IMG/VR virus record: IMGVR_UViG_3300050014_000073
Location: 1 to 64,000 of that record
Source of the DNA: a virus
Length of the DNA: 64,000 nucleotides
Strand: one strand, 5' to 3'
Shown: piece after piece, positions 1 to 64,000 of the stretch
Layout: each line of letters begins with the position of its first letter
How positions within the stretch are numbered: the first letter of the stretch is position 1
Position numbers and translations under genes: made by a program
Notes under the pieces: model-generated
The model's input: only the letters and a program-made list of their open reading frames with translations
Database searches by the model: none
What the model was told of the DNA's origin: nothing

Positions 1-119
1 TCCCGTTCCGAGACGGGGACAAAGTCTGACAGGCGGACCAGATGAACCGGGTTGAAGCTTTCGCAGTCACAGGACGCAGCAGGCTCCCCGCAAAACTCAC
101 ATACAGGCTCTTGTTGCAT
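1..119 (-). CDS. small Cys-rich protein, partial at window edge
   Basis: Leftward gene that runs off the window after 39 codons. The visible N-terminus holds CEFCGE and CDC cysteine motifs, which suggests a small zinc-binding protein; no function can be named. The ATG at 119 is preceded by AAGGAGAGCAA, the same ribosome-binding leader found before the next genes at 581, 1787, 2911 and 3219, so these genes look like one expression group. Confidence 0.6.
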   Translation of the reverse strand, partial: MQQEPVCEFCGEPAASCDCESFNPVHLVRLSDFVPVSER

Positions 120-224
120 TTGCTCTCCTTGTTTTCCCTCTGTGTTTGGTACGGGCTTGGGACCGTTCTCTTTCGAGAGCCACATTACCTTCAGCCCTGG
201 GGAGAGCTGAAGTGTTGAAAGAAG

Positions 225-581
225 TTAGGGATGGGACTGTTTCCAGCGAATGTTCCAGTCACTGATGATTTGATCCATTTCAACCGTTCCGAGAACCTTG
301 AATGGCACAATAGGTGCAACTATCGCGCAGCAGAAGTGGATCTTCAGCTCCATGCTAAATTTGTTGTTGATCTCAGTCACCAAATCCCGATAATGCTGAG
401 TTGACCAACCTGAAATCATCATAAACCCTTTCGCGAGGGGCTTGCTCAATGCTTGAGCGATAGGTTCCGTCATGTCAATAAACGGACCTGGATGAACCGG
501 CTGCACGAAAAGTGAGACCTGCTTGCCTTGTGACATGACGCTAATCATATTGCAAGACTTGAGTAAGTCAGTAGGGGTCAT
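225..581 (-). CDS. hypothetical phage protein, 118 aa
   Basis: Unrecognised soluble protein. The frame is open further upstream, but the start at 581 is chosen because AAAGGAGAGCAAA lies directly before this ATG and because the upstream stretch holds a hairpin and a conserved intergenic motif rather than coding sequence. Residues are mixed hydrophobic and basic with no membrane segment or clear motif. It lies downstream of a copy of the phage two-box promoter element (711-732). Confidence 0.6.
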   Translation of the reverse strand: MTPTDLLKSCNMISVMSQGKQVSLFVQPVHPGPFIDMTEPIAQALSKPLAKGFMMISGWSTQHYRDLVTEINNKFSMELKIHFCCAIVAPIVPFKVLGTVEMDQIISDWNIRWKQSHP

Positions 582-603
582 TTTGCTCTCCTTTATTTCG
601 TCC

Positions 604-648
604 TCCGCTTTCTTCCCGCTGGACTTGGAACCAGCCGTTGGCGCGTTA
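604..648 (-). repeat. intergenic 45-nt repeat, copy 1
   Basis: Two conserved blocks, TCCGCTTTCTTCCCG and CCGTTGGCGCGTTA on the + strand, separated by a variable 16 nt. The same blocks with the same spacing recur at 1828-1872. Both copies lie just upstream of a leftward gene start that uses the AAGGAGAGC leader, so they may be part of a duplicated 5' control region. Confidence 0.6.
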
Positions 649-660
649 CGAGACCGTGCA

Positions 661-688
661 GGTGGGGGCTTAACCGTCAGCCCCCACC
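661..688. terminator. perfect 10-bp hairpin, terminator-like
   Basis: GGTGGGGGCT and AGCCCCCACC form a perfect stem with an 8-nt loop. No clear T-tract follows on either strand, so it may be a leader structure in the mRNA of the 225-581 gene rather than a terminator. Confidence 0.45.
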
Positions 689-710
689 TATCTCCCACCC
701 GACCGCTCCG

Positions 711-732
711 GGACCGTCCTAGCGACCCGGAG
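711..732 (-). promoter_or_regulatory. box-1 copy of the phage two-box element
   Basis: On the minus strand this reads GGGTCGCTAGGAC, the core shared with elements at 8474-8572, 11781-11795, 41687-41746 and 53232-53320. It points leftward toward the gene at 225-581, as the other copies point toward the gene they precede. Candidate phage-specific promoter or operator. Confidence 0.5.
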
Positions 733-758
733 AGGTCAAGTTTTCGGTGTTTTAGGCG

Positions 759-778
759 TCCCGGGAGTCTTCCCGGGA
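759..778. terminator. short perfect hairpin after the 780-1787 gene
   Basis: TCCCGGGA, a 4-nt loop, then TCCCGGGA: a self-complementary 8-bp stem immediately after the stop codon of the leftward gene ending at 780. Probably ends or attenuates its transcript; no T-tract is visible. Confidence 0.45.
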
Positions 779-779
779 G

Positions 780-1787
780 CTACGAGACCGTGATAGCACC
801 TCTTGCTTGAGCAGTACTGACCGCCCAGCCCACGTAGTCTCGCAGACCGATTGCTTGGAGCGCCTGCTTGTAGTCGGCGAGCGTCATCCCGTCGCGCAGG
901 ACGTTGATAGCTACCATCCGCTTGCCACCCACGCGAACCAGTCCAAGGTTGATGACGTGAATCGTAGCATGAGGCGAAACTTTTGGTGCACGAGGACCAG
1001 CTGCGGGACGCGGCGCTCCGGGAGTTGCAGCCTTCCGGCTTGCTCGTCCTGCCTTGGGAACCTTACCAACGGGCTTCATCAGACGGTCGGCTTTCGCAGC
1101 CCAGTCATATACGTTGCTGAGGACCGTAGGCAGCGTCGCGATGTACTTGACTCCGTCGAGCGAGGCAGTACCCTCTTCATCAGTCACGATGCTGAGAACC
1201 TGCGTGACCGTGGGAACTTCCCCAAGTACCGTTTTCAGCGGAGGGCGTCCGATCATCTGGTCGAGTTCAGCAGATGGGATCAGAACCTCTCCGTTGAGGA
1301 ACTCACGATCAGCGTTGAACGTGATCCGGAACTTTGTACCTGAGACAGCGAAGGCACCATTCAGGTTACCAAGTACCGTCATCACGTCCTGTACATGCTG
1401 TCCTTTCTGAGGAGCAGCAGCGTCCACTAGCGGCAAGCTGTTCTTCATAGCCCAGAGCTTCTCGAACAGCCGGATGGCCGTCGTCAGTGCCTGAGCCTTT
1501 TCACCTTCGGACGTATTGTTCTCGCCAAGAGCCTTCGCCTTGAGCGCCCTGTCATACGTCTTGATCTGGTCACTGTCCAACGGAGCGCCTGCAATCATCA
1601 TCGTGATGTTGTTGGCGTACCATTCGATTGCTAGCTGTAAGCCCAGCGTGACGCTGAGTGCCTTCCATTCGTAGGCTGTTTGCAAACCTGTGAGGTCCAG
1701 TCGGAGGGGCTGAACTGCGATGGGCGGCGGTACGGTGTTGGTGTTCACACCATACCCGTACCCACGCCTTCTACCGAATCTTGGCAT
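780..1787 (-). CDS. hypothetical phage protein, 335 aa
   Basis: Unrecognised. The N-terminus is Arg/Gly/Tyr-rich (MPRFGRRRGYGYG), the middle is a globular alpha/beta region, and residues about 240-270 form an Ala/Pro/Arg linker (AGRASRKAATPGAPRPAAG). This is followed by a compact C-terminal domain of about 65 residues. The linker suggests two domains, possibly nucleic-acid binding. The start is supported by GGAGAGCAAC before the ATG. It is next to a vWA protein in the same direction. Confidence 0.7.
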   Translation of the reverse strand: MPRFGRRRGYGYGVNTNTVPPPIAVQPLRLDLTGLQTAYEWKALSVTLGLQLAIEWYANNITMMIAGAPLDSDQIKTYDRALKAKALGENNTSEGEKAQALTTAIRLFEKLWAMKNSLPLVDAAAPQKGQHVQDVMTVLGNLNGAFAVSGTKFRITFNADREFLNGEVLIPSAELDQMIGRPPLKTVLGEVPTVTQVLSIVTDEEGTASLDGVKYIATLPTVLSNVYDWAAKADRLMKPVGKVPKAGRASRKAATPGAPRPAAGPRAPKVSPHATIHVINLGLVRVGGKRMVAINVLRDGMTLADYKQALQAIGLRDYVGWAVSTAQARGAITVS

Positions 1788-1827
1788 GTTGCTCTCCTTC
1801 TCTACTTACTTATTAGAACTTGATCCT

Positions 1828-1872
1828 TCCGCTTTCTTCCCGTCAGGCTGAGGACTGACCGTTGGCGCGTTA
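1828..1872 (-). repeat. intergenic 45-nt repeat, copy 2
   Basis: Same two sequence blocks and spacing as 604-648, here upstream of the leftward 780-1787 gene. Duplication of a control region is the simplest reading. Confidence 0.6.
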
Positions 1873-1887
1873 ATCATTAGGAGTAGG

Positions 1888-1909
1888 GGGGAGGCTGAAG
1901 AACCTCCCC
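1888..1909 (-). terminator. hairpin after the vWA gene
   Basis: GGGGAGG, an 8-nt loop, CCTCCCC: a 7-bp GC stem located 22 nt beyond the stop of the 1931-2911 gene. Likely 3' end of that transcript; the T-tract is weak. Confidence 0.4.
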
Positions 1910-1930
1910 TTCGATTGTACGTGATGTGAA

Positions 1931-2911
1931 CTACGAGTTGGTGGGTGGCGGTAGGAGTTTGCGGTGAACGGCTTCGACGAACTTGGCTTCGAACTCTCTC
2001 TCAGAATTAACTACGCAGTATTCCCCGCCAAGTGCGACGCAAGCGGCGCGGAGTTCAGCATTGGCGCAGCCCTCTTCGCCAATGTGGATGTAGTCAAGAA
2101 CGATGCCGGAGGCTTTCAGATTTGGGACCCACGAGCTGATTGCCATGCTGGCGCTCCCATCTTCGCCGTCTGTCACCAAGATGAAGTGATGCAGCCCGAC
2201 GACGCTGGGGTGTTTGCGGCAGCAGTCAACGCCTTTCTTGATAGCCTTGAGAATGTCCGTCCCGCCGCCAAGCCCTTCGGCTAGGTTGCCCACGATCGGC
2301 CAGAGCTGTTCGGGCTTGCCGTCGTCAAATCGAACTTCGGCGGTTGACGCGAACGGGATGACGGCCACACGGGAGTTGGGGAACTTTGCGAACCGGGCTT
2401 GCAGTTCACTCTTGGCTAGCTTACGGACTAGCTCCAAACGCGTGGGAGGCTGCTGGTGCTTTTTGCTGAAGTCGACTGCGACTCCGAGGTACGCGATGAG
2501 ATCAGTCCGTAGGATGCGGGCTTTGAGGTCCTCGTCATCTTTGGGGTTGAACGCCGGACCAGCATTCACGGCTCCGACCGGAGCGTCGTCCACCAGTTTG
2601 AGCAAGTCGGACTCGTTGCAGCCCATCCCTCCGGACATGATGAACTCGTTGATTGCAGCAGCAACGCGGGTGCGGACGTCAGCGAGTAGTGCAGCTGGCC
2701 AAAGGTACTGGTCGGTGTAGGTTTGGCCCGTCTTGTCTGCCGCAACGCGCATACCCATCGAACCGCTGACGTCGAACAGGAAGACAATCTTGGCATGCTC
2801 GGTGTAAGTGTCTGAAACGGACTTGAGAACGGAAGTCTTTTGCACTTCGGTTTGGCGCAAGGTCAAGGCGCTACCCATGCTGCCGGAAAGATTCATGTTG
2901 TCGAGTTTCAC
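1931..2911 (-). CDS. von Willebrand factor A domain protein
   Basis: A 326-residue protein with a vWA fold. The MIDAS motif DVSGSM is near residue 47, and a conserved GGTDI and FILVTDGEDG follow in the C-terminal half, giving the DxSxS, Thr and Asp metal ligands. vWA domains bind protein partners through a metal ion; in phages the partner is usually unknown, although vWA proteins often pair with MoxR-type ATPases (none seen here). ATG with an upstream GGAGAGCAAA leader. Its 5' end overlaps the stop of the next upstream gene by 4 nt. Confidence 0.85.
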   Translation of the reverse strand: MKLDNMNLSGSMGSALTLRQTEVQKTSVLKSVSDTYTEHAKIVFLFDVSGSMGMRVAADKTGQTYTDQYLWPAALLADVRTRVAAAINEFIMSGGMGCNESDLLKLVDDAPVGAVNAGPAFNPKDDEDLKARILRTDLIAYLGVAVDFSKKHQQPPTRLELVRKLAKSELQARFAKFPNSRVAVIPFASTAEVRFDDGKPEQLWPIVGNLAEGLGGGTDILKAIKKGVDCCRKHPSVVGLHHFILVTDGEDGSASMAISSWVPNLKASGIVLDYIHIGEEGCANAELRAACVALGGEYCVVNSEREFEAKFVEAVHRKLLPPPTNS

Positions 2912-3219
2912 TTTTGCTCTCCTTTTGATAGCCCTCGCAGGTTATTTAGCGCTTCGATACCTATGCCGATCACGTCCATGTGCGTGGACGTTTCCGGGTC
3001 GGCAACGGCTTCGATCAGCTTACGAGTGTTGCGAATTACTTCCTGCAAGCGATTGAGTTCAGAACTCATGTCCGCTGCGTCCGGTTTCCCGCTTCCGCCT
3101 TTGTACCAGTCACTCACAGTGCAGTCACGCATTGCGCCACGCGCCACTTGCAACCGCTTTTCGCGATCCAGGTAAATCTTTTCGCCTGGTTTCAGATCTA
3201 GCGTTCTAAACTTTGTCAT
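2908..3219 (-). CDS. hypothetical phage protein, 103 aa
   Basis: Unrecognised, largely helical and charged, starting MTKFRTLDLKPGEK. The start at 3219 is chosen because ACAAGGAGAGCAAA precedes it, matching the leader of its neighbours. It ends in an ATGA overlap with the vWA gene, so the two are probably translationally coupled. Confidence 0.65.
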   Translation of the reverse strand: MTKFRTLDLKPGEKIYLDREKRLQVARGAMRDCTVSDWYKGGSGKPDAADMSSELNRLQEVIRNTRKLIEAVADPETSTHMDVIGIGIEALNNLRGLSKGEQK

Positions 3220-3413
3220 TGGATTTGCTCTCCTTGTTTTGTCCCGTTGGCATACTGCTTCCAAGCGCACCTCGTGGCGGTGGGATCTTGCGCTCTGGGA
3301 ACGAGGATGTTTTCTCGCTCCCCTTGAAATTCAAAATTTTCCGTTTTCGTGATGAGTATTTGCCGGTTCCTTAAGAGCCGCACGGCGCTCGTCCTTGCAC
3401 TCGCCGTCTCCAA
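3216..3413 (-). CDS. possible small protein, 65 aa
   Basis: Weakly supported. The frame begins at a TTG, has no good ribosome site, and ends in an ATGA overlap with the gene at 3219. The composition (Arg, Gln, Thr) is not distinctive. It could equally be leader sequence of the 2908-3219 gene. Confidence 0.25.
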   Translation of the reverse strand: METASARTSAVRLLRNRQILITKTENFEFQGERENILVPRAQDPTATRCAWKQYANGTKQGEQIQ

Positions 3414-3914
3414 CTCGCTTGTGGTATACGGCTAACGGCCCGGTTTGCGGTGCGGTCGCTATATATAGGTTGCGTTTGGCGCCTTTCCGGTTTTGGGGTA
3501 CTAGCTTCGGCCTCTCCTGCGCCTAACCCTCGTTGCTCCCAATGGCGTTTGCTAGTGGCTGTCCTAGCCGTCTGGGTACGGGGTGCGGCACGGTATGGGC
3601 GCTGCGTTCCGCCTCACGGTGTGGCTATTTAGTTGTCTAAAGAACTGGGCTCGGTACGGCCAGGGTGGCGTAATACCTAGCGCTCCCGGAGTTGCACCGT
3701 GGCGCTACTGGTACCGGGCGTCCCGCCCGTCCCGCCGCTACTGTCCGTACCGTTTTCATAACCTAATACCTTTATAAACCCTAGCGGGAGGTTTCGGGTG
3801 GTTTTGCGGAACTATTTTTTGAGTTCTAAGCCCTTTGTTTGCAACGGGGACCTGAACTTTGCGAATAAAAGCACATTGCGAAAGTTCGGATTTGACCAGT
3901 TTACGGCGTTACGA
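3414..3914. other. 500-nt gap with no supported gene
   Basis: No convincing gene is seen. The stretch is GC-rich with recurring GGTACGG/CCGTACC words. Near 3557 it has a degenerate leftward copy of the two-box element core (GGCTAGGACA on the minus strand). Near 3765-3790 there is CGCTAGGGTTTATAAAGG (minus strand), which resembles box 1 fused to a -10. It probably holds promoters for the leftward genes at 1-3.2 kb. Confidence 0.4.
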
Positions 3915-4433
3915 CTACGCTCCTTGAAAACGACGACGGACAAACTCCGCGAGAAGCAACGCCTCTGCACGGCCATCATCTTTCTTTCGAGTGAGCATCG
4001 GAGCAGCTTGGGGAAAGAGCATCTGTGCCCGAACGATAGAGGCAGACTTGTCGAATCCAGAACCTTTTCCTAACATCTCCTTCTTCCAAGCCTGCGGTGT
4101 CACTCGCTCTAAAGGCAGTCCGAGAGCTGCAATAATCCCTCTCCAGATCCCAACTCCTTCTCCCATAACGAACATTGAGTGAGTACCCTGGCCTGGCATA
4201 GCTCCTACAAGTTCCAGTCCTACCATTCCTACCGTTCCTTCATTCGCAATATCGATAAGGACTTGCGCCATTGTTCGAGGAAGGTAGACGTGCTGATGCT
4301 TCTTGCCTTTCTTGACTTCAGTGATTGGGGTGTCAACGATCTTGACAAGCTTCTTTTCAGAAGTCAGGACAGCAACAGCTCCGAAAAACCCGGGATCAAT
4401 CCCAACAAAAAGTTCAGATGGTTTCATGTACAT
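3915..4433 (-). CDS. RuvC-like Holliday junction resolvase
   Basis: A 172-residue RNase H-fold nuclease of the RuvC type. It has FVGIDPGFFGA at the N-terminus (first catalytic Asp), a Glu in VGLELVGAMPGQG (second), and a C-terminal KKDDGRAEALLLAEF with the paired acidic residues. Such enzymes cut four-way DNA junctions made by recombination-dependent replication before packaging. AGGAGAAG precedes two in-frame ATGs (4433 and 4427); the second has the better spacing. It overlaps the small upstream gene by 20 nt. Confidence 0.85.
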   Translation of the reverse strand: MYMKPSELFVGIDPGFFGAVAVLTSEKKLVKIVDTPITEVKKGKKHQHVYLPRTMAQVLIDIANEGTVGMVGLELVGAMPGQGTHSMFVMGEGVGIWRGIIAALGLPLERVTPQAWKKEMLGKGSGFDKSASIVRAQMLFPQAAPMLTRKKDDGRAEALLLAEFVRRRFQGA

Positions 4434-4617
4434 CTTCTCCTATAACAAGTTCAGTTTCGTAGGCTTTCAGCTTACGAAGCGGGATGTTGAACCGAGGATT
4501 GACCGGGAACTCCAACTTGCTCTTTCGGGTCGTCCCGCAAAGCGTACAGGTCTGCACTCCATTCTGTGGCCAGCCGTATTCGTGAGTCCACGGAGTTTCA
4601 CAAGCAAAGATCTTCAT
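4414..4617 (-). CDS. small zinc-ribbon-like protein, 67 aa
   Basis: Unrecognised. It contains CTLCGTTRKSK, half of a zinc-ribbon, and an N-terminal Cys that could complete the site. It sits directly upstream of the resolvase with an overlapping 3' end, which suggests co-translation. Function unknown. Confidence 0.5.
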   Translation of the reverse strand: MKIFACETPWTHEYGWPQNGVQTCTLCGTTRKSKLEFPVNPRFNIPLRKLKAYETELVIGEDVHETI

Positions 4618-4822
4618 GTTCTACGTTTCCGTTGCAGTCCCTGAAGTCGCTATCGCTTATACACTTCCACAACCAACGCTTCCACGTTCGCACTGCTGTG
4701 CCTAACCACCTATAGCTACGAAAATCGGAAAGTCCTTCCGGGTAGGCAGGCCACATTTCACCGAACTCGTTTATGTTGTTTGTCACCCAGCTCCCAAGCA
4801 CTGTATAACAAAAGCTTCGCAC
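4598..4822 (-). CDS. small hypothetical protein, 74 aa
   Basis: Unrecognised, Trp/Arg-rich, GTG start. It overlaps the next gene by 20 nt and fills the gap before the coiled-coil gene, which is the main reason to accept it. No motif is visible. Confidence 0.4.
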   Translation of the reverse strand: MRSFCYTVLGSWVTNNINEFGEMWPAYPEGLSDFRSYRWLGTAVRTWKRWLWKCISDSDFRDCNGNVEHEDLCL

Positions 4823-4831
4823 GGACCACAG

Positions 4832-5611
4832 TTAATGATTATCTTGAACATTGCCTTTGACTCCCTTCATTGCATTGCGGAGCGCACGGATAGTCAACAC
4901 CTTACAGTGAATACTGTTCTCCGGCATCCATTTCTCAACTAGCGCCAACGCTTCCTCTATGTCAAGCACCTGCTCCGCAATCGCGGCCTGCAAGTCGTTA
5001 CGTTCAAGTGCTGTCTGCGCTAACGTGGAAGAGAGTTGCGTCCGCTCTACGTTGGCAATCGCGTACAACTCTTTCTGGGTTGCAAGCGTGGCCTGGACAG
5101 TCATCAATTTCTCCCGCATGTCGTCATAGCCTTCCAGCCGCGCCACCCGTCGGCCGTGGTCGTTGTCTTGGACAAGGGCCGCGAACTCATCCGGCGTAAT
5201 AAGCTCAGTCCCGAATAGTTCATGCCGCTGGTAGCGGACAAGATCGGTGAGGCGCTGGTTCACGGTCCCAAGTTTCTCCATCCCTGCCCTCAGAGGTTGC
5301 AACTTGGTCACATCCCAATTTAGAAGCGAACCCGCCAGGTCGGCATTCGCCTTCCTCAGCTGCTTGATCTCTGCCTCAGCAGTTTCGGCGCGCTTCTTCC
5401 ACTCCAGTGATTTGCCCAGGCTGATCCCAGGTGTGACGTTGATCGCCCGGAGTTCTCGGATGACACACAGACGCTCATTAGACTCTTGTGTGAGCCTATC
5501 GATCTCCGCCGCAGCCCGGCACAGAGGACACTTCTCATGCTCGCTGTCCAAATGCCCGATCTGTTGATGCCCATCACGGCACATGTGTGGATAACTTTCG
5601 GTGTTAGCCAT
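4832..5611 (-). CDS. coiled-coil protein with N-terminal zinc-finger-like motif
   Basis: A 259-residue protein. Residues 10-33 hold C, H and CPLC residues that could bind zinc. Most of the rest is predicted helical and heptad-rich (AEIKQLRKANADL, QATLATQKELYAI, LQAAIAEQVLDIEEAL), so it is probably an elongated coiled coil. It is preceded by GGAGG at a good distance from the ATG. A GTATAAT motif at the end of the upstream SbcDC gene may serve as its promoter. Function unknown. Confidence 0.7.
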   Translation of the reverse strand: MANTESYPHMCRDGHQQIGHLDSEHEKCPLCRAAAEIDRLTQESNERLCVIRELRAINVTPGISLGKSLEWKKRAETAEAEIKQLRKANADLAGSLLNWDVTKLQPLRAGMEKLGTVNQRLTDLVRYQRHELFGTELITPDEFAALVQDNDHGRRVARLEGYDDMREKLMTVQATLATQKELYAIANVERTQLSSTLAQTALERNDLQAAIAEQVLDIEEALALVEKWMPENSIHCKVLTIRALRNAMKGVKGNVQDNH

Positions 5612-5647
5612 TTCGCACCTCCAACACTGATATTATCTTAGACTTTG

Positions 5648-5657
5648 ATTATACGGG
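5648..5657 (-). promoter_or_regulatory. GTATAAT junction motif
   Basis: Minus-strand CCCGTATAAT overlapping the TAA stop of the SbcDC fusion. Same motif family as at 13511, 18073, 26288, 26642, 27801 and 36865. Candidate -10 element for the 4832-5611 gene, here with a 36-nt leader. Confidence 0.4.
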
Positions 5658-8462
5658 AAGTTCTCTTAGAGTTGAAATCCCGTCCTTCTTTGTAACTTCC
5701 CAATGGCGATCTGGTTCCAGTTCCGACAAGACGTAAGGTGAATGCGAAATCACGATGACGTGCTTGAACCGTTCAATTACGGAACTCAGTCCCTGTGCAA
5801 AAGCTCTTGCGTTCGAGGCATCTAGTCCCTCCGTAGGCTCGTCCATCACTAGGAGGTTATGAGGAACAAGTGCATCCCGGAAAGCAAGAGCCGTTATCAG
5901 GCCCGCGAGACGCATCTCTCCAGCGCTCTGGTCCTTTATGGATTTCCCCCCATGAAGATTGCAAACTCGGACGTCAATGTCTCCTCCCGAAATCTCGAAT
6001 TGGATTCCAATCTCTCCTTCCGAGAAGATCTCGCTGTATTTAGAAGCTGCAGAGTTGAGTGCCGGTGCTACGACGGAGCACAAGTAAGCCGGGAGCCCAT
6101 CACGTCCTACAACTTTGACACAAGTCTCAAGAAACTGAACTTCTTCTAACCAGGCAAGATTTGCTCTTTCATGAACAGACCGCTTTTGCTTCAGTTCTGC
6201 TCCACGTGACATCTTGGAAGAGAGAATTGTTTCCAGACGCCGACGAGCATCAGCTTGCTCTTTTAGAACGGTCAAACTGCTGTTCAAGGCAGTCAAAGTT
6301 CGTCGCATCTTATCGCTCTGGAAATTATTCGCTTGGATCTTTTCAATGAGAGTTCGACGAGTAGTTCGGTTCTCGTTTTGCAATCCTTCATAGCGTTCAA
6401 GAGTGACTTCTTCACAGGCAATCTTCGACTTGATCTCCTCTTGGTATTTCTCGAGAGTTTCAACGGATACTTTCCCTCCGCAGACATAGCAGCGTCCAGA
6501 GACTTTTGCACTCGCGTCGTACTGTTCCTTAAGAGTTTCGATCTTCGTTTCCGATTCCGTTGCTTTCGAGAGATAGCTTTCAAACTCCTGCTGGTTCTTT
6601 TCCATTGTTGGCTCCAGCGTCTTATTCATTAGGGCGTTCCGACGAATTGAAGCCTCTTCCTCAGCAACGGCTTTCTCTGTCTCGGAAACTTTCTTCGAAT
6701 CAACTTCGGGAGTTGTTGTAAGAGTCTCCTGTATCTCGGTCAGTCCTCTGACAGTCTCTTCAAGAGCGGAATCAAGCGAACGGATTTCACCTTCGGTATC
6801 TTCGACATTATTACGGCAGCGTGAAAGGACTTTCCGGATCTTCTCCTGAGCTTCCAGGAATCGGTCAAGTCCAAGAAGACGGCTGAACAGTTCCTTCCTG
6901 TCTTTCTCGGTTCCGAACACTGAACCAATCTCGCGCTGCCCAATATAGACAGCATTCGTCAGAACAGACCAGGTCAAGTTTGTCAGGCGTTCAATGCGCA
7001 TCTGAGTGGCCTCAGCTGTTCCCATTGAAATCTCACTTCCGTCAAGATAAATCCGCAGCCGTCCAGGACGCCGTCCTCGTTCGATTCGGAGACTTCGTCC
7101 GTCCGGTATCTCCAAACTTTGTGTGACAAGTGCTGGAAGAGTGGACTCCTGACGCGCCCAGCCGTCAAATGTCTGGCCTTTGAAAGTTCGTCCGAAAAGA
7201 GCAAGAAAGGGCAATGCAGTAACGCTTGATTTCCCACTTCCGTTACTTACACTCTCGTCCGGGTTCCAGTCCAGGTTCTTTCCGGTGATGAGAGTGAGTC
7301 CTTTTTGGTCCAGGTTCAGCTTGATGTCTTTGAAACAGAGAACTTCCTTCGCAGTGACCTCTCCGAACTTCAATCCCTGAACGCCGAATACTCCAATTGA
7401 CTTGAGGTACGTCTGCAAATATGCAATAACTTGATCGACTGTCACTCCTGCTGGAAGCACCAGCTTCTCAAGGTAGTCACGAAGAAGTCCCTCGTCGTTC
7501 TTGGTTGTGTCAATACTGGTGGGAACAGCTTGTGGAGCAACAAACTCGGGAACGAGGTGAAGGTTTGCTCCTGGATAATGCTTTTCGCAGATCTTTCTAG
7601 CTGAGGCGAGTTCCTTTGGAACGTCGTTCTCAATGGGCACTGAAATGCGAACTCTTGTTCCCGTCCAGTCTATCGGGGAAAAGAAGTCTTTCTTAGAAGG
7701 GTCGTACCAGCCGGGAACTCGACTGGGAACGAGAGTGACGCAGTGCTTGAGGGTCTTCTCATCGATGTCAAGGCAGAAGATGCTCTTCAGTTCATTCACT
7801 TCGCTCCAAGTTTGGCAAAACGGGGAACCTGCGAAATAGATTGGAGTTCCTTTTCCTCCCTTGGGAACTAATAGTTGTGGGAGGTGAATGTGACCTCCAA
7901 CGCAGATATTATAAGTTTCAGCAGAGAGGTAAGGACGAATGAGACCTTTCCCTTTCGTATAGGTGCTTTGCTGACACCCTTCGACCTCGTTGTGGAAAAC
8001 AAGGATGCCAAAATCGCTAGAAGGGTATTTCGTAGCTTCCTGAGCGGCTGCTGCAAACTCCTTCCGTTGAGATTCCGGATCACGCAGGTATGGAACTAAG
8101 AACAGCCGGACGTGAGGTCCTAGCTTCGCAACTTTCCAACCGTGATCCGCGACAACGTCTGCTCCAAGAGCTTCGATAAGAGTAGCGCAGGACGGTGAAC
8201 CATCATGAATAGTCACGCTGTCATGATTTCCGCGAAGGAAATAAACTCCTTGACACTGTTCCCGAATCCTTCGAACGGATTCAACCAGGAAATTTGTAAC
8301 TCTCTGATCAATCAAAGTTGCTGGACCGTTGGCGCTCCCGACAATGTCTCCCAGATGAACAACGAAATCTGGTTTCAGGGAAAGGATCTGATCGACGATG
8401 ATTTGGCAGCGATCTAAGTTCTCGAGGAAGCAATGCCAATCTCCACTCATGATGACACGCAT
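5649..8462 (-). CDS. fused SbcD-SbcC (Mre11-Rad50-like) nuclease/ATPase
   Basis: A 937-residue fusion. Residues 1 to about 250 are a calcineurin-type metallophosphoesterase (GDWH, HLGDIVGS, LRGNHDS, GGHIH), the SbcD/gp47 nuclease. From about residue 365 an SMC-type ATPase begins: Walker A NGSGKSS, two long coiled-coil arms around the zinc hook CYVCGG, signature QSAGE, Walker B LLVMDEPTEGLDAS. Separate SbcD and SbcC (T4 gp47 and gp46) normally assemble to resect DNA ends and open hairpins; here both are in one chain. It ends in CCCGTATAAT overlapping the stop. Upstream lie a two-box element and the CRISPR mini-array. Confidence 0.92.
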   Translation of the reverse strand: MRVIMSGDWHCFLENLDRCQIIVDQILSLKPDFVVHLGDIVGSANGPATLIDQRVTNFLVESVRRIREQCQGVYFLRGNHDSVTIHDGSPSCATLIEALGADVVADHGWKVAKLGPHVRLFLVPYLRDPESQRKEFAAAAQEATKYPSSDFGILVFHNEVEGCQQSTYTKGKGLIRPYLSAETYNICVGGHIHLPQLLVPKGGKGTPIYFAGSPFCQTWSEVNELKSIFCLDIDEKTLKHCVTLVPSRVPGWYDPSKKDFFSPIDWTGTRVRISVPIENDVPKELASARKICEKHYPGANLHLVPEFVAPQAVPTSIDTTKNDEGLLRDYLEKLVLPAGVTVDQVIAYLQTYLKSIGVFGVQGLKFGEVTAKEVLCFKDIKLNLDQKGLTLITGKNLDWNPDESVSNGSGKSSVTALPFLALFGRTFKGQTFDGWARQESTLPALVTQSLEIPDGRSLRIERGRRPGRLRIYLDGSEISMGTAEATQMRIERLTNLTWSVLTNAVYIGQREIGSVFGTEKDRKELFSRLLGLDRFLEAQEKIRKVLSRCRNNVEDTEGEIRSLDSALEETVRGLTEIQETLTTTPEVDSKKVSETEKAVAEEEASIRRNALMNKTLEPTMEKNQQEFESYLSKATESETKIETLKEQYDASAKVSGRCYVCGGKVSVETLEKYQEEIKSKIACEEVTLERYEGLQNENRTTRRTLIEKIQANNFQSDKMRRTLTALNSSLTVLKEQADARRRLETILSSKMSRGAELKQKRSVHERANLAWLEEVQFLETCVKVVGRDGLPAYLCSVVAPALNSAASKYSEIFSEGEIGIQFEISGGDIDVRVCNLHGGKSIKDQSAGEMRLAGLITALAFRDALVPHNLLVMDEPTEGLDASNARAFAQGLSSVIERFKHVIVISHSPYVLSELEPDRHWEVTKKDGISTLRELPV

Positions 8463-8473
8463 GTATTTTCCTT

Positions 8474-8572
8474 TTTAGCGACCCTAGGACCGTCGCTGCA
8501 TCCTAACCTATGGAAAAGTACCTAACAACCCGTCCGGACGTGTCCTAGCGACCCGTAGCGATCAGGTTTAGG
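8474..8572 (-). promoter_or_regulatory. two-box element plus palindrome upstream of SbcDC
   Basis: Read leftward: box 1 (GCTACGGGTCGCTAGG) lies inside a 32-nt block (8541-8572) identical in reverse complement to 41687-41718. After 19 nt comes box 2 TAGGTACTTTTC (8513-8524). A box B palindrome-like block (GACGGTCCTAGGGTCGC, 8474-8496) lies next to the gene start. The 19-nt spacer holds the palindrome CGTCCGGACG. It probably is the promoter and operator for the SbcDC gene. Confidence 0.6.
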
Positions 8573-8587
8573 TCCCTAATGGACAGT

Positions 8588-8687
8588 GTTTCAATCCACG
8601 CCGCTCGCGCGGGCAGCGACGACATTTTAGTTACGCTCCTAATGCCACCACCTGATTTCAATCCACGCCGCTCGCGTGGGCGGCGAC
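8588..8687 (-). CRISPR. type I-C-like CRISPR mini-array: two repeats, one 34-nt spacer
   Basis: Two 33-nt repeats (8588-8620 and 8655-8687) flank a 34-nt spacer (8621-8654). On the minus strand each runs from GTCGC to GTGGATTGAAAC/T, the ends typical of type I-C repeats, with an internal GCNGC/GCGGC hairpin. No cas genes are in the window. The minus-strand first repeat ends in T instead of C and continues CAGGT, exactly as the solitary repeat at 36494 does. It lies between the clamp-loader gene and the SbcDC promoter and is transcribed leftward if it shares that direction. Confidence 0.85.
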
Positions 8688-8762
8688 TTCTCGCCTCTCA
8701 AACTGTAATTGCTCCGCCGAGGAATACAGATAACAGAACCAGACTTCCGTATTCTAGAAGCT

Positions 8763-9752
8763 TCACTGTCTAGCTCCGTAACGTGAACATATCTGATAGA
8801 GTTCAGCGTGTAGCCAATGAACCCACATCGCGTCATCGTAAGGAGGCGAGCAAAGCTCTAACAAACATTTCGCTGCCCGGGCTTGCCCTACTGGAGTGGG
8901 CTCCTTGACGAGAATCCCCTTGAGCCATCCTGCCATACAAGCGCGAAGAAAGCGGCTGTCTTCTGGAGTTGTGTCTTTCAGAAGAGTGCAGGTCTCTTTC
9001 CAGTTCCCGGAAGTCACTGCTCGACAAAGCCGGAACGTGTCAACCGAAGATCCGTCAGCTCCAGCAGCAGCATCACTTGCTGTTGCACCAGCAGCGTACT
9101 TCTCGAGAGCTTGAAGCAGAAGCCCTGGAGCGCTGACGCGCATGATATGAACAGCTTCAATTAAAGGATCAAGAGCACGAGTCACTTCAGCTTTGGCTGC
9201 ATACTTCTTAAGAAAGTTCTCAGTGTCTGTAATTCCAAGAGTCTTCAACTGGTACTTCGTGCAGCGCCGGATGCTTGCTACAGGAACTTTCCGTATCTCA
9301 GACGTGCAGAGAATCCAGACGGTGAATTCAGGAGGCTCCTCCATAGGAGTCAAGATGGCATTCCAAGCCTGTTTACTCAGACCGTGGCATTCGTCGAGTA
9401 TGATAATGCGCTTCATCCCAGTGATAGGACGGTGCTGGCTTAGTTCGGCGATCTTCTCGAGTTCGTCTACTCCGGAATGCTCTGATGCATTGATCTCGTG
9501 AATTGGGAAGTTGGAGAAATTCTTCCAGCAGTCTTCACAAGGGTCACCCCAGAGTTTCATGTGGGAGCACTGGAATGCAAGCGCAATAATACGTGCCAAT
9601 GTTGTTTTCCCTGATCCGGATTCACCGTAGAACAACCAGGTTCTTGGTGGGCGTTTTGCCATGTGCTGCCGGATCGCGGAAACAATTGCCGTCTGCCCGT
9701 ATAGTCCACTTAGAGTTCTCGGGCGCATTGAGAGATTGAGCGTTCTTGGCAT
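8763..9752 (-). CDS. DNA polymerase clamp loader (DnaX/RFC-like)
   Basis: A 329-residue AAA+ ATPase. Walker A GESGSGKTT near residue 44, a CEDC zinc-type insertion at about 74, Walker B IIILDECHGL, sensor 1 (LCTSE), and an arginine-finger region RRCTKY equivalent to the SRC motif. These are features of gamma/tau and RFC small subunits, which open the sliding clamp and place it on primed DNA. A clamp gene (16829-17887) and polymerase are in the same operon-like run. Confidence 0.88.
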   Translation of the reverse strand: MPRTLNLSMRPRTLSGLYGQTAIVSAIRQHMAKRPPRTWLFYGESGSGKTTLARIIALAFQCSHMKLWGDPCEDCWKNFSNFPIHEINASEHSGVDELEKIAELSQHRPITGMKRIIILDECHGLSKQAWNAILTPMEEPPEFTVWILCTSEIRKVPVASIRRCTKYQLKTLGITDTENFLKKYAAKAEVTRALDPLIEAVHIMRVSAPGLLLQALEKYAAGATASDAAAGADGSSVDTFRLCRAVTSGNWKETCTLLKDTTPEDSRFLRACMAGWLKGILVKEPTPVGQARAAKCLLELCSPPYDDAMWVHWLHAELYQICSRYGARQ

Positions 9753-9755
9753 GGT

Positions 9756-9968
9756 TTACCAGCGACTAGGATTGCGTGAAGCTTTGATTATGAAAACGAC
9801 GAAGGCTCCTAAACAGATTAAAAGAACTATCCCTGCCGTAATCCAAATCGGCGGCAGAACCCACCACCAAGACCAGTTGATCTTCCCAATTAGCTTCAGC
9901 GTAATGAAAACAATCGTAAGGAGACCGGCAAATCCGATTCCTCCTGAACTGCTACTTGACTCACTCAT
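9756..9968 (-). CDS. small membrane protein, 70 aa, two TM segments
   Basis: Ser/Gly-rich N-terminus followed by two hydrophobic segments (about residues 13-28 and 36-60) separated by a Trp-rich turn. It ends with a basic tail. It lies 3 nt from each neighbour, between clamp loader and recombinase, so it is co-transcribed with replication genes. Function unknown. Confidence 0.65.
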   Translation of the reverse strand: MSESSSSSGGIGFAGLLTIVFITLKLIGKINWSWWWVLPPIWITAGIVLLICLGAFVVFIIKASRNPSRW

Positions 9969-9970
9969 TG

Positions 9971-11695
9971 TTACTCTCCTTCCTTCTTCTTGACATCGTC
10001 AGCCGGGACAAATTCTAGCGGTCCGTTGAAAAGTAATCTGTAGCCAATCTCCGAGGATTCTCCTCCACCCGTCTTGTTCTTGAGGCATTTCATGATTCCA
10101 CGAATACCGATCACTTCGCCCTTATCCATAATCTTGCTCCCCGCAACGCGGTGAACTCGAACTCGAACGTGGCTGTAGAACTTTGGGGCATTGCCTCCCG
10201 GTGTATGAGAAGAGTCACCAAACGATGATTTGGGGCCTTCACGAAGCTGGTTGACAAGAATGATAAGTGCATTATGAACTTGCGCACATCCTACCCAACG
10301 CCGAAGAAGCCTCCCCATGAAAAGAGGAAGGTCCATATTCGTTCGCATGTTGGCATCTTCAAGGCCCGTGAGGGATTCACCTTCAGTAAGGAGTGCTGCG
10401 ATGGAGTCTAAGACAACAACTCGTTTCGTATGCCCTTTTTGTTGCATTGACGCTTCGATCTCACTACAGAGCTCTTGAGCAGTCGAGAGCCGAGGATTCT
10501 TCTCTTGGTGAGTCTTCCCGGTCTTCTTGTCAACGTAACTGAACTGACCAACATAGGGCTGAATCAAAGTCAGTTTGGATACATCGAGACCAGCCGTCGT
10601 AGCTTCAGGACCGCCGCAGGAAATGCATTCGGTAAGAATAGCAGGGTCTTTCACTGTTGGACGGGTTCCAGTTCCATTGCAGTGCGGGCACTTTGCCATC
10701 CCACGGACCCTTGCCCAACCGGGATCGAAACTGTTCTCGACGTCACCGTATACAACATGGGCCCCGTCGTATTGAGCAAGAGCCGCGATTGACATCACGA
10801 GGGCCGACTTTCCCTGTGAGTTATGGACCACGACGCCGTTCGCAACGAAGTTGTCGATCCCTGGAACGGTCATGTCGTAGACGTCTTCGTAGCCGTAGAA
10901 TTCCACCTTCTTGACTTTGCCGGATCTTCCTTCTAAGTTCCGTTTTGTTGCGTGGTACGAGAGGTGATCGAAGCAAGTCTTCCATTCGAGGTTGTCGACG
11001 GAATGATTATGGTCGTTCTCGTCTTTATGATGCCCGTCCCATTCATCTGTCGGACGATCACCATAAATCTCTGAAAGAATGAACCGATGCTCCGAAAAAT
11101 TCTCACCGTTGTTCAAATGAATTACAGAATGCCCGTTCGTCAGCTTCCGAAAGAAGGGCATGATGCGATCTCCCGGCTTCAGATCTGAAAGTTTTCGGTA
11201 TCCTTGTGACTCCCAATCGTAAGCGGAACTGTACTTCGATCGAGAGGTTGAACGTTCACGAAGCATGAACGGATGAGAAGCAGTCGCGATAATGAACTCG
11301 GGTTGCTTTCCATAGATACGAACTGAGTTCTTAGGGACTTGGAAGGTTACTTTGTAGACAGGACGCTTTCCTACTTTCCAGACACAAGACGCCTGTCGAA
11401 GTACGATGCGTCCTAACTTCTGATCAAAGCCATACACCCATGGCTTGGTCCCGACAAGGTTTTTGATGGGGATTCCTTTCGGGAATCTATCAAGGTCTCG
11501 CGGACAGTCGATTAAAGTTTCTCCGGCGAGACACTCCCACCCAGAAACTTCGATCATCCTCCCATACGGGATTCCGCGATCCTTGTGTCCTAGAACAGTA
11601 TTCAGTCCGGGGATTTTCGTGTCAAGCCAGAGCTGAGGCGTCCATTTGAGAGTAAGATGCCCCAGAGCTTGCCGTATCCTGTCTAATTCAGTCAT
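9971..11695 (-). CDS. RecA-like recombinase interrupted by an intein
   Basis: A 574-residue precursor. The host protein (residues 1-54 plus 293-574) is a RecA/UvsX-type strand-exchange ATPase. The P-loop is rebuilt as GWESQGKSA after splicing, Walker B is VVVLDSIAALL, L1/L2-like glycine regions (HTPGGNAPKFYSH) follow, and there is a CPHCNGTG...CISC zinc-ribbon insertion about 35 residues after the P-loop. An intein occupies residues 55-292. The spliced recombinase would pair with the ssDNA-binding protein encoded immediately upstream. A box-1 copy of the two-box element lies before the gene. Confidence 0.92.
   Translation of the reverse strand: MTELDRIRQALGHLTLKWTPQLWLDTKIPGLNTVLGHKDRGIPYGRMIEVSGWECLAGETLIDCPRDLDRFPKGIPIKNLVGTKPWVYGFDQKLGRIVLRQASCVWKVGKRPVYKVTFQVPKNSVRIYGKQPEFIIATASHPFMLRERSTSRSKYSSAYDWESQGYRKLSDLKPGDRIMPFFRKLTNGHSVIHLNNGENFSEHRFILSEIYGDRPTDEWDGHHKDENDHNHSVDNLEWKTCFDHLSYHATKRNLEGRSGKVKKVEFYGYEDVYDMTVPGIDNFVANGVVVHNSQGKSALVMSIAALAQYDGAHVVYGDVENSFDPGWARVRGMAKCPHCNGTGTRPTVKDPAILTECISCGGPEATTAGLDVSKLTLIQPYVGQFSYVDKKTGKTHQEKNPRLSTAQELCSEIEASMQQKGHTKRVVVLDSIAALLTEGESLTGLEDANMRTNMDLPLFMGRLLRRWVGCAQVHNALIILVNQLREGPKSSFGDSSHTPGGNAPKFYSHVRVRVHRVAGSKIMDKGEVIGIRGIMKCLKNKTGGGESSEIGYRLLFNGPLEFVPADDVKKKEGE
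10820..11533 (-). other. HNH-containing intein within the recombinase
   Basis: It begins at Cys55 (CLAGETLID, block A), has block B TASHPFM, and a central HNH endonuclease domain (WDGHHKDENDHN, then NLEW). It ends with block F and G sequence NFVANGVVVHN before the +1 Ser293. The insertion is exactly inside the Walker A motif of the host protein, a classic intein site that makes activity dependent on splicing. At 238 residues it is a small bifunctional intein with an HNH rather than LAGLIDADG homing domain. Confidence 0.92.
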
Positions 11696-11780
11696 TGTTT
11701 GATTTACCTTAAAACGGGTGGGATCTTGCGAACGACCCCACCCTAATTTTATAAACTACCAAGCTGACCCGACCGCGCTG

Positions 11781-11795
11781 CCCTAGCGATTCGTA
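11781..11795 (-). promoter_or_regulatory. box-1 copy upstream of the recombinase gene
   Basis: Minus-strand TACGAATCGCTAGGG, followed 23 nt later by TAGTTTATAAAA, a -10-like box. It lies in the short gap between the ssDNA-binding gene and the recombinase and points toward the recombinase. Confidence 0.5.
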
Positions 11796-11802
11796 ACGTT
11801 CG

Positions 11803-12828
11803 CTATCGACGTCTTGCAGGAGTAGCGGGAGCCGGAGCCGTCCGTTTTGGCGGCGTTGCGGTTGGTGCTGCTCTTCGCGTGGGAGGCGGAGGAGAGGCAC
11901 GTCTGCTCGGGGCAGGACGAGCCGGTTCCGGTTCCGGTTCGGGTTCTGGCTCTTGCTCCTCTTCTTCAGCGGGAGGCTCTTCGTCAGGTGCGTACTCTTC
12001 GGGAACCTCCGGATCGGAGGCTTCCTCAAAAGGGGTTTCTTCGTCCTCGACAATCGTTCCTTCACCTGCTTCTTCTACTGCTTCGGTCTCGGATGATTGC
12101 TCCGTCTCTTCCGTAGCTTCGGACTCTGGCTCGGAGTCAGTTGCCTCGTCCTTACGAGGACGGCCGAAATACCGGCTCTTTTGGTCCTCTTCGTCATAAG
12201 CCGGAATGAGACTGTCGAGATCCTTGATTTGAAGCCGGACGCTCAACGGAACCTTGGACGGCGACTCGTCGCCTTCGATTTCGGGATACCGCGTTTTGAG
12301 GCCCTCGCCCGTCCGAGTGATGTTGAGGTTGTACCCCTTGTCAGGATCAACGTAGTCCTTCTTCGAAGAAGTCAGTTTGGAATAGATGCGAACGGCAAGG
12401 CTCCCGCCTCCGCCAGATCCCATCCACCAGGCTTTCGGGGGTTGAAACTTCTGGGTGTTTGGATCGAATCGCGAAGCTTGAACTAGAAGCTTCTCCTGGT
12501 AGCCGATCTTGCCTGCAACGACGCGCTTCTGTGCGTTGCCGCTTGCTTCCAGTTCCGGTATCTTCACGTCGCAGAGCCAACAGCTACCAACACCCGCGAT
12601 GTTCTTTCCGCATCCTGTCATTGCGCTGTCGGGACCGACGTTGCTATGGATTCGAAATTCACGGATGGGTGGATGAATCACACCCTTCGGACCGAGACGC
12701 CCGTCAGGCAAAAAGTCCTTCTTGTCGGGGAGAACACGGATGCAGTTTTCACCTGCTAGCATCTTTAGAGTGTTCCCTTCACTTTTCTCTTTCACACGAT
12801 CGCGACCTTGCGATCTCCAGTCAGCCAT
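11803..12828 (-). CDS. gp32-like single-stranded DNA-binding protein
   Basis: A 341-residue protein. The N-terminal about 220 residues look like a phage gp32-type core with a possible zinc site (GCGKN...CWLC). It is followed by a long acidic tail (EEEEQEPEPEPEPEP) and a final basic Pro/Ala/Arg stretch. Acidic C-termini are typical of SSBs and recruit replication partners; the extra basic end is unusual. Its place directly upstream of the recombinase fits a role in coating ssDNA for replication and recombination. No OB-fold signature can be proved by eye. Confidence 0.65.
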   Translation of the reverse strand: MADWRSQGRDRVKEKSEGNTLKMLAGENCIRVLPDKKDFLPDGRLGPKGVIHPPIREFRIHSNVGPDSAMTGCGKNIAGVGSCWLCDVKIPELEASGNAQKRVVAGKIGYQEKLLVQASRFDPNTQKFQPPKAWWMGSGGGGSLAVRIYSKLTSSKKDYVDPDKGYNLNITRTGEGLKTRYPEIEGDESPSKVPLSVRLQIKDLDSLIPAYDEEDQKSRYFGRPRKDEATDSEPESEATEETEQSSETEAVEEAGEGTIVEDEETPFEEASDPEVPEEYAPDEEPPAEEEEQEPEPEPEPEPARPAPSRRASPPPPTRRAAPTATPPKRTAPAPATPARRR

Positions 12829-12836
12829 GGTAGTTA

Positions 12837-13010
12837 TTACTCCTTGTCCTTGTTATCGTTGTCTTTAGAGTTGTCGAAGTTCAACATGCGACGTAGATGT
12901 TGCCGTTTCTCTTCGAAGAATGTTCGTACGGAAATTCTGATGACCGCCGTCACCGCAATCACAACGAGAAGCGGCCCAGCTACGAATTCGATGACGGGAG
13001 TGAGTGCCAT
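12837..13010 (-). CDS. small membrane protein, 57 aa
   Basis: Short gene with an N-terminal hydrophobic segment (FVAGPLLVVIAVTAVI), then a basic and finally highly charged Asn/Asp/Lys tail, so one TM helix with a cytosolic tail. It fills exactly the gap between the gene at 13017 and the SSB start, with AAGGAG near its 3' end serving the SSB start. Function unknown. Confidence 0.6.
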   Translation of the reverse strand: MALTPVIEFVAGPLLVVIAVTAVIRISVRTFFEEKRQHLRRMLNFDNSKDNDNKDKE

Positions 13011-13016
13011 AATTAT

Positions 13017-13505
13017 TTACTCTCCGGGGAAGCGATCTTTCAGTCGGCGGCGGGACTCTTTCGTTTTCTCAGCAGCAGCTTCGATGGATCGCCCCATCGA
13101 ATACTCGGACTGCACCATATTCTCAACAATACGCAAACAGTCTCTCCGCATCCGAAACGCTTCCACAACAAGTTGGGAATAGATATCGAGAGTCTCGGTG
13201 CGAGCCAACTTCTTTGCGAAGTCTTCGACGATTGTGTTGGTGAGAAGCAGTGCGTCAATGTTCCCTTCAGTAAGCTTATTGCCGTTGGCGCGGGCGTCTT
13301 CTCGGATTTTGAGCTCCTTCTCAGCACGAATCTTCTCCCACGCCATTTTCGCTGCTGTCTTGTTTTCGAGGCATTGAAGACGATAGTCTATCGCTGTCAC
13401 GAAGAGGACACTATTTTCAGCAGCTGCTTGTACGACGTTATCGGGAGAGAAGTCAATCTTCTCAAGAAGGACTGAGACGTTGATAGGTTTGCTAACGGGA
13501 TTCAT
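13017..13505 (-). CDS. helical hypothetical protein, 162 aa
   Basis: Mostly alpha-helical, with charged heptads in the centre and C-terminus (KIRAEKELKIREDARANG, AAEKTKESRRRLKDR). Lying beside the SSB and recombinase it could be a recombination mediator of UvsY type, but that is inference from position only. The ATG follows ACCGTATAAT by 5 nt, so the transcript may be leaderless. Confidence 0.6.
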   Translation of the reverse strand: MNPVSKPINVSVLLEKIDFSPDNVVQAAAENSVLFVTAIDYRLQCLENKTAAKMAWEKIRAEKELKIREDARANGNKLTEGNIDALLLTNTIVEDFAKKLARTETLDIYSQLVVEAFRMRRDCLRIVENMVQSEYSMGRSIEAAAEKTKESRRRLKDRFPGE

Positions 13506-13510
13506 AACTG

Positions 13511-13520
13511 ATTATACGGT
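13511..13520 (-). promoter_or_regulatory. ACCGTATAAT junction motif before 13505
   Basis: The motif contains the GTA TAA end of the upstream TSCPD gene and a perfect -10 hexamer 5 nt before the ATG at 13505. One of several identical arrangements; candidate leaderless promoter. Confidence 0.5.
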
Positions 13521-13880
13521 CTTGCCGTCTTTTCCTTTCGATAGAAAACGTAGTGCGAGCCACTTTCCAATGTAGTCTGCTATCGAACTGACGAAGGGTA
13601 TCTGCGGGTCACCTGTAACTCCCTGAGGTTCGAAATGAAGATTCGTTAACTTCTCAGAAATCTTTTCGAGAGGGACGCCGTACTGAAGCGCCAAGCTGAT
13701 CATAAGAGCCAATGCGTGACAGAGACCTCGTTCAAATGATCCCATTTGTTTGATTACGAGGAATACTTCACCGGGAGTTCCATCTGGCCATAAGCCTACG
13801 GTGATGAAACCTTTCATATTCCCGATTTTGAGCTTCTTCGTAACAGACTCGCGATCTTCGGACATCGGCTTTCGAATCAT
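13512..13880 (-). CDS. TSCPD-domain protein (ribonucleotide reductase-type)
   Basis: A 122-residue protein with the sequence pattern of the TSCPD domain found at the C-terminus of vitamin B12-dependent ribonucleotide reductases and as free proteins in phages. It shows FITVGLWPDGTPGEVFL, then GSFERGLCHALALMIS, then YGVPLEKI, ending with PFVSSIADYIGKWL. In full reductases this region is involved in metal binding and regeneration of the active-site thiols; no reductase gene is in this window. It ends with the stop-codon/-10 motif for the next gene. Confidence 0.75.
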   Translation of the reverse strand: MIRKPMSEDRESVTKKLKIGNMKGFITVGLWPDGTPGEVFLVIKQMGSFERGLCHALALMISLALQYGVPLEKISEKLTNLHFEPQGVTGDPQIPFVSSIADYIGKWLALRFLSKGKDGKTV

Positions 13881-14138
13881 TCAGTTTGCTCCGTAAACAG
13901 GCTTCCCGTCTTTCATGATCCAGATGGGCGCTCCGTGGACTTCTTTCTCTTCGAACGCAGGCCGGATCTTAACAGGATACTTGGGCTTATATCCTGTCAC
14001 TGTCGCAGGAACGATGAACTTTAGGCAGATATCGTTTGGCTCGGGATCTCTGCTTGAGACATAATGCTGCGTAGGAAGTCCTTTAGCTCTCTGCCTCTCT
14101 CGCCACTGCCGAATACGTTCTTTCCCAGGAGTAGTCAT
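13881..14138 (-). CDS. hypothetical protein, 85 aa
   Basis: Starts MTTPGKERIRQWRERQRAKG, a basic helix often seen at the N-terminus of small phage proteins. The start at 14138 is chosen because its ATG overlaps the TGA of the polymerase fragment (ATGA). Function unknown. Confidence 0.6.
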   Translation of the reverse strand: MTTPGKERIRQWRERQRAKGLPTQHYVSSRDPEPNDICLKFIVPATVTGYKPKYPVKIRPAFEEKEVHGAPIWIMKDGKPVYGAN

Positions 14139-15049
14139 AATGAAACTACCGGCATCAGGTCGTTCCAATCCTTTGCGTCTATCTCTTTCTGCTTCACACG
14201 CCACTTTGTGAGGAACTCATCTAGAGGCTCGCCTTCGTATTCGATCATGCTTCCCATTGTCATTCCGGCTGTTGCTTCAGCTAGGATAGGAACACGAAGC
14301 TTCAACTTGAACTGCGTTTGGGCGTACTCATAAGCACCAACTTCGAACAAATGCATGAGCTGTTGATGCGCTTTAGCAATATCGCCGAGACGGACAATGA
14401 AATACAACGCATCGTGAACTTCCATGATGCAACGCTGGAGCAGATTATAAGTTCGTGGTTTCAGGTCCAGAAGGGCCAACGCAATGAGAAGGAACTGGTG
14501 AGCCGTTCCTTGAACAGGAGTGTTGATTGCTTGATTCCCCCAGTAGGTACTTCGAGTCGAGTCGTTCTCTCGAATCTCGCGCCGGAATCCGAACAGAGTC
14601 TCTACATAGTGGTTCTTCATAGCGAAGTCTCGCTGGCTATCGATGTAAGCAGCTACTCCACGGTACTTCTTGAAGTAATTGCGATGAAGTTGAATCATTC
14701 GGACTTTAGTGATTCCGGTTAGATCTGCGTTGGCGCCGTCTCTAGCACGTATTCGCGAGACAGTTGAAGGATAGATACTCTCCTCACCAAGACCAAACAC
14801 AATTCCGAAGTGGAGCTCTTTGCACATGCGACGAGTTTTCTTGTCTTTGGCTATACGCTCGAAATCCCATCCTGTGAGAGTATGACCAACTTGGCAGTGG
14901 ATGTCCTTCAACTTATTCTTGCGGTCCAGGGCAGCTTCCTGAAGCTGACGGATGAGTAACGGATCACCAGATATCTCTGCCAAAGCTCTTATCTCTATCT
15001 GGCTTCCATCTGCAGCTAACAAACAAAGAAGATCGGAAACATCTTTCAT
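14135..15049 (-). CDS. family A DNA polymerase, C-terminal catalytic part
   Basis: A 304-residue palm and fingers region of a PolA-type polymerase. Motif A is AADGSQIEIRALAEISGDP (metal Asp retained; Gly replaces the usual Tyr), motif B is RRMCKELHFGIVFGLG (the O-helix), and motif C is IMEVHDALYF. It starts at an ATG overlapping the stop of the N-terminal part (ATGA), with GGAGA 8 nt upstream. The polymerase is therefore encoded as two chains, or the genome carries a -1 shift here. Together the two parts make a complete enzyme. Confidence 0.85.
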   Translation of the reverse strand: MKDVSDLLCLLAADGSQIEIRALAEISGDPLLIRQLQEAALDRKNKLKDIHCQVGHTLTGWDFERIAKDKKTRRMCKELHFGIVFGLGEESIYPSTVSRIRARDGANADLTGITKVRMIQLHRNYFKKYRGVAAYIDSQRDFAMKNHYVETLFGFRREIRENDSTRSTYWGNQAINTPVQGTAHQFLLIALALLDLKPRTYNLLQRCIMEVHDALYFIVRLGDIAKAHQQLMHLFEVGAYEYAQTQFKLKLRVPILAEATAGMTMGSMIEYEGEPLDEFLTKWRVKQKEIDAKDWNDLMPVVSL

Positions 15050-16824
15050 AGAGCTTGTCTCCAATCCTCGTCTGCGATAAGAAGGTTTTGCAGCAAAATG
15101 TTTCCGTGGAGGTTCTGGAAATTTGTGATCCCCTCGGCTTCGGCACGGTCACCTTTTCCGCTTCGCAGCCTCCCAGTGATTGCGCCTGTGAGCCACCAAA
15201 TTGTACGGAGTTCCCCGTCATAAAGGCGTGCTCCCGTCTCATAACCTTTCAAGAACGTTGATTTAATCACACCTAAAGACCGGCGTTTTAGCACAATGTC
15301 TAAGGTGTTATTCTGCGTCTCGGCTTGAAGCAGACGGAGAACGTCTTTCTGAGTGGATCGGCCTTCATCTCCTTGCGGTAGCTGTAAGACGTCGTAGATC
15401 AACTTAGCAACCTGCTCTGGTGCGTTGCAATTGAAATTTGGATCCCCTGAAATCTGTTGGAGTTGCCGGTCGAGCTTCTCGATCATCTCCGGAACGATCT
15501 CCATAGCTTTCTTCCAATTGGGCCAGTCTAAACGGGGACCCCGAGTCTCCATTCGGTCTAGAGTTTTCCCGGCATGAATATAGACCTCGACAAGAGGCTG
15601 GCTGACTTGTGAAGAGAACCGTTGTTCTAGACGTTGCGTGATGTCACAGTCCCCAGAGTTCCTAAGAGAGAGACGGTCTATTGGTGCGTCGGCGAAATGT
15701 CCGCTCCATTCATCAACCGTACTCTTATAGTCACAAAATTCCGGGAAGAACCGATATGTTAAGTTCTCAAGGCTGCAACTTCTCAGAAAGCTGTAGCGCA
15801 AATATGTTCCGTATTGAGTATCATACGAGTAGCCTCGCAACGGAACACGAATAGTTTCTATACAGACGTCTGAATCGTACGAGCCATTCTGCAACGACTT
15901 TTTCAAGTCATGGTCAGCTACTAGTTTTGCAACTCGCTTCCGGATCTCTGAGAGATGAGTAGGCTCGTATCCTGATTGCGGATGATCAACTACAACTGAG
16001 AAGCATCGTCCCGTCCATGAACTAAAATCCTTTGGGTTCTGGTAATGACCCGTCCCGAATCCTGCGAGGAGTAACAGACGCTTCCCGTCTACGACATCAT
16101 CTTCAATGTCGAAACTGACTCGTCGATGCTGCCGTTGTTCAGTTCGTAGAATGCGTTCCATCTCATCGAACTCAGCGAGAGTCCTGACCGTTGTGTAGTT
16201 TTGTGCTTTGACGTAACCCCACCTCCCTGGATGGTCTAGGATCGCTCTAACAGCACGGAAGCGGTCACGCCAGGTAAAGTACTCCCATCCTGCTTGGACG
16301 CCTCCCTGCTGGTAGATGTAGCTTGGATGCCAGGACAATACAACGTAGCAGTCCCACGGTGGGAACCAAAATATGGGCTTGTCTTTCTTGAAGTTCTTTC
16401 CGAGAAGCTGATTCCCGGCAACGTCTCCAAGTATGACGTGAACAGCAGCACGTCCCGCGTTGAGGCGCAAGGCTTCGTCATTATACGGACTACAACACTG
16501 AAGTTCACGTTTGGTAGGTTCATGCTCTTCACCATCCGTCCCAAGAGGTTGACAGCGAAGGACATTGTTCACATCGAACTCTTCTCGCGAAAGTCCGGAG
16601 AGCTTCATCGTATCCCAAAGAAAAGTTCCTGTCGGTCCAACAAGTTCTATACGCTTCGCGTTCTCGTGGCCATCTGGCGACTGAGCCCATAGGAACCCCT
16701 TTCGTCCCTTAATTCGTTCGAGTCTCTTGACTTTGTTGACTCCAGGCATCTTGTCGAGAGGGCACTGCGAACATCCAAGGATTCCTTCACGAGATACCGG
16801 CTGCTCGAAGAGATTGAAAGGCAT
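15046..16824 (-). CDS. family A DNA polymerase, N-terminal part with UDG-like and exonuclease domains
   Basis: 592 residues. The first about 200 resemble the uracil-DNA-glycosylase superfamily (CSQCPLDKMPG, then WHPSYIY), as in the polymerase of phage SPO1. Next comes a 3'-5' exonuclease with SFDIEDD and NGSYDSDV, and then the thumb-like region up to ITGRLRSGKGDR. It stops just before motif A. The start at 16824 is chosen because the clamp gene stops 4 nt earlier. The longer in-frame extension upstream would overlap the clamp gene by 230 nt. Confidence 0.85.
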   Translation of the reverse strand: MPFNLFEQPVSREGILGCSQCPLDKMPGVNKVKRLERIKGRKGFLWAQSPDGHENAKRIELVGPTGTFLWDTMKLSGLSREEFDVNNVLRCQPLGTDGEEHEPTKRELQCCSPYNDEALRLNAGRAAVHVILGDVAGNQLLGKNFKKDKPIFWFPPWDCYVVLSWHPSYIYQQGGVQAGWEYFTWRDRFRAVRAILDHPGRWGYVKAQNYTTVRTLAEFDEMERILRTEQRQHRRVSFDIEDDVVDGKRLLLLAGFGTGHYQNPKDFSSWTGRCFSVVVDHPQSGYEPTHLSEIRKRVAKLVADHDLKKSLQNGSYDSDVCIETIRVPLRGYSYDTQYGTYLRYSFLRSCSLENLTYRFFPEFCDYKSTVDEWSGHFADAPIDRLSLRNSGDCDITQRLEQRFSSQVSQPLVEVYIHAGKTLDRMETRGPRLDWPNWKKAMEIVPEMIEKLDRQLQQISGDPNFNCNAPEQVAKLIYDVLQLPQGDEGRSTQKDVLRLLQAETQNNTLDIVLKRRSLGVIKSTFLKGYETGARLYDGELRTIWWLTGAITGRLRSGKGDRAEAEGITNFQNLHGNILLQNLLIADEDWRQAL

Positions 16825-16828
16825 TTCC

Positions 16829-17887
16829 TTACAAATCTGCTGCGAGAATGACGTTGTTCCGCGTTCCGTCCGTACAACGGAACACGCTGGCATTCGAGGT
16901 CTTAGCGAAAGTGACTTCGCATTCATCGTCGATCCCCGTAACGTATTCGAACCATGACGTAATACGGCGAACGGGCCACTTGACAGAAGCTGGCAGCGGA
17001 GTTCCTGTTTTGACAAGATCAATCGAACGTTGGAACTTGCTCGTATTAAGATCAACTGTCACAGTCAGGACGTTTGCCTTGACTTCGATCTCAGCAGCTT
17101 CGTTTTTGTCTACCAGAAATTGACTTGCTACCTGAAGAGCTTTGAGAAGCTCAGATCCTTTGATGACTGCGACGGCTGGGGATTTGACTCTCTCAGCAAG
17201 AGCATCTTTGCACTTGTCGATGGGGTATCCGGCAAGTTTCACGGACAGTGACTGGTAGACGTATCCGTTGGAGAGATCGACGCCGACGCCCGTCTTGTCA
17301 GCGGCAATCTTCCCGTCGTGACCAACGAGGAACTTTGCTACTTCAGCCGGTAGCATGAAATCGTGTTTGACGAGACTTCCAAGACATGCCATCATGAACA
17401 GCGTGTCCGTGACGAGAACTCCGTATCCAGAGCCAAAATAGACAGCCTCGACGTTTTCAGTTCCAGCCATGTTCGGGAGATACTTCACGGCAGTCTTGAG
17501 AGTGGTCTTCTGGTCGTCAGTCAAATCGAACGAGGCAGCGGGCTTCCAGCTTTCATATCCCGTGACGGGAGTGCGTGCGGCGACTTCGAGACGCTGACCG
17601 GACTTCAGCGTGAGCTTGTCTTTCGCGCAGTAAATCTCGATCTCGGTTCCGGTCGCAGTATCTAAGAACGCTTTCAAAGGGCGGCGGTCTAGGAACGACG
17701 TCCAGGCTCCTTTTCCTTCCGTTCCAGCGGCGTGAGCTTCCGCCCAGAGAGCTCCGGTAAGAGCAAGTGATATACTCTTGCCATCTGACTTCAGTCTAAC
17801 GAATTGACTGGAGTCTAGGACGGGACTTGTCTGAACGGAGTCAACGATCTTGAAAGCAGCTTGTAGGTCTTTGGTAGAGATTTTCAT
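16829..17887 (-). CDS. sliding clamp (DnaN-like processivity factor)
   Basis: A 352-residue protein with three repeated alpha/beta segments and the end CTDGTRNNVILAADL, resembling the last strand of bacterial beta clamps. Sequence similarity is distant, but the length, the location directly upstream of the polymerase and the presence of a clamp loader support the call. It starts in an ATGA overlap with the upstream small gene. A clamp would tether the polymerase to DNA. Confidence 0.65.
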   Translation of the reverse strand: MKISTKDLQAAFKIVDSVQTSPVLDSSQFVRLKSDGKSISLALTGALWAEAHAAGTEGKGAWTSFLDRRPLKAFLDTATGTEIEIYCAKDKLTLKSGQRLEVAARTPVTGYESWKPAASFDLTDDQKTTLKTAVKYLPNMAGTENVEAVYFGSGYGVLVTDTLFMMACLGSLVKHDFMLPAEVAKFLVGHDGKIAADKTGVGVDLSNGYVYQSLSVKLAGYPIDKCKDALAERVKSPAVAVIKGSELLKALQVASQFLVDKNEAAEIEVKANVLTVTVDLNTSKFQRSIDLVKTGTPLPASVKWPVRRITSWFEYVTGIDDECEVTFAKTSNASVFRCTDGTRNNVILAADL

Positions 17888-18067
17888 GAAGTTTTCTCGG
17901 CATAGATCCGTTCTAGGATCTCTTCTTGACGGTCAGATAGGGAACCTGAGTCGTCGAACTGTTCCTGAATGGACTCAACGAAGTTTTTCCTCCCACTTCG
18001 TAAGATTCCGTCCTTCTGACTGGATCTTTTCAATCCAGTCTTTGATATCAGAGGCTTTATGAGTCAC
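17884..18067 (-). pseudogene. small conserved phage gene broken by a one-base shift
   Basis: A GTG start at 18067 gives about 30 residues ending KWEEKLR before a stop. In the next frame the conserved continuation reads FVESIQEQFDDSGSLSDRQ and EEILERIYAEKT, ending in an ATGA overlap with the clamp. Removing one A from an A5 run near 17990 restores one continuous protein of about 60 residues of a widespread small phage family (WExxFVES...LSxxQxxILExIYxEKT). Either a real frameshift, programmed slippage, or a homopolymer sequencing error. Confidence 0.7.
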
Positions 18068-18072
18068 AACTA

Positions 18073-18082
18073 ATTATACGGT
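18073..18082 (-). promoter_or_regulatory. ACCGTATAAT junction motif before 18067
   Basis: Contains the GTA TAA end of the 18074 gene and a TATAAT hexamer 5 nt upstream of the GTG start at 18067. Confidence 0.5.
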
Positions 18083-18511
18083 TTCGGGCTTTGGTTTCCC
18101 TAGCAGAGCAAGCTGACAGACTTTTGAATCAGGACAGAGAAACTTACACTCATTCGCAGAAGGGTCATATCCTAGCAGCTCAGTTCCATTGAGGAGAATT
18201 GTTGTTGGCTTCCCAAAACAGGAGATAGAGTAAGGAGCTTTCTGCATTGCTACATAGCAGAACGAACAGATCATCGTCTCGAGACGGTATAGACCTGAAA
18301 TGATCTCCTTCCTGGTAAATCTTCTTTGACAGCGTAAGCACTCAAGTGCCTTGCAGTCTTTAGGAAGCTTGCGGGTCTCTAGGATCGCTGCGTCGGGTAA
18401 GGTCCCCAGCCTAGCTGCTATTCCACCTAACGGACGCGTCCTAGCGACCCGTATGCCTCGCCGTAGCTCTTTAGGGATAGGCGTACCGAAAATATTCGCT
18501 CTAGGAAGCAT
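18074..18511 (-). CDS. Cys-rich zinc-finger protein, 145 aa
   Basis: Contains CLRCQRRF and ICSFCYVAM, spaced as a treble-clef or zinc-ribbon site, followed by a second Cys group (CKFLCPDSKVC). Probably binds zinc and perhaps DNA or RNA. Near its 5' end the coding strand holds a copy of the box-1 motif (18437-18455), so the start may lie downstream of it. Overlaps the sigma-like gene by 11 nt. Confidence 0.6.
   Translation of the reverse strand: MLPRANIFGTPIPKELRRGIRVARTRPLGGIAARLGTLPDAAILETRKLPKDCKALECLRCQRRFTRKEIISGLYRLETMICSFCYVAMQKAPYSISCFGKPTTILLNGTELLGYDPSANECKFLCPDSKVCQLALLGKPKPETV
18437..18455 (-). promoter_or_regulatory. box-1 copy inside the 18074 gene
   Basis: Minus-strand ATACGGGTCGCTAGGACG, 14 matches to the core of the two-box element, followed by TTAGGTGGAAT. 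Either a functional internal promoter or a chance coding match; the spacing (10 nt) differs from the other copies. Confidence 0.35.
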
Positions 18512-19142
18512 AAGTCATAACTGTACGGAAGTCATCTAGCGAAGCATGGCAGCGAGCAAATGTATTGCGAAGGTCTTGAATCATGGAAAGCAGATCAGGA
18601 CTTCCGGCTTTCAGCTCCCCACGAAGTCCAATGAGTACTCCCTCTTGACCGAAGACAATCCAGGTACCGTTCCCATCTGTCTTATAGAATCGTTTCTCGC
18701 GAAGGGCAAATCCGTTCAGCAGACGGTCAACGAATTCCACGACACGATCTGATCCAAATTCGATCACGCGTTCGACAGCGTCGAAAGCAATCTTCCGGCG
18801 TTCGAAACTAGGAATCGACAGATGCTTTGCGTTGCTCAGCTCAACAGTTTCGGCGCTCAGCTTCTTCCGTTGGTAGTGAGCCAGTATCGTGAGGCACTCA
18901 CGCTCGGCGACCCACCAGACCCAGGTACTTTCCTTTACACGAGTCCGGTCGTACTTCTTTCTCTGCTTGTGGATGTGAAGAGCTACGTCGGCAATCATGT
19001 CCTCCACATCATATCCGCTTTGGACGTTGGGAGGAAGCATCTTCCACCAGTGAAGAACTCTCTGACTGACAATACCAAGATTTCGTGTGATCAGATTAGA
19101 CTGATACGCGGCTTGGGAGTACGAACGATAGGAGGAGGGCAC
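18501..19142 (-). CDS. RNA polymerase sigma-factor-like protein
   Basis: A 213-residue protein whose first 100 residues fit sigma region 2. A helical N-terminus is followed by YDVEDMIADVALHIHKQRKKYD, then STWVWWVAERECLTILAHYQRK, matching the core-binding and -10 recognition helices in order. A typical region 4 HTH is not obvious. If real it would redirect host RNA polymerase to phage promoters, and the repeated two-box elements are candidate targets. It overlaps the FEN gene by 52 nt, so its true start may be internal. Confidence 0.5.
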   Translation of the reverse strand: MPSSYRSYSQAAYQSNLITRNLGIVSQRVLHWWKMLPPNVQSGYDVEDMIADVALHIHKQRKKYDRTRVKESTWVWWVAERECLTILAHYQRKKLSAETVELSNAKHLSIPSFERRKIAFDAVERVIEFGSDRVVEFVDRLLNGFALREKRFYKTDGNGTWIVFGQEGVLIGLRGELKAGSPDLLSMIQDLRNTFARCHASLDDFRTVMTYAS

Positions 19143-20116
19143 GAAGGCGGAGTCCTTTCTGTATTTGATTTGACTTCGAAGAACTTGTGACGGAGCGCTA
19201 GAAGCGACACCATGTTGCGGTCCGCAAGAAACTGTTCGAACTTCAGCTTGGCAGCTGCTCGTTCAATATTACTTCTCCAAAACGGTTCGGTTCGGTAAGA
19301 TGGGATTCCATGAGCTTCGATGCAGGACTTGATTCGGGGATCGTACCAGGAAGTAGGAATCTGAGCAGCGTAATATGACTTCTTGATCTCGGGCCAGATT
19401 GGTTCTAGGTTTGCGTGAAGAAGCCGGAAGCTAGGAATCTGGTCTTTAAATCCTGGAAGTCCTAAGTCAGCGCCGTCTTTCAGCAGCTTGATTGCCGTCT
19501 TCGGTCCCATCCCGCGCATTGGCTTGATATTGTCACAGGAGTCCCCGCCAAGTGCGAGGTATTCATCCCAGACGTGAACCGGGATTCCGAACTCCTTCTC
19601 GACGTCGGTGTGTGAGATCCGGCGGAAGTTTCCGTTTTCCTTCTTGGGAACGAGAACTTGTACGCGGGAGTTGAGCAACTGGTAGAAGTCTTTGTCAGTA
19701 CTGAATATGAGCACGTCGTCCTTCAAGATCTTCGACAGTACTCCAATGACATCGTCAGCCTCAAGTCCCATCACGCTGACGCTGGAATAGCCTAGCAATG
19801 TCAGGATGTTGAAAACTTCTGGAAGTTGAGCGAGAATCCCTCGGTACTCGTCATTGTTATGATTGCGGTTTGCTTTGTACTTCGTGACTACGTCTTCGCG
19901 CCAGTTGCGGGGTTTTGCTGCGCCTGGAATTGGAATGCCATGGTCCCATACCCACAAGATCCTTGGAGAGACGTTTTGCCGTAAGTCATGAAGGGTTTTC
20001 AGGATGCCGTATATGATACCAGTGGGTTTGCTTTCGTACGAGAGGTTGTGGAATGCGTAGTGAGCCCGAAATACGGTGTTCATTACATCCACGAGGATTA
20101 CAGGAGACTGTGGCAT
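19091..20116 (-). CDS. 5'-3' exonuclease / flap endonuclease
   Basis: A 341-residue FEN-family nuclease like T5 D15 and the PolI N-terminal domain. Acidic residues appear in ILVDVMNTVFRAHYAF, MGLEADDVIGVLS and IFSTDKDFYQLL. A helix-hairpin-helix follows at DNIKPMRGMGPKTAIKLL. It removes RNA primers and flaps. The polymerase of this phage lacks a 5' nuclease domain, so this separate enzyme fits. Start is 1 nt after the stop of the HTH gene. Confidence 0.9.
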   Translation of the reverse strand: MPQSPVILVDVMNTVFRAHYAFHNLSYESKPTGIIYGILKTLHDLRQNVSPRILWVWDHGIPIPGAAKPRNWREDVVTKYKANRNHNNDEYRGILAQLPEVFNILTLLGYSSVSVMGLEADDVIGVLSKILKDDVLIFSTDKDFYQLLNSRVQVLVPKKENGNFRRISHTDVEKEFGIPVHVWDEYLALGGDSCDNIKPMRGMGPKTAIKLLKDGADLGLPGFKDQIPSFRLLHANLEPIWPEIKKSYYAAQIPTSWYDPRIKSCIEAHGIPSYRTEPFWRSNIERAAAKLKFEQFLADRNMVSLLALRHKFFEVKSNTERTPPSCPPPIVRTPKPRISLI

Positions 20117-20117
20117 G

Positions 20118-20291
20118 TTACGCTACGTTCTTGTAAGTCTTACCACGCAGGATGTTGGAAATGGTTGCTTGGGTGACCCCGAGTTTATCCGCAACCTTTT
20201 TCTGGGTCAGTTCTTCACGAGGCTGAAGAACTTTGCGTACCCACTCGACTTGAGCAGATGAGAGAGAAGCAGAACCTTTTTTACGTGCCAT
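20118..20291 (-). CDS. small helix-turn-helix regulator, 57 aa
   Basis: Starts MARKKGSASLS. Residues about 29-50 read LTQKKVADKLGVTQATISNI, a classic HTH of the XRE/Cro type. It is probably a DNA-binding regulator. A strong sigma-70-type promoter and a perfect 12-bp palindrome sit at its start (20292-20329), which suggests autoregulation. One nucleotide separates it from the FEN gene. Confidence 0.75.
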   Translation of the reverse strand: MARKKGSASLSSAQVEWVRKVLQPREELTQKKVADKLGVTQATISNILRGKTYKNVA

Positions 20292-20329
20292 ACTTTATAA
20301 AGTATAACGTATTGATTGGGAGTAGTAAA
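20292..20329 (-). promoter_or_regulatory. sigma-70-type promoter with operator palindrome for the HTH gene
   Basis: Minus strand: -35 TTTACT (20324-20329), 17-nt spacer, -10 TATACT (20301-20306). The palindrome ACTTTATAAAGT (20292-20303) overlaps the -10 and abuts the ATG. Placement suggests repression by the encoded HTH protein. Confidence 0.65.
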
Positions 20330-20344
20330 GGAATATTTATTCCG

Positions 20345-21235
20345 CTACTTTAGGAGCAGACGAGCTCGGGTTCCCCACGTGTAAGGAACCAAGTTATTCG
20401 TGATCAGAGCTTGTAGTTCTTCTAGCGGAGCTTCATCAGCAGGAAGTCGGACGGGCCACACGATACTGACAGGATTCTTCCAGCGTTCAACGAGCTTCTC
20501 GGCGACGTGAACCGTTCCCTTCCGTCCTACGGAATCCGGGTCAGGATAGAGAACCAAGTGTTTGCAGGAACTCTCGGAAATCTGTTGGAGTTGAATATCC
20601 GTCAAATCGTGTCCTAGGAGTGAAGCGGAGCCGGAATCCGTGACCTGAGCAATCCGGAGTGCTTTGATTGCTCCTTCACTGAGAATCGTCACTTCCTGCT
20701 TCGGGTCAAATCTGAACAGGTATTTTTCCCCGCGACTATTGAGGTACTTCGGCGTAGAGTCGGTGAACGTTCGGGCGTTGATTGCCTTTAGCTCCTTGTC
20801 TACGAAAACCGGGAACAGGATTCGATAAGCATATCTTCCACCGTACGAAACTCCGATACGATTCTCCCGGATCTGCTCTTCCGTGATTCCACGGTCTAGG
20901 ATATACTTCTTGGCTTGGCAATCGAGATCGTCATAGACGCGAGTGAGAACCTGGAAATCCTTTGGGAACTCAACGCGCTCAAAGTTCCCGGAATCTGGAG
21001 CTTTCTCGACTCCTGTGACCTCGGCTGAAATCCCAAGTTGCTTGAGAACAGGAACGATAGCGTATCTATGCTTCCAATTGCACTTCCCGTTAAAACACCT
21101 GCCCCATTGTTGGGTTGTATGCACACACAGAAGAAGTCGAGGATCATTGCAAAAAGGACACGCGATGTGAATCTTACCGTCATGCCCCTGGCGGAACTTA
21201 ATACCTCTGCGAAGGAGAGCTTCCTGGAAAGTCAT
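20345..21235 (-). CDS. DNA primase (CHC2 zinc finger plus TOPRIM)
   Basis: A 296-residue protein. The N-terminal zinc finger is CPFCND, a His, then CFNGKC. The RNA-polymerase-type core has YRILFPVFVDKELKAINAR, and the TOPRIM domain has ILSEGAIKALRI, then LYPDPDSVGRKG. It makes RNA primers for lagging-strand synthesis and would work with the DnaB-like helicase at 23417. Its ATG lies in an 18-bp block that is repeated at 22117-22134. Confidence 0.88.
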   Translation of the reverse strand: MTFQEALLRRGIKFRQGHDGKIHIACPFCNDPRLLLCVHTTQQWGRCFNGKCNWKHRYAIVPVLKQLGISAEVTGVEKAPDSGNFERVEFPKDFQVLTRVYDDLDCQAKKYILDRGITEEQIRENRIGVSYGGRYAYRILFPVFVDKELKAINARTFTDSTPKYLNSRGEKYLFRFDPKQEVTILSEGAIKALRIAQVTDSGSASLLGHDLTDIQLQQISESSCKHLVLYPDPDSVGRKGTVHVAEKLVERWKNPVSIVWPVRLPADEAPLEELQALITNNLVPYTWGTRARLLLK

Positions 21236-21245
21236 GTCAACTTTA
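21228..21245. repeat. 18-bp direct repeat flanking the PEP-CTERM cassette, copy 1
   Basis: AAAGTCATGTCAACTTTA, which includes the primase start codon on the minus strand. An identical copy lies at 22117-22134. The two bracket an 871-bp segment. Confidence 0.85.
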
Positions 21246-21250
21246 TAAAA

Positions 21251-21274
21251 GGGCGGATTACGCGCCGCCCCGCG
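21251..21274. repeat. GC hairpin repeat, copy 1
   Basis: GGGCGGATTACGCGCCGCCC with a 6-bp GGGCGG/CCGCCC stem. A 23/24-identical copy lies at 21927-21950 at the other end of the PEP-CTERM gene. Terminator-like in both orientations. Confidence 0.65.
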
Positions 21275-21298
21275 TGGTTGAACTGCCCTTTTCTTTCG

Positions 21299-21907
21299 CT
21301 ACTGGATGGGCTCTGGCCGCCTGCGCCGCATTAGACTCAATGCCAAAAGTCCCGCCCCGAGCAGAAATAGCGAGGTTGGCTCAGGCGCATTGGAGGATGC
21401 CACGAAAGCCTGGGTGCCACTCCCGGCCACTGGCTCGATATATTCCACCGAGCCGAAATTGAACGTTGGGATCTCGGAGCTTGCCGTCCAGAGGTAGGAA
21501 GCCATACTCGCGGTCGTCGCAAAGGCCCCCTGGTCGAAGACGTTCCACATATCCTGCTGGATGTCGATCTGCGACTGCGGTGTAGGCGTTAGCAGTGTCG
21601 AAAGCACGCCAATCAATTCGTAGCCTTGGAGTGCTCCCCGATCGGCGGAGAACATGCCGGAGGACGCCGCCTCGCCCAGCGTGTCGATATTGGCCATCCA
21701 GCTTTCGCCGGTTGTGATTTCGTTGAATAGGTCGTAGCAGTCGGCGGATATGTCCAGACTTCCGACTGTGAGAAAGTAAGGCAGAACGTAATCGGAGCCG
21801 TTGTTTACCCCGGTTGTCCCGTTGAATGTGACCTGAATCGTTTCCGCATTCAGGCAAATTGTACCCACCAATAAGGCCATGGCGAGCAGTTTAATCGTCG
21901 TTTTCAT
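21299..21907 (-). CDS. secreted PEP-CTERM sorting-domain protein
   Basis: About 202 residues. Sec signal MKTTIKLLAMALLVG with a cleavage site near NAE, a beta-rich middle, and the C-terminal exosortase signal APEPTSLFLLGAGLLALSLM followed by RRRR. PEP-CTERM proteins are exported and processed by a bacterial exosortase, so this is a bacterial-type cargo gene in a replication operon. AGGAGGA precedes this ATG. An in-frame ATG at 22000 with its own AGGAGA could add 31 residues. The gene is bracketed by 18-bp direct repeats and hairpins. Confidence 0.85.
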   Translation of the reverse strand: MKTTIKLLAMALLVGTICLNAETIQVTFNGTTGVNNGSDYVLPYFLTVGSLDISADCYDLFNEITTGESWMANIDTLGEAASSGMFSADRGALQGYELIGVLSTLLTPTPQSQIDIQQDMWNVFDQGAFATTASMASYLWTASSEIPTFNFGSVEYIEPVAGSGTQAFVASSNAPEPTSLFLLGAGLLALSLMRRRRPEPIQ

Positions 21908-21926
21908 GTTGTGTTCATTCCTCCTG

Positions 21927-21950
21927 GGCGGATTACGCACCGCCCCGCGC
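21927..21950. repeat. GC hairpin repeat, copy 2
   Basis: Same 24-nt sequence as 21251-21274 except one base; lies between the two possible starts of the PEP-CTERM gene. Confidence 0.65.
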
Positions 21951-22116
21951 TGTACCTGGTCCACTAGATTCTGCAAGGCGTGATAGGTTTTCTCAAGCAT
22001 CTTCGTCTCCTTTTTGATCCAGTTTCTAATCCCTTAATTTGCTCTCAGTCCGGGATCGACATTATTGGGACTTGCAAGATAGACTGTCATGTGTTTGCTC
22101 AACAGGGTGAGTCTTT

Positions 22117-22134
22117 AAAGTCATGTCAACTTTA
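22117..22134. repeat. 18-bp direct repeat flanking the PEP-CTERM cassette, copy 2
   Basis: Identical to 21228-21245. Here it contains the stop codon of the 22121 gene, whose TGA would overlap a primase-like ATG, showing that the original gene junction was duplicated when the cassette arrived. Confidence 0.85.
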
Positions 22135-22532
22135 CAGGAATCAGGTACTCTTGTATACAGTCGAGAGTGTAGTTCTGATTCGGATTCGGATCGTGGGCAA
22201 TATCCGCCTTCCAATAGACCTTATTTGGATCGGGGCCTTCTTCTGAAAGGAATTTCAAAACGACGGAATGTCTCTCCTCAGTTCCTACTACTGAAAAGAA
22301 CCCTAGTCCGTATACTCCGATAGCACAGACGGAGTCTTCCGGGTGGAAGTAGAGAAATCCATATCCTTGCTCTTCTAGCCAGTCCATTGCAGGATCAAAC
22401 CAAGCCTTTCCCGGTCCAAATTCAGAGAAGTTAGGTACCTCGTCGAGAGGCAGGTCCAAGATACTAGCAAAAGCTGCTTGCAGACAATTGCCTTGAAGCT
22501 TCCCGAACTTATTTTTGAAATACCGGCGTCAT
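22121..22532 (-). pseudogene. conserved small protein, N-terminus displaced by a one-base shift
   Basis: GGAGGAACC precedes an ATG at 22532 giving MTPVFQK then a stop. In another frame the conserved body continues KLQGNCLQAAFASILDLPL and EVPNF. Removing one A from an A5 run near 22513 joins them into about 136 residues. The NCxxAAxASIL motif suggests a papain/C39-like cysteine-protease fold, but this is tentative. If the shift is real, translation could still start at TTG 22459, giving 112 residues without the Cys motif. Confidence 0.6.
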
Positions 22533-22553
22533 GGTTCCTCCGGGAACACTAGG

Positions 22554-23420
22554 TCATATCACAAGTTTTCTTGCAAGAACTCTTTGTATTCCAGCATCAG
22601 TATCAAGAACAGACCACGACTTGATTTTACTGCTTGCCTTCTTGATCTCTATAGCAATTGCTTCCGCGACGGCGGGAACGACTGCGTTCCCACACATTCG
22701 TTTACGAACGGCATCAGAAAATCCCGAAGTCCAGCCAATTGGAAATCCAAATCCGTATTCATACTCTTCCGCCAAAAGACGCCGTAACCCTTTTCCGGAC
22801 TTCCAAACGAAATTTGCATTACGAACATTTCCGCCTTCTTGTGACATAAGACAACCCAAAACTGCATGTTGAACTTTAGACAGCGCTTTACGAGATGATG
22901 GATTAGTTGCTTGGACATGAAACATTCGAATTGCAGTTTTGGAAGTACAGCCAACGACAAAGGCTCTTTCGCGGTTTTGAGGTACAAATTGGGAGGCGTT
23001 CGCCCAGATAACAACGACTGCGTATCCGCAGGCTTCCAGTGCGAGAGCGAACTCGTTAACATTTGGTGAAGGAACATTCTCGCGGACCACCCACCGAGGC
23101 GCGAGTCGTGCTGCCACGGCAAGGTAGTATCCGGACAAGTCGGGATGACGGCTTTCATGATTTCCTTTCGCAATAGAGCGCGCGGGGCAGGGGTCTCCTC
23201 CGATGATTACATCTGGAACTGGAATGGGATTGTTCCCTAAAAGTCTAGTTTTTAGAAGATCCTTGACATCAGAATAAATTGGAACTCCAGGAAACTTGTT
23301 ATGAAGCCGTTGACAGGATCGGTCTTTCTCACAGAACCAGATTGTCTTGAATCCTGCGTTGCAAAAGCCGAGATCCATTCCTCCGATTCCTGAGAACAGA
23401 CTTCCAACCGTCAGCTTCAC
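22554..23420 (-). CDS. DNA (cytosine-5) methyltransferase
   Basis: 288 residues. Motif I is VGSLFSGIGGMDLGF, motif IV GGDPCPARS with the catalytic Cys, motif VI VRENVPSP, motif VIII PQNRERAFVVG, and motif X KRMCGNAVVPAVAEAIA. It transfers a methyl group from SAM to cytosine C5 in DNA, probably protecting phage DNA from host restriction; no partner endonuclease is seen. It overlaps the helicase gene by 4 nt (ATGA type). Confidence 0.9.
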   Translation of the reverse strand: MKLTVGSLFSGIGGMDLGFCNAGFKTIWFCEKDRSCQRLHNKFPGVPIYSDVKDLLKTRLLGNNPIPVPDVIIGGDPCPARSIAKGNHESRHPDLSGYYLAVAARLAPRWVVRENVPSPNVNEFALALEACGYAVVVIWANASQFVPQNRERAFVVGCTSKTAIRMFHVQATNPSSRKALSKVQHAVLGCLMSQEGGNVRNANFVWKSGKGLRRLLAEEYEYGFGFPIGWTSGFSDAVRKRMCGNAVVPAVAEAIAIEIKKASSKIKSWSVLDTDAGIQRVLARKLVI

Positions 23421-24787
23421 GGTTCCTCCGGAACGGCATTCATTTTCGCATACCGGGCCGTCGCTTCTGCGTCGTATATGCTTCCCTGCTTCAAGTCCGG
23501 GACGATCTCACACCCAATTTCCATCCGGGCGTTTTTATGCGCCGCAACCCATAAGTAAATCGAATCTTCAGTCCAGTCCCCTTTTCCCATCGAGATTCCA
23601 CAAGCGACTTTCCGCATCTTGCCGATGTCTTCGGCAACACGATCCCCGCTCAGGATCTTGAGATTCCGCGTATCACGCTGGGTCTGAGCAGCTACCCAGC
23701 CCACCTGGTTGTACCGAGCCATGAACTGCCGCAAGCCTCGATAGACATCGTCAGATTCAAACCGCTTCTCGGAATATTTCCGGCTCGGTCGGATTTCCTC
23801 ATCATAGTCAATGAGCGTCGCATCAGGTATGAATCCCTCATCTCGAAATGACCCGACGGCAGATTCAAGAGTTGCAAGAGTAAATCCCCCCTCCGTCCCA
23901 TCATAGATCTTGATCTTCCCGTGAACTGAGTTCTTGAACTTCTCAAATCTCTTGGTAAGAGTCTGAGGATAGTCTGCCAGTCCAATCATCGAAATATGCG
24001 AGACGATTGCGTCCAGCCGGTCCTCGACAGTTTTTCGTGGGTCTTCAAGTGTGACGTACAGTACATTGAGCCTCTGCCGTGCGTAGGCGATCGCTAGCCA
24101 CTCTAAGAACATACTTTTGCCCCGTTTGTACGGGGCCAGGACCATGCCCAGCTCCTTAGGTGCTACAAGAGGGACGATCTGGTCGAGAGGTTCAATAAGA
24201 GAGTAGGGAACCCGAACATGCTTTCGTTCAGCTAGACGGCGGGCGATACGGTCATCGAGAGTTGACAGATAGTCAGTAGTCCGGTTCTCGTTCTGGAGAA
24301 CAAGAACTCCCTTCCTGACGATCTCTGCCCACTTCTCGTCTGTGAGCTGTCCCGAAGAGTGAAGATCGACTAACTCTTCTATCGCGTTCTTGCGAAGCTG
24401 GTTGCTTTTGAACTTGACAACCTTTTCTACTAAGGCATCCGGAGCTGAGAGCTTGAGTTTCTCTATTGAAGCAACGTACTCGAAAAGTTCGGCTTTCTGC
24501 ATTGCCCCAAGATCAAGCTGATGGGCATACTCTAAGACGTCGGACTGCGCCAGTTTCCCGAGAGGTTCGTGATGTTTCTTCCAGAACTCCAACGCTCGTT
24601 CCGCTACAATCCAGCGAGCTCGGCCGCGAGGCGCTGCTTTGTCAGGACGGAAATCTTCGGGTGACAGTAACGTTCCACACTGCTTCAGAGTATGATGATC
24701 GAGAACGAGAAGAGCAACCAGACTGTCCTGGAAGTGTGTGTCGTCCCACCAGCGGCTTGGAGATGGATGTTTGGAGGCTATAGACAT
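23417..24787 (-). CDS. DnaB-like replicative helicase
   Basis: 456 residues with an N-terminal DnaB-type helical domain (about 1-110), a linker, and a RecA-like ATPase. Walker A is the variant APYKRGKSMF, Walker B is ATLIDYDEEI, and later come WVAAQTQRD and a sensor region. It unwinds DNA at the fork and would bind the primase at 20345. A hexanucleotide repeat array lies immediately upstream of its start. Confidence 0.82.
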   Translation of the reverse strand: MSIASKHPSPSRWWDDTHFQDSLVALLVLDHHTLKQCGTLLSPEDFRPDKAAPRGRARWIVAERALEFWKKHHEPLGKLAQSDVLEYAHQLDLGAMQKAELFEYVASIEKLKLSAPDALVEKVVKFKSNQLRKNAIEELVDLHSSGQLTDEKWAEIVRKGVLVLQNENRTTDYLSTLDDRIARRLAERKHVRVPYSLIEPLDQIVPLVAPKELGMVLAPYKRGKSMFLEWLAIAYARQRLNVLYVTLEDPRKTVEDRLDAIVSHISMIGLADYPQTLTKRFEKFKNSVHGKIKIYDGTEGGFTLATLESAVGSFRDEGFIPDATLIDYDEEIRPSRKYSEKRFESDDVYRGLRQFMARYNQVGWVAAQTQRDTRNLKILSGDRVAEDIGKMRKVACGISMGKGDWTEDSIYLWVAAHKNARMEIGCEIVPDLKQGSIYDAEATARYAKMNAVPEEP

Positions 24788-24799
24788 TGAACTAGGTTA

Positions 24800-24973
24800 T
24801 GACCGCGACTCCGACCCCGACCGCGACCCCGACCCCGACCGCGGCCTCAACCCCGACTGCGACCACGACCGCGACCCCGACCCCGACCACGACCTCGACC
24901 ACGACCGCGACCCCGACCCCGACCGTGACCTCAACCCCGACTGCGACCACGACCGCGACCCCGACCCCGACCA
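24800..24973. repeat. degenerate hexanucleotide array (GACCNC)n, copy 1
   Basis: About 29 tandem hexamers of the form GACCNC (+ strand), the fifth base varying freely, with an occasional CTCAACC. It ends in a 29-nt unique block (24969-24997) that is identical after the second array. Open frames through it (VG/AV or WS/GS repeats) follow from the period and are not taken as genes. It sits between the helicase and the 24999 gene. Confidence 0.85.
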
Positions 24974-24998
24974 TTTATGAAGTTTGTTCCAACGCATA

Positions 24999-25568
24999 TC
25001 ACGCTCTCCTGAAATTCCTTCTGGGATGAAGTTCCCGAAATCGCTGTCGACGAATCTCGTTCTCGAATTGAATCCGTTTCTGAGGTATTGTCTTTAGATA
25101 GTTTTTCAGTTCCCTATCCGGATCGAGATCTTCTTTTCCCGACCAAGCTAGTTTTATACTTGGTAGATTGTAGGACTTCCGGTTCTCACCATTCGGATAT
25201 GTCTTGATGACGGCTTCTTCGAGACGCTGTCGAGCTGAGGCGCTTGCAATGAGAGAAGCCGGAAGCCCAAGGTGGAGTTCCTTATCGTTGTTCGGATCGT
25301 ACTTCCGTCCCTGCTTATAGACAAGAGTCAAGACGTCGAGAATAAACTCAGGCGTAACGCAGTAGCGCATCGACCATACTTTGAGAGTAAGTAGTAGGAG
25401 TTCAGCATTCGGTCCTAGAGGCATCCATACAATGACATCTTCTGAATAAGGTTTCCGGTTGGTTCGCTGTCTACGAGAGTTCTCGACTTGCAATAAAGCT
25501 TTCTCAAGTCGAGACGCCCAGGCAGTGACAGCCTCCCGCAGTGCATGTTTAAGTTCAAGGTCTACCAT
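24999..25568 (-). CDS. hypothetical protein, 189 aa
   Basis: Unrecognised, helical, with a basic C-terminus (RIQFENEIRRQRFRELHPRR). Located just upstream of the replicative helicase, where phages often keep a helicase loader, but no ATPase motif is present and the role is unknown. Overlaps the next gene by 7 nt. Confidence 0.6.
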   Translation of the reverse strand: MVDLELKHALREAVTAWASRLEKALLQVENSRRQRTNRKPYSEDVIVWMPLGPNAELLLLTLKVWSMRYCVTPEFILDVLTLVYKQGRKYDPNNDKELHLGLPASLIASASARQRLEEAVIKTYPNGENRKSYNLPSIKLAWSGKEDLDPDRELKNYLKTIPQKRIQFENEIRRQRFRELHPRRNFRRA

Positions 25569-25783
25569 CTGGAGTGGTCTTGGAGAAGCGTACCATCTAT
25601 GAAATGAGAGGGTAGTACGACGATGCCTCCGGGAAGGTCAAGGGTAACGAAAGCGTAGGATTGCCGCATTACTAGACCTTCCTGTCCTGCGAAAGCTCCT
25701 TGATTGATGCGAAGCTGAAGGCCATCGCGGTCGAACACTTCGCCTACAATATAGATTTTTTCGCCTTTGATGACTTTGGGCAT
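25562..25783 (-). CDS. small beta-rich protein, 73 aa
   Basis: MPKVIKGEKIYIVGEVFDR followed by beta-strand-like sequence (AFVTLDLPGGIVVLPSHF). It could be an SH3-like or KOW-like fold. The frame is open upstream only through the hexanucleotide array, so the ATG at 25783 is taken as the start. Function unknown. Confidence 0.6.
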   Translation of the reverse strand: MPKVIKGEKIYIVGEVFDRDGLQLRINQGAFAGQEGLVMRQSYAFVTLDLPGGIVVLPSHFIDGTLLQDHSRW

Positions 25784-25804
25784 TGTGTTAGATTTTCTAT
25801 AGCT

Positions 25805-25985
25805 GCGACCCCGACCCCGACCCCGACTCCCGACCGCGACTCCGACCCCGACCGCGACCTCAACCCCGACCACGACCACGACCGCGACCACGACCCCGAC
25901 CGCGACCTCAACCCCGACCACGACCACGACCGCGACCCCGACCACGACCCCGACCACGACCGCGACCCCGACCACGACCCCGACC
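25805..25985. repeat. degenerate hexanucleotide array (GACCNC)n, copy 2
   Basis: About 30 GACCNC hexamers, longer-period structure around CTCAACCCC, and the same 29-nt block (25982-26010) at its right end as copy 1. The two arrays are about 1 kb apart and bracket two genes (24999 and 25562). Confidence 0.85.
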
Positions 25986-26018
25986 ATTTATGAAGTTTGT
26001 TCCAACGCATCGGAAATC

Positions 26019-26282
26019 CTACTTCCCTTCGCCGAAACTTTCGATAGCTCCACGCTGCACATACCAAGACGTGCCCGGAAGCGGTTGAGCATCTTTGTAG
26101 CCCCGTTCGGTAAACGCACCCGTTTCGTAAACGATCTTGGCGTCGGTTAGCAGAACGCAAGACTCATTCACTCCGGAAAGAGTTCCGGCATAGATGTAGT
26201 TCAAGCAGAATAGAAGGACTGACTTTCCAATAAGAGAAAGCAATCCTTCTTCGTCTTCGGAAACTTCAATAAGCTTTTTCAT
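26019..26282 (-). CDS. conserved small phage protein, 87 aa
   Basis: Begins MKKLIEVSEDEEGLLSLIGK. Beta-rich middle ALLFCLNYIYAGTL-like (LFCLNYIYAGTLSGVN) and end SWYVQRGAIESFGE match a small protein seen in many phages and plasmids; function unknown, perhaps Sm-like. ATG is 5 nt from a TATAAT motif, so it may be translated from a leaderless mRNA. Confidence 0.7.
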   Translation of the reverse strand: MKKLIEVSEDEEGLLSLIGKSVLLFCLNYIYAGTLSGVNESCVLLTDAKIVYETGAFTERGYKDAQPLPGTSWYVQRGAIESFGEGK

Positions 26283-26287
26283 GATTG

Positions 26288-26297
26288 ATTATACGGT
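26288..26297 (-). promoter_or_regulatory. ACCGTATAAT junction motif before 26282
   Basis: Overlaps the stop codon of the 26289 gene; TATAAT ends 5 nt upstream of the ATG at 26282. Confidence 0.5.
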
Positions 26298-26624
26298 TAC
26301 TGGATCACTGTTCCTTCTGGCAATTTTCCTAGACTGTAACACAGCGCGCCTTTGATGGTTAACGGAATGCAGGTAGGGAGTACCCACGCCCTCTCCAAAG
26401 TTCTCAGCGATTTCCGGTGCGAAGGTGAAGTAGCAGTATAGTGGGTCTTTCAGGACTGGCATAAGCATCCTCTCCGCGTGGGCCTTTCCTATGCCGCGAG
26501 ACCGCAGGTAGAACAGCGCCTCTTCGGGGAAACCCGCCGTGGACGGAGACAGGAAGTGCTGCTGTTGGAGTTTATCGTCTTCGCCTGGAGTCCATTCGGG
26601 ATTCGGAATCATTTTGGGAATCAC
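26289..26624 (-). CDS. hypothetical protein, 111 aa
   Basis: Unrecognised. Contains EEALFYLRSRGIGKAHAERM, reminiscent of the short R-G-I/ML helix motif found in SufBD-like and some phage proteins. The start at GTG 26624 is chosen because GGAGG lies 6 nt upstream; a TTG at 26642 is also open. It ends with TV-stop inside the TATAAT motif. Confidence 0.5.
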   Translation of the reverse strand: MIPKMIPNPEWTPGEDDKLQQQHFLSPSTAGFPEEALFYLRSRGIGKAHAERMLMPVLKDPLYCYFTFAPEIAENFGEGVGTPYLHSVNHQRRAVLQSRKIARRNSDPVTV

Positions 26625-26641
26625 GCAGAACCTCCACTTCA

Positions 26642-26651
26642 ATTATACGGT
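26642..26651 (-). promoter_or_regulatory. ACCGTATAAT motif upstream of 26624
   Basis: Same 10-nt sequence as at the other gene junctions, here 18 nt before the GTG start. It also closes a tiny frame ending TTV-stop, perhaps the remnant of a former gene. Confidence 0.45.
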
Positions 26652-26679
26652 TGTGAAAAGACCACGGAATAAAAATCGC

Positions 26680-26708
26680 TTTACTTTGCACTGCTACCGT
26701 AGTATAAA
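26680..26708 (+). promoter_or_regulatory. sigma-70-type rightward promoter
   Basis: TTTACT (26680-26685), 17-nt spacer, TATAAA (26703-26708). Same -35 and spacing as the HTH promoter at 20292 and a weaker one at 36010. It faces the structured region and the rightward modification genes, so it may be an early host-polymerase promoter. Confidence 0.6.
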
Positions 26709-26762
26709 AAAGGTAGCGTCGTTGGCTGGCAAGCTGGTGGCGTCGGACTTCTTCTGAGAAGT

Positions 26763-27128
26763 TCAAGGAATCGGGGCGGGTTTCAGTTCCACGAAACCTG
26801 TTACCCGCCCCTTCCGTTTTGTGGAAATGACAACTTCTTCAAATTCGGCCAGCAGCAAAATATCCCCTAGGCATACCGTAAGCCTCTCTAAGAGGCAAGG
26901 ACTGGCGCTTAGGGTAATACGCTCTGCAAGTACTAGCGGTCTCCATACGTTCGGTTGCAGGGTGGGTAGTGTCTCTATGAAGCCCGTAAGGGCGGTTCCA
27001 CAAGAGACAGCGCGGGGGTTTGAGACAGAAGCGCGGAACCGATCGAACTGCAACAGAGGAAACTCTCGGTCAAATTCTGTCAACGTCACCATCCTACAAA
27101 TTCCCATATCTGGAATACCAAATGGCAC
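26763..27128 (-). CDS. possible leftward protein, about 110-120 aa, uncertain
   Basis: An open frame whose C-terminal part (LAEFEEVVISTKRKGRV) looks protein-like. No clear start or ribosome site is visible; ATG 27092 is possible. It overlaps strong RNA-type hairpins and a 184-codon open frame on the other strand, so coding is doubtful. Confidence 0.3.
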   Translation of the reverse strand: MPFGIPDMGICRMVTLTEFDREFPLLQFDRFRASVSNPRAVSCGTALTGFIETLPTLQPNVWRPLVLAERITLSASPCLLERLTVCLGDILLLAEFEEVVISTKRKGRVTGFVELKPAPIP

Positions 27129-27500
27129 AGATTCACGCCAGGTCGTGAGGAGAGACGTAAGAGTTGCATCTTACGTCACGTCTGCGGACGCGGCGATTTC
27201 TTACATTCAAGGTACGCTAGAGAAAAATCCTAGCGTGAAAGTTTTCTTATCAGGCAGCAGTCAACATTTCTTAAGCCTCGATATGGGCGTCTTGAGTGGC
27301 TTACGCTTCGCGCAGGGCAGGTTCTCCCTAGAGTCCTTTCGAGTAGTAAACTTCCTTCATGTACTGGGGTCTTAGAACCTCTTAAATTTGTGAAGAGGAA
27401 GTTTGCGTTTTGACCTCGATTGGGCCTAGGGGGAGCTCTGCCCCTTTCAAGAGAGGAAACCGCAGCTACGCTGCTCTTCCTATTCTCTTGAAAGTGTCTT
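26774..27500 (+). ncRNA. candidate large structured RNA between the divergent gene blocks
   Basis: The + strand holds many strong stems: ACCCGCCCC pairing (26774-26812), GCCTCT/AGAGGC, an outer TGTCTCT/AGAGACA stem enclosing GCCC-GTAA-GGGC, CGGTTCC/GGAACCG in pseudoknot register, GTTGCAG/CTGCAAC, AGAG-GAAA-CTCT, GACGTAAGA/TCTTACGTC (27154-27177) and a long interrupted hairpin at 27444-27494. The GTAA and GAAA loops are GNRA only on the + strand. A rightward promoter lies just upstream. Family not identified; large phage RNAs (GOLLD, ROOL) or an intron are possibilities. Confidence 0.4.
27444..27494 (+). terminator. long interrupted hairpin
   Basis: CTTTCAAGAGA pairs with TCTCTTGAAAG (11 bp), with inner GGAA/TTCC and GCAGC-TAC-GCTGC stems. 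It is likely the 3' end or a domain of the structured RNA; no T-tract follows, so termination is not certain. Confidence 0.45.
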
Positions 27501-27809
27501 TACATCGCTTCGCGATACAAGCGGCCTGCTCAACCAAAGCGAAAATCAAGAAAGTATCCTTTACGAGAAACAAAAGGAAAAAGCTCGTTTTATCGTACAT
27601 ACATCCATTCTCCTGAGTGGTTCTCTTTCCGAGAACGGATTCTTCTTGCCCGCGGAAGTCACTGTGAAGTATGCAAAGCATACCGAAGTCCACTTCATCT
27701 CCACCACGACACTTATGAAAACCTTGGGCACGAGAAAGACGAAGACGTCCGTTTGCTTTGCGTTCCTTGCCACGAGACTTTCCACGGAAGGAAATTCAGA
27801 AACGTATAA
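27492..27809 (+). pseudogene. HNH endonuclease reading frame without a start codon
   Basis: 105 codons open from a TGA at 27489. The C-terminal 60 residues form an HNH nuclease: HCEVCKAYRS, LHLHHDTYENLG, then DVRLLCVPCHETFHGR. No ATG, GTG or TTG occurs in the frame, so it is either a broken gene, needs a frameshift, or is the 3' part of an intron-like element joined to the structured RNA upstream. It ends in GTATAAT, the -10 motif for the next gene. Confidence 0.65.
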
Positions 27810-27810
27810 T
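27801..27810 (+). promoter_or_regulatory. GTATAAT junction motif before 27819
   Basis: AACGTATAAT overlapping the HNH stop codon, 8 nt before the ATG of the P-loop gene; same arrangement as at five other junctions. Confidence 0.5.
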
Positions 27811-27818
27811 TAGCTATC

Positions 27819-28157
27819 ATGATTACCGTAACCGTTTCCGGTCCTTCCAAGTGCGGAAAAACCGCCGTTGCTGTATTCCTTGCTCGTCAGTTAGACGGTC
27901 TAACGAAATCCGTTCAGCTCCGTGACGAGACAAGCAATACTCTTACTTTCCAAGCCGTCCTTGACGTTCTCGAAGATGCTGAAGTAACCGTCATTGCAAA
28001 AGATGACATAGAGATAAAACTTCCCCATGAACAAGACATCCTCTTCCCCGACGAGAAGAGCTACACTCCTCCTGTTCCTGAGACGGAGCATCCCGAACCG
28101 GAAGAGAATCTGCTCACCGAAGACGAAGCTCTTTCCCGAATCCTTACGAACGCCTAG
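27819..28157 (+). CDS. small P-loop protein, 112 aa
   Basis: Starts MITVTVSGPSKCGKTAVAVF, a Walker A motif (GPSKCGKT). It has no evident Walker B and an acidic Pro/Glu-rich tail (PETEHPEPEENLL). At this length it can hold only a mini-NTPase; its function is unknown. First gene of the rightward run that leads into the base-modification island. Confidence 0.7.
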   Translation: MITVTVSGPSKCGKTAVAVFLARQLDGLTKSVQLRDETSNTLTFQAVLDVLEDAEVTVIAKDDIEIKLPHEQDILFPDEKSYTPPVPETEHPEPEENLLTEDEALSRILTNA

Positions 28158-28167
28158 GATTTAAATT

Positions 28168-28371
28168 ATGGAATCCTATGCACTTGTCATATCGGAACAG
28201 TATCGTATCCTAGTTCACGAAGCAGGACTGAAAGAGGGTCGGAGTGGGAAGATTATGTATCCCGGTCCACTTCCTGTAGGAGCAATCCTGAAAGCTGACT
28301 GGGATCAGGGAGTTGAAGAGGGTCTCAAGGTGTTCAAGCAATCCAAGTCTCGCGAGAGGCTAGATTGCTAG
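28168..28371 (+). CDS. small hypothetical protein, 67 aa
   Basis: Unrecognised. Overlaps the following pyrophosphorylase gene by 7 nt and follows the P-loop gene by 10 nt, so it belongs to the same transcript. Confidence 0.55.
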   Translation: MESYALVISEQYRILVHEAGLKEGRSGKIMYPGPLPVGAILKADWDQGVEEGLKVFKQSKSRERLDC

Positions 28372-29162
28372 ACGTCATCACTTTCGGAGAGACGCTCTTA
28401 CAAACACGGGACCTCGATCCAGTATACGTTATGCTGTACCGTTCTCAATTTTCGTTCTTCCAAAAAGAACGCTTTACCGTAGCGTACTGGCTATTCTATC
28501 ATTCAGGAGTTTCTGCACTGCTTTCTGAAAAGATGGGGCATGCGTTCTGGGACGCTTGCCAGGAACAGTTAACTCTTGCTCCAAGGGGAACGGAGAGACG
28601 ACACTTCCGTGGATCTGCTGCAACGAAAGCAGTCCAGGCTCTTCATAGTCTCTATCCAGATCCTGAAGATTTTGTGGAAGCAATGTGTCCATCTCAGAGT
28701 ACATGCGAGACGTTCCACACAGTTTCATCGCGAGTGGAAAAGCTTCCGCAGTTCGGACCTTGGATTGCTTTCAAAGTCTGTGATATGCTAGAACGTGTTC
28801 TAGATCGTCAGATTGATTCCTCAGGATGCATAGATCTTTGGTTTCGAGAGCCTCTTACTGGTGCAGAGAAAGCTGCTACTGCTTTCTCTCTTCCTTCCCG
28901 CGATGCTGCGATTCAGTTCCTTCTTGAGAAGTTTCATAGCTGGGGCGCTCCACCTGACTACAAGCGTAAAGTCAACTTGCAGGAGATCGAAACAATCTTA
29001 TGCAAGTGGAAGGCACATCTTGGAGGCCATTACGAGATTGGGAAGGATACTTACGAGATATTGCATGGACTCCGAAAGTATTCCTCACGCTCTTCTAGTG
29101 CTGCGCACCTGATAGACTGTTTGCAAGAAGGGACTTTGTGCAAGAGGAATACTCTTTGCTGA
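28365..29162 (+). CDS. alpha-glutamyl/putrescinyl-thymine pyrophosphorylase-like (amino acid:DNA transferase)
   Basis: 265 residues, TTG start. Motifs RFTVAYWLFYHSGVSALLS, PRGTERRHFRG and FGPWIAFKVCDMLERVL match the helix-hairpin-helix DNA-glycosylase-derived family that displaces pyrophosphate from 5-(PP-oxymethyl)uracil in DNA and attaches an amino acid or polyamine. A DNA-base kinase that would make the substrate is the next gene and a second member of the superfamily follows. The nucleophile added cannot be told from sequence. Confidence 0.8.
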   Translation: MLDVITFGETLLQTRDLDPVYVMLYRSQFSFFQKERFTVAYWLFYHSGVSALLSEKMGHAFWDACQEQLTLAPRGTERRHFRGSAATKAVQALHSLYPDPEDFVEAMCPSQSTCETFHTVSSRVEKLPQFGPWIAFKVCDMLERVLDRQIDSSGCIDLWFREPLTGAEKAATAFSLPSRDAAIQFLLEKFHSWGAPPDYKRKVNLQEIETILCKWKAHLGGHYEIGKDTYEILHGLRKYSSRSSSAAHLIDCLQEGTLCKRNTLC

Positions 29163-29737
29163 AACCACCTCACGTTCCGGTTATCAACATCCGTGGAGTA
29201 AACGGAAGTGGGAAGAGTTATCTAGTCCGTTCTTGGATGAAACTGCTTGGAGCGAAACCATATCCGCAGCGGTCAAATTTGTTTGGAGGAGAGACTGCAA
29301 CTGGAGCGGAGTACTATTTGCTTTCAGACGATGGAAGGGTGATCGGGGACTACCGTACCAATTGCGGAGGCTGTGACCGCATCCACTCCCAAGATGAAGT
29401 TGCGGACCATATTCGGTTAGGGATTTCCTCTGGTTCACGTTACGTTCTGTTCGAAGGTGTGATTCTCTCAACAGTGTTTGAGTATTGGCATCAGTTCAGC
29501 CAGTCCATCAACGGGATGCTCTGGGTCTATCTTGACACCCCACTGGAAGTTTGTTTGAAGAGGGTTTCCGAGCGAAACAAGAACAAGGCATTCAAAGAGA
29601 ATCTCGTTCGGGACAAGTTCCGGCAGGTTGCTTCCACGCGCCGTCGAGCAGAAGCCGCTGGAGAGAAAGTGTTTGAGATTCATTGGGAGAACGCAGAGAA
29701 AGAGCTAGAAAACCTCATAGCAGGATTAAACATATGA
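29138..29737 (+). CDS. P-loop 5-hydroxymethyluracil DNA kinase-like
   Basis: 199 residues, GTG start. Walker A GVNGSGKSYLVR, a Cys-rich loop (RTNCGGCDRIH), a VLFEGVIL strand as Walker B, and a lid with CLKRVSERNKNKAF. It resembles the P-loop kinases that phosphorylate 5-hydroxymethyluracil in phage DNA to 5-(PP-oxymethyl)uracil. Its overlap with one pyrophosphorylase gene and ATGA coupling to the next supports this. Overlaps the upstream gene by 25 nt. Confidence 0.75.
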   Translation: MQEEYSLLKPPHVPVINIRGVNGSGKSYLVRSWMKLLGAKPYPQRSNLFGGETATGAEYYLLSDDGRVIGDYRTNCGGCDRIHSQDEVADHIRLGISSGSRYVLFEGVILSTVFEYWHQFSQSINGMLWVYLDTPLEVCLKRVSERNKNKAFKENLVRDKFRQVASTRRRAEAAGEKVFEIHWENAEKELENLIAGLNI

Positions 29738-29859
29738 AACTTCCTAAAGTTCGTATGCTCCGGCAGATTCTATATTGGATGGAGGAGCGACAGAGACGAA
29801 TGCGCCTGGCAAACGCCGCCGTATGGGTGTTACGGAAACAGAAGAGGAGACTTATATGA
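29734..29859 (+). CDS. 41-aa paralogue of the next protein's N-terminus
   Basis: MKLPKVRMLRQILYWMEERQ repeats the start of the following protein (MKLPPVRNLKKFLWFMEERQ). It is joined at both ends by ATGA overlaps. It looks like a duplicated and truncated N-terminal helix module; it may be a fragment, or a small partner peptide, since the frame is intact and translationally coupled. Confidence 0.6.
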   Translation: MKLPKVRMLRQILYWMEERQRRMRLANAAVWVLRKQKRRLI

Positions 29860-30773
29860 AGTTGCCTCCGGTAAGGAACTTGAAGAAGTTTTTGTGGTTT
29901 ATGGAGGAGCGCCAAAGGGTTTATTTAAGGCGACAGGCAGGTGAACCTTATCCTTGGACTTCGGATCCCATCTTACGCCGCTTTCGATTTTGCAATGTTT
30001 ATCGAGAGCAGGATCGGGTGACGACTTTTTGGCGAGAACGTTGGGCAAAGAAATACGCTGATCACTCGAACTTATGGTTTGCTGCTTGCTTGTTTCGGCA
30101 CATCAACTGGCCCAATACGCTCGAAGAAATTGGATTCCCCAAAGAGTGGAATCCTCGTAAGGTCCTTCGCATTCTCGAGAAGCGGAAAGCACGGGGAGAT
30201 AAAGTCTACACAAGTGCTTATCTTCTCGGAGGCGGAAACACCAAGCATGAAACCAAAGTCCGCTACACGGTGATGACAGTATTGAATCCTGTGTGGAAGT
30301 GGGTTGAGAAGGCTCTTCCTGGAACGGGTCGTATTGCTCCTTGGTTAACTGACGGAACTGATGACGTTCCCTGTACGTTACGCGAAATGTTCGATTGGCT
30401 CTGCCAGTTCCACGGCTTCGGGAAGTTTCTCTCCTACGAAATCGTCACCGATCTTCGTCATACTCGTTATCTATGCAACGCTCCTGACATAATGACTTGG
30501 GCGAATCTCGGTCCGGGAGCGCAGCGCGGATTGAACCGTCTTTACGAACGGGAGCTGAATCAGTCACATCCCCAGGCTCAGCTTCTCGAAGAGCTTCTGG
30601 CAATTCAAGAGTGGGTGGTTAAGAACCGTGATTCGAGAGTTCTTCCTACGATAGAGCCACGAGATCTCGAACATAGTTTTTGCGAGTGCGACAAACTTCT
30701 TAGAGCCAAGGAGCGCCTTGTGCAAGGACGTATAATCGGTCTAGAAAGATTCAGACATCCAGGCTTGATTTGA
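29856..30773 (+). CDS. alpha-glutamyl/putrescinyl-thymine pyrophosphorylase clade 1-like
   Basis: 305 residues. EPYPWTSDPILRRFRFCNVYRE with EQDRVTTFW is characteristic of clade 1 of this family, followed by FHGFGKFLSYEIVTDLRHT in the helix-hairpin-helix part and a C-terminal DLEHSFCECDKLLR. Predicted to add an amine-bearing group to pyrophosphorylated 5-hydroxymethyluracil in DNA. Start at 29856 is chosen because the 41-aa upstream gene ends there (ATGA) and AGAGGAGA precedes it. Confidence 0.82.
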   Translation: MKLPPVRNLKKFLWFMEERQRVYLRRQAGEPYPWTSDPILRRFRFCNVYREQDRVTTFWRERWAKKYADHSNLWFAACLFRHINWPNTLEEIGFPKEWNPRKVLRILEKRKARGDKVYTSAYLLGGGNTKHETKVRYTVMTVLNPVWKWVEKALPGTGRIAPWLTDGTDDVPCTLREMFDWLCQFHGFGKFLSYEIVTDLRHTRYLCNAPDIMTWANLGPGAQRGLNRLYERELNQSHPQAQLLEELLAIQEWVVKNRDSRVLPTIEPRDLEHSFCECDKLLRAKERLVQGRIIGLERFRHPGLI

Positions 30774-30791
30774 CGAAGGAGAAATCATAAC

Positions 30792-31274
30792 ATGATAAAC
30801 GCAAGTGAGTTTTACGGACCGCGCCGTCTCAAGGCGCGAAACAACAATACGCTGCTCAAGGGCAACATGATCCCGCGACGGTTCAAGTCCATCGTCATTC
30901 GTGTGACGGGAGTTCGTTCAGCTCCTTCTGACTGGGACTGCCGGCTTATTCTGGACTTCGATTTCCATCCCGAAGCTCTCGAAGCTCTTCGAGGATCGGA
31001 AGCAGCTAGTGCTCATTCCTGGGCTGTAAACAAGACTAATGGCCAGCGGCTTCGTTCGTACTTATCAGCTTCTGACGACTTCGAGGAACTGGTCGACTGC
31101 CGTGTCCGTCTCAAGGTCATTCCGCAACGTGACCCGAAGTCGGGCGAGCGTGTTCGTTCGCTGGAAGTGACTTCTCTAGCACGCGAAGGGTCAACTCATT
31201 GGGAAGTGCTGGCCTCCTCCGGTAGAGATTGCGGAAGAAGACGAAACGTATTTTTCGTATCCTCCTGTTTTTGA
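30792..31274 (+). CDS. hypothetical protein of the modification island, 160 aa
   Basis: Unrecognised; AAGGAGAAATCATAAC precedes the ATG. Beta-rich, with a plausible globular body to about residue 130. The last about 30 residues look out of frame. A neighbouring frame gives an acidic tail (PPPVEIAEEDETYFSYPPVF) that fits better and would be reached by losing one G near 31189. The true C-terminus is therefore uncertain. Confidence 0.6.
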   Translation: MINASEFYGPRRLKARNNNTLLKGNMIPRRFKSIVIRVTGVRSAPSDWDCRLILDFDFHPEALEALRGSEAASAHSWAVNKTNGQRLRSYLSASDDFEELVDCRVRLKVIPQRDPKSGERVRSLEVTSLAREGSTHWEVLASSGRDCGRRRNVFFVSSCF

Positions 31275-31296
31275 GGAGGAGAAAACGGAACTGTTT

Positions 31297-32190
31297 TTGA
31301 AGATCTTCATCCCCACTAAAGGACGTCCGGTTCGGATCAGTACTCACAAGTACTTCCCTTCCGCTTACGTTGTTGTACACAACGAGCAGGAAGCGGAGCA
31401 GTATCGCGCGAATGCAACGATCGATCCTAAACGGATTCTCATTAGTGGAGCGAAGACCGATGCGTTCGGCCTAACTCGACAACGTGAATGGGTGTGCCAG
31501 ACGCAAGCAAAGAAGAATGAGTGGATTCTGTTCGCTGACGATAACATCTATTACTTGCTAGCGATGGATAAGGAACACTATGGTTTTCCAGAAGTTCTAC
31601 TGACGGCAGACCATACCAGATTGTCGGAAGAAGAGAAAGCGACGGCTCGCAAGGAAGGTGCGATCTGGCGTCCTCGTTTCAACACGCGAGTCCCGGTAGA
31701 ACGGTTCTTGAGGGAGATCGTTCCGGATACAGTTTCTCATTGTGAGATTATCGGAGCACACCTTGCAGGGTTTTCTCTTACAGATAACATCTTATTTCGG
31801 CGAAAGAAGTTTGTTGACGTCGGATACGTCATAGGCAAGTTGATGCTCTGGCACAACACTGGGCATGTCCCCTTCGACCATACAGTCACGATGGAAGACT
31901 TCTATCACACAGCCGAGAACCTGAAGCGATACGGAGTTTGCGTAGTAAACAACTTCGTTGCGGTCCGCCCGACGAATTGTCACTATCTTCCAGGCGGAAT
32001 GGGAACGTATGACGAGCGAGTTCCGTATCGCAAGCGGGACGTGGAAACTTTGTTAGCACGGTATCCTGGGATGTTGGCAGTGAAGGACAGAGAGGGATTT
32101 GTTCCAGGAACTGACTTGCGTCTTCTCTTGCATTCACGTGAGGATGTTCAACGATGGCAACGAGCGCAGAAGCGCACAAGATTGTTTTAG
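31297..32190 (+). CDS. TAGT-like DNA-base glycosyltransferase
   Basis: 297 residues, TTG start. GT-A type features: IFIPTKGRPVRISTH at the N-terminus, GLTRQREWV, then the metal-binding WILFADDNIYYLLAMD, and later GAHLAGFSL. This resembles the TET-associated glycosyltransferase family, which adds sugars to hydroxymethylpyrimidines in phage DNA. The neighbouring kinase and pyrophosphorylases support a DNA-base role. Could also act on another acceptor. Confidence 0.65.
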   Translation: MKIFIPTKGRPVRISTHKYFPSAYVVVHNEQEAEQYRANATIDPKRILISGAKTDAFGLTRQREWVCQTQAKKNEWILFADDNIYYLLAMDKEHYGFPEVLLTADHTRLSEEEKATARKEGAIWRPRFNTRVPVERFLREIVPDTVSHCEIIGAHLAGFSLTDNILFRRKKFVDVGYVIGKLMLWHNTGHVPFDHTVTMEDFYHTAENLKRYGVCVVNNFVAVRPTNCHYLPGGMGTYDERVPYRKRDVETLLARYPGMLAVKDREGFVPGTDLRLLLHSREDVQRWQRAQKRTRLF

Positions 32191-32199
32191 GAGGATTTG

Positions 32200-33222
32200 A
32201 TGCGAACTGTGGATCTTAGTCGTGGTGAGCAGGTTCGTCTGTTCAACGGTTTGGCAATCGAGATTGCAAGCAAGTGCAATCGAACTTGCTACTTCTGCCC
32301 GAACGGATACAACCAGCGTGAAGATGTCTTCATGCTGGAGGAAACGGTCTCACGTTTGCTGGAAGAGCTCTCACGCTTGAAGTACTCTGGGCGTATCGAG
32401 TGGTACATCTACAACGAACCGACACGTGACGAACGGCTGAAGATGTTCATTCGTTGGGCGCGAGTTCAGGTTCCGCGCGCTTGCCAGATGATCAACACGA
32501 ACGGTGACTATTTCAAGGATAAGTTTGACATCGCTGCATTGTTCTTTGCTGGTCTCAATCAGATGCAGATCAACATCTACAGCGCGCAGGATAACGCAGA
32601 GAATGATAAGACGTTTGAGAACGGCGTTGCGCAAGCGCGAAAGCGTGAAGCGCAGCTACAATCGTGGGTTGATAAGATCTCCCCAACAATGAATATCCAT
32701 TCGGATGCGAGTCTCTACTTGAACTCAGGCCCGCGAAAGCGTATTTGCAAAGTCGTGGCGAAGTATGGCGTCCGTCCCAGTTTCAAGGATAGTGATCTCG
32801 AGGGGCCAAATCACTTCTCGAACCGCAGTGGAAACATTCCTGGTTTCCGCAATGGGCTTACAGAACCACTGAAGAAGATGTGTGTGCGCCCGTTCAGGTT
32901 TCTCAATATAGATTACCAGGGCGATGCCCTTCTTTGTTGTAACGACTACCATGGAGTTGTTAAGATCGGGAACGTGAAGGACCATACGCTGGTGGAATTG
33001 TGGAACTCTTCGGTTCTCAATCGTTATCGTGTCAAGTTGCAAGGTCATGATCGTAATTCAGCACTGTGCGACAAATGCGACTACAACGGGGGACACTATC
33101 AACATCAGGTGGGACACGTTACGACGGGGTCAGCGGAACAGGATGTGGAGTGGGTACAGGAGCCGTTTTATCCGGGCGGACTGGTTCAGATCGCGCCGAA
33201 GACGGATAAGAGGTTGATTTAG
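32200..33222 (+). CDS. radical SAM enzyme with SPASM domain
   Basis: 340 residues. The [4Fe-4S]-SAM motif CNRTCYFC is near residue 27. The TIM-barrel core is followed by a C-terminal SPASM-type Cys cluster (CVRPF, CCNDY, CDKC) for auxiliary iron-sulfur clusters. In phage thymidine hypermodification, radical SAM enzymes rearrange amino acid groups already attached to the base; SPASM members also act on peptides. Start at ATG 32200 with GGAGG just upstream. Next to the glycosyltransferase with a 9-nt gap. Confidence 0.85.
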   Translation: MRTVDLSRGEQVRLFNGLAIEIASKCNRTCYFCPNGYNQREDVFMLEETVSRLLEELSRLKYSGRIEWYIYNEPTRDERLKMFIRWARVQVPRACQMINTNGDYFKDKFDIAALFFAGLNQMQINIYSAQDNAENDKTFENGVAQARKREAQLQSWVDKISPTMNIHSDASLYLNSGPRKRICKVVAKYGVRPSFKDSDLEGPNHFSNRSGNIPGFRNGLTEPLKKMCVRPFRFLNIDYQGDALLCCNDYHGVVKIGNVKDHTLVELWNSSVLNRYRVKLQGHDRNSALCDKCDYNGGHYQHQVGHVTTGSAEQDVEWVQEPFYPGGLVQIAPKTDKRLI

Positions 33223-33228
33223 AGCTAT

Positions 33229-33316
33229 TACGGATTGCTAGGTCGTTTCCGTGGCATCCGGTTTGTGGAAAGTACCGTATAACTAGTCTAGCGACGGTCC
33301 TAGGGTCGCTAAACAC
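33229..33316 (+). promoter_or_regulatory. two-box element upstream of the thymidylate-synthase-like gene
   Basis: A degenerate box 1 (TACGGATTGCTAGG, 33229-33242), then ACCGTATAACTAG, then box B (GACGGTCCTAGGGTCGC, 33291-33316), whose first 23 nt equal the copy before SbcDC. Candidate promoter and operator for 33361-34374. Confidence 0.55.
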
Positions 33317-33360
33317 AAACGTCTTCGACTTCTTTCTGGAAATCGGAAAGGAAAGAAACA

Positions 33361-34374
33361 ATGCAAGTAATACGAGTAAGAAACATCAACCAAGCGTGGG
33401 ATCATGCAAAGATCCTTCTCAATGCCAATCACACAACTCGTCCCAGTCGGGTCGGGGAGGTGATTGAATACCCCGACCCAGTCACGACGGTCTACGAGAA
33501 GCCGTGTGAGCGTGTCCTCTTCAATGAGAAGCGGAATGCTAATTGCTTTTTCAATTTCATGGAAGCAATGCATATGCTTGCGGGCCGAAATGATGTCGCG
33601 TGGCTGGAACGATTCAATTCCAAGATTCGCGATTTCATCGGTAACGTGGAAGTGCAGCATGGTGCATACGGCTACCGCTGGCGAAAGTTCTTCGACATGG
33701 ACGGGGGCGCAGAGGATGACTATGCGGACCAGATTCTCAAGATCATTCGGATGCTGAAGAAGAACCCCGATGAACGCCGCGCTGTTCTTACCATGTGGAG
33801 TCCGTTGGCGGACTTGGAACGACCAGATCTTGCAGACGTGCCGTGCAATTTGATCTGCACGTTCAAGATTCGAGGCGGTGCTCTCGACATGATTGTCTTC
33901 TGTCGTTCAAATGACATTGTGTTTGGCGCGTATTCTGCAAATCAAGTGCACTTCAGCTTTCTGCTGGAGTACATGGCTTCTATGATCGGAGTACCGGTTG
34001 GGCGTTACTTTCAGATCTCGGACTCTTGGCACGCTTACACTTCTCGTTGGTCCGAATTTGGCGGTCTTGATCCCACTCCGACGATTGATCGCTATGCGTT
34101 GGGCATGGTTCCGTTCCCGCTGGTTGATCATCCTGAGACGTGGGACGAAGATCTGAAGCGGTGGATGGAACGAGACTTCACGCAAGAGTTCTCCAATCGG
34201 TTCTTCTCACGAGTTGCTGAGCCGATGTGGCTCTCATGGTCAGAATACAAGCATAACAATCTCGACAACGCAATTAGGGTTATACGGAATTGTGATGCAG
34301 CTGACTGGCGCTGGGCGGGAACAGAGTGGTTGCTCAACATCCAGAGGAAGCGAGCAGAGAAGGGGAAGAAATGA
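33361..34374 (+). CDS. thymidylate synthase family, probable dUMP hydroxymethylase
   Basis: 337 residues. HGAYGYRWRKF, the catalytic Cys in DVPCNLICTF, RSNDIVFGAYSANQVHFSF and FQISDSWHAY are in thymidylate-synthase order. The Asn of SANQ that reads the uracil ring is kept, so dUMP rather than dCMP is the likely substrate. Beside a 5hmU kinase and pyrophosphorylases a dUMP hydroxymethylase is more likely than a plain thymidylate synthase, but the two cannot be separated by sequence alone here. Confidence 0.8.
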   Translation: MQVIRVRNINQAWDHAKILLNANHTTRPSRVGEVIEYPDPVTTVYEKPCERVLFNEKRNANCFFNFMEAMHMLAGRNDVAWLERFNSKIRDFIGNVEVQHGAYGYRWRKFFDMDGGAEDDYADQILKIIRMLKKNPDERRAVLTMWSPLADLERPDLADVPCNLICTFKIRGGALDMIVFCRSNDIVFGAYSANQVHFSFLLEYMASMIGVPVGRYFQISDSWHAYTSRWSEFGGLDPTPTIDRYALGMVPFPLVDHPETWDEDLKRWMERDFTQEFSNRFFSRVAEPMWLSWSEYKHNNLDNAIRVIRNCDAADWRWAGTEWLLNIQRKRAEKGKK

Positions 34375-34562
34375 GACAGGAAGATCCAAAGTCGACTTTA
34401 ATTGAACGATTTCGGGTATGGCGTCTCTTCTGGGTTGCTTGCCGTGTCCCGAGACGGAACGATCTCTATATCAACAAGAACGGCTTGCTTCAACGTTGTA
34501 AGACGACGAACTACTCGCGTCGCGCTCAAAAGCGTACAATTGTGAAAGAGGGATGGAAGTGA
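34371..34562 (+). CDS. small basic protein, 63 aa
   Basis: Unrecognised, Arg/Lys-rich (RVWRLFWVACRVPRRND). Start ATG overlaps the synthase stop (ATGA) and its end overlaps the HD gene by 10 nt, so it is accepted as a coupled gene. Confidence 0.55.
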   Translation: MRQEDPKSTLIERFRVWRLFWVACRVPRRNDLYINKNGLLQRCKTTNYSRRAQKRTIVKEGWK

Positions 34563-35149
34563 AGAATCTTTTTGAAAATCTGATGTGGTTCCGAAGATTT
34601 GGTTCAACGAGACGCTTCCATTCTGAGACGTTCATCGGAACACCAGAGACAGTTCTACACCACTCTGCTAGTACAGCTCTTATCCTGATTCAGGTCTTAG
34701 GAGAAAACGTCTCCGTCAACTTGCTCAAGGCTGCTCTGTGCCACGATCTCGAAGAGGGACTTACAGGCGACGTCCCCGCGCCGGTCAAGTGGGCTATTGG
34801 AAATACGTTCGAAGAGTTGGAGCGTCGGATTCGTGTGTTCCACGATATTCCGTTCCCAGGATTGAACGGCGAGGAACAGCATCAGCTCAAGGCTGCGGAT
34901 TTTCTGGACTGCGCGATGACGTGTCTCATGCAGCGAAAGATGGGGAACTCTCTAATTGATACGGTTTTCGAGAACTTAGTCGAGTATGAAAACCGAAGTC
35001 CGATCTTGGGCTACGTTGAGACAATTCTGTTCCTCTATCTCTGGCGAGAAGTCAAAGCGGAATACAGACAGACGGTTAGCGGAAGCCGATATGGAAGCGT
35101 CGGTCACCCCTTCTGGAGTCAAGATGCCAAAAGTGAGAAGCAAAGCTGA
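34553..35149 (+). CDS. HD-domain deoxynucleotidase (YfbR/DatZ-like)
   Basis: 198 residues. RRFHS, ETVLHHSAS, ALCHDLEEGLTGDVPAPVK and KAADFLD supply the H...HD...D metal site of HD phosphohydrolases. This fold includes YfbR 5'-deoxynucleotidases and phage DatZ, which removes dATP in 2-aminoadenine phages. Here it could clear a competing normal nucleotide (dTMP/dTTP or dATP). A PurA/PurZ relic lies 600 nt downstream, which makes the DatZ reading worth testing. Confidence 0.75.
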   Translation: MEVKNLFENLMWFRRFGSTRRFHSETFIGTPETVLHHSASTALILIQVLGENVSVNLLKAALCHDLEEGLTGDVPAPVKWAIGNTFEELERRIRVFHDIPFPGLNGEEQHQLKAADFLDCAMTCLMQRKMGNSLIDTVFENLVEYENRSPILGYVETILFLYLWREVKAEYRQTVSGSRYGSVGHPFWSQDAKSEKQS

Positions 35150-35741
35150 GTTCTTCCGGCTGTCACAGGAAATGGTCTTCGGGAATCGTCTTCAGCAATT
35201 CGGGTGGAAACTCTTCGATGAAATGTTTCAAGACTGCCGGAACGCAAGATGTATTGGTCGCGAACCTTGGTACGATAGCGAACTTCCTCCTATGCCTGAA
35301 AAGGTCAGTGTTAGGAACGTACTTGCAGGTGGCGATGAACGGGTTCAACGGTATCGTCTCGGACCAGCTTTCGCTCATGCTCATTGTGTCTCGTTGATCA
35401 AGACCCACATCGTCACTCCTGAACAGCTCATACTTGATGAGAGTGCTCCAGATCATCTAGTCACGTTGCAAGCAGAAGTCCGGAATAGCGAAAGGTTTAT
35501 TGACATGCGATTCGCGCTGCATTCTGGAGTAGGGATGCGACCTGCTTATGCCGCAATGAAGCCCGTGAGTGGGATTCGGGCCGTGACAATCCTGAAAGAG
35601 TACCTGGACGCACCGTCTTGGGACAACCTCTGTGAAATTCTTCATGTATATAGCGAAAGTGTCGTAGAGCTGAGTTCGTACTCAGTTCCAGTAGGAGTTC
35701 TGGGTCTCTCGACAATTATTTGGGAAGTGAGGAATTATTGA
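35124..35741 (+). CDS. hypothetical protein, 205 aa
   Basis: Unrecognised. Starts MPKVRSKAEFFRLSQ, helical, with the repeated pattern FGNRLQQFGW. The ATG at 35124 is chosen for the GGAG 6 nt upstream. It overlaps the HD gene by 26 nt and ends just before the PurA/PurZ relic. Position suggests a part in base modification; no motif proves it. Confidence 0.6.
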   Translation: MPKVRSKAEFFRLSQEMVFGNRLQQFGWKLFDEMFQDCRNARCIGREPWYDSELPPMPEKVSVRNVLAGGDERVQRYRLGPAFAHAHCVSLIKTHIVTPEQLILDESAPDHLVTLQAEVRNSERFIDMRFALHSGVGMRPAYAAMKPVSGIRAVTILKEYLDAPSWDNLCEILHVYSESVVELSSYSVPVGVLGLSTIIWEVRNY

Positions 35742-35742
35742 T

Positions 35743-35978
35743 ATGAGAGTTCTTGTTGTTGTTGGTGGCCAGCCTGGATCTGAAGCTAAAGGAAAGGCAT
35801 GCGTATTTGTCTGGATTACCTAGACGCAAAGGACAGAAACGTTCGTAGGAGCGTCGATTTGGGTAAGAGATCTCACAAGTTCCTTCACGAGTTGGAGACC
35901 CGTACGGAACTGAGAGTAGGTCTTGCATTCACAGGTCCGCATCAAGACGATCTCGTTTATTGGGATTCTGTTTTGTGA
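35743..35978 (+). pseudogene. relic of adenylosuccinate synthetase (PurA/PurZ)
   Basis: ATG 35743 encodes MRVLVVVGGQPGSEAKGKA, the N-terminal P-loop of PurA/PurZ (GGQxGSExKGK), then stops after 26 codons. In another frame ICLDYLDAKDR, then KFLHELETRTELRV and TGPHQDDLVYWD resemble the C-terminal end of the same family. About 260 internal residues are missing. PurZ makes the precursor of 2-aminoadenine DNA. The gene is clearly dead or reduced to a 59-codon open frame (ATG 35799). Confidence 0.7.
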
Positions 35979-36009
35979 TGTCAATCTCCTTTTGCCAAAA
36001 ACCATTCGC

Positions 36010-36038
36010 TTTACTTTTCTATCGCGTTAGGGTAAAGT
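36010..36038 (+). promoter_or_regulatory. possible sigma-70-type promoter
   Basis: TTTACT, 17-nt spacer, TAAAGT. The -35 side shares CGCTTTACTTT with the promoter at 26680. The -10 is weak (4 of 6). It lies in the gap after the PurZ relic and would serve the small genes from 36146. Confidence 0.4.
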
Positions 36039-36062
36039 AGTAAGTTAAAGTACTCTTTGGGG

Positions 36063-36081
36063 TCCTATCTCGTTGATAGGA
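36063..36081 (+). terminator. short hairpin in the 36.0-36.1 kb gap
   Basis: TCCTATC-TCGTT-GATAGGA, a 7-bp stem. No T-tract; a leader structure or weak terminator. Confidence 0.35.
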
Positions 36082-36145
36082 TTAGCTTGCGGCGCGAGTA
36101 GAGACGTTTTCAACGGCTCGTTTGCCAGACAGGTGACCATACTCC

Positions 36146-36523
36146 GTGTCTCCTCGTAAATCACACAAGCTTCTTAAGGGCCCAGCTCTGTCCGAGATCC
36201 TTCGGGTCACAGTTCACCAAGTCAAGTGGTTCGTCGCGGGCCAGCCTACTCTTTTGATTCCTCCTTCAACGGCGCTTGCTCTTGTGAGAGAGGGCGAGTA
36301 TGAAGGTAAGGCAAGTGCCCAGCGAGTCTACTACATACGTGAAATTGACAATTGTCCAAAGCCTGTATGCAATCCTTCGTATTGGGACGACCGTGCTGTC
36401 TACCCTGGTGAAACAGATTCGCCTTCACGACATACTGTAGACCTCTGGGACCAAATTCTCAAGCGCCGTTCCAGTCGCGTAGCTGTTCAAGTTGTCGCCG
36501 CCCACGCGAGCGGCGTGGATTGA
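36146..36523 (+). CDS. hypothetical protein whose 3' end is a CRISPR-like repeat
   Basis: 125 residues from a GTG. The N-terminus (SEILRVTVHQVKWFV) could be a short helix-turn-helix; the rest is unrecognised. The last 10 codons, including the stop, are the solitary type I-C-like repeat at 36494-36526, so either the repeat was inserted at the end of the gene or the frame is only open by chance. Confidence 0.5.
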   Translation: MSPRKSHKLLKGPALSEILRVTVHQVKWFVAGQPTLLIPPSTALALVREGEYEGKASAQRVYYIREIDNCPKPVCNPSYWDDRAVYPGETDSPSRHTVDLWDQILKRRSSRVAVQVVAAHASGVD

Positions 36524-36526
36524 AAT
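36494..36526 (+). CRISPR. solitary type I-C-like CRISPR repeat 1
   Basis: 33 nt, GTCGCCGCC... to GTGGATTGAAAT, with a GCCGC/GCGGC stem. Identical over 33 nt, plus CAGGT beyond, to the first repeat of the mini-array at 8655-8687 (reverse strand). No second repeat lies nearby. Candidate RNA-based anti-CRISPR (Racr) unit. Confidence 0.85.
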
Positions 36527-36540
36527 CAGGTATTTGAAGA

Positions 36541-36873
36541 ATGGCTTCTCCTTCTTCCGGTTTCCTCGCAGCGTCGCTTTCATCTGCAGCTCCCGCTATT
36601 AGTTCCCGCCTTCGTTCCTCTGTTCGTTCCGCTCTTAACTCGCATCAGTCATTGAAAGCCGTCCGCGGTCGCGGATCAGAAGTTCAGTCACATCGTTCAG
36701 CTCTTGTCTACTTGCGCGAGCTTGAAGCTGAACTTTGTTTGGTCCAGAACTTGTTGTTGGACGCTTGGAAAGAGTGCGACTACTCGCGGGATTTCCGGAA
36801 GTTTATTCGTCATACTGACCAGGCTCAGCAGCGACTTCATCAAGCGATCAAGAAGCTTGCCAGGACCGTATAA
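36541..36873 (+). CDS. hypothetical protein, 110 aa
   Basis: Ser/Ala-rich N-terminus then helical sequence (LVYLRELEAELCLVQNLL, AQQRLHQAIKKLA). Unrecognised. It ends ARTV-stop, the stop lying in the ACCGTATAAT motif for the next gene. Confidence 0.55.
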   Translation: MASPSSGFLAASLSSAAPAISSRLRSSVRSALNSHQSLKAVRGRGSEVQSHRSALVYLRELEAELCLVQNLLLDAWKECDYSRDFRKFIRHTDQAQQRLHQAIKKLARTV

Positions 36874-36874
36874 T
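36865..36874 (+). promoter_or_regulatory. ACCGTATAAT junction motif before 36881
   Basis: Overlaps the stop of the 36541 gene; the TATAAT hexamer ends 6 nt before the ATG at 36881. Candidate leaderless promoter. Confidence 0.5.
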
Positions 36875-36880
36875 CAGGTT

Positions 36881-37054
36881 ATGAGAAATTGGAAAGACGA
36901 TCCAAAGGCAGTTGAGGCAGTTGAGTATCTTCTGGGCATCGGAATGAATGCGGACGAGTTCCTTCAAGCAGATATAGAAGAGAGCAGTGATTTGGAATCT
37001 GATGATGCCGATCCGGAAGTAGAAAGCCGTATTCATGAGGTTGTTGAGGAATAG
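36881..37054 (+). CDS. small acidic protein, 57 aa
   Basis: Starts MRNWKDDPKAVEAVEYLL and becomes strongly acidic (EESSDLESDDADPEVE). The start is defined by the TATAAT motif 6 nt upstream. Function unknown; highly acidic small phage proteins sometimes mimic DNA, which is only a suggestion. Confidence 0.6.
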   Translation: MRNWKDDPKAVEAVEYLLGIGMNADEFLQADIEESSDLESDDADPEVESRIHEVVEE

Positions 37055-37055
37055 T

Positions 37056-37319
37056 ATGCCTATCCGTCAATGCAAGAACGGCCACCTGACAGGCTTTCGA
37101 AACTGTTCACTATGCGGCAGCAAGCAGACTCGTGATGTAGCGTGGAAGGCAGTTGCATCTCCTGATGTTGAGGAAGTTGCATCTCCTGCTGCAGAAGTGA
37201 AGCCTCTTCACGTTTCGTTCCTCAATCAGTTCCGGGTTTGGAGAGAGAAGCATCGGAAGGCTGTTCAGCTTCGATTGCGTACTGCACGTTGGGGATTCAA
37301 GGTGCACGAGAGGATATGA
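37056..37319 (+). CDS. small zinc-ribbon protein, 87 aa
   Basis: CKNGHLTGFRNCSLCGSK gives a C-x3-H...C-x2-C type site, followed by an Ala/Val/Glu linker and a basic tail (WREKHRKAVQLRLRTARW). Probably nucleic-acid binding. ATG is 1 nt after the upstream stop; it ends in an ATGA overlap. Confidence 0.6.
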   Translation: MPIRQCKNGHLTGFRNCSLCGSKQTRDVAWKAVASPDVEEVASPAAEVKPLHVSFLNQFRVWREKHRKAVQLRLRTARWGFKVHERI

Positions 37320-37534
37320 GCAGTGAAAGGCAGAGACAAGAGGCGAAGAGCCCAGTCGCGAAGGCGGACAGCTTTGGAGCACCGCTATACGACGAGCAAT
37401 ACGACTACTGGCTCCTCAAGTCTTACAGCAATCCCCGAAATGGTCTCTGGATCAGAATTGAGCTGGTCCGAGCAATTCGAGACACAGGCCAATCCAGAAA
37501 GTCCGATCTTTTTGGAGGGGGTGGAATGAAATGA
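37316..37534 (+). CDS. small hypothetical protein, 72 aa
   Basis: MSSERQRQEAKSPVAKADS, then a Tyr/Trp-rich middle (YDEQYDYWLLKSY). The frame is preferred over an overlapping one because both its start and stop form ATGA overlaps with neighbours. Confidence 0.55.
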   Translation: MSSERQRQEAKSPVAKADSFGAPLYDEQYDYWLLKSYSNPRNGLWIRIELVRAIRDTGQSRKSDLFGGGGMK

Positions 37535-37794
37535 GCACTCACGTTGTTATCATCGACCGTGACAGCTTCACTCCTCGGCATCTGGAAGCACCGAATCAGT
37601 TCATCATTGAAGTCAACTCCCAAGGCTTCAACGCATACCAGACTACGAGCAAAGGCGAGCGTGAACTGATAGCAACTAGTGCCTCCGTTCTCACGTTTGC
37701 TGCAGTCATGGCGAGGATTATCCATGACGCAGGCTTTGCTGAGCAAGTTCACTTCCTGGCCGTGAAGCTGGACCCGATGGAGGTCAAGCCGTGA
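37531..37794 (+). CDS. small hypothetical protein, 87 aa
   Basis: Unrecognised alpha/beta protein; ATGA-type overlaps on both sides. No motif beyond a possible dimer-like helix (FAAVMARIIHDAGF). Confidence 0.6.
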   Translation: MSTHVVIIDRDSFTPRHLEAPNQFIIEVNSQGFNAYQTTSKGERELIATSASVLTFAAVMARIIHDAGFAEQVHFLAVKLDPMEVKP

Positions 37795-38066
37795 TCACGA
37801 TTTGGAAATACCCTCTTCGTGTTCAATGTGAACAGAACATTGATATGCCTGAAGGTGCTCAGGTCCTCTGCGTACAGAATCAAGGTCCTGTTCATACACC
37901 TCTTCCTTTCCTTTGGGCGAAGGTTAACACTGAGAAGAAACTCGTTCCGAAAAAGATCTTGATTCGGGGAACAGGACACCCATTGGAAGGGGACGCGCAT
38001 TATATAGGAACGTTCCAGATAGATGGAGGAGATCTTGTCTTCCACGTCTTCGAGAGGTTTCTATGA
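37791..38066 (+). CDS. conserved phage protein, 91 aa (DUF7352-like)
   Basis: GTG start. The pattern IDMPEGAQVLCVQNQ, LWAKV, IRGTGHPL and FHVFER matches a small beta-sandwich family common in phages. Function unknown. Coupled to both neighbours by 4-nt overlaps. Confidence 0.7.
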   Translation: MITIWKYPLRVQCEQNIDMPEGAQVLCVQNQGPVHTPLPFLWAKVNTEKKLVPKKILIRGTGHPLEGDAHYIGTFQIDGGDLVFHVFERFL

Positions 38067-38377
38067 TCATTCGTGCTCTCGATCTTCAAGGAGTTCCAGT
38101 CCCGATGAAGGCTATGCGTCTTCATGGTATCTTTTCTTTAGAGGCACGATCTCATGAACATCTATACGTTGGTCCAATCGAGATCGAATCTGACGAAGAG
38201 TATGAACGGGAAGAAAGACAAGCATACGTTCCAATGGGGGTTTGCATCATGAACTGCCAGCCTCGAAAGAACTATAAGGAAGTTCCTCCCTGCGAGAAGT
38301 CAATCTCGTTGAAGGAGTACCTCCTGTGGTTCGGCTTCGTCGTACTCCTGGCAATCCTCAGTCGGTGGTGGAGTTAA
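38063..38377 (+). CDS. small protein with C-terminal membrane anchor, 104 aa
   Basis: A soluble acidic N-terminal part followed by one hydrophobic helix at the end (YLLWFGFVVLLAILSRWW), so it is probably tail-anchored. Function unknown. Confidence 0.6.
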   Translation: MIIRALDLQGVPVPMKAMRLHGIFSLEARSHEHLYVGPIEIESDEEYEREERQAYVPMGVCIMNCQPRKNYKEVPPCEKSISLKEYLLWFGFVVLLAILSRWWS

Positions 38378-38598
38378 TGACTGCAATCCTCGAACGCCTG
38401 AACCGCTGGGTCCAAGCTCTTCCCAGCAATGATTCAATACCTGTAACGCATCGGGAAGCTGATATCCTGGCAGAAGGCCTCTCAAAGAACTCTTTCTACT
38501 TCAAGATGTCAAACGCGAGTTCTGATCCTCACGTCCTCCGCAACTCCCTCCAGAAGGGAACATTCCGGTTCTGTAATCATAAGGTGTTCGTGCTATGA
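38377..38598 (+). CDS. small hypothetical protein, 73 aa
   Basis: Starts MTAILERLNRWVQAL at an ATG sharing one base with the previous stop (TAATG). Its C-terminus CNHKVFVL is encoded by a 17-nt sequence repeated at 38857-38873. Function unknown. Confidence 0.6.
   Translation: MTAILERLNRWVQALPSNDSIPVTHREADILAEGLSKNSFYFKMSNASSDPHVLRNSLQKGTFRFCNHKVFVL
38578..38594. repeat. 17-bp direct repeat around the 38595 gene, copy 1
   Basis: CATAAGGTGTTCGTGCT, identical at 38857-38873. The two bracket one small gene. Confidence 0.75.
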
Positions 38599-38861
38599 TG
38601 ACCCCTCACAATTCAAAAGCAATCCAAGAGATGATCGCAGTCGGCGTCATTCCCCAAAACTGCCAGAAGTTTGAGATGCTATCCGACGCCGAAGGAGCTG
38701 TTCTGTTCAAGTACGAAGTCTTTGCTACCGAGGAACAGGTTCAGCAGATTGCCGATGCTCTTAAACGGAATCCAGAAGAAGCTCAGCGGATTACCAGAAC
38801 AGTGTTGTTCGGGGTAAATGACAAGGACAGTTCCCCTACAGCTAAAGTAGAACTTCCATAA
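38595..38861 (+). CDS. small hypothetical protein, 88 aa
   Basis: Unrecognised, helical (EEQVQQIADALKRNPEEAQRI). ATGA overlap with the upstream gene. Bracketed by 17-bp direct repeats, as the PEP-CTERM gene is by 18-bp repeats, so it may be an acquired cassette. Confidence 0.6.
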   Translation: MMTPHNSKAIQEMIAVGVIPQNCQKFEMLSDAEGAVLFKYEVFATEEQVQQIADALKRNPEEAQRITRTVLFGVNDKDSSPTAKVELP

Positions 38862-38873
38862 GGTGTTCGTGCT
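38857..38873. repeat. 17-bp direct repeat around the 38595 gene, copy 2
   Basis: Identical to 38578-38594. It lies 17 nt upstream of the second solitary CRISPR repeat and ends in a -10-like GCTGTGAT. Confidence 0.75.
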
Positions 38874-38890
38874 GTGATTGATATCGTTCA

Positions 38891-38923
38891 GTCGCTGCCC
38901 GCGCGAGCAGCGTGGATTGAAAC
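38891..38923 (+). CRISPR. solitary type I-C-like CRISPR repeat 2
   Basis: 33 nt, GTCGCTGCC... to GTGGATTGAAAC, with a GCTGC/GCAGC stem. It differs from the 36494 unit at paired positions in a way that keeps pairing. It lies in the gap before the terminase small subunit. Candidate Racr unit. Confidence 0.85.
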
Positions 38924-38949
38924 AACCCTTACCTCCTATTAAAATTCCA

Positions 38950-39306
38950 ATGGCACAAGGAAGTCAGTATCACGTCAACGCCCGGGATAAAGACCGGGTC
39001 CAGTGTATGGCAGAGGGCGGAGTTCCAGAGACTCGGATTGCAGAAATCCTCGACATGGCTCCGAAGACCCTACGCAAGTATTACGGAAAGCTCATCAAGG
39101 ATTGTTTGGACGAAACCGTAGGCAAGATTGGTCACTCGATTGTCCAGAGAGCCTTAGATCTGAACTGCCGTGACGGGGCTTCCTGTGCAATGTTCTATCT
39201 CAAGACCCGAGGCAACAAGTACGGATGGTCCGAGAAGATTGGGTTTGATGACGCAGCTGCTAGCTTGATTAAGCGGGTCATTGGCGTGAAAGACGACGAA
39301 ATCTGA
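38950..39306 (+). CDS. terminase small subunit-like DNA-binding protein
   Basis: 118 residues. A helix-turn-helix, ETRIAEILDMAPKTLRKYY, is followed by an oligomerisation-type region (CAMFYLKTRGNKYGWSEK), as in small terminase subunits and related HTH proteins. Its place two genes before TerL supports a role in recognising the packaging site. The ATG at 38950 is used; an upstream TTG frame would run through the CRISPR repeat. Confidence 0.7.
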   Translation: MAQGSQYHVNARDKDRVQCMAEGGVPETRIAEILDMAPKTLRKYYGKLIKDCLDETVGKIGHSIVQRALDLNCRDGASCAMFYLKTRGNKYGWSEKIGFDDAAASLIKRVIGVKDDEI

Positions 39307-39323
39307 TCCAGGTTGGAAACCCT

Positions 39324-39716
39324 TTGCGTGAACATCGTGTTACTCACCCAACGTTCGGAGTTGTTACCTGGTTCGAAATCAAAGCTGGAACTGCTTCTCT
39401 TACCAAGTCTCTCAAAAAGCGGATTTGTAGCTGGTGCCTTAAGGAAGTTCATGGGTCTCGCCGGACACGTTGTGGAAGTAAGGAATGCGATGAGGCCTTG
39501 CACCGTGCGCAGCGTTATTCATATTGTCGAGGCATTCAGCTTCGTGAACACCGATTCTGCGAGTGTGGAGTACGCGGATCTGAAGTTGACCACGTTGTTC
39601 CAGTCAGTCTTGGTGGAACTGGTGACAAGAGCAACCTCCGTACTTTGTGTCGTGCCTGCCATAAGGTTGCAACTGCTTTGCTTCGCGCAATGAAATCCAA
39701 GTACAAGGCTATATAA
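39324..39716 (+). CDS. HNH homing-type endonuclease
   Basis: 130 residues, TTG start. Zinc Cys pairs (CSWC, CGSKEC, CECG, CRAC) frame the HNH core EVDHVVPVSLGGTGDKSNL. HNH genes next to terminase genes are frequent in phages, acting as homing nucleases or as packaging cofactors of TerL. Confidence 0.82.
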   Translation: MREHRVTHPTFGVVTWFEIKAGTASLTKSLKKRICSWCLKEVHGSRRTRCGSKECDEALHRAQRYSYCRGIQLREHRFCECGVRGSEVDHVVPVSLGGTGDKSNLRTLCRACHKVATALLRAMKSKYKAI

Positions 39717-39720
39717 AGCA

Positions 39721-41259
39721 GTGGCTGCTCTCGCTCAACCTCCGATCAAGAAGCAAAAGTGGATACCGAGGAAGGAATTTCTCAAGCAGATCCACGACCC
39801 TGCTTTTCAAGCACCTAAGGTTCAGTACATCGACTACGAACCGAGGGGCAACGTCAAGGAGATGTTCCGTCATAAGGAACGTGAGATTATCCTTGCAGGT
39901 CCGGCTGGAACAGGTAAGAGCCGAGGGGCTCTTGAGAAGCTTCATTGGATTTGTGAGAAGTATCCTCGCGCTCGCTGCCTCATGCTGCGCAAGACTCGTC
40001 GCAGTTTGACGCAGTCGGGTATTATTACGTATGAGCAGCGTGTTCTTCCCGCTCCCAACTACGTTCCGTTCCACGGTGGCGAACAAGCCTACATCTATCC
40101 GAACGGGAGCATCCTAGCAGTAGGAGGCCTTGACGATCCGAACAAGCTGTTCTCTTCGGATTGGGATGTCATCTTCGTCCAACAGACTGAGGAGTTGAAC
40201 TTAGGGGAATGGGAGAGCTTGCTCCGGTCTCTTCGTTCATGGAAGGTTCCATATCAGCAGGTCATTGGTGACTGTAACCCTGGGCCTCCTACCCATTGGA
40301 TTCTGTCCCGCAAGTCAGCGGGGTCCTGTACCTTTTTAGAGACGCGTCATGAAGACAATCCGGAACTGTGGAACGGCTACTGCCCGATGCACGGGAAGAT
40401 CGAACCGGAGTGGACCTGTCGAGGACGCGAATACATCTCGGTGCTTGACGCCTATACAGGAGTCCGGTTCCTTCGTCTCCGCAAAGGGATCTGGGCAGCT
40501 GCTGAAGGGATTGTCTATGAAGACGTCTGGGATGTAGCGGTTCACGTCATTGATCGCTTTGTCACAACTCCTTTAGATAAGGACCAGGTTCCTAAGAGCT
40601 GGCCACGCTATTGGGGCGTTGACTTTGGCTATACGAACCCCTTCGTCTGGAGCGCCTTTGCGGAAGACCCTGACGGACGTCTGTTCCGGTACAAAGAGAT
40701 CTACCGGACGAAGACTCTTGTTGAGGACCATGCCAAGCGGATTCTAGAAGTGACGCAGGACGAACCTAAGCCTCAGTGGATTGTCTGCGATACGGATGCT
40801 GAAGACCGCGCTACTTTAGAGAAGCATCTTGGGATGAAGACAGTCGGAGCTTGGAAGTCCGTCAGTCCTGGAATCCAGGCGGTCTCAACGCGCCTCAAGA
40901 TTGCCGGCGACGGGAAGCCTCGGTTGTTCTATCTTAAGAACTCTGTCGTGGACGTTGATCCTTTGCTCCTGGCGGAACATAAGCCAACTTGCACTGAAGA
41001 AGAGTACCCAGTATATGTTTGGGACACATCGAACAACCGGAAGCGCGGTGAAGAGCCTGTAAAGGAATTTGACCACGGGCAAGACTTGAGCCGGTACGTC
41101 ATAACTAAAAAAGATGACACTTCCGGCAAGAAGCCGAAGTTCTTTGCGATTGGTTCCGTGACGAAGACGGGTGGTTCAGGAGAAGGTGGCAGCTTGGCTC
41201 GTCCTTCGCCTTGGAGAATGGGTGGAGGAATCGGATTGGGAACGCGGTGGGGACAGTGA
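39721..41259 (+). CDS. terL: terminase large subunit
   Basis: 512 residues, GTG start. The N-terminal ATPase has Walker A AGPAGTGKSR and Walker B DVIFVQQTEEL. The C-terminal RNase H-like nuclease has GVDFGYTNP, CDTDAED and a late Asp. It cuts and pumps concatemeric DNA into the prohead through the portal at 51610. The gene order small subunit, HNH, large subunit is standard. Confidence 0.92.
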   Translation: MAALAQPPIKKQKWIPRKEFLKQIHDPAFQAPKVQYIDYEPRGNVKEMFRHKEREIILAGPAGTGKSRGALEKLHWICEKYPRARCLMLRKTRRSLTQSGIITYEQRVLPAPNYVPFHGGEQAYIYPNGSILAVGGLDDPNKLFSSDWDVIFVQQTEELNLGEWESLLRSLRSWKVPYQQVIGDCNPGPPTHWILSRKSAGSCTFLETRHEDNPELWNGYCPMHGKIEPEWTCRGREYISVLDAYTGVRFLRLRKGIWAAAEGIVYEDVWDVAVHVIDRFVTTPLDKDQVPKSWPRYWGVDFGYTNPFVWSAFAEDPDGRLFRYKEIYRTKTLVEDHAKRILEVTQDEPKPQWIVCDTDAEDRATLEKHLGMKTVGAWKSVSPGIQAVSTRLKIAGDGKPRLFYLKNSVVDVDPLLLAEHKPTCTEEEYPVYVWDTSNNRKRGEEPVKEFDHGQDLSRYVITKKDDTSGKKPKFFAIGSVTKTGGSGEGGSLARPSPWRMGGGIGLGTRWGQ

Positions 41260-41366
41260 ACGAGCAGAACCGCTTCCATAAGCATCATCGCGCCGTTCGG
41301 TTCTGTCTTCGTGTTATGGTTATCAGTCATCATCATTTCTGGGAAGAAAACAAAAGGAGAAAGCAT

Positions 41367-41684
41367 ATGAACAACTACAACGATGGACAGAATCTTTTGA
41401 TCCAAGTGGTCAATGTCGTCGATGTTTTCGGGCAACCGGCAGTATTGACTGTGGTCCCGTTCTGGAGTACTTCAGATGCAACGGTCTTCAATCCAGTTGC
41501 TGCTGCTGACGGTTTGTCAGCAACGGGAGTTGCCTTGAAGACCGGAACAGTGACTATCACTGCAACGACAACCGATCAGGGATCAGCGTCGGTTACGCTT
41601 CCTGTTGGAGCGGGCCAAGCGGTCAGTTTCCAGCTCCAGGTTAGTATAGTACCAGTGGCAACTACTCTCAATCCGATTGCCTAG
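41367..41684 (+). CDS. Ig-like (Big_2-type) domain protein, 105 aa
   Basis: One bacterial immunoglobulin-like domain: PFWSTSDATVFNP, then ADGLSATGVALKTGTVTITA. Ig-like domains decorate phage capsids and tails and bind surface glycans weakly. AAAAGGAGAAAGC supports the ATG at 41367. The upstream 107 nt after terL hold no gene. Confidence 0.75.
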   Translation: MNNYNDGQNLLIQVVNVVDVFGQPAVLTVVPFWSTSDATVFNPVAAADGLSATGVALKTGTVTITATTTDQGSASVTLPVGAGQAVSFQLQVSIVPVATTLNPIA

Positions 41685-41686
41685 AC

Positions 41687-41746
41687 CCTAAACCTGATCG
41701 CTACGGGTCGCTAGGACAGTCTGTAGACTCTGGATAGGTACTTTTC
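41687..41746 (+). promoter_or_regulatory. two-box element upstream of the 41785 gene
   Basis: A 32-nt block (41687-41718) identical to the reverse complement of 8541-8572, a 19-nt gap, then TAGGTACTTTTC (41735-41746). Candidate late promoter for the secreted-protein block. Confidence 0.6.
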
Positions 41747-41784
41747 TACGCCATAGTCAACGCTAGCCTTAAACGGTCTCTAAT

Positions 41785-42111
41785 ATGGGGACTTCATCCA
41801 CTAACAAAGGACCTGTCGCGGACGCCAAAGTCCCAATCGTTCCGGGCGTCTATCCTGTAAAGGATCTGATGCAGCGGATCGAGGAGACTAAAGAATCCAA
41901 GACTCCTTCCCCACCAATGTCAATGAAGTCCTCTCCACTTGCTGTGAAGTCTGCTTGGTACGAGATGGACTATCTTGTCAAGTATCGCGATCCGCTGCTG
42001 GCAGTTGGATTCGGATTGGTAGTTGTGGGAATCTTTCGTATCTATGTTCCAGCGGGGTTTGTGGTTCTGGGGCTAGGACTGACGGCAGCAAGTTTGTTCC
42101 TGTCGAAGTAG
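41785..42111 (+). CDS. small membrane protein, 108 aa
   Basis: Pro/Lys/Ser-rich N-terminal half, then two hydrophobic segments (LLAVGFGLVVVGIFRIYV and GFVVLGLGLTAASLF). First gene after a promoter element; function unknown, a holin-like role is possible but unproved. Confidence 0.65.
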   Translation: MGTSSTNKGPVADAKVPIVPGVYPVKDLMQRIEETKESKTPSPPMSMKSSPLAVKSAWYEMDYLVKYRDPLLAVGFGLVVVGIFRIYVPAGFVVLGLGLTAASLFLSK

Positions 42112-42118
42112 AGGAGAA

Positions 42119-42472
42119 ATGAAAATGAAACTTCGTTCAATCTTGTTGGTTCTGTTCCTGAGCATTGCAAGCGCCCAGGGACTTCTTGCTCCTGTCAGTA
42201 TCCCGGACATCTCGGGGACGGGATCAGCCGTTGCAATCGCAGCGTCAGGAACAGTAGTCCGCTTCTGTCAGCTCGTTGCTCCTTCGACGAACACGAACAA
42301 CGTTCGTTGGGGAGACTCAGCGATTACGACGTCACGAGGATCAATCATTGCTCCTGGAGGAGGACAGTTCATTCCTCCTGGCGGAGTTGGTTCTCCTTAC
42401 ACGATTGACCTTGGTCATTGGTACGTTCTGGTTCAGTCAGGCGACTATCTGACAGAGACTTGCGCGAAGTAA
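42119..42472 (+). CDS. secreted protein with Sec signal peptide, 117 aa
   Basis: Signal MKLRSILLVLFLSIASAQ, then a small beta-rich domain with Gly-Gly turns (APGGGQFIPPGGVG). Unrecognised. AGGAGAAATG precedes the start. First of a run of signal-peptide proteins. Confidence 0.65.
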   Translation: MKMKLRSILLVLFLSIASAQGLLAPVSIPDISGTGSAVAIAASGTVVRFCQLVAPSTNTNNVRWGDSAITTSRGSIIAPGGGQFIPPGGVGSPYTIDLGHWYVLVQSGDYLTETCAK

Positions 42473-42485
42473 GGAGAGTACTACA

Positions 42486-44003
42486 ATGAAACGACTTCTT
42501 CTTCTTGTACTTCTTCCACTCGGACTATTTGCGCAGTACGTGCCGGGGAGCAGATCGTTCACCGCGCTCACTGGCGGTGCTACCAGCACGGCCACGGGCG
42601 GCGCAACCACGATCAACGGCCTGTACGTGGTCACCGACACTGGAACGGCCAACACCTACACGTCGGCAGTGGACGCGAGCGCCCCGGCCCTAGCAGACGG
42701 CATTCTCATCGACTTCGTGGCTGTTCATGCGAGCACCGGAGCCTCCACGTTTGCGTATCAGGGTGGGTCGGCCCGAGCCATTGTGGACCAGACCGAAACC
42801 GCGCTTACGTCGGGTATGATTCCAGTGGGGCACGTCTTACTGAAATACAAGGCGACGGGAACGAAGTGGATCTTGCTCGACGCATTGAATCAAAGTACGA
42901 CCGCCAACGCGGGGACGGCCACGACAGCGGCGAACCTCAGCGGAACGCCTGCCTTACCCAATGGGACCACTGCGACCACACAATCTCAGGCAGACGGCAC
43001 GACCAAGCTGGCGACCACGGCCTATGTGGATACTGGATTGGGCGGCAAGGCCGCGTCGGGTGCTTCCACGTCCGTCAATTCTCAAACATGCGCACTCGGC
43101 GGATCTTGCACCGTGACCGTTACACCGACCGGGGCTGGACTCAGCAACGTCACCAACGATACCCAAACCAAAGCGGCAGTCGTGCCTAACACCGCGCCAT
43201 CTGCTGGGCAGATTCTTGTGGGCAACGCGGGCGGGTCGGCCTACGCTCCTGTGTCGGTGAGTGGATGCACTCTCACAAGTACCGGGGAGCTGTCATGTAG
43301 CGGTTTGCAATGCCTCGACACCGGCGCGGTTAACGCGATCACCTGCACTCAGGCGGGCGTGACAGCTTACGCTGCCGGGCTCCAACTGACCGTTACCCCC
43401 TTGCATACAAATACCGGCGCAGCCACTTTGACTGTGAACTCGCTGGCATCTTTACCCGTGCAGCGCAATGGGGCGGCGTTGACAGGTGGCGACTACCTGA
43501 TCGGCCAGCCGGTCACAGTTATCTGCGGTCTGACGGCGTGCCAGATAGGGGGATCTGGCCCGTGGTCCGACGATGGCTCGACGATCAGCGCGGCGAGTGG
43601 GAGGAGCGTAGCGATACCGACTGCGTTGCCTGGAGCGTTGCCCACAACGACGGGAGGCAGCGGAGTGCTTGTCCCGGTTCTGATCTCCACCTCTGGGCCT
43701 GTATCGCCCGTCGCCACGGGTTTTTACATCAACAACGCGAGCAGGGCGCTCACCTACACACTGCCCGCCATCACATCGGCTAACGTCGGCCTTCAGGTTT
43801 GCGTCCGCAACGCTGTCACCAAGACGGGCGCAATCACGCTTACAGCACCAGCATCCACGTATATTGACGTTTCCGGTGCGGTGGGCAGCGCAGCGGGAAC
43901 GCTGGTAAGCGGTGGCGCGCTGGGGGATGCAGCGTGTGTGGTGGCGGTTGATACGACGCATTACTACGCTTTTATCGGCGTGGGGACTTGGAATAATAAC
44001 TAG
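42486..44003 (+). CDS. tail-fibre-like protein with Sec signal peptide, 505 aa
   Basis: Signal MKRLLLLVLLPLGLFAQ. The body has phage-fibre-like repeats, for example TAANLSGTPALPNGTT and TTKLATTAYVDTGLGGKA, and Thr/Ala/Gly-rich beta sequence. These repeats occur in fibres and collar proteins; a cleavable signal on such a protein is unusual. It may be exported by the infected cell rather than built into the virion. Confidence 0.65.
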   Translation: MKRLLLLVLLPLGLFAQYVPGSRSFTALTGGATSTATGGATTINGLYVVTDTGTANTYTSAVDASAPALADGILIDFVAVHASTGASTFAYQGGSARAIVDQTETALTSGMIPVGHVLLKYKATGTKWILLDALNQSTTANAGTATTAANLSGTPALPNGTTATTQSQADGTTKLATTAYVDTGLGGKAASGASTSVNSQTCALGGSCTVTVTPTGAGLSNVTNDTQTKAAVVPNTAPSAGQILVGNAGGSAYAPVSVSGCTLTSTGELSCSGLQCLDTGAVNAITCTQAGVTAYAAGLQLTVTPLHTNTGAATLTVNSLASLPVQRNGAALTGGDYLIGQPVTVICGLTACQIGGSGPWSDDGSTISAASGRSVAIPTALPGALPTTTGGSGVLVPVLISTSGPVSPVATGFYINNASRALTYTLPAITSANVGLQVCVRNAVTKTGAITLTAPASTYIDVSGAVGSAAGTLVSGGALGDAACVVAVDTTHYYAFIGVGTWNNN

Positions 44004-44005
44004 CC

Positions 44006-46351
44006 ATGCGAAAACTCTCTATTCTCACTCTGCTGGTGTTAGCCGGATCTCTCGCCGCGCAGATCCTTGCACCGATTGTGGCCGGCGGCCCTCAGTGCTG
44101 CACCTACTATATCTCAAACACAGGCTCTGACTCAGCCAACGGCCTCACGCCTACAACTGCAAAGCAAACTATCGCAGCGGTCAATGCACTTACACTCTTG
44201 CCAGGTCAGTCGGTCGGTTTCAAGCGCGGCGGCACGTGGCGCGAGACGCTGACGCCGGGGCAGAGCGGCGCGGCGGGGAGCCCGATCACGTTCGGGTCGT
44301 ATGGGAGCGGAGCGCAGCCAATCATCAACGGGGCGGACGTATTTACTCCCTGGACTTCTCAGGCAGTTGGCGCTAGCGGTAATGTAGCTAAGGCCGACAT
44401 GAGGTTGAGTACAATCTCAGGGACGGCGTTCGTGGATTTTGGCGCGGCGGGCTCCCTGACTCCATACCTGGGATCTACATTGGTAATCACTGACAGCGCA
44501 GGAAAACATCTTACGGGCTACATTAAAGCCGCTGGGTCAAGTGAGACCCTTGGCACAACCGAGTACGTCCCCAATACCGCGTTTTCCAACACGTCTAATG
44601 TCTGGACAAGCAACGCCAACATGGCAACCTCAAGCGGTACGGGTTACGGCGGCAGCAACGCCCTTCAGGTAACCACCACGGCCGGATTTGGGTCTGCCCA
44701 TGAGAGCTTGACTACCTCGGCGGGAATGTTGATAAAGAGTTCTGCGTACCTGAAAGTGGGGACTGGATCAAGCGGCCAAAAACTTGAAATCACTGATACC
44801 GCATACGGATCTCTTGCGGTGACTGCTTGGGTTGCTCCCGCCAACTGGACACAGTACGTTCTCTACGCTACCTCGGGAGTAACGAACCAAGTCGGCAATC
44901 AGTATTACTCCAACTACAACAACGGTACGATGTCGCAGTACTCGGTGCCAAGTAGCAAACAGGTTATCACACCGAGCGCCACGGGCGTGACGATTACTTC
45001 TACTGCGGGCGGCTCTACCTATGCGTGGGCATCAGAGGAATCGGGGTTTAATCGCAACGACACAACCTATTCGTATGCGATCACCAGCAGCACGGTCTAT
45101 TACATTTCCTACACGACGGCCCCAACGCAAGTCTTTGAGGACGGCAGTCGCCTATCTCAGAATGTGACTTCTTACGCTTCCCTTGTGCCTGGACAATGGT
45201 ATCTGGATATGGTAGCCACCAAGATTTGGGTACGGCTGACCGGAGACGATGCCCCATCTAACGGGCACACCATTCAGGCCAGCCAGCGGGCAATGGCTAT
45301 TGACATTGGCGATGGCAACGCCTACGCGGGGGTGAGCTACATCACCGTGCAGGGAATCCATGCCACAATGTCAAACGGCGGCTATGGCAACATTGGGCTG
45401 GTTCACGCCGCGACGAACCACGTAATTATATCCGGGGTAACATCCGACTACAGCGCCAATGACGGGATCAAGATAAGCTCCACGGTTGAGGGCGGGGATA
45501 TCAACATCACCGGCAATGTCAGCAACAATAACCTGGGCATCGGGGTCAGCACTAATCAGTACTCGGGGGCATCGCTTGGGCACGAAGTCTACATTCAGTA
45601 CAACAATGTTTCCGCCAATCAAGCGGATGGCATCGAAACCTATGGGAATTACGCGATCATTCAGTACAACACCGTCCACGATAGCGGCACGACCTCGACC
45701 GACTGCATCGGCATTCACATTTATTCCGCGAGCGGTTCCGATGGGCTTGGGCAACACAACATTATTCGATACAATACGGTCTACAATCAGATGTCAAACG
45801 GTTTCGATGGTTCCGGCATAGAGACTGACCACTACGCGGCTAACAACTCACTGTATGGAAATGTGATTTACAACAACCAAGGTCCATGCATCGACCTGTG
45901 GGACAGTGCCTCTGTGCTGGTTTACAACAACACCTGCTACGGAAATTTGCGGAACCCGGCTTTCCCCGGAGGGCACGGCGAAATCGTCCTCGGTCAAGCT
46001 CTAGGGCTGACTAACAACATCACGGTGGAGAACAATATCACCTACCCCACAAGCTCAGGCGCGTATTCGATTTACATTGACGCGACGACGGCTGCAAAGA
46101 CCCTGGCATTCGTCCACAATCTTTGGTACGATCCGTCAAACTCGGATTGGTGGTATGCGGGGTCTGCCGGGAGTACGCTCGCGGCGTGGAACTCCCAAAC
46201 ATTCGCAGGGTCGGACTTGTATGGTAACCCGCTGATGGTCGCTCCCGCTAGTGCAAACTTCCTGCTACAGCCCACTTCCCCGGCCCTAGCCGCTGGTGTC
46301 TTCATCCCCGGCGTGAGCACGGCGAATCCGCCGAACATTGGAGCCAAATGA
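44006..46351 (+). CDS. secreted right-handed beta-helix protein (pectate-lyase-like), 781 aa
   Basis: Signal MRKLSILTLLVLAGSLAAQ, an N-terminal YISNTGSDSANGLTP motif typical of polysaccharide-lyase-like beta-helix proteins, an inserted carbohydrate-binding-like region (about 190-300), and parallel beta-helix coils in the C-terminal half (NNISVN-type Asn ladders such as IQYNTVHDSG and NNSLYGNVIYNNQG). It probably degrades or binds a polysaccharide. Follows the fibre-like gene by 2 nt. Confidence 0.75.
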   Translation: MRKLSILTLLVLAGSLAAQILAPIVAGGPQCCTYYISNTGSDSANGLTPTTAKQTIAAVNALTLLPGQSVGFKRGGTWRETLTPGQSGAAGSPITFGSYGSGAQPIINGADVFTPWTSQAVGASGNVAKADMRLSTISGTAFVDFGAAGSLTPYLGSTLVITDSAGKHLTGYIKAAGSSETLGTTEYVPNTAFSNTSNVWTSNANMATSSGTGYGGSNALQVTTTAGFGSAHESLTTSAGMLIKSSAYLKVGTGSSGQKLEITDTAYGSLAVTAWVAPANWTQYVLYATSGVTNQVGNQYYSNYNNGTMSQYSVPSSKQVITPSATGVTITSTAGGSTYAWASEESGFNRNDTTYSYAITSSTVYYISYTTAPTQVFEDGSRLSQNVTSYASLVPGQWYLDMVATKIWVRLTGDDAPSNGHTIQASQRAMAIDIGDGNAYAGVSYITVQGIHATMSNGGYGNIGLVHAATNHVIISGVTSDYSANDGIKISSTVEGGDINITGNVSNNNLGIGVSTNQYSGASLGHEVYIQYNNVSANQADGIETYGNYAIIQYNTVHDSGTTSTDCIGIHIYSASGSDGLGQHNIIRYNTVYNQMSNGFDGSGIETDHYAANNSLYGNVIYNNQGPCIDLWDSASVLVYNNTCYGNLRNPAFPGGHGEIVLGQALGLTNNITVENNITYPTSSGAYSIYIDATTAAKTLAFVHNLWYDPSNSDWWYAGSAGSTLAAWNSQTFAGSDLYGNPLMVAPASANFLLQPTSPALAAGVFIPGVSTANPPNIGAK

Positions 46352-46461
46352 AACCCCTTCTCATCCTCTTGCTCTGCGCTCCGGCGTGGGGCACAAACAC
46401 CCAATCGCTGGCGGAAGCGGAGCAGCGGGCGGCAGATTTCGATGTAGCAGGAGACTTATGA
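46348..46461 (+). CDS. tiny secreted peptide, 37 aa
   Basis: MKPLLILLLCAPAWGTNTQS: a signal peptide followed by a short acidic tail. ATGA overlaps on both sides. May be the remnant of a larger exported protein. Confidence 0.45.
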   Translation: MKPLLILLLCAPAWGTNTQSLAEAEQRAADFDVAGDL

Positions 46462-46595
46462 AACGATCCGTTATCTTCTTGGTATTCGCAGCAATCGCGG
46501 CGGGGAATCCGCGCCCGGCCTCCGGCTCTTGGGACATCGGGGCGTATCAGTACGTGGCCGCTCCAGCATCCAACCTGCTGGCGGTGAGGCGGTAA
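46458..46595 (+). CDS. signal peptide joined to a beta-helix C-terminal tail, 45 aa
   Basis: MKRSVIFLVFAAIAAGN followed by SGSWDIGAYQYV, the end motif (DIGAYEY) of many secreted beta-helix proteins. The 781-aa protein upstream lacks this ending, so the short gene looks like a shuffled C-terminal remnant. Confidence 0.5.
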   Translation: MKRSVIFLVFAAIAAGNPRPASGSWDIGAYQYVAAPASNLLAVRR

Positions 46596-46760
46596 TGGCC
46601 CAAAACGACGCGGTGAGGATGGGCAGGGGTAAGCCCGGTGAAGCGTAGCGCACGGAAAGCCAAAATGATCGAATCCTCTGGTAGGTGTTTAATTGTGAAG
46701 TATAAGGTGGCAAAACAGATTTGCAATTTGGAGCAAAGAGTCAAAGAACTGGAGAATAAA

Positions 46761-47042
46761 ATGGCAACATTTGCAGCAGACTTGGCGGCCTTGCAGGCTG
46801 TCGTGACGAAGATGACGGGCGACTTGACCGCGATTGCGTCAGGTATCTCAAACCTAGTAACGGAAGTAGCTACGCTTACCAGCGAACTGGCGTCGGGAAG
46901 CATTACTCCAGCTCAGCAAGATGCGCTGGACACGGTTACAGCATCCCTCGCCTCTCTGGGGGTGACTGCCGACGCCGCTGTAGCTAGTCTTCCAGCTTCC
47001 TCAGCTCCCCCAGTGCCTGCACCTCCCGCCCCGCCCGCTTAG
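46761..47042 (+). CDS. coiled-coil protein with Pro-rich tail, 93 aa
   Basis: Heptad-type sequence (LAALQAVVTKMTGDLTAIAS) then PAPPAPPA at the end. GGAG lies before ATG 46761; the coiled coil actually starts upstream (ICNLEQRVKELENK), so a GTG at 46695 may be the true start. Typical of small trimeric accessory proteins; role unknown. Confidence 0.55.
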   Translation: MATFAADLAALQAVVTKMTGDLTAIASGISNLVTEVATLTSELASGSITPAQQDALDTVTASLASLGVTADAAVASLPASSAPPVPAPPAPPA

Positions 47043-47053
47043 GAGTGGTATAT

Positions 47054-47740
47054 ATGCGGCGGTTGATTCCATTTCTTCTGCTGGCGTCTGGTTCACTCAT
47101 GGCACAGACGCCAGTAGGGCCTGGGCAGGTTGGCACGATGTACTGCATGGCTGTTCAACGGGCAGTCTGTGTGCTTCCGCCTGCTAACTGCCCGCCAGCA
47201 CAGGTGCAGACGTATTGCTATCAGTATCCCGCAAACCCAACTTGGGTGCTGGTTCATAACTCTATCGACAGTCTTCCTGCTAGCGGCGGATCGTTGACGG
47301 TCTCGTTTAATTGGGCGAGTGACCTCATCACTTGGTATTTTGTCTTGTCCGGCCCGGGCGATGGCGGAGGCACTGTAACTGCGCCAGCAGCCTTGGAATG
47401 GGAATACACGGCTGACCAAGATCCTATCCAGTATGGAATCTTCGGTCCGTTGACTTCCGCCGCTTGCGTCAGTACGCTTTGCACAGTCTACACGGACGCC
47501 TACGGCGCTGACATGATGGTGGGGATCGGGGCTTATCCAGCGGGAGTCAGCGGGCCGAGTTCGTTGGTCATTTTAGCTGGGTCCACTACGGCGCAGTTCA
47601 CTATTGTGTTTGCGGGCACTCCGGTAGTGGTAAGTCCTACAGTGACAAATTGGAACTATGGGGCGCTGCCGGGAAGCAATATGCTTTATACCCCTGGGCC
47701 AAACTTCCAGCCTACAGTATGGATGGGTGGAGTAAATTGA
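47054..47740 (+). CDS. secreted protein with Sec signal peptide, 228 aa
   Basis: Signal MRRLIPFLLLASGSLMAQ, four Cys in the first 60 mature residues and a beta-rich body. Unrecognised; probably exported and disulfide-bonded. A GTG at 47045 would add three residues. Confidence 0.6.
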   Translation: MRRLIPFLLLASGSLMAQTPVGPGQVGTMYCMAVQRAVCVLPPANCPPAQVQTYCYQYPANPTWVLVHNSIDSLPASGGSLTVSFNWASDLITWYFVLSGPGDGGGTVTAPAALEWEYTADQDPIQYGIFGPLTSAACVSTLCTVYTDAYGADMMVGIGAYPAGVSGPSSLVILAGSTTAQFTIVFAGTPVVVSPTVTNWNYGALPGSNMLYTPGPNFQPTVWMGGVN

Positions 47741-48045
47741 AGAACATTCGTACCTGTGTTAAGTGTGGCCATCCGTTTCCTGCTTTTCAGCGTGAATCGA
47801 AATGTCAGCCTTGTAAGCAAGTTCCTGGCACGGTAGTTTGTCCCCCAGGAAGGGAGATGGGGATATTGGCGCTGCTTGAAACTGGAGCGACCAATAAAGA
47901 GATTGGCGCCGCACTGGCTCTTACTAAGGGGGCTATCAAGCAGTATATAATGGGTCTGCGTGTAAAATACCAATGCAAGAATCGCACAGACCTCGCGGTA
48001 CACTTTGCGACTGGAACGCTTCTTAAGGAGAACACCAATGCATAA
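47719..48045 (+). CDS. LuxR-type HTH protein with zinc ribbon, 108 aa
   Basis: N-terminal CVKCGHPF...CQPC zinc ribbon, then a GerE/LuxR helix-turn-helix: GREMGILALLETGATNKEIG, LTKGAIKQYIMGLRVKY, RTDLAVHF. Probably a DNA-binding regulator, odd inside a block of exported proteins. The start may instead be TTG 47737, which overlaps the upstream stop and has GGAG before it. Confidence 0.75.
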   Translation: MDGWSKLKNIRTCVKCGHPFPAFQRESKCQPCKQVPGTVVCPPGREMGILALLETGATNKEIGAALALTKGAIKQYIMGLRVKYQCKNRTDLAVHFATGTLLKENTNA

Positions 48046-48562
48046 GTTTTCTATTTTCGCCGCCGTTGCTCTGCTCCTGCCGCTCGTAGGATGCAATGCT
48101 CCAGTCGTCACGGCTGTCACTCAGGCGACTATCGACAACGCTGCTCTAATCGCGTTGCTCTCAGACCCGAACCTTACATCCGTGCAGAAAACCGAAGTGA
48201 TGAACTACGCTCAGGCAGCCTCAGTCGCTGTCGGGCAGGTGAGCATCATTCTGGCAGCAGGCGGGACCGCTGCGCAGATGAGTTTGGAGATTGCGTCGGC
48301 GCTGGCGCCGGTCGCTTCTCCGCTTCTGCCAGGACTGCCTGCGGATATCGTGACAGCCATCGGGTATGAGGCGCGGGACATTCAAGCTATCCTGACGGCC
48401 TACGGCGTGCCCGTGGCAGCAACAGCGTCCAGCGCACGCACCGCAACGGTACAGACACAAGGCAAGGTTATCAATCTCAGTTCCGGAGACATTGCCAATC
48501 TGAAGGCAGCACATGCCAAGGTAGTGTTGAATGAGGCAGCCATCGCACAGGCAAAGAAATGA
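48038..48562 (+). CDS. lipoprotein, 174 aa
   Basis: Signal MHKFSIFAAVALLLPLVGC with a lipobox (LVGC) and lipidated Cys19, then an Ala-rich helical body. AAGGAGAACACCA precedes the ATG. Predicted outer- or inner-membrane lipoprotein; possible roles include superinfection exclusion or spanin-like lysis, neither shown. Confidence 0.65.
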   Translation: MHKFSIFAAVALLLPLVGCNAPVVTAVTQATIDNAALIALLSDPNLTSVQKTEVMNYAQAASVAVGQVSIILAAGGTAAQMSLEIASALAPVASPLLPGLPADIVTAIGYEARDIQAILTAYGVPVAATASSARTATVQTQGKVINLSSGDIANLKAAHAKVVLNEAAIAQAKK

Positions 48563-49128
48563 AATCTTCTCTACTCATCTTCATTGTCCCTCTCGTTGCC
48601 TTTGGGCAGACCTCTGGTTCTGGTATTCCTGTCCCGAACCCACCCGCTGTGCCGCAGTTCACGCAGCTCGTGGTTGGGACCGTGTACGACCAGCTCTATG
48701 GCTGGCGAGCCGCCTTCGCCGGTCTGCTTCCAGTGTCTAAGGGTTTCTGGTTCGCGGTCACAGCACTCGTGTCCCCAGAGCACTTGAACGACCCGAATAC
48801 AGGTACGCGTGTGATGAGTCTGACTTCTACATTGTATGCGGAAGGCTATAAGTCACTCTACACGGGTCACAAGTTCAGTGCATGGATTGGTAGTGGCCTT
48901 CGTGTTAATATATCAAACTCTGGACAGGTTCAATCATTGAATGGTTCTACCGGACTGAACCCTCCGATTAGCACGATGGTCCGCTATGCCATAAGCAGCA
49001 AGTGGTCCGTGGATGTCGGCACTCGAACTACGTACATCTCACCGCCCAACGGGAGCACTGCGAAGGGCTGGTGGGACTTCGCTCTAACGACAGGGATTGG
49101 GTACGACCTCCCGAAATCGCTGAACTAG
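48559..49128 (+). CDS. exported beta-barrel-like protein, 189 aa
   Basis: Signal MKSSLLIFIVPLVAFGQ. Alternating beta strands (AWIGSGLRVNISNSG, KWSVDVGTRTTYIS, WWDFALTTGIGYDLP) resemble small outer-membrane barrels. ATGA overlap with the lipoprotein gene. Function unknown. Confidence 0.6.
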   Translation: MKSSLLIFIVPLVAFGQTSGSGIPVPNPPAVPQFTQLVVGTVYDQLYGWRAAFAGLLPVSKGFWFAVTALVSPEHLNDPNTGTRVMSLTSTLYAEGYKSLYTGHKFSAWIGSGLRVNISNSGQVQSLNGSTGLNPPISTMVRYAISSKWSVDVGTRTTYISPPNGSTAKGWWDFALTTGIGYDLPKSLN

Positions 49129-49137
49129 GATAAGTAC

Positions 49138-50142
49138 ATGGACCCGCTTAATCTTGAAGTCATCCAAGCTGCAGTCAAGACCGTCAACGAGAACACCATC
49201 CCGCTTCTCGAAGCAGCGTTCGCTAGGCAGCTGGCGCAGGCGACGAAGGACATGACCGACGTTGTGGATCGTGCCAACGTGCAGATAGCGAACCAGGTTC
49301 AGGGAGCACTGATTGGCTTTCAGGCAGTAGCTGACAAGGCCGCAAAGGATCATGCCCCAGAATCCGGCGCTCTGGTGCTCCGGCCACGATGGCGAGGCGG
49401 TGGGGGCCGTGCCGTTCTGCGCGGGCGGGAAGGTGCTGCTGGGGACGATGGGGGCGTTATGAAGCAGGAGAGCACAATGGTAAACACAACGGACATTCCG
49501 AACCTGCCGAGTTTCGATGAGCAGATCCGCGACTTGACCGGCCGCCAGGGGGATCTCCAGCGCGAGATCGACAACCTCAGCGAAGATTATCGGAGTGAGA
49601 TCGACATACTGGTTTCTTCAAAGCAAACCATCCAAGCAAAGATAGATCGCTGCCGGTCTGAGGAGGACGCCCGTAAGGAAGGTGGATGGCGTTGCCCGCT
49701 TTGCGGAAACCGATACAGCTTTGCGGATGGGGTTCGTTATCTCACGGCTTCCAAGGTTTGCCCGTGTCCAGAGATGCCTGCGGGAATCCGCACGGTGCGC
49801 GAAAGAAGGAATCAGCAGGTTCTCCAGTGCAACGTCGGTTATCAGACGGGCGTTGACCATACCGTCGGGGCACAGAAACATCACGGCGAGACACCGACGC
49901 TATGGGCAAAGGTCCGCCTGAAAGACGGGGGCGAATGGGAGTCGGGAGGAATCCTGAGCGTTCACCCCGCGGCTGATGTCAACCTCCAGTTCGATAAGCC
50001 CAACAACCTCGGGGTTGTGTTCTTTCTGGATAAAATCGAGTCGGTCACGCTTCGGGTTGAACGGGAGCCCACGAGCTTGGGAGCAGGCGGTTATGACTGC
50101 CGTTCCGACATTGATGGAGAGGATACGTTAGGAAGTAGGTAA
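49138..50142 (+). CDS. composite frame: helical protein plus zinc-ribbon protein, 334 aa
   Basis: Residues 1-75 are helical (NENTIPLLEAAFARQLAQAT). Residues 80-108 are an atypical Gly/Arg-rich stretch. From residue 114 a coiled coil (LQREIDNLSEDYRSEID) and a ribbon CPLCGNRYSF...CPCPE follow. AGGAGAGCACA before the ATG at 49477 suggests the second half is its own gene. A 35-codon frame starting at 49350 in another phase fits the middle better. Probably two or three genes read as one. Confidence 0.5.
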   Translation: MDPLNLEVIQAAVKTVNENTIPLLEAAFARQLAQATKDMTDVVDRANVQIANQVQGALIGFQAVADKAAKDHAPESGALVLRPRWRGGGGRAVLRGREGAAGDDGGVMKQESTMVNTTDIPNLPSFDEQIRDLTGRQGDLQREIDNLSEDYRSEIDILVSSKQTIQAKIDRCRSEEDARKEGGWRCPLCGNRYSFADGVRYLTASKVCPCPEMPAGIRTVRERRNQQVLQCNVGYQTGVDHTVGAQKHHGETPTLWAKVRLKDGGEWESGGILSVHPAADVNLQFDKPNNLGVVFFLDKIESVTLRVEREPTSLGAGGYDCRSDIDGEDTLGSR

Positions 50143-51042
50143 GTGCGATACATTATTTCAATTCAAGGGGGTGGCCTTCGTGGCATCATCCCCTGCCTGG
50201 CACTAGCCAAACTCGAAGCCCAAACCGGGATGCTTACGCGTGATTGGATCACGAGGCATGATGGCCTTATTGCAGGCACTTCAACTGGCGCTCTACTGGC
50301 TGCGTGTGTGGCCTGTGGCGTTCCGGCCGCCGATGCCTTGAAGGTCTACACCGAACAGGGCGCCAAAGTGTTCAGCCCGACGAATGACGTGGAACGTAAA
50401 GTCAGGCTCGTCGTCACTGGCCACCAGTTTGACAATCAGGTACTCGCGTCGGTCGTGAGGAACACATTGAAGTTTGATCCTATTCTCAACGACTTGCCGA
50501 TTAGGGTGCTCATCACAGCCACGGCCATGGACGGGAATCCTTGGTATTTCGTCCGAGATAACCCGAACAATTCCCAGGTGATTGGAACGTACAAGTTGGC
50601 AGACGCCGCGATAGCTTCTGCTTGCGCTACGACGTATCACGCGCCTTGGCCGATTGATGGTCTTGGCTGGTTTGCGGATGGTGGGTGCGGTGGGTTGTGC
50701 GACCCAGTCTACCAGGCTGCGGTGGAAGCGTTCTACTATGATGCGTTTGATCCAGCGCAAACGCGGATTATCAGCCTGGGGACAGGTTGCTTACCGGCGA
50801 ACACGCAACCGAAACCTCCGAGTGACCTACTAGAGAACATCTCTTGGGTGATTGATGCTTTGCTGGGTGATTCCAAGACGTTCGCAGAACAGGCGGTGGA
50901 TCGGCACTGGCCGGATCTATTGACAGTCTTCAATCCTCAGCTTCCTTACAGCATCGATGAAGCTGAAGTTAACCAGATCCCGACATTGTTGAAGATAGGA
51001 CAGGCAGCAGCGGACAAGATGGACTGGAGCATATTTTCATGA
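50143..51042 (+). CDS. patatin-like phospholipase
   Basis: 299 residues, GTG start. GGGLRGI oxyanion loop, nucleophile elbow GTSTGA, and the catalytic Asp in DGGCGG. Patatins cleave phospholipid acyl chains. In bacteria they serve as CBASS effectors; in a phage, next to a possible holin, the enzyme may help lysis or entry through the membrane, or counter a host system. Confidence 0.85.
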   Translation: MRYIISIQGGGLRGIIPCLALAKLEAQTGMLTRDWITRHDGLIAGTSTGALLAACVACGVPAADALKVYTEQGAKVFSPTNDVERKVRLVVTGHQFDNQVLASVVRNTLKFDPILNDLPIRVLITATAMDGNPWYFVRDNPNNSQVIGTYKLADAAIASACATTYHAPWPIDGLGWFADGGCGGLCDPVYQAAVEAFYYDAFDPAQTRIISLGTGCLPANTQPKPPSDLLENISWVIDALLGDSKTFAEQAVDRHWPDLLTVFNPQLPYSIDEAEVNQIPTLLKIGQAAADKMDWSIFS

Positions 51043-51353
51043 ACGGCAACGGCAACATGAAAGCAAGCTCCTGGGTAGTGCTCGAATGCCTGATCATCTT
51101 AGCCGTGCTGGGTGGTGCGTGTTTCTTCGTGACTCCGAAATATGAGGCAGGCGTGTCCATCGTTCTCGGTGCGGTAATCGCGGTTCTCAATCATCAGATG
51201 GGATCGGTTGCGGGCGGCAAGCTGCCTGAGCAGATTGGTTCCCCGCAACCCGGCCAAACATCACAGACAGATACCCACACGCAGTCCACGGAACCAGCAC
51301 CGGCGCATCTTCCCCCGAATCCTCAATCTGAAAGCCTTCACAACCCTCAATGA
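51039..51353 (+). CDS. holin-like membrane protein, 104 aa
   Basis: Two hydrophobic helices (VVLECLIILAVLGGACFFV and SIVLGAVIAVLNHQM) with a short turn and a long polar Pro/Gln tail. This is a class II holin-like layout. ATGA overlap with the patatin gene suggests coordinated use. Confidence 0.55.
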   Translation: MNGNGNMKASSWVVLECLIILAVLGGACFFVTPKYEAGVSIVLGAVIAVLNHQMGSVAGGKLPEQIGSPQPGQTSQTDTHTQSTEPAPAHLPPNPQSESLHNPQ

Positions 51354-51580
51354 CGCCTTCAAACAGCGATGTTGAAAAATTAGCGTTCCCAGTCTGTCCT
51401 TACTGCGGAGCCGATCCGATGAACATCTCCAGTCTTCCGTTCAATATTGGACCTGCTCAGTTCCTAATAATCTTCTGCGGAAATGATGCCTGCCGGAAGC
51501 ATCTGAGTATGCAGATGGTTGGTGTGCAGCAGACGGATATTCTGACTCCCTTTCACCGTGGCCCGAAGCTGGTAGTGTAG
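51350..51580 (+). CDS. small zinc-ribbon protein, 76 aa
   Basis: CPYCGADP...CGNDACRKH forms a four-Cys/His zinc site. ATGA overlap with the upstream gene. Function unknown. Confidence 0.6.
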   Translation: MTPSNSDVEKLAFPVCPYCGADPMNISSLPFNIGPAQFLIIFCGNDACRKHLSMQMVGVQQTDILTPFHRGPKLVV

Positions 51581-51609
51581 CCCCCTTCAGAAAAACAGGT
51601 AGAAACTCC

Positions 51610-53193
51610 ATGGCACTCACTGACAGAATCGTGAAGTCCTTTAGTGGGCCAGTCTATTCTGGGACCGGTCAGGAGTTTACTCCGATTCCGGGAAGCGAGT
51701 ACAGTGCTCTTCCTAAGACTCCTCCGTTTTCGGAAATTGGCGTTTCTGGAGTTCTCAGGACTCGCGGCGTCGGGTATCTATACGAGGAATGGTTAGCTTC
51801 TCTATCCACTTCTCGAGGCAAGATGGTCTACCGTGAGATGCGGGACAACGACGCGGTTATTGGGTCGATGTTCTTCGCTCTCGAAATGATTCTCCGCCGC
51901 GCTCAGTGGCATATGGAACCCGGACCCGGAAAGAAAGGCGACGACTACGGACAGTTCATTGATGAGTGCTTCAACGATATGAGCCATACGTTCGAGGACT
52001 TCATTGCTGAGTGCGTCAACATGTTTGTCTTCGGGTATTCACTGTTCGAGACAGTCTACAAACGCCGCCAGGGACCCAAAGGAAAGAAAGCTTCCAAGTT
52101 CGACGATGGGTTGATCGGCTGGAGGAAGTTTGCCCCTCGCGCTCAAGAGAGCATCCTCTACTGGATTTGGGATGACGAAGGAGGACTGCAAGGTGCCGTT
52201 CAGCTTGCTGCTCCCGATTACCATACCGTCCCGATCCCAATCTCGAGATTGCTTCTCTTCCGCACAACTTCTGTCAAGAACAACCCTGAAGGGCGGTCTC
52301 TTCTCCGTAACTGCTTCCGAAGCTGGTTCTTCAAACGCCGTATTGAAGAGGTTGAGGGGATTGGTATTGAGCGCGACCTTTGCGGCATTCCAGTATTGTA
52401 CGCAAGCGCTGAAGCTCTCGCTGCAATGGGAGGACAAGCTGCTGCTGAGAAGTTGGTTAGTAACATCCGAGTTGATGACCAGGCCGGAATCATCCTCCCG
52501 TTGGCGTTTGACGAGAAGGGGAATCAGCTTGTTAAGATTGAACTGATGCGGACTGCCGGTCAGAAGCAGATGAATCCGTCGGAGACAATCGGACGTTATA
52601 ACTCCGACATGTTGAATACTATGTTGGCAGGGTTCGTTCAGTTCGGACAGACGTCAGTTGGATCTCGGGCGCTTCACATGAGCGCCACACAGATCTTCAG
52701 TCTGGCGATCACGGCATTCATGGACTCAATTGCAGCAATCATCAACCGTATTGCGATTCCCCGGCTGATGGCAATGAACTCGATGGACCTCTCGTCCGCG
52801 CCAAAGCTGGTTCCTGGTGAAATCGGGGTTCGTGATCTCGAAGAACTGAGTCAGTATGTTTATCAGTTGAGTCAGTCAGGTCTGACGTTCTTCGACAAGG
52901 AAACTACCAACTACCTTCGGAAGACTGCACGCCTGCCTGAAATGCCTGAGGACGACGAAGCCGGACCGGAAGAGAATCCGAATCAGGCTCCTCCTCCCCA
53001 ACTGACTCCTGATCAGCAAGCTCAAGCACAAGTACAAGGTGAACCTCCAGATCCCAACGCACCTCCAGCTCCGGCAGCTCCCAGTGCTGCGTCTCCGAAA
53101 ACACCTCCGGCGCTGAAGCCGAAGAAGCCGATTGCGGCAACTCCGCCTTCCAGTCAAGCTTCTGCTGGTGAAAAACTTAGGCAAACCGCGTGA
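51610..53193 (+). CDS. portal protein
   Basis: 527 residues. REMRDNDAVIGSMFFALEMI, the clip/stem-like PIPISRLLLFRTTS with NPEGRSLLRNCFRSW, and a helical crown region followed by a Pro/Gln-rich tail are the pattern of Mu gp29/DUF935-type portals. Twelve copies form the channel for DNA entry and exit and dock TerL. Confidence 0.85.
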   Translation: MALTDRIVKSFSGPVYSGTGQEFTPIPGSEYSALPKTPPFSEIGVSGVLRTRGVGYLYEEWLASLSTSRGKMVYREMRDNDAVIGSMFFALEMILRRAQWHMEPGPGKKGDDYGQFIDECFNDMSHTFEDFIAECVNMFVFGYSLFETVYKRRQGPKGKKASKFDDGLIGWRKFAPRAQESILYWIWDDEGGLQGAVQLAAPDYHTVPIPISRLLLFRTTSVKNNPEGRSLLRNCFRSWFFKRRIEEVEGIGIERDLCGIPVLYASAEALAAMGGQAAAEKLVSNIRVDDQAGIILPLAFDEKGNQLVKIELMRTAGQKQMNPSETIGRYNSDMLNTMLAGFVQFGQTSVGSRALHMSATQIFSLAITAFMDSIAAIINRIAIPRLMAMNSMDLSSAPKLVPGEIGVRDLEELSQYVYQLSQSGLTFFDKETTNYLRKTARLPEMPEDDEAGPEENPNQAPPPQLTPDQQAQAQVQGEPPDPNAPPAPAAPSAASPKTPPALKPKKPIAATPPSSQASAGEKLRQTA

Positions 53194-53231
53194 CGAGCTC
53201 GAAATGGACCGCTACAGTCGTAAAACTGAGT

Positions 53232-53320
53232 GCTACGGGTCGCTAGGGCAGCTTGCAAGGGTCTAACTAGTATATTTCATAGGGTAGCCGGTCAGAGACC
53301 GTCCTAGGGTCGCTAAACAC
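53232..53320 (+). promoter_or_regulatory. two-box element plus palindrome upstream of the 53333 gene
   Basis: Box 1 GCTACGGGTCGCTAGGG (53232-53247), the palindrome CTTGCAAG, then TAGTATATTTC 20 nt after box 1, and box B CCGTCCTAGGGTCGCTAAAC (53297-53320) just before the gene. Confidence 0.6.
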
Positions 53321-53332
53321 CTCGTAATTACA

Positions 53333-53812
53333 ATGCCAGTCAAAATGAGATTCCGGACCGACGGTTGGCACTACGCTAACTTGAAAACTCATGGCTGGAC
53401 GCGGGAGAGGTTCGTTGCTGAGATGCATCACGAGCCTGATTACATCAATACGTTTGAAGCAACTCCTATTGCAGAACCCGGCGATGTCTGGAGGATGTAC
53501 TGGTACAAAGAAAACGGCGATCGCCCCTTGAATGGATACGCCATCTGTTGCATCAAGTGCGGTCACGTTCATCTATGGGGAACGGCGGGCAACTGCCAGA
53601 CTGATGTTCAGGAAGTTCACTACAAGGACGATGCTGGGAACGCCAAGTCGTATAAGTCTTGTGTGCATAAGCGGACTGGAACCGGGTCGTGCTGGAACTG
53701 GACGGGATGCGCGGAAGACAACACTCTTGATTGTAAGCCTTCCTTGTTAGTGACGCACAGCGATTGCAACTTCCACGGATTTCTTGATAATGGAATGCTG
53801 AGATTTTGTTAG
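53333..53812 (+). CDS. Cys/Trp-rich hypothetical protein, 159 aa
   Basis: Contains CCIKCGHVHLWG and several later Cys (GSCWNWTGCAED), so likely zinc-binding or disulfide-rich. Unrecognised. Has its own promoter element inside the head-gene block. Confidence 0.6.
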   Translation: MPVKMRFRTDGWHYANLKTHGWTRERFVAEMHHEPDYINTFEATPIAEPGDVWRMYWYKENGDRPLNGYAICCIKCGHVHLWGTAGNCQTDVQEVHYKDDAGNAKSYKSCVHKRTGTGSCWNWTGCAEDNTLDCKPSLLVTHSDCNFHGFLDNGMLRFC

Positions 53813-53832
53813 AGAGGAGGTGAAAAGCAAAA

Positions 53833-54126
53833 ATGGAAAGACCTGACTTGTCGGGACTTCTAGTTGGAGGCAGGGTTATTTATGTTGATCCTGTTGCAGT
53901 CCAGCATGAAGCTCTGGTGACAACTGTTTTCGGCGATCCTTCAACTTGCGTTCCTTGCGTAAATGTCGTCTATGTTTCCGACGAAGAGAAGATGCAAGAT
54001 CCGTATGGACGGCAGATCGCGCGTCAGTCGTCACTTTGTCATCGGTCTGTCAATCCGGCACATGGGAACTATTACATGATGCCTGGCGATGAACCGAATT
54101 TGATCCAAGAAGCCTTTCAGAAGTAG
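53833..54126 (+). CDS. hypothetical protein, 97 aa
   Basis: Unrecognised beta-rich protein; AGAGGAGGTGAAAAGC is a very strong ribosome site. Tandem with the 53333 gene. Confidence 0.6.
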   Translation: MERPDLSGLLVGGRVIYVDPVAVQHEALVTTVFGDPSTCVPCVNVVYVSDEEKMQDPYGRQIARQSSLCHRSVNPAHGNYYMMPGDEPNLIQEAFQK

Positions 54127-54199
54127 GATCATTTAGGTTATCTGCGGAACCGATGAGGGACCACAAGCAGATAGCCTCCAAATTGCTTTTCACAATTCC

Positions 54200-55201
54200 A
54201 TGCCTCTCTCTTTCATCCGAAAAGCCAAAGCCACCGACGCAGTACTGCAAGCTGCGTCGCGTATGGAAGCTTCGCTGGCGCAGGCTTTTCTGGACGCCGT
54301 CGACGCGATGCAGGACGACGTTGCTCTTACCAAGCTCTCTGCTGCTATCGAAGCTGGTGACATGAACCAGGCTCTGGCGATTATGGCAGTGGATCAGGGG
54401 TTCGTACAGGCGCTTCAGGGGAAGGGACTTGAAGCCGGAGTGAAATCATTCCGAGATGCCGTTCAAGCAACGTTTGCAGCGGGAGCTCAAGCAGCTATTA
54501 CTCAACTCCCGAAATCCGTATCATTGGATCTGGCATTCAACTTGATGAGTCCCGAAGCGATCAATCATCTTGAGACATACTCGTTCAGCCTCATCCAGCA
54601 GATCTCCGAACAGACTCGTGAAGCAATTCGACAGACGATCTTGCGGGCATTCAAAGAGGGTGGTCATCCTTACGAACAAGCGCGCAGCATTCGGAACGTC
54701 ATTGGACTGACGGCGCGACAAGAGCAAGCTGTAGCGAACTACGAAGCTTCGTTGTCTGGGAACTCTGCTACACGAGACGCCCTGACTCGTGCTCTCCGAG
54801 ACGGAAGGTTCGACTCAACGGTTGCCCGTTCAATCACCAACCAGACTCCGCTGTCTCAAGCCCAGGTTGACAAGATGGTTGACCGATACCGAAGTCGGTT
54901 CATTGACTATCGGGCAAAGACCATTGCGAGAACAGAGTCCGTGCGAGCTTCAAATCTAGGACAACGAGAAGTCTGGCGTCAGGCAAAGCAACAGGGATTG
55001 ATCGAAGAGGATCAGAAGCGGGTCTGGATCACTTCAGGCGACGACAAAACTTGCGATGACTGCGCCGGTCTTGACGGAACTGAAGTCGGTCTTGATGAAG
55101 AGTTTGAGGATGGAGTCATGGACCCACCTGACCCCCATCCGGATTGCCGGTGTACTACTGCTCTATCAATTAAGAAACGGGACTCATTACGAGTTGCATA
55201 A
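54200..55201 (+). CDS. minor head protein (Mu gpF/SPP1 gp7-like)
   Basis: 333 residues. Helical N-terminus, then FIDYRAKTIARTESVRASN, WITSGDDKTCDDCAGLDG and the terminal DPPDPHPDCRCTT, the hallmark of the phage Mu F-like family. These proteins sit inside the prohead at the portal and help DNA ejection. Position right after the portal is standard. Confidence 0.88.
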   Translation: MPLSFIRKAKATDAVLQAASRMEASLAQAFLDAVDAMQDDVALTKLSAAIEAGDMNQALAIMAVDQGFVQALQGKGLEAGVKSFRDAVQATFAAGAQAAITQLPKSVSLDLAFNLMSPEAINHLETYSFSLIQQISEQTREAIRQTILRAFKEGGHPYEQARSIRNVIGLTARQEQAVANYEASLSGNSATRDALTRALRDGRFDSTVARSITNQTPLSQAQVDKMVDRYRSRFIDYRAKTIARTESVRASNLGQREVWRQAKQQGLIEEDQKRVWITSGDDKTCDDCAGLDGTEVGLDEEFEDGVMDPPDPHPDCRCTTALSIKKRDSLRVA

Positions 55202-55217
55202 AAGAGGGAGATGAAAA

Positions 55218-55718
55218 ATGATTAATATTTATGATCCGGAAAACAGAGATGCGCAAAACAAGGATGCATCTCTCGAACCCGAACAGGAGCCCGTCATTCT
55301 GGCAAACAACCAGCGCGTCCGTTACGCCATCCATAGCGTTCCTGAGCACAACATCATCAAGGCAGTTGTGACCTCGTCTGACGCGTCGGCTATCAAAGTC
55401 GTTCCCGACGTCAACACGGAACAGGGGACCGTTGCTTCCGGATTTCTGGTTGGAGGTTACTCAGTTCGACGGAGCGCACTGCCAGGAGGTAGAGAATCTG
55501 AAGCACCTCTCGTGGTGGTTTCCGCCGAACTGACTTACGGAAACGACGGTGTCACGCGAACCATATCACAGACTTTCGGCGTGGAGGACCCGTTCGAAGG
55601 AGTTCATGAGTTCACTTTCGGTGAACCAGAACTCACACCGGCACCTCCGACGGCCGAAGAGTTGCAAGAGAGAGCTTCGCATCCTGCGGAGTTTCCGGTC
55701 TCGAAGAATCGGAGATAA
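55218..55718 (+). CDS. hypothetical virion-associated protein, 166 aa
   Basis: Acidic N-terminus and beta-rich body (PLVVVSAELTYGNDGV, HEFTFGEPELT). GAGGGAGATGAAAA precedes the ATG. Lies between minor head protein and terminator, so perhaps a structural component; not recognised. Confidence 0.6.
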   Translation: MINIYDPENRDAQNKDASLEPEQEPVILANNQRVRYAIHSVPEHNIIKAVVTSSDASAIKVVPDVNTEQGTVASGFLVGGYSVRRSALPGGRESEAPLVVVSAELTYGNDGVTRTISQTFGVEDPFEGVHEFTFGEPELTPAPPTAEELQERASHPAEFPVSKNRR

Positions 55719-55726
55719 TTCCTATG

Positions 55727-55760
55727 GAGTCCCGTTTCGGCGGGACTCCGGTTCTTTTAT
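55727..55760 (+). terminator. rho-independent terminator
   Basis: GGAGTCCCG, a short TTTCGG loop, CGGGACTCC, then GGTTCTTTT. A strong 9-bp GC stem with a T-rich tract right after the 55718 stop. Confidence 0.8.
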
Positions 55761-55765
55761 CTGGT

Positions 55766-56149
55766 ATGACTTGTCTTATCTGCTCAGGGAAATGCGTGAA
55801 GAACGGGCGCTGGCCTAATGGCGGACAACGCTGGAAGTGTAAGTCGTGTCGTAAATGGTACAGTGACGAACTCCATCCCATTCCAGGTTTCTACCTGCGA
55901 CCTGGGCAGATTGTGACATTGAAAAGAAACTTCCTTTATGGGATTTCCGTTCAGGCAACAGTCGCAGAGTACCAGTATAATGACAGGACTATCCTGAAGT
56001 TCTTTCGCTATTGCCATTCTATCGGAATGAAGCGCAGTCACTGTCCTTGCGGCCGACCAGCAGGACATCGTGCCTGTTGTAGGGAAATGAGACAGATTCA
56101 CGACCATCTCACGAAAAGGAAAGGAAAACGAACATGCCAACTAGCTTAG
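55766..56149 (+). CDS. zinc-ribbon/HTH protein (IS1 InsA-like N-terminus)
   Basis: 127 residues. CLICSGKCVKNGRWPNG then WKCKSCRKWY matches the zinc ribbon of InsA-type transposase proteins. A possible HTH (SVQATVAEYQYNDRTILKFF) and a second Cys cluster (CPCGRPAGHRACC) follow. The start is placed after the terminator; the upstream in-frame ATG lies inside it. Probably a DNA-binding protein, not a transposon, as no partner ORF is present. Confidence 0.6.
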   Translation: MTCLICSGKCVKNGRWPNGGQRWKCKSCRKWYSDELHPIPGFYLRPGQIVTLKRNFLYGISVQATVAEYQYNDRTILKFFRYCHSIGMKRSHCPCGRPAGHRACCREMRQIHDHLTKRKGKRTCQLA

Positions 56150-56307
56150 TTCTTCTGGGCATCATCACACTGGTGCTCCATCTGCTGTTTACGTATCTGC
56201 TGCCAGTTCCGAATCCTCCAAGCCGGTACTTCCGTCCGCTGGTCGCCACAGCGGTGATAATCATCGTACTGCTCCTGTGGTACGTTCTTCCCGTTCACGT
56301 CGGGTAA
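56134..56307 (+). CDS. holin candidate, 57 aa, two TM segments
   Basis: MPTSLVLLGIITLVLHLLFT and LVATAVIIIVLLLWYVL are two strong hydrophobic helices joined by a short Pro-rich turn. It overlaps the upstream gene by 16 nt and lies 4 nt before the cell-wall hydrolase, the usual place for a holin. Confidence 0.65.
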   Translation: MPTSLVLLGIITLVLHLLFTYLLPVPNPPSRYFRPLVATAVIIIVLLLWYVLPVHVG

Positions 56308-56311
56308 CTAC

Positions 56312-56749
56312 ATGCCCCTCGCTCCACTGAATGAACCTTACGCTTCCGATCCTACTCTACTCTTGGCTCTCTGTATCTGGAGAGAAGCAAGAGGGGAGTC
56401 GCATGATGCCAAGGTCGGAGTTGCGTCCGTAGTCATGAACCGTTGCGTTATGGCCCCCGCTCAAGGCTTCAAGAGGTCCGTAACTGGGAATATTCTCCAT
56501 CCGTGGGCCTTCAGTTCGTTTATGGAAGGTGACCCGAATGCAGTGAAGTATCCTGCGAGTGGGGATTCCTCCTGGACTGATTCTCAATTGGTTGCTCAAA
56601 ACGAAATGCGGAATCATCTCAGTACTGATCCAACGGACGGAGCCATCTTCTATCACAGTAACGCGGAAGCTCTGCCTCCTCCTAAAGATTGGGGAAACGT
56701 GACGTTCACTGGAACCATCGATCATCTCCATTTCTTCAAGATTGCCTAA
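56312..56749 (+). CDS. cell-wall hydrolase (SleB/Hydrolase_2-like endolysin)
   Basis: 145 residues. LLLALCIWREARGESHDAKV, GVASVVMNRC and later FYHSNAE are the pattern of SleB-type lytic enzymes with the catalytic Glu in the EARGE motif. No signal peptide, so it would need the holin next door. Degrades peptidoglycan at lysis. Confidence 0.85.
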   Translation: MPLAPLNEPYASDPTLLLALCIWREARGESHDAKVGVASVVMNRCVMAPAQGFKRSVTGNILHPWAFSSFMEGDPNAVKYPASGDSSWTDSQLVAQNEMRNHLSTDPTDGAIFYHSNAEALPPPKDWGNVTFTGTIDHLHFFKIA

Positions 56750-56750
56750 C

Positions 56751-57242
56751 ATGGGAACGTTGGCAGAGTACCTGGTTGAGAAGTACAGTCCGGATCAGTC
56801 TCGCGCTGCGAATGGTGAGTTTGGTGAAGGTAGCATTGAGTTCAAGCCTTCTGCCCGGATGCAACGAGCCCTGGAATCGCGTGTTCCATGCGGAGTTGAA
56901 AAACAGCGTATCGCAGATGAGCAGGAACGGATAGTGAGCAAGGCCGTTGGTATCCCTCGTACGAAAGATAACTCTGCGTTCGACATGCGCAATGATGAAG
57001 TTGGTCTTGAACTTAAGTGTATGCAAGACAGTCGAAATGGCAAAATTACGATGTCAAAGACTGCCCTAGGTCGTAAGCTTGCTGAATCACAAGCTGAGGG
57101 GTTGAAGACTTACACCATCGTTGCAGATAAGCGTTCAGGAGGTGGCGGGACGCGTTACTACATCAAGTCCGGTCTCGGTTCATTTCACGTAAGCAATATG
57201 ACTCCCACAACGCTGTCTGAAATACGGAGCATGGTTCGATGA
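56751..57242 (+). CDS. hypothetical protein, 163 aa, nuclease-like features
   Basis: N-terminus YSPDQSRAANGEFGEGS is a pattern seen in phage head and scaffold proteins. The middle VGLELKCMQDSRNGKI, with Asp and ELK spaced apart, recalls PD-(D/E)XK nucleases, but this is only suggestive. Overlaps the next gene by 4 nt. Confidence 0.5.
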   Translation: MGTLAEYLVEKYSPDQSRAANGEFGEGSIEFKPSARMQRALESRVPCGVEKQRIADEQERIVSKAVGIPRTKDNSAFDMRNDEVGLELKCMQDSRNGKITMSKTALGRKLAESQAEGLKTYTIVADKRSGGGGTRYYIKSGLGSFHVSNMTPTTLSEIRSMVR

Positions 57243-60200
57243 GCATCGAACTCACAAACGAAACTGGTTTGCTTGGGCAGGTGGCTAGCAATGCAGGCTA
57301 CTCTGATCTCATCGAATCTGCGAAGGGCATCCCGGTTCTTAAGACTTTCTTTCAGCAGGGTGCTACTGAAGATGTTCCTCCTGTTGTTGAAGCTCTCAAG
57401 AAGCTGGACGGTCCGAAAGACGTTCTCGAAACGGCATTCTCTCTGGCGAAGCTGATGGAAGGACAGGAGCTGGTCATCATAACGGATGGAACCTCAGACG
57501 ACGAAGTAGAAAAGGGTGGTCCTGGTTCCGGACCTCATGGACAAGGCGGGAACAAGGTTGTTGCTTGGATTCAGCATCCAGCTTTGGGTGTTCGTTCAAT
57601 AGGGAGATCTGGGAATTCATCAGCAGTACGGATTCCTACTCATGCGGAAGTTCTCGATCAAGCGCGAAAAGATACAGGGACGAATGTTAAGTACGACGCG
57701 CTAAATCGCGGCTATGCAACTGTTCGCGGAGGCTTTGCGAACGTTGTGACTCATACTCAGGATTCGTCTAGGGCTCTCGTTGATCGCCCTATGCTGGATC
57801 ACTCCGCCGTTGAAGAGCATCTGAAGAATACTTACGGAGCGAAGGACGCAATCTGGTTGACTGGGAAAGTCGCTGAGGCAGAGAACGAGGAGATTAACAA
57901 GATGAAGCTCTCGGTCATTCACTTCGGTTCCGATGCAGACCTCCCAGCTTCGGTTCGCAATGCTATTCCTTCGTTCGCTCTGTCAGTCTTCCGCAATGCC
58001 TTCAATGAAGCGACAGGCAGCGGCAAGTCCGAGATGAACGCCTATATCAAGGGATACCGGGCTCTTGAAGACGCGGGCTATGTTTATGATGACGCAGGTA
58101 AATGGTCAGTGAAGAAGGACGGTCCTACTCTTGGAACGGTTCACATCAATCGACCTCTTGGTAGAGTACTCCCGAAAGATCAGAATGATCCTTTTGATGA
58201 GGCAATTGATGACGTTCTGCATCCGAAGAAGAGAATCAAAAAGATTGACCTCTCCCTTCCGTTGTTTGAGCATCTCATGATCGAGTGCGGGGATTTCACC
58301 CTGGGTGGTGACGTCGTGATGAAAGAAGATCAGATCACGGTGGACGTTCCTCTGTTCATTCGGCTTCTCGAACTTGCCCGCGAAGACATCAAGACCGATC
58401 CTCCAATCCACGAGGTCACCGAAAAGATCACTGAGCTGATGGGCGACAAGACCTGCCTTGACATGGACGACTACGAAAAGATCGTATCCGTATTGAAGCG
58501 GAAGAAGAAAGAAAAGGACGATCCAGGAACCGAGGACGTTGACATCCCTGACGACATGTTCGTCGAGAACCCTCCTGCTGCTGGTCAGTCTACTACTTTG
58601 AAGAAACGTATCAGCGGCAACTCTGATATCGCACTCAACACTAAGGGTCAGAAACTGGCCGACGCACTAGGGAAGCAGATTGCTCTTCGGGGCGGTCTCG
58701 ATATTTTGTATTCCAGTCCTCTTCCCCGAGCTGTCGAAACAGCCGACGCAATTATCGAAAATGCCAACACGAGTATCAAACGGGCTTCCCCGCTTCCAGC
58801 TCTTTGCCCTTGGCACCTAGGTGAGTATGAAGGACGGATGCCGGATGCTGTTCATAACCTAATCGACGGCTACATCGCCCATCCTGACGAAGCTCCTCCT
58901 GGAAAGTGTGCCGATGGCTCTCCATCCGAGTCATTCAACTCAGCTAAGAACCGGCAGCTTTCTTGCTTGAAGAAGCTCTATGAAGACTGGGCTGAACAGG
59001 ACCCCACTCTCAAGATTGGTGTCGTGATGCACTCCCGGGGGATGGAACTCTTACAGTCCTGGGTTGACGAAGATTGCCCCGAAGACTTCGACCTGAAAGA
59101 CTCTGATCTGGTTCATCCCGATGATCCCGAACACGCTACTATGCTTCGCTGGCACAAAGACAATATCAAGGACGTGGATTTGGACGATGATGCTCCGCTG
59201 ACTCCTGGAGTATATCTCATTCTTCACAGCTTGACTGATGACGATACTGATGAGGGAAATCCTGAACTGACGAAGAGGCAGGAGAGAGAGGAGGCGATCC
59301 ATTCCGTAGTTAAGAAATACCTCCCGCCTCTTGAGGTCCATCAAGCTGCAAAACGCGCGTACGACGTGGGAATGGCAGTCATTGATATCACAGCTCCTTT
59401 GGCTGAAGGTGAAGGGCTTCCTGTTTCCGAAATTCAGAAGATTGCTGATCACTTCGCTGAGACAACCTCTATTACCGAGCCGCAGACAACTCGTGATGCA
59501 TGGGGCGGGAAATACGCAGCTAAGTGGGCAGCACGCGTCTTCAAGAAAGCTGCTAAGGACTTTCCAGAATGGCAAGGCATCGATTTGGACGGGACGTTAT
59601 GCGAACCAACGGAACCTTATGATTCCACGAAAATCGGAAAGCCTATTGACGCGATGGTTGCACATGTCAAGTCTCTCCTCGCTGAAGGGAAGACGATCAA
59701 AATCTTCACCGCTCGTGTTGCTGACGATCCTGACGGTAAAGTCAAAGCTGCTATCGAAGCGTGGTGCAAAAGTCACCTCGGTCAAGTCCTACCTGTTACG
59801 AACGAGAAAGATCCCGGAATGATGGATCTCATCGATGACCGGAGCCACCGACCAGAAGAGGTTACCAAAGCTGGTGACGGAGTCATGGTTGCTCTATGGC
59901 CTGACCCTGATACCGCCAAACAGATTGCTGTAAAGGACGGTGAGTCTTCTGACGATCTTCATATCACGTTGGCGTACTTCGGTAAGAGTGTTGACGCGGA
60001 TAAACTCCCGTTCTTGGAAGCAGCTCTCAAACACTTCGCTGAAACTCACTCTCCAATCAAGCTTCAGCTAGGTGGCTTGGGACGGTTCCCGGCCACTCCT
60101 TCGTCAGACGGTCAGGACGTTGCCTACCTAGGAGTTCACTCTCCCGAAATCCAGAAGTTCCGTCAAGACCTGGTTGACAGCGTAAAGGGAATGGGAGTTG

Positions 60201-60826
60201 ATCCGAAAGCCAACTTCGGTTACAATCCGCACATGACGTTGAAATTCGTTGCTCCTCATGCGCCGCATCTGCTTCCTACTCCTGACTCGAAGAACTTGAA
60301 GTTCACTGAAATCGTGCTCAGTGTCGGAACGGAAAAGAAAGTCTTTCCTCTGACCGGTCTGAAAAGCGCAGTCACGAAGAATACTGATGAGTTCGAAATC
60401 TCTGGCGACATCATCAAGGTTGACAAAGACCGGCAAATGGTTTGGGGATGGTTTTCAATTGTTAGTGTTAATGGAAAGCCATTCGCTGATTCCCAGGGAG
60501 ACGTAATCACGCCCGAAACAATCGAGGAGAGCGCATACGACTTCGTTCTCAATGCTCGTAAGGGTGGTGAGATGCATGAAGCAAAGAAGGACGGTGATGT
60601 TGAAGGTGTAGGACGCCTTATCGAATCGGTAGTCTTCACGGATGAGAAACAGAAGGTAATGCAAGACAGCCTCCGTGAACAGGGGATTGATGCAGTACTC
60701 GCGCTGGGATGTGTGGCATGGTGGGGCGGAATGCACATAGACGATTCTGACACCTGGGATAAGGTAAAGACTGGGAAGCTTCGTGCCTGGTCAATAGGCG
60801 GGCGTGGAAAAAGAGCTTCTCTGTAA
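57239..60826 (+). CDS. 1195-aa multidomain head protein with XkdF-type protease
   Basis: Order of parts: unknown N-terminus; ChaB-like (LPASVRNAIPSFALSVF, near residue 235); histidine-phosphatase-like region (LYSSPLPRAVETADAI, VVMHSRGMELL) without the RHG motif; HAD phosphatase (GIDLDGTLCEPTEPYD, IFTAR); 2H/LigT phosphoesterase with HITL and HMTL; and a C-terminal XkdF-like prohead protease (WGWFSIV, MHEAKK, CVAWWGG). Lies before the scaffold-like gene, where prohead proteases belong. Such a fusion may be cut after assembly, leaving enzymes in the capsid. Confidence 0.8.
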   Translation: MSIELTNETGLLGQVASNAGYSDLIESAKGIPVLKTFFQQGATEDVPPVVEALKKLDGPKDVLETAFSLAKLMEGQELVIITDGTSDDEVEKGGPGSGPHGQGGNKVVAWIQHPALGVRSIGRSGNSSAVRIPTHAEVLDQARKDTGTNVKYDALNRGYATVRGGFANVVTHTQDSSRALVDRPMLDHSAVEEHLKNTYGAKDAIWLTGKVAEAENEEINKMKLSVIHFGSDADLPASVRNAIPSFALSVFRNAFNEATGSGKSEMNAYIKGYRALEDAGYVYDDAGKWSVKKDGPTLGTVHINRPLGRVLPKDQNDPFDEAIDDVLHPKKRIKKIDLSLPLFEHLMIECGDFTLGGDVVMKEDQITVDVPLFIRLLELAREDIKTDPPIHEVTEKITELMGDKTCLDMDDYEKIVSVLKRKKKEKDDPGTEDVDIPDDMFVENPPAAGQSTTLKKRISGNSDIALNTKGQKLADALGKQIALRGGLDILYSSPLPRAVETADAIIENANTSIKRASPLPALCPWHLGEYEGRMPDAVHNLIDGYIAHPDEAPPGKCADGSPSESFNSAKNRQLSCLKKLYEDWAEQDPTLKIGVVMHSRGMELLQSWVDEDCPEDFDLKDSDLVHPDDPEHATMLRWHKDNIKDVDLDDDAPLTPGVYLILHSLTDDDTDEGNPELTKRQEREEAIHSVVKKYLPPLEVHQAAKRAYDVGMAVIDITAPLAEGEGLPVSEIQKIADHFAETTSITEPQTTRDAWGGKYAAKWAARVFKKAAKDFPEWQGIDLDGTLCEPTEPYDSTKIGKPIDAMVAHVKSLLAEGKTIKIFTARVADDPDGKVKAAIEAWCKSHLGQVLPVTNEKDPGMMDLIDDRSHRPEEVTKAGDGVMVALWPDPDTAKQIAVKDGESSDDLHITLAYFGKSVDADKLPFLEAALKHFAETHSPIKLQLGGLGRFPATPSSDGQDVAYLGVHSPEIQKFRQDLVDSVKGMGVDPKANFGYNPHMTLKFVAPHAPHLLPTPDSKNLKFTEIVLSVGTEKKVFPLTGLKSAVTKNTDEFEISGDIIKVDKDRQMVWGWFSIVSVNGKPFADSQGDVITPETIEESAYDFVLNARKGGEMHEAKKDGDVEGVGRLIESVVFTDEKQKVMQDSLREQGIDAVLALGCVAWWGGMHIDDSDTWDKVKTGKLRAWSIGGRGKRASL

Positions 60827-60899
60827 GAAATTTCTGGGATTCGCCCACCAGCCTGCGCCTCACGGGGACGGACAAGGATGGGCCACCCTTAAGATAGAC

Positions 60900-61274
60900 A
60901 TGACTGATTTATCCATCGTACTGACGGCAGCTGGCATGGCGTCAGCCGCGACCGCTTGGGTGTCAATCCAAGTTACCCGCTCCGCTGCCGCTGCACGTAA
61001 AGAAGCATGCCGTGTAGCTAAAGAATTACAGCACTTCAAAGAGCACTTGCCGGTTTACCTGAATGGCACGTATCGCCGCACGCCAGAATGTGAACTCTTG
61101 CACAAGTCTGTTGAGAAACAATTTTCTTCTCTGCCTGCATTACTGGCTGGGTCGGAAGAGTTCCGCCGCCTTATAAGCGTTTCTGTATCAGACGGCATCG
61201 TTTCTGTATCAGACGGCATCTGGGCTTCAAAGGCTAGGCGGCATTCGCATGGGGTGTCAGATGAAACTAAGTAG
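60900..61274 (+). CDS. small membrane-associated protein, 124 aa
   Basis: N-terminal hydrophobic helix (LSIVLTAAGMASAATAWVSI), then charged helical sequence. Contains a perfect duplication VSVSDGI-VSVSDGI from a 21-nt tandem repeat. Start at 60900 is the first ATG after the large gene; an earlier GTG overlaps it. Function unknown. Confidence 0.5.
   Translation: MTDLSIVLTAAGMASAATAWVSIQVTRSAAAARKEACRVAKELQHFKEHLPVYLNGTYRRTPECELLHKSVEKQFSSLPALLAGSEEFRRLISVSVSDGIVSVSDGIWASKARRHSHGVSDETK
61179..61220 (+). repeat. 21-bp perfect tandem duplication
   Basis: GTTTCTGTATCAGACGGCAT plus C, twice in a row, in frame within the 60900 gene. A recent slippage or duplication. Confidence 0.9.
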
Positions 61275-61830
61275 AGTTTGGATCACCATGCTGTGCGTCT
61301 TGCTTTTGTGGACAGTGGTGTCCTTTGCAGAATCAAAAGTCGAAGTTGACCCCCGCGCCAAGTTGGCTGCTTCCGAATCCGCCCGAGCACAGGCGTTGCA
61401 AGAGAAAGCATCTCTGTCCGCCGCCATAGTGCGGTTAAACAAAAGCCAATCCGTTACAAGGACAGCTTCCCAGGATGCTGGACTTGCCCAAGACACAGCA
61501 GAGAGCACTGCCCTTATTATTCAAAAAGCGGCAGCCGATGCTAGTTCGGCAGCAGTTCTCGCTGAGATTGAGGCAAACCGATTCAATAGCAATGCAATGG
61601 CGCTGATTGGTGTGCAGGCCCTTGTCTTATTGGGAATATTAGGAGGCTTTATAAACAGCGCATACTCATCTTCACGTGATCACAAGTGGGCTATGGATGC
61701 CACTGCCCGGACGGAAAAGCAAGTCCAGGAAACGCACTCTGTTATGAGGGCAGTGGAGAAGAATACAAACTCCATGGTTGAAAAAGATGCAAGCGTCGTC
61801 TTACAGGGAAGGATTTACTGCGGGGTCTAA
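61261..61830 (+). CDS. membrane protein with coiled coil, 189 aa
   Basis: Signal or anchor MKLSRVWITMLCVLLLW, Ala-rich coiled coil, a second TM (MALIGVQALVLLGILGGF) and a helical tail. Spanin-like or other envelope role is possible. Overlaps the upstream gene by 14 nt. Confidence 0.55.
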   Translation: MKLSRVWITMLCVLLLWTVVSFAESKVEVDPRAKLAASESARAQALQEKASLSAAIVRLNKSQSVTRTASQDAGLAQDTAESTALIIQKAAADASSAAVLAEIEANRFNSNAMALIGVQALVLLGILGGFINSAYSSSRDHKWAMDATARTEKQVQETHSVMRAVEKNTNSMVEKDASVVLQGRIYCGV

Positions 61831-61850
61831 AGAGTGAGAGGAGGACAACA

Positions 61851-62117
61851 ATGATTTCTAAACTTACGGCCAAAAAGAAAGCAGCGGCAGTGAAATTGAA
61901 GTTGAAAAAGCTTGTTGCTGTGCAAGAGCACATTCGTTTGGAGCACGAAGCTGTGGTGAAAGACATTGAAGAGGTTGAGGTTGCGCTCCACAACCACGAA
62001 ATCCAACAAGAGGCAGATGAACCGGAACCTGTGATCATAGAAAATGATCCTGTCATACAGGAGAAGCCTGTTGTTCTGGAACGCTCGCGGTGGCAACGAT
62101 TTCTGGATTCGTTTTGA
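61851..62117 (+). CDS. small coiled-coil protein, 88 aa
   Basis: Lys-rich then Glu-rich helix (KLTAKKKAAAVKLKLKKL, EAVVKDIEEVEVAL) with an acidic tail. Strong ribosome site GAGAGGAGGACAAC. Function unknown. Confidence 0.55.
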   Translation: MISKLTAKKKAAAVKLKLKKLVAVQEHIRLEHEAVVKDIEEVEVALHNHEIQQEADEPEPVIIENDPVIQEKPVVLERSRWQRFLDSF

Positions 62118-62148
62118 TAGCGTGAATCCACACTTAAAGGAGTAAACA

Positions 62149-63771
62149 ATGCCTCAGTCACTCAGCGAACTTCGGGTCAACGAGATTTCATTAGTTGACG
62201 CCCCGGCCTGCCGCCAGGTAGTCGATGGGAAGAAGATCCCGAGAGCAACTGTTGCGATCTGGAAACGAGACTCTTCCAACTTTGATGATGTTCTCAAAGC
62301 CGCCAAGGGTGTCAAGTTCCTGATCGGTTCCAAGGATGACGTCTCTAAGGTCCAGTCTGTCGTATTCGACGCCGCTCAGTGGAACGAGACTTCTGCTAAG
62401 AAGTGGCTGACGGACAACATATTCAAAGCAGAGACGATGGACAAGACGGAGAAAACTCTGCGGTTCCGTCAGGAGGACGCAGGACAGTTCACTCGGTTCA
62501 CGGTTGTGGACTCAGGTCAGTTCCAGAAAGCTGAGGCTGAGGAGTGGGACGACAAGGACGAGACTTGCAAGGCAGTCGATGGGAAGACGTATGACGGGAC
62601 GTCTTATCCAAAGAGCGACTTTGCCTACACTCCAACGGACACACCATCCGATTGGAAACTACGACTTACGAAAACTCCAGGTGGCAGGCCCGACGCTGGT
62701 ATTGTTGGCGCGGCGGTAGCTGCTCTGGGAAAAGGATTCCGGGGGAAGAAAGTCATTATTCCGGCCGACGCGCTCCCCGGCGTGAAAGCCAAGGTCAGTG
62801 CCGCATGGCACAAAGCAAACCCGGACCGTAAGGAAGAAGAGCTTCCTCCGATCCTCAAATCCGAACAAGGAGAAAATAACACCATGACTCTAGCCGAATT
62901 GGAGACGAAGGTCACCAAGTTGGATGAGAACGTCGTGTCTCTGACTAGCGAGCGCGATGTTCTGAAAGCCGAGAACGCCTTGGTTCTCAAGATGTCGAAG
63001 AAGGAGCGCAAGCTCTACGCTTCGATGGACGAGGCCAAGCGCAAAGACTACATGACTGCCGACGAACAGAAGCGCAAAGCGCTCCTCGACGGTGCGCAGT
63101 CCCAGAAACGCCAGAAGAAGCTCTGTGACACAATGGATGAAGCCACCAAGGGCGCATTCGAGAAAGCAGGGCCGAAGGAACGCGCTACGATGCTGGCTGA
63201 CGCCGACGCAAAGTGCAAGGCAGCGAAGGCCGGCAAGAAAAAGTCGGGTTCCAAGTCAGTTCCCAAGCCGGGCGATGCTGATTTCGATCCTGACGGTGAC
63301 GATGACAACGACAGTGGTGATGACGAGGCAACCAAGACGCTGACCAAGAAGCTTGCCGCTGCCGAAGACAAGATCGCCAAGAACGATGCTCAGTTGGAAG
63401 TGATGACCAAGCGCGACCGGCTGGTCAGCTTCACCAAGCGGGCTGAATCCGAACTGCCTAACACTCCCGGAACGCCGGAAGAGAAGGGTGACATTCTCAT
63501 GAAGCTGGCAGACAGCTTCGGGGAGAAGTCCGAGACTTTCACGAAGATGCTCTCGCAGTTGAAGAAAGCTGACGAGGCTTTCAAGAGCAGCTTCTCTGAA
63601 ATCGGAAAGACCGGTGGCAACATCCCGGCAGCGGCAGCTTGGATGGCCAAAGTCGCGGAGATTCAGAAGCGCGACAACATCAGTGAGGGGCAGGCTTCGT
63701 TGAAAGCCTATGAAGAGGCTCCCGATCTGGTCATGGACTACGACCGCCAGCGTCCGGCGATGCGGGTCTAA
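62149..63771 (+). CDS. scaffold-like head assembly protein, 540 aa
   Basis: N-terminus LRVNEISLVDAPACRQV resembles the processed or XkdF-type head domain. Residues about 240-400 are a long charged coiled coil (ELETKVTKLDENVVSLTS), there is an Asp-rich linker (DPDGDDDNDSGDD), and a helical C-terminus. Position after the protease and before a decoration-like gene fits a scaffolding protein. Confidence 0.65.
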   Translation: MPQSLSELRVNEISLVDAPACRQVVDGKKIPRATVAIWKRDSSNFDDVLKAAKGVKFLIGSKDDVSKVQSVVFDAAQWNETSAKKWLTDNIFKAETMDKTEKTLRFRQEDAGQFTRFTVVDSGQFQKAEAEEWDDKDETCKAVDGKTYDGTSYPKSDFAYTPTDTPSDWKLRLTKTPGGRPDAGIVGAAVAALGKGFRGKKVIIPADALPGVKAKVSAAWHKANPDRKEEELPPILKSEQGENNTMTLAELETKVTKLDENVVSLTSERDVLKAENALVLKMSKKERKLYASMDEAKRKDYMTADEQKRKALLDGAQSQKRQKKLCDTMDEATKGAFEKAGPKERATMLADADAKCKAAKAGKKKSGSKSVPKPGDADFDPDGDDDNDSGDDEATKTLTKKLAAAEDKIAKNDAQLEVMTKRDRLVSFTKRAESELPNTPGTPEEKGDILMKLADSFGEKSETFTKMLSQLKKADEAFKSSFSEIGKTGGNIPAAAAWMAKVAEIQKRDNISEGQASLKAYEEAPDLVMDYDRQRPAMRV

Positions 63772-63835
63772 CTTCGGAGAGCCTTCCGCCAAAGAGGGCT
63801 CGCCAGAACAAATTCACTAACAGGAGAACAACTCA

Positions 63836-64000
63836 ATGGCTTACGATCTCGTACGAACCAAATCGATCGTTTCCGCAATCAACTGCCAGCCGTCGATTCC
63901 GACTCAGGGCTCCCCTTTGCAGTACATCTTCGTTGCCCTGAACTCGTCTGGACAGCTTGTCAAACCGAATCCCTACGGGTATTCCATCGGCGTGTTGCAA
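63836..64000 (+). CDS. probable head decoration-type protein, partial
   Basis: Runs off the window after 55 codons: MAYDLVRTKSIVSAINCQ, then GSPLQYIFVALNSSGQL. CAGGAGAACAACTC precedes the ATG. Location after the scaffold and the beta-rich start suggest a capsid decoration or cement protein; the major capsid protein should follow outside the window. Confidence 0.5.
   Translation, partial: MAYDLVRTKSIVSAINCQPSIPTQGSPLQYIFVALNSSGQLVKPNPYGYSIGVLQ

What the first reader, a model, noticed from the sequence alone, without database searches (positions are those of the whole stretch)
57239..60826. 1195-residue capsid protein carrying phosphatase and 2H phosphoesterase modules before a prohead protease
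One frame joins ChaB-like, histidine-phosphatase-like (RHG missing), HAD, 2H/LigT and XkdF-type protease regions. If the protease cuts the chain in the prohead, soluble enzymes would be packaged and injected. 2H phosphoesterases can degrade cyclic nucleotides used by CBASS or Thoeris-type defence, or repair RNA ends, so this could be an injected anti-defence load.
Basis: partly seen in the sequence, partly recalled or inferred. Interest (0 to 1): 0.75.

Follow-up and report, generated by a model that had tools for sequence, protein, structure and literature searches.

The report
Phage head protease carrying enzyme cargo
A phage gene next to its capsid genes makes one long chain of enzyme modules ending in the protease that matures the capsid; comparison with relatives shows the modules are swapped as cassettes behind short conserved peptide 'headers', which suggests cargo loaded into the virus head, although packaging, cutting and any anti-defence role remain untested.

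Summary
The 1195-residue frame at 57239-60826 is real. It sits between portal/MuF genes and the scaffold/major capsid genes of an 83-kb virus record. It joins: an N-terminal domain; the octapeptide KGGPGSGP with a module; a ChaB-like domain; a histidine-phosphatase fold; a 'WGG' domain; a HAD phosphatase; a 2H phosphoesterase with both HxT motifs; and an XkdF-type (S78_2) prohead protease.

The general idea (multi-enzyme head proteins, packaged and injected) is known as 'polyvalent proteins'; 2H-protease fusions already occur in cultured Arthrobacter and Microbacterium phages.

What looks new is the cassette structure. A 56%-identical chain from another phage differs by whole modules, and all three header peptides in the pair stand at the left edge of a private insert. 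KGGPGSGP recurs in many unrelated head-region chains, encoded by 76 different DNA words in 78 cases, so selection acts on the peptide. Homology between related chains stops at headers 2.5 times more often than chance. A second header (YNPDQPRDEHGRW) behaves alike. The phosphatase lost its RHG motif; an invariant 'LILHxLT' strand at its other end suggests circular permutation, unproven. Cleavage, packaging and activity are untested.

The parts
57239..60826 (+). 1195-aa head polyprotein (whole gene, stop included)
57239..57496 (+). N-terminal domain (residues 1-86), shared with 2H proteins of related phages; predicted folded (pLDDT 74-93)
57512..57535 (+). header peptide KGGPGSGP (residues 92-99), in a low-confidence linker 84-133
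57536..57883 (+). module behind the header (residues 100-215); absent from L215, present at the C-terminus of a portal-MuF chain in L118
57902..58168 (+). ChaB-like domain (222-310)
   Evidence: (below cut-off)
58256..58513 (+). unnamed domain 340-425 ('VPLFIRLLELAREDIKTD'), also in a 735-kb phage record and in protease chain L021
58574..59263 (+). histidine-phosphatase fold without N-terminal RHG (446-675); invariant YLILH663xLTDDD at its C-terminus
59306..59578 (+). unnamed 'AWGGKYAAKWAARV' domain (690-780)
59570..59869 (+). HAD phosphatase domain (778-877), DLDGT 782-786; absent from L215
59864..60373 (+). 2H phosphoesterase (876-1045), HxT at 908 and 998, LigT-like fold
60374..60823 (+). 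XkdF-type S78_2 prohead protease (1046-1195), H1113 and S1185 kept in relatives
56742..57242 (+). neighbouring gene opening with header-2 variant KYSPDQSRAANGEF; its body is fused to the phosphatase chain in G031 and to the portal-MuF chain in L118 (possible PD-(D/E)xK nuclease by eye)
51610..53193 (+). portal
54200..55201 (+). MuF minor head protein
56312..56749 (+). cell-wall hydrolase (Hydrolase_2)
62149..63771 (+). scaffold-like head protein starting with 'LRVNEISLVDAPA', which looks like the detached end of the protease-scaffold unit (inference)

Best explanation
It is a polyvalent head protein: an XkdF-type prohead protease whose N-terminal side has gathered cargo modules (phosphatase fold, HAD, 2H and others). 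Short conserved header peptides mark the left edge of exchangeable cassettes. Most likely the chain enters the prohead with the protease and scaffold, the protease cuts some of the unstructured linkers when the head matures, and freed modules stay with the DNA and are ejected into the next cell. There the 2H (with HAD) acts on 2',3'-cyclic or 2'-5' phosphates, either healing RNA ends cut by host toxins or removing nucleotide signals. Shown: the anatomy, module exchange, peptide-level conservation of headers, intact 2H and protease motifs. Inferred: cutting, packaging, ejection, substrate.
For: Domains. Head-gene context. Same modules as separate genes in G023/G031, with a stand-alone protease at 61% identity. 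L215, 56% identical, differs by whole modules, and all three headers in the pair stand at the left edge of a private insert; one L215 insert is an ADP-ribosyltransferase. KGGPGSGP lies in the longest frame in 118 of 128 places vs 23 of 43 for the reversed-motif control, p=1e-7. S78_2 in 20 of 50 header records vs 0 of 50 controls; MuF 19 vs 4. 78 header copies, 76 DNA words. Homology ends near headers 59 times vs 23.6 expected, never reached in 2000 shuffles. Pfam tally of header chains: MuF, S78_2, portal, zeta toxin, NUDIX, ART, RelA_SpoT and others. Linkers under pLDDT 50 between modules. Precedents: PMC5512222, PMC9503650, PMC9024508.
Against: No protein-level data exist. Match starts are not enriched at headers. 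Header 2 lies 2-4 residues from the N-terminus in mycobacteriophage and Nocardia phage head proteins, where cutting would do little; that favours a tag over a cleavage site. Several modules of this chain (HAD, 2H, 690-780 domain, protease) have no header. 26 of 50 header records show neither S78_2 nor S78, though most are fragments. The full-chain model is weak (pLDDT 57, pTM 0.33).
Confidence: 0.6

Rival explanations
1. Assembly-only chain: the modules are parts of the scaffold/protease unit (interaction or spacer domains, some catalytically dead), removed with the scaffold and never delivered.
For: The protease is normally made with a scaffold; the phosphatase lacks its RHG motif; ChaB-like and unnamed domains have no known enzyme activity.
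Against: Modules are swapped between relatives and placed on portal-MuF chains. Header chains carry ART, zeta toxin, NUDIX and RelA_SpoT, typical effectors. 2H and HAD motifs are intact.
Confidence: 0.2
2. The enzymes act in the producing cell late in infection (for example RNA repair or signal removal) and are joined to the protease only for co-expression.
For: Genes for 2H proteins also stand alone near head genes (Mycobacterium Tonenili, Gordonia DalanDe).
Against: Fusion to the protease recurs in phages of Arthrobacter, Microbacterium and many metagenome contigs, and the protease is expected inside the prohead.
Confidence: 0.15
3. The headers are only flexible linkers or chance glycine-rich stretches.
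For: They lie in disordered regions and are rich in Gly/Pro/Ser.
Against: Exact octapeptide with Ser in 126 of 133 hits vs 31 of 55 in control, Lys in 97 of 101, synonymous codons scrambled, homology breakpoints. A second unrelated sequence, QPRDEHGRW, does the same.
Confidence: 0.2
4. The 2H module is an anti-CBASS or anti-Thoeris nuclease of the Acb1 kind.
For: 2H fold; the relative's 2H (L207) matches Acb1 weakly (20.1 bits, cut-off 27); Foldseek lists Acb1 7t26 at E 3e-3; proposed for polyvalent 2H domains (PMC5512222).
Against: No Acb1 match for this protein. LigT is by far the better fold match.
Confidence: 0.2

Closest known systems
Polyvalent proteins (Iyer et al. 2017, PMC5512222)
   Same: Several unrelated enzymatic domains in one chain of a portal-terminase phage; assemblin-like peptidase always at the C-terminus; 2H domains fused to head proteins, proposed to act on RNA or defence nucleotides.
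   Different: The paper stresses zincin metallopeptidases; ChaB, histidine phosphatase and XkdF are not named in its text; header peptides are not among the passages I read.
2H-protease fusions of Laroyevirus (Arthrobacter phages Edmundo, Wheelbite gp18) and Microbacterium phage ValentiniPuff gp7
   Same: 2H directly before the capsid maturation protease; the gene follows MuF in the head operon.
   Different: About 370-390 aa, only 2H plus protease, no phosphatase, HAD or headers; annotated as 'RNA ligase', 'aldolase' or protease.
T4 internal proteins and P1 DarB with capsid targeting sequences (PMC9024508)
   Same: Head-loaded proteins delivered into the host; a short N-terminal peptide directs loading (T4 internal proteins are also cut by the prohead protease, from general knowledge).
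   Different: No sequence relation to the headers was tested; there cargo is separate proteins, not fused to the protease.
Acb1 anti-CBASS nuclease (PMC9117128)
   Same: 2H fold with HxT/HxT tetrad.
   Different: No match to the Acb1 model; nearest fold is LigT.
MuF-fused toxins
   Same: Effector modules fused to a head protein; some header chains here are MuF chains.
   Different: In this phage MuF is a separate gene; the carrier is the protease.

Membership tests
Polyvalent proteins | two or more domains of unrelated activity in one chain | tested here: met
Polyvalent proteins | encoded with portal/terminase head genes | tested here: met
Polyvalent proteins | packaged and injected with DNA | not testable with these tools
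   needs virion proteomics
XkdF-type prohead protease (S78_2) | profile match above curated cut-off | tested here: met
   61 bits vs 24
XkdF-type prohead protease (S78_2) | conserved His and Ser kept | tested here: met
   H1113 (GGEMHE) and S1185 (LRAWSIGG) kept in L215, L201, L297; their catalytic role is general knowledge
XkdF-type prohead protease (S78_2) | cuts head proteins during maturation | not testable with these tools
   needs protein work
2H phosphoesterase | two HxT motifs and LigT-like fold | tested here: met
   H908, H998; 5ldm E 1e-7, TMt 0.64
Acb1 | match to Pfam Acb1 model PF23474 | tested here: not met
   no match at E<=1; relative L207 below cut-off
Histidine phosphatase branch 1 | profile and fold | tested here: met
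   68 bits vs 21.7; VIA Z 13
Histidine phosphatase branch 1 | catalytic RHG at the N-terminal strand | tested here: not met
   canonical RHG is present in L297 and L300
HAD phosphatase | DxDGT motif and family match | tested here: inconclusive
   DLDGT present; PHROG matches but no Pfam match
MuF polymorphic toxin | MuF domain in the same chain | tested here: not met
   MuF is a separate gene, 54200-55201

The most novel reading that the evidence does not exclude
KGGPGSGP and YNPDQPRDEHGRW are a general, so far undescribed peptide code of tailed phages: each header marks a protein or module as prohead cargo and is read by the maturation protease or scaffold (as a docking tag or cutting site). 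This lets phages build injectable multi-enzyme loads by inserting header-module cassettes into any head gene. In addition, the phosphatase module is a circularly permuted histidine phosphatase.
Probability: 0.35. Interest if true: 0.85.

Novelty: new variant of a known kind. Interest (0 to 1): 0.6.

Why it matters
If the headers are loading or cutting signals, a plain text search would reveal the injected protein load of many uncultured phages, and would point to new early-infection effectors and anti-defence enzymes. It would also offer a short portable tag for loading foreign proteins into phage heads of non-T4 type.

Tried and rejected
(1) Sequencing or assembly error: rejected, a homologous chain exists in another metagenome. 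(2) Header as DNA recombination site: rejected, 76 DNA words in 78 copies and both serine codon families used; the two copies in this phage also differ in DNA. Left at about even odds. (5) No relatives in bacterial genome contigs. (6) No PADLOC match. (7) tblastn of header 1 against cultured phages found nothing, but the low-complexity filter may hide it. (8) No paper holding GGPGSG together with phage in the held library.
Full report
OBSERVATION. The frame 57239-60826 is an ATG-started ORF of 1195 residues whose start overlaps the stop of the gene before it. The window is part of an 83,140-base virus record. The neighbourhood is a head operon: terminase 39721-41259, portal 51610-53193, MuF 54200-55201, cell-wall hydrolase 56312-56749, then this chain, then a scaffold-like gene 62149-63771 and, beyond the window, the major capsid gene at record position 64287-65309.

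ANATOMY. Pfam gives His_Phos_1 (454-607), 2H (906-1009) and S78_2 protease (1058-1192) above cut-off and ChaB below it. HAD is supported by PHROGs and by 45-50% identity to stand-alone phage HAD proteins. Both 2H HxT motifs are present, as are the conserved His and Ser of the protease. AlphaFold of the whole chain is weak (pLDDT 57, pTM 0.33) but shows a well-predicted N-terminal domain (1-83), a well-predicted 2H, and linkers below 50 at 84-133, 295-368, 425-475, 663-690, 776-803, 851-879 and 1042-1054. Other stretches, including the phosphatase and parts of the protease, are also poorly predicted in that model. Foldseek places the 2H with E. coli LigT (E 1e-7), ahead of viral 2'-5' phosphodiesterases, Usb1 and Acb1.

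RELATIVES. 2H directly fused to the capsid maturation protease is already present in Laroyevirus (Arthrobacter) and ValentiniPuff (Microbacterium) phages and in many metagenome contigs. In records G023 and G031 the modules of our chain are separate genes: ChaB-phosphatase-WGG in one (phosphatase to WGG 51% identical), the N-terminal domain with 2H and a zeta-toxin-like kinase in another, and the protease alone (61%) in a third. In L118 the module behind our header sits at the end of a portal-MuF chain. L215 is a 1328-residue chain with the same backbone.

CASSETTES. Comparing our chain with L215: ours alone has KGGPGSGP plus about 115 residues after the N-terminal domain; L215 alone has KGGPGSGRYPAGSG plus about 125 residues between phosphatase and WGG domain, and KYSPDQPRDDHGRF plus an ADP-ribosyltransferase module between 2H and protease. 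All three headers in the pair thus stand at the left edge of a private insert. HAD, private to our chain, has no header.

HEADERS IN GENERAL. A second copy of KGGPGSGP lies in a small gene behind the capsid gene of the same phage. The octapeptide is read in the longest frame in 118 of 128 cases versus 23 of 43 for the control, p=1e-7. Of 50 header records 20 encode S78_2 and 19 MuF, versus 0 and 4 of 50 control records. The controls are not matched for head genes, so this shows a head-gene association rather than dependence on this protease. Four further header records match the related S78 family. Among nonredundant chains 78 copies use 76 DNA words, with serine in both codon families: the constraint is on the peptide. 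Where related chains stop matching, the stop lies within 25 residues of a header 59 times against 23.6 expected, above all 2000 shuffles (maximum 45); match starts are not enriched. So headers stand where a shared left part ends and a variable right part begins. Pfam domains in 84 header chains include MuF 12, S78_2 11, portal 6, zeta toxin 3, NUDIX 2, ADP-ribosyltransferases, RelA_SpoT and VanY. Several chains repeat the header every 70-240 residues. The second header, QPRDEHGRW, found in 43 stretches, also has 8 of 42 records with S78_2. Its consensus peptide searched against cultured phages returned 16 records, all weak (E above 1) and all in genes annotated, in at least one record version, as capsid or head maturation protease, of mycobacteriophages and one Nocardia phage; there the motif is at the very N-terminus. 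Those proteins have no Pfam protease domain, so their annotation is doubtful. An N-terminal position speaks for a tag rather than a cutting site.

THE PHOSPHATASE. In four homologues (ours, L203, L215, L216) the N-terminal strand with RHG is missing and a C-terminal strand 'YLILHxLTDDD' is invariant; in two others from protease-linked contigs (L297, L300) the canonical RHG is present and that strand is absent. The domain model (pLDDT 75) aligns with phosphoglycerate-mutase-like phosphatases at Z 13; in many rows model residues 12-19 to about 212 already reach the usual C-terminus, leaving this strand (218-223) over. This fits a circular permutation, but the sequence null test was inconclusive and coordinates were not seen.

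MECHANISM. The best reading is a polyvalent head protein whose own protease frees modules inside the maturing head. Anatomy and exchange are shown; cutting, packaging, ejection and substrate are inferred. Function of the 2H/HAD pair: RNA-end healing or removal of nucleotide signals; the data do not decide.

KNOWN VERSUS NEW. Polyvalent proteins (PMC5512222), NUDIX fused to the capsid-processing serine peptidase and 2H fused to head proteins (PMC9503650) cover the concept. The header peptides and their link to cassette exchange were not found in the held literature (and the papers read); I cannot exclude a description elsewhere.

Noticed in passing
L008:5389-11536 (record about 68888-75035): Within the structural operon lie several consecutive genes that read like DUF115-type and glycosyltransferase enzymes, between tail genes; possible glycosylation of virion or DNA.
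   Followed up: no
window 55724-56149: Small gene with a zinc-ribbon start (CLICSGKCVKNGRW...CKSCRKWY) like an IS1-type transposase N-terminus, inside the head operon.
   Followed up: no
L203:2909-5785 (-): MuF chain with two copies of FNENQPRDEYGRW, each before a different module (one ADP-ribosyltransferase-like by eye, one with a HEMGH metallopeptidase-like motif).
   Followed up: partly
L207:7606-9282 (+): N-terminal domain plus 2H plus header 2 plus zeta-toxin kinase in one chain of a related phage.
   Followed up: partly
L216:1624-4737, residues 423 and 818; L202:111-2069 (-) residue 499: A possible third header class, W(V/I)T(V/I)NGxHVxI, at module starts.
   Followed up: partly
L028, L041, L064, L069, L086 and L008:2296-2718: Small proteins share an N-terminal peptide 'M..LTTLLL.DAV(E/K)KGGPGSGP', which looks like a targeting leader.
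   Followed up: partly
L321-L324: Mycobacteriophage and Nocardia phage 'capsid maturation proteases' are basic 212-257 aa proteins with no Pfam protease domain; the annotation may be wrong.
   Followed up: partly
window 62149-63771: The scaffold-like gene begins with 'LRVNEISLVDAPA', resembling the usual end of S78 proteases, as if protease and scaffold had been split by inserted genes 60804-62117.
   Followed up: no
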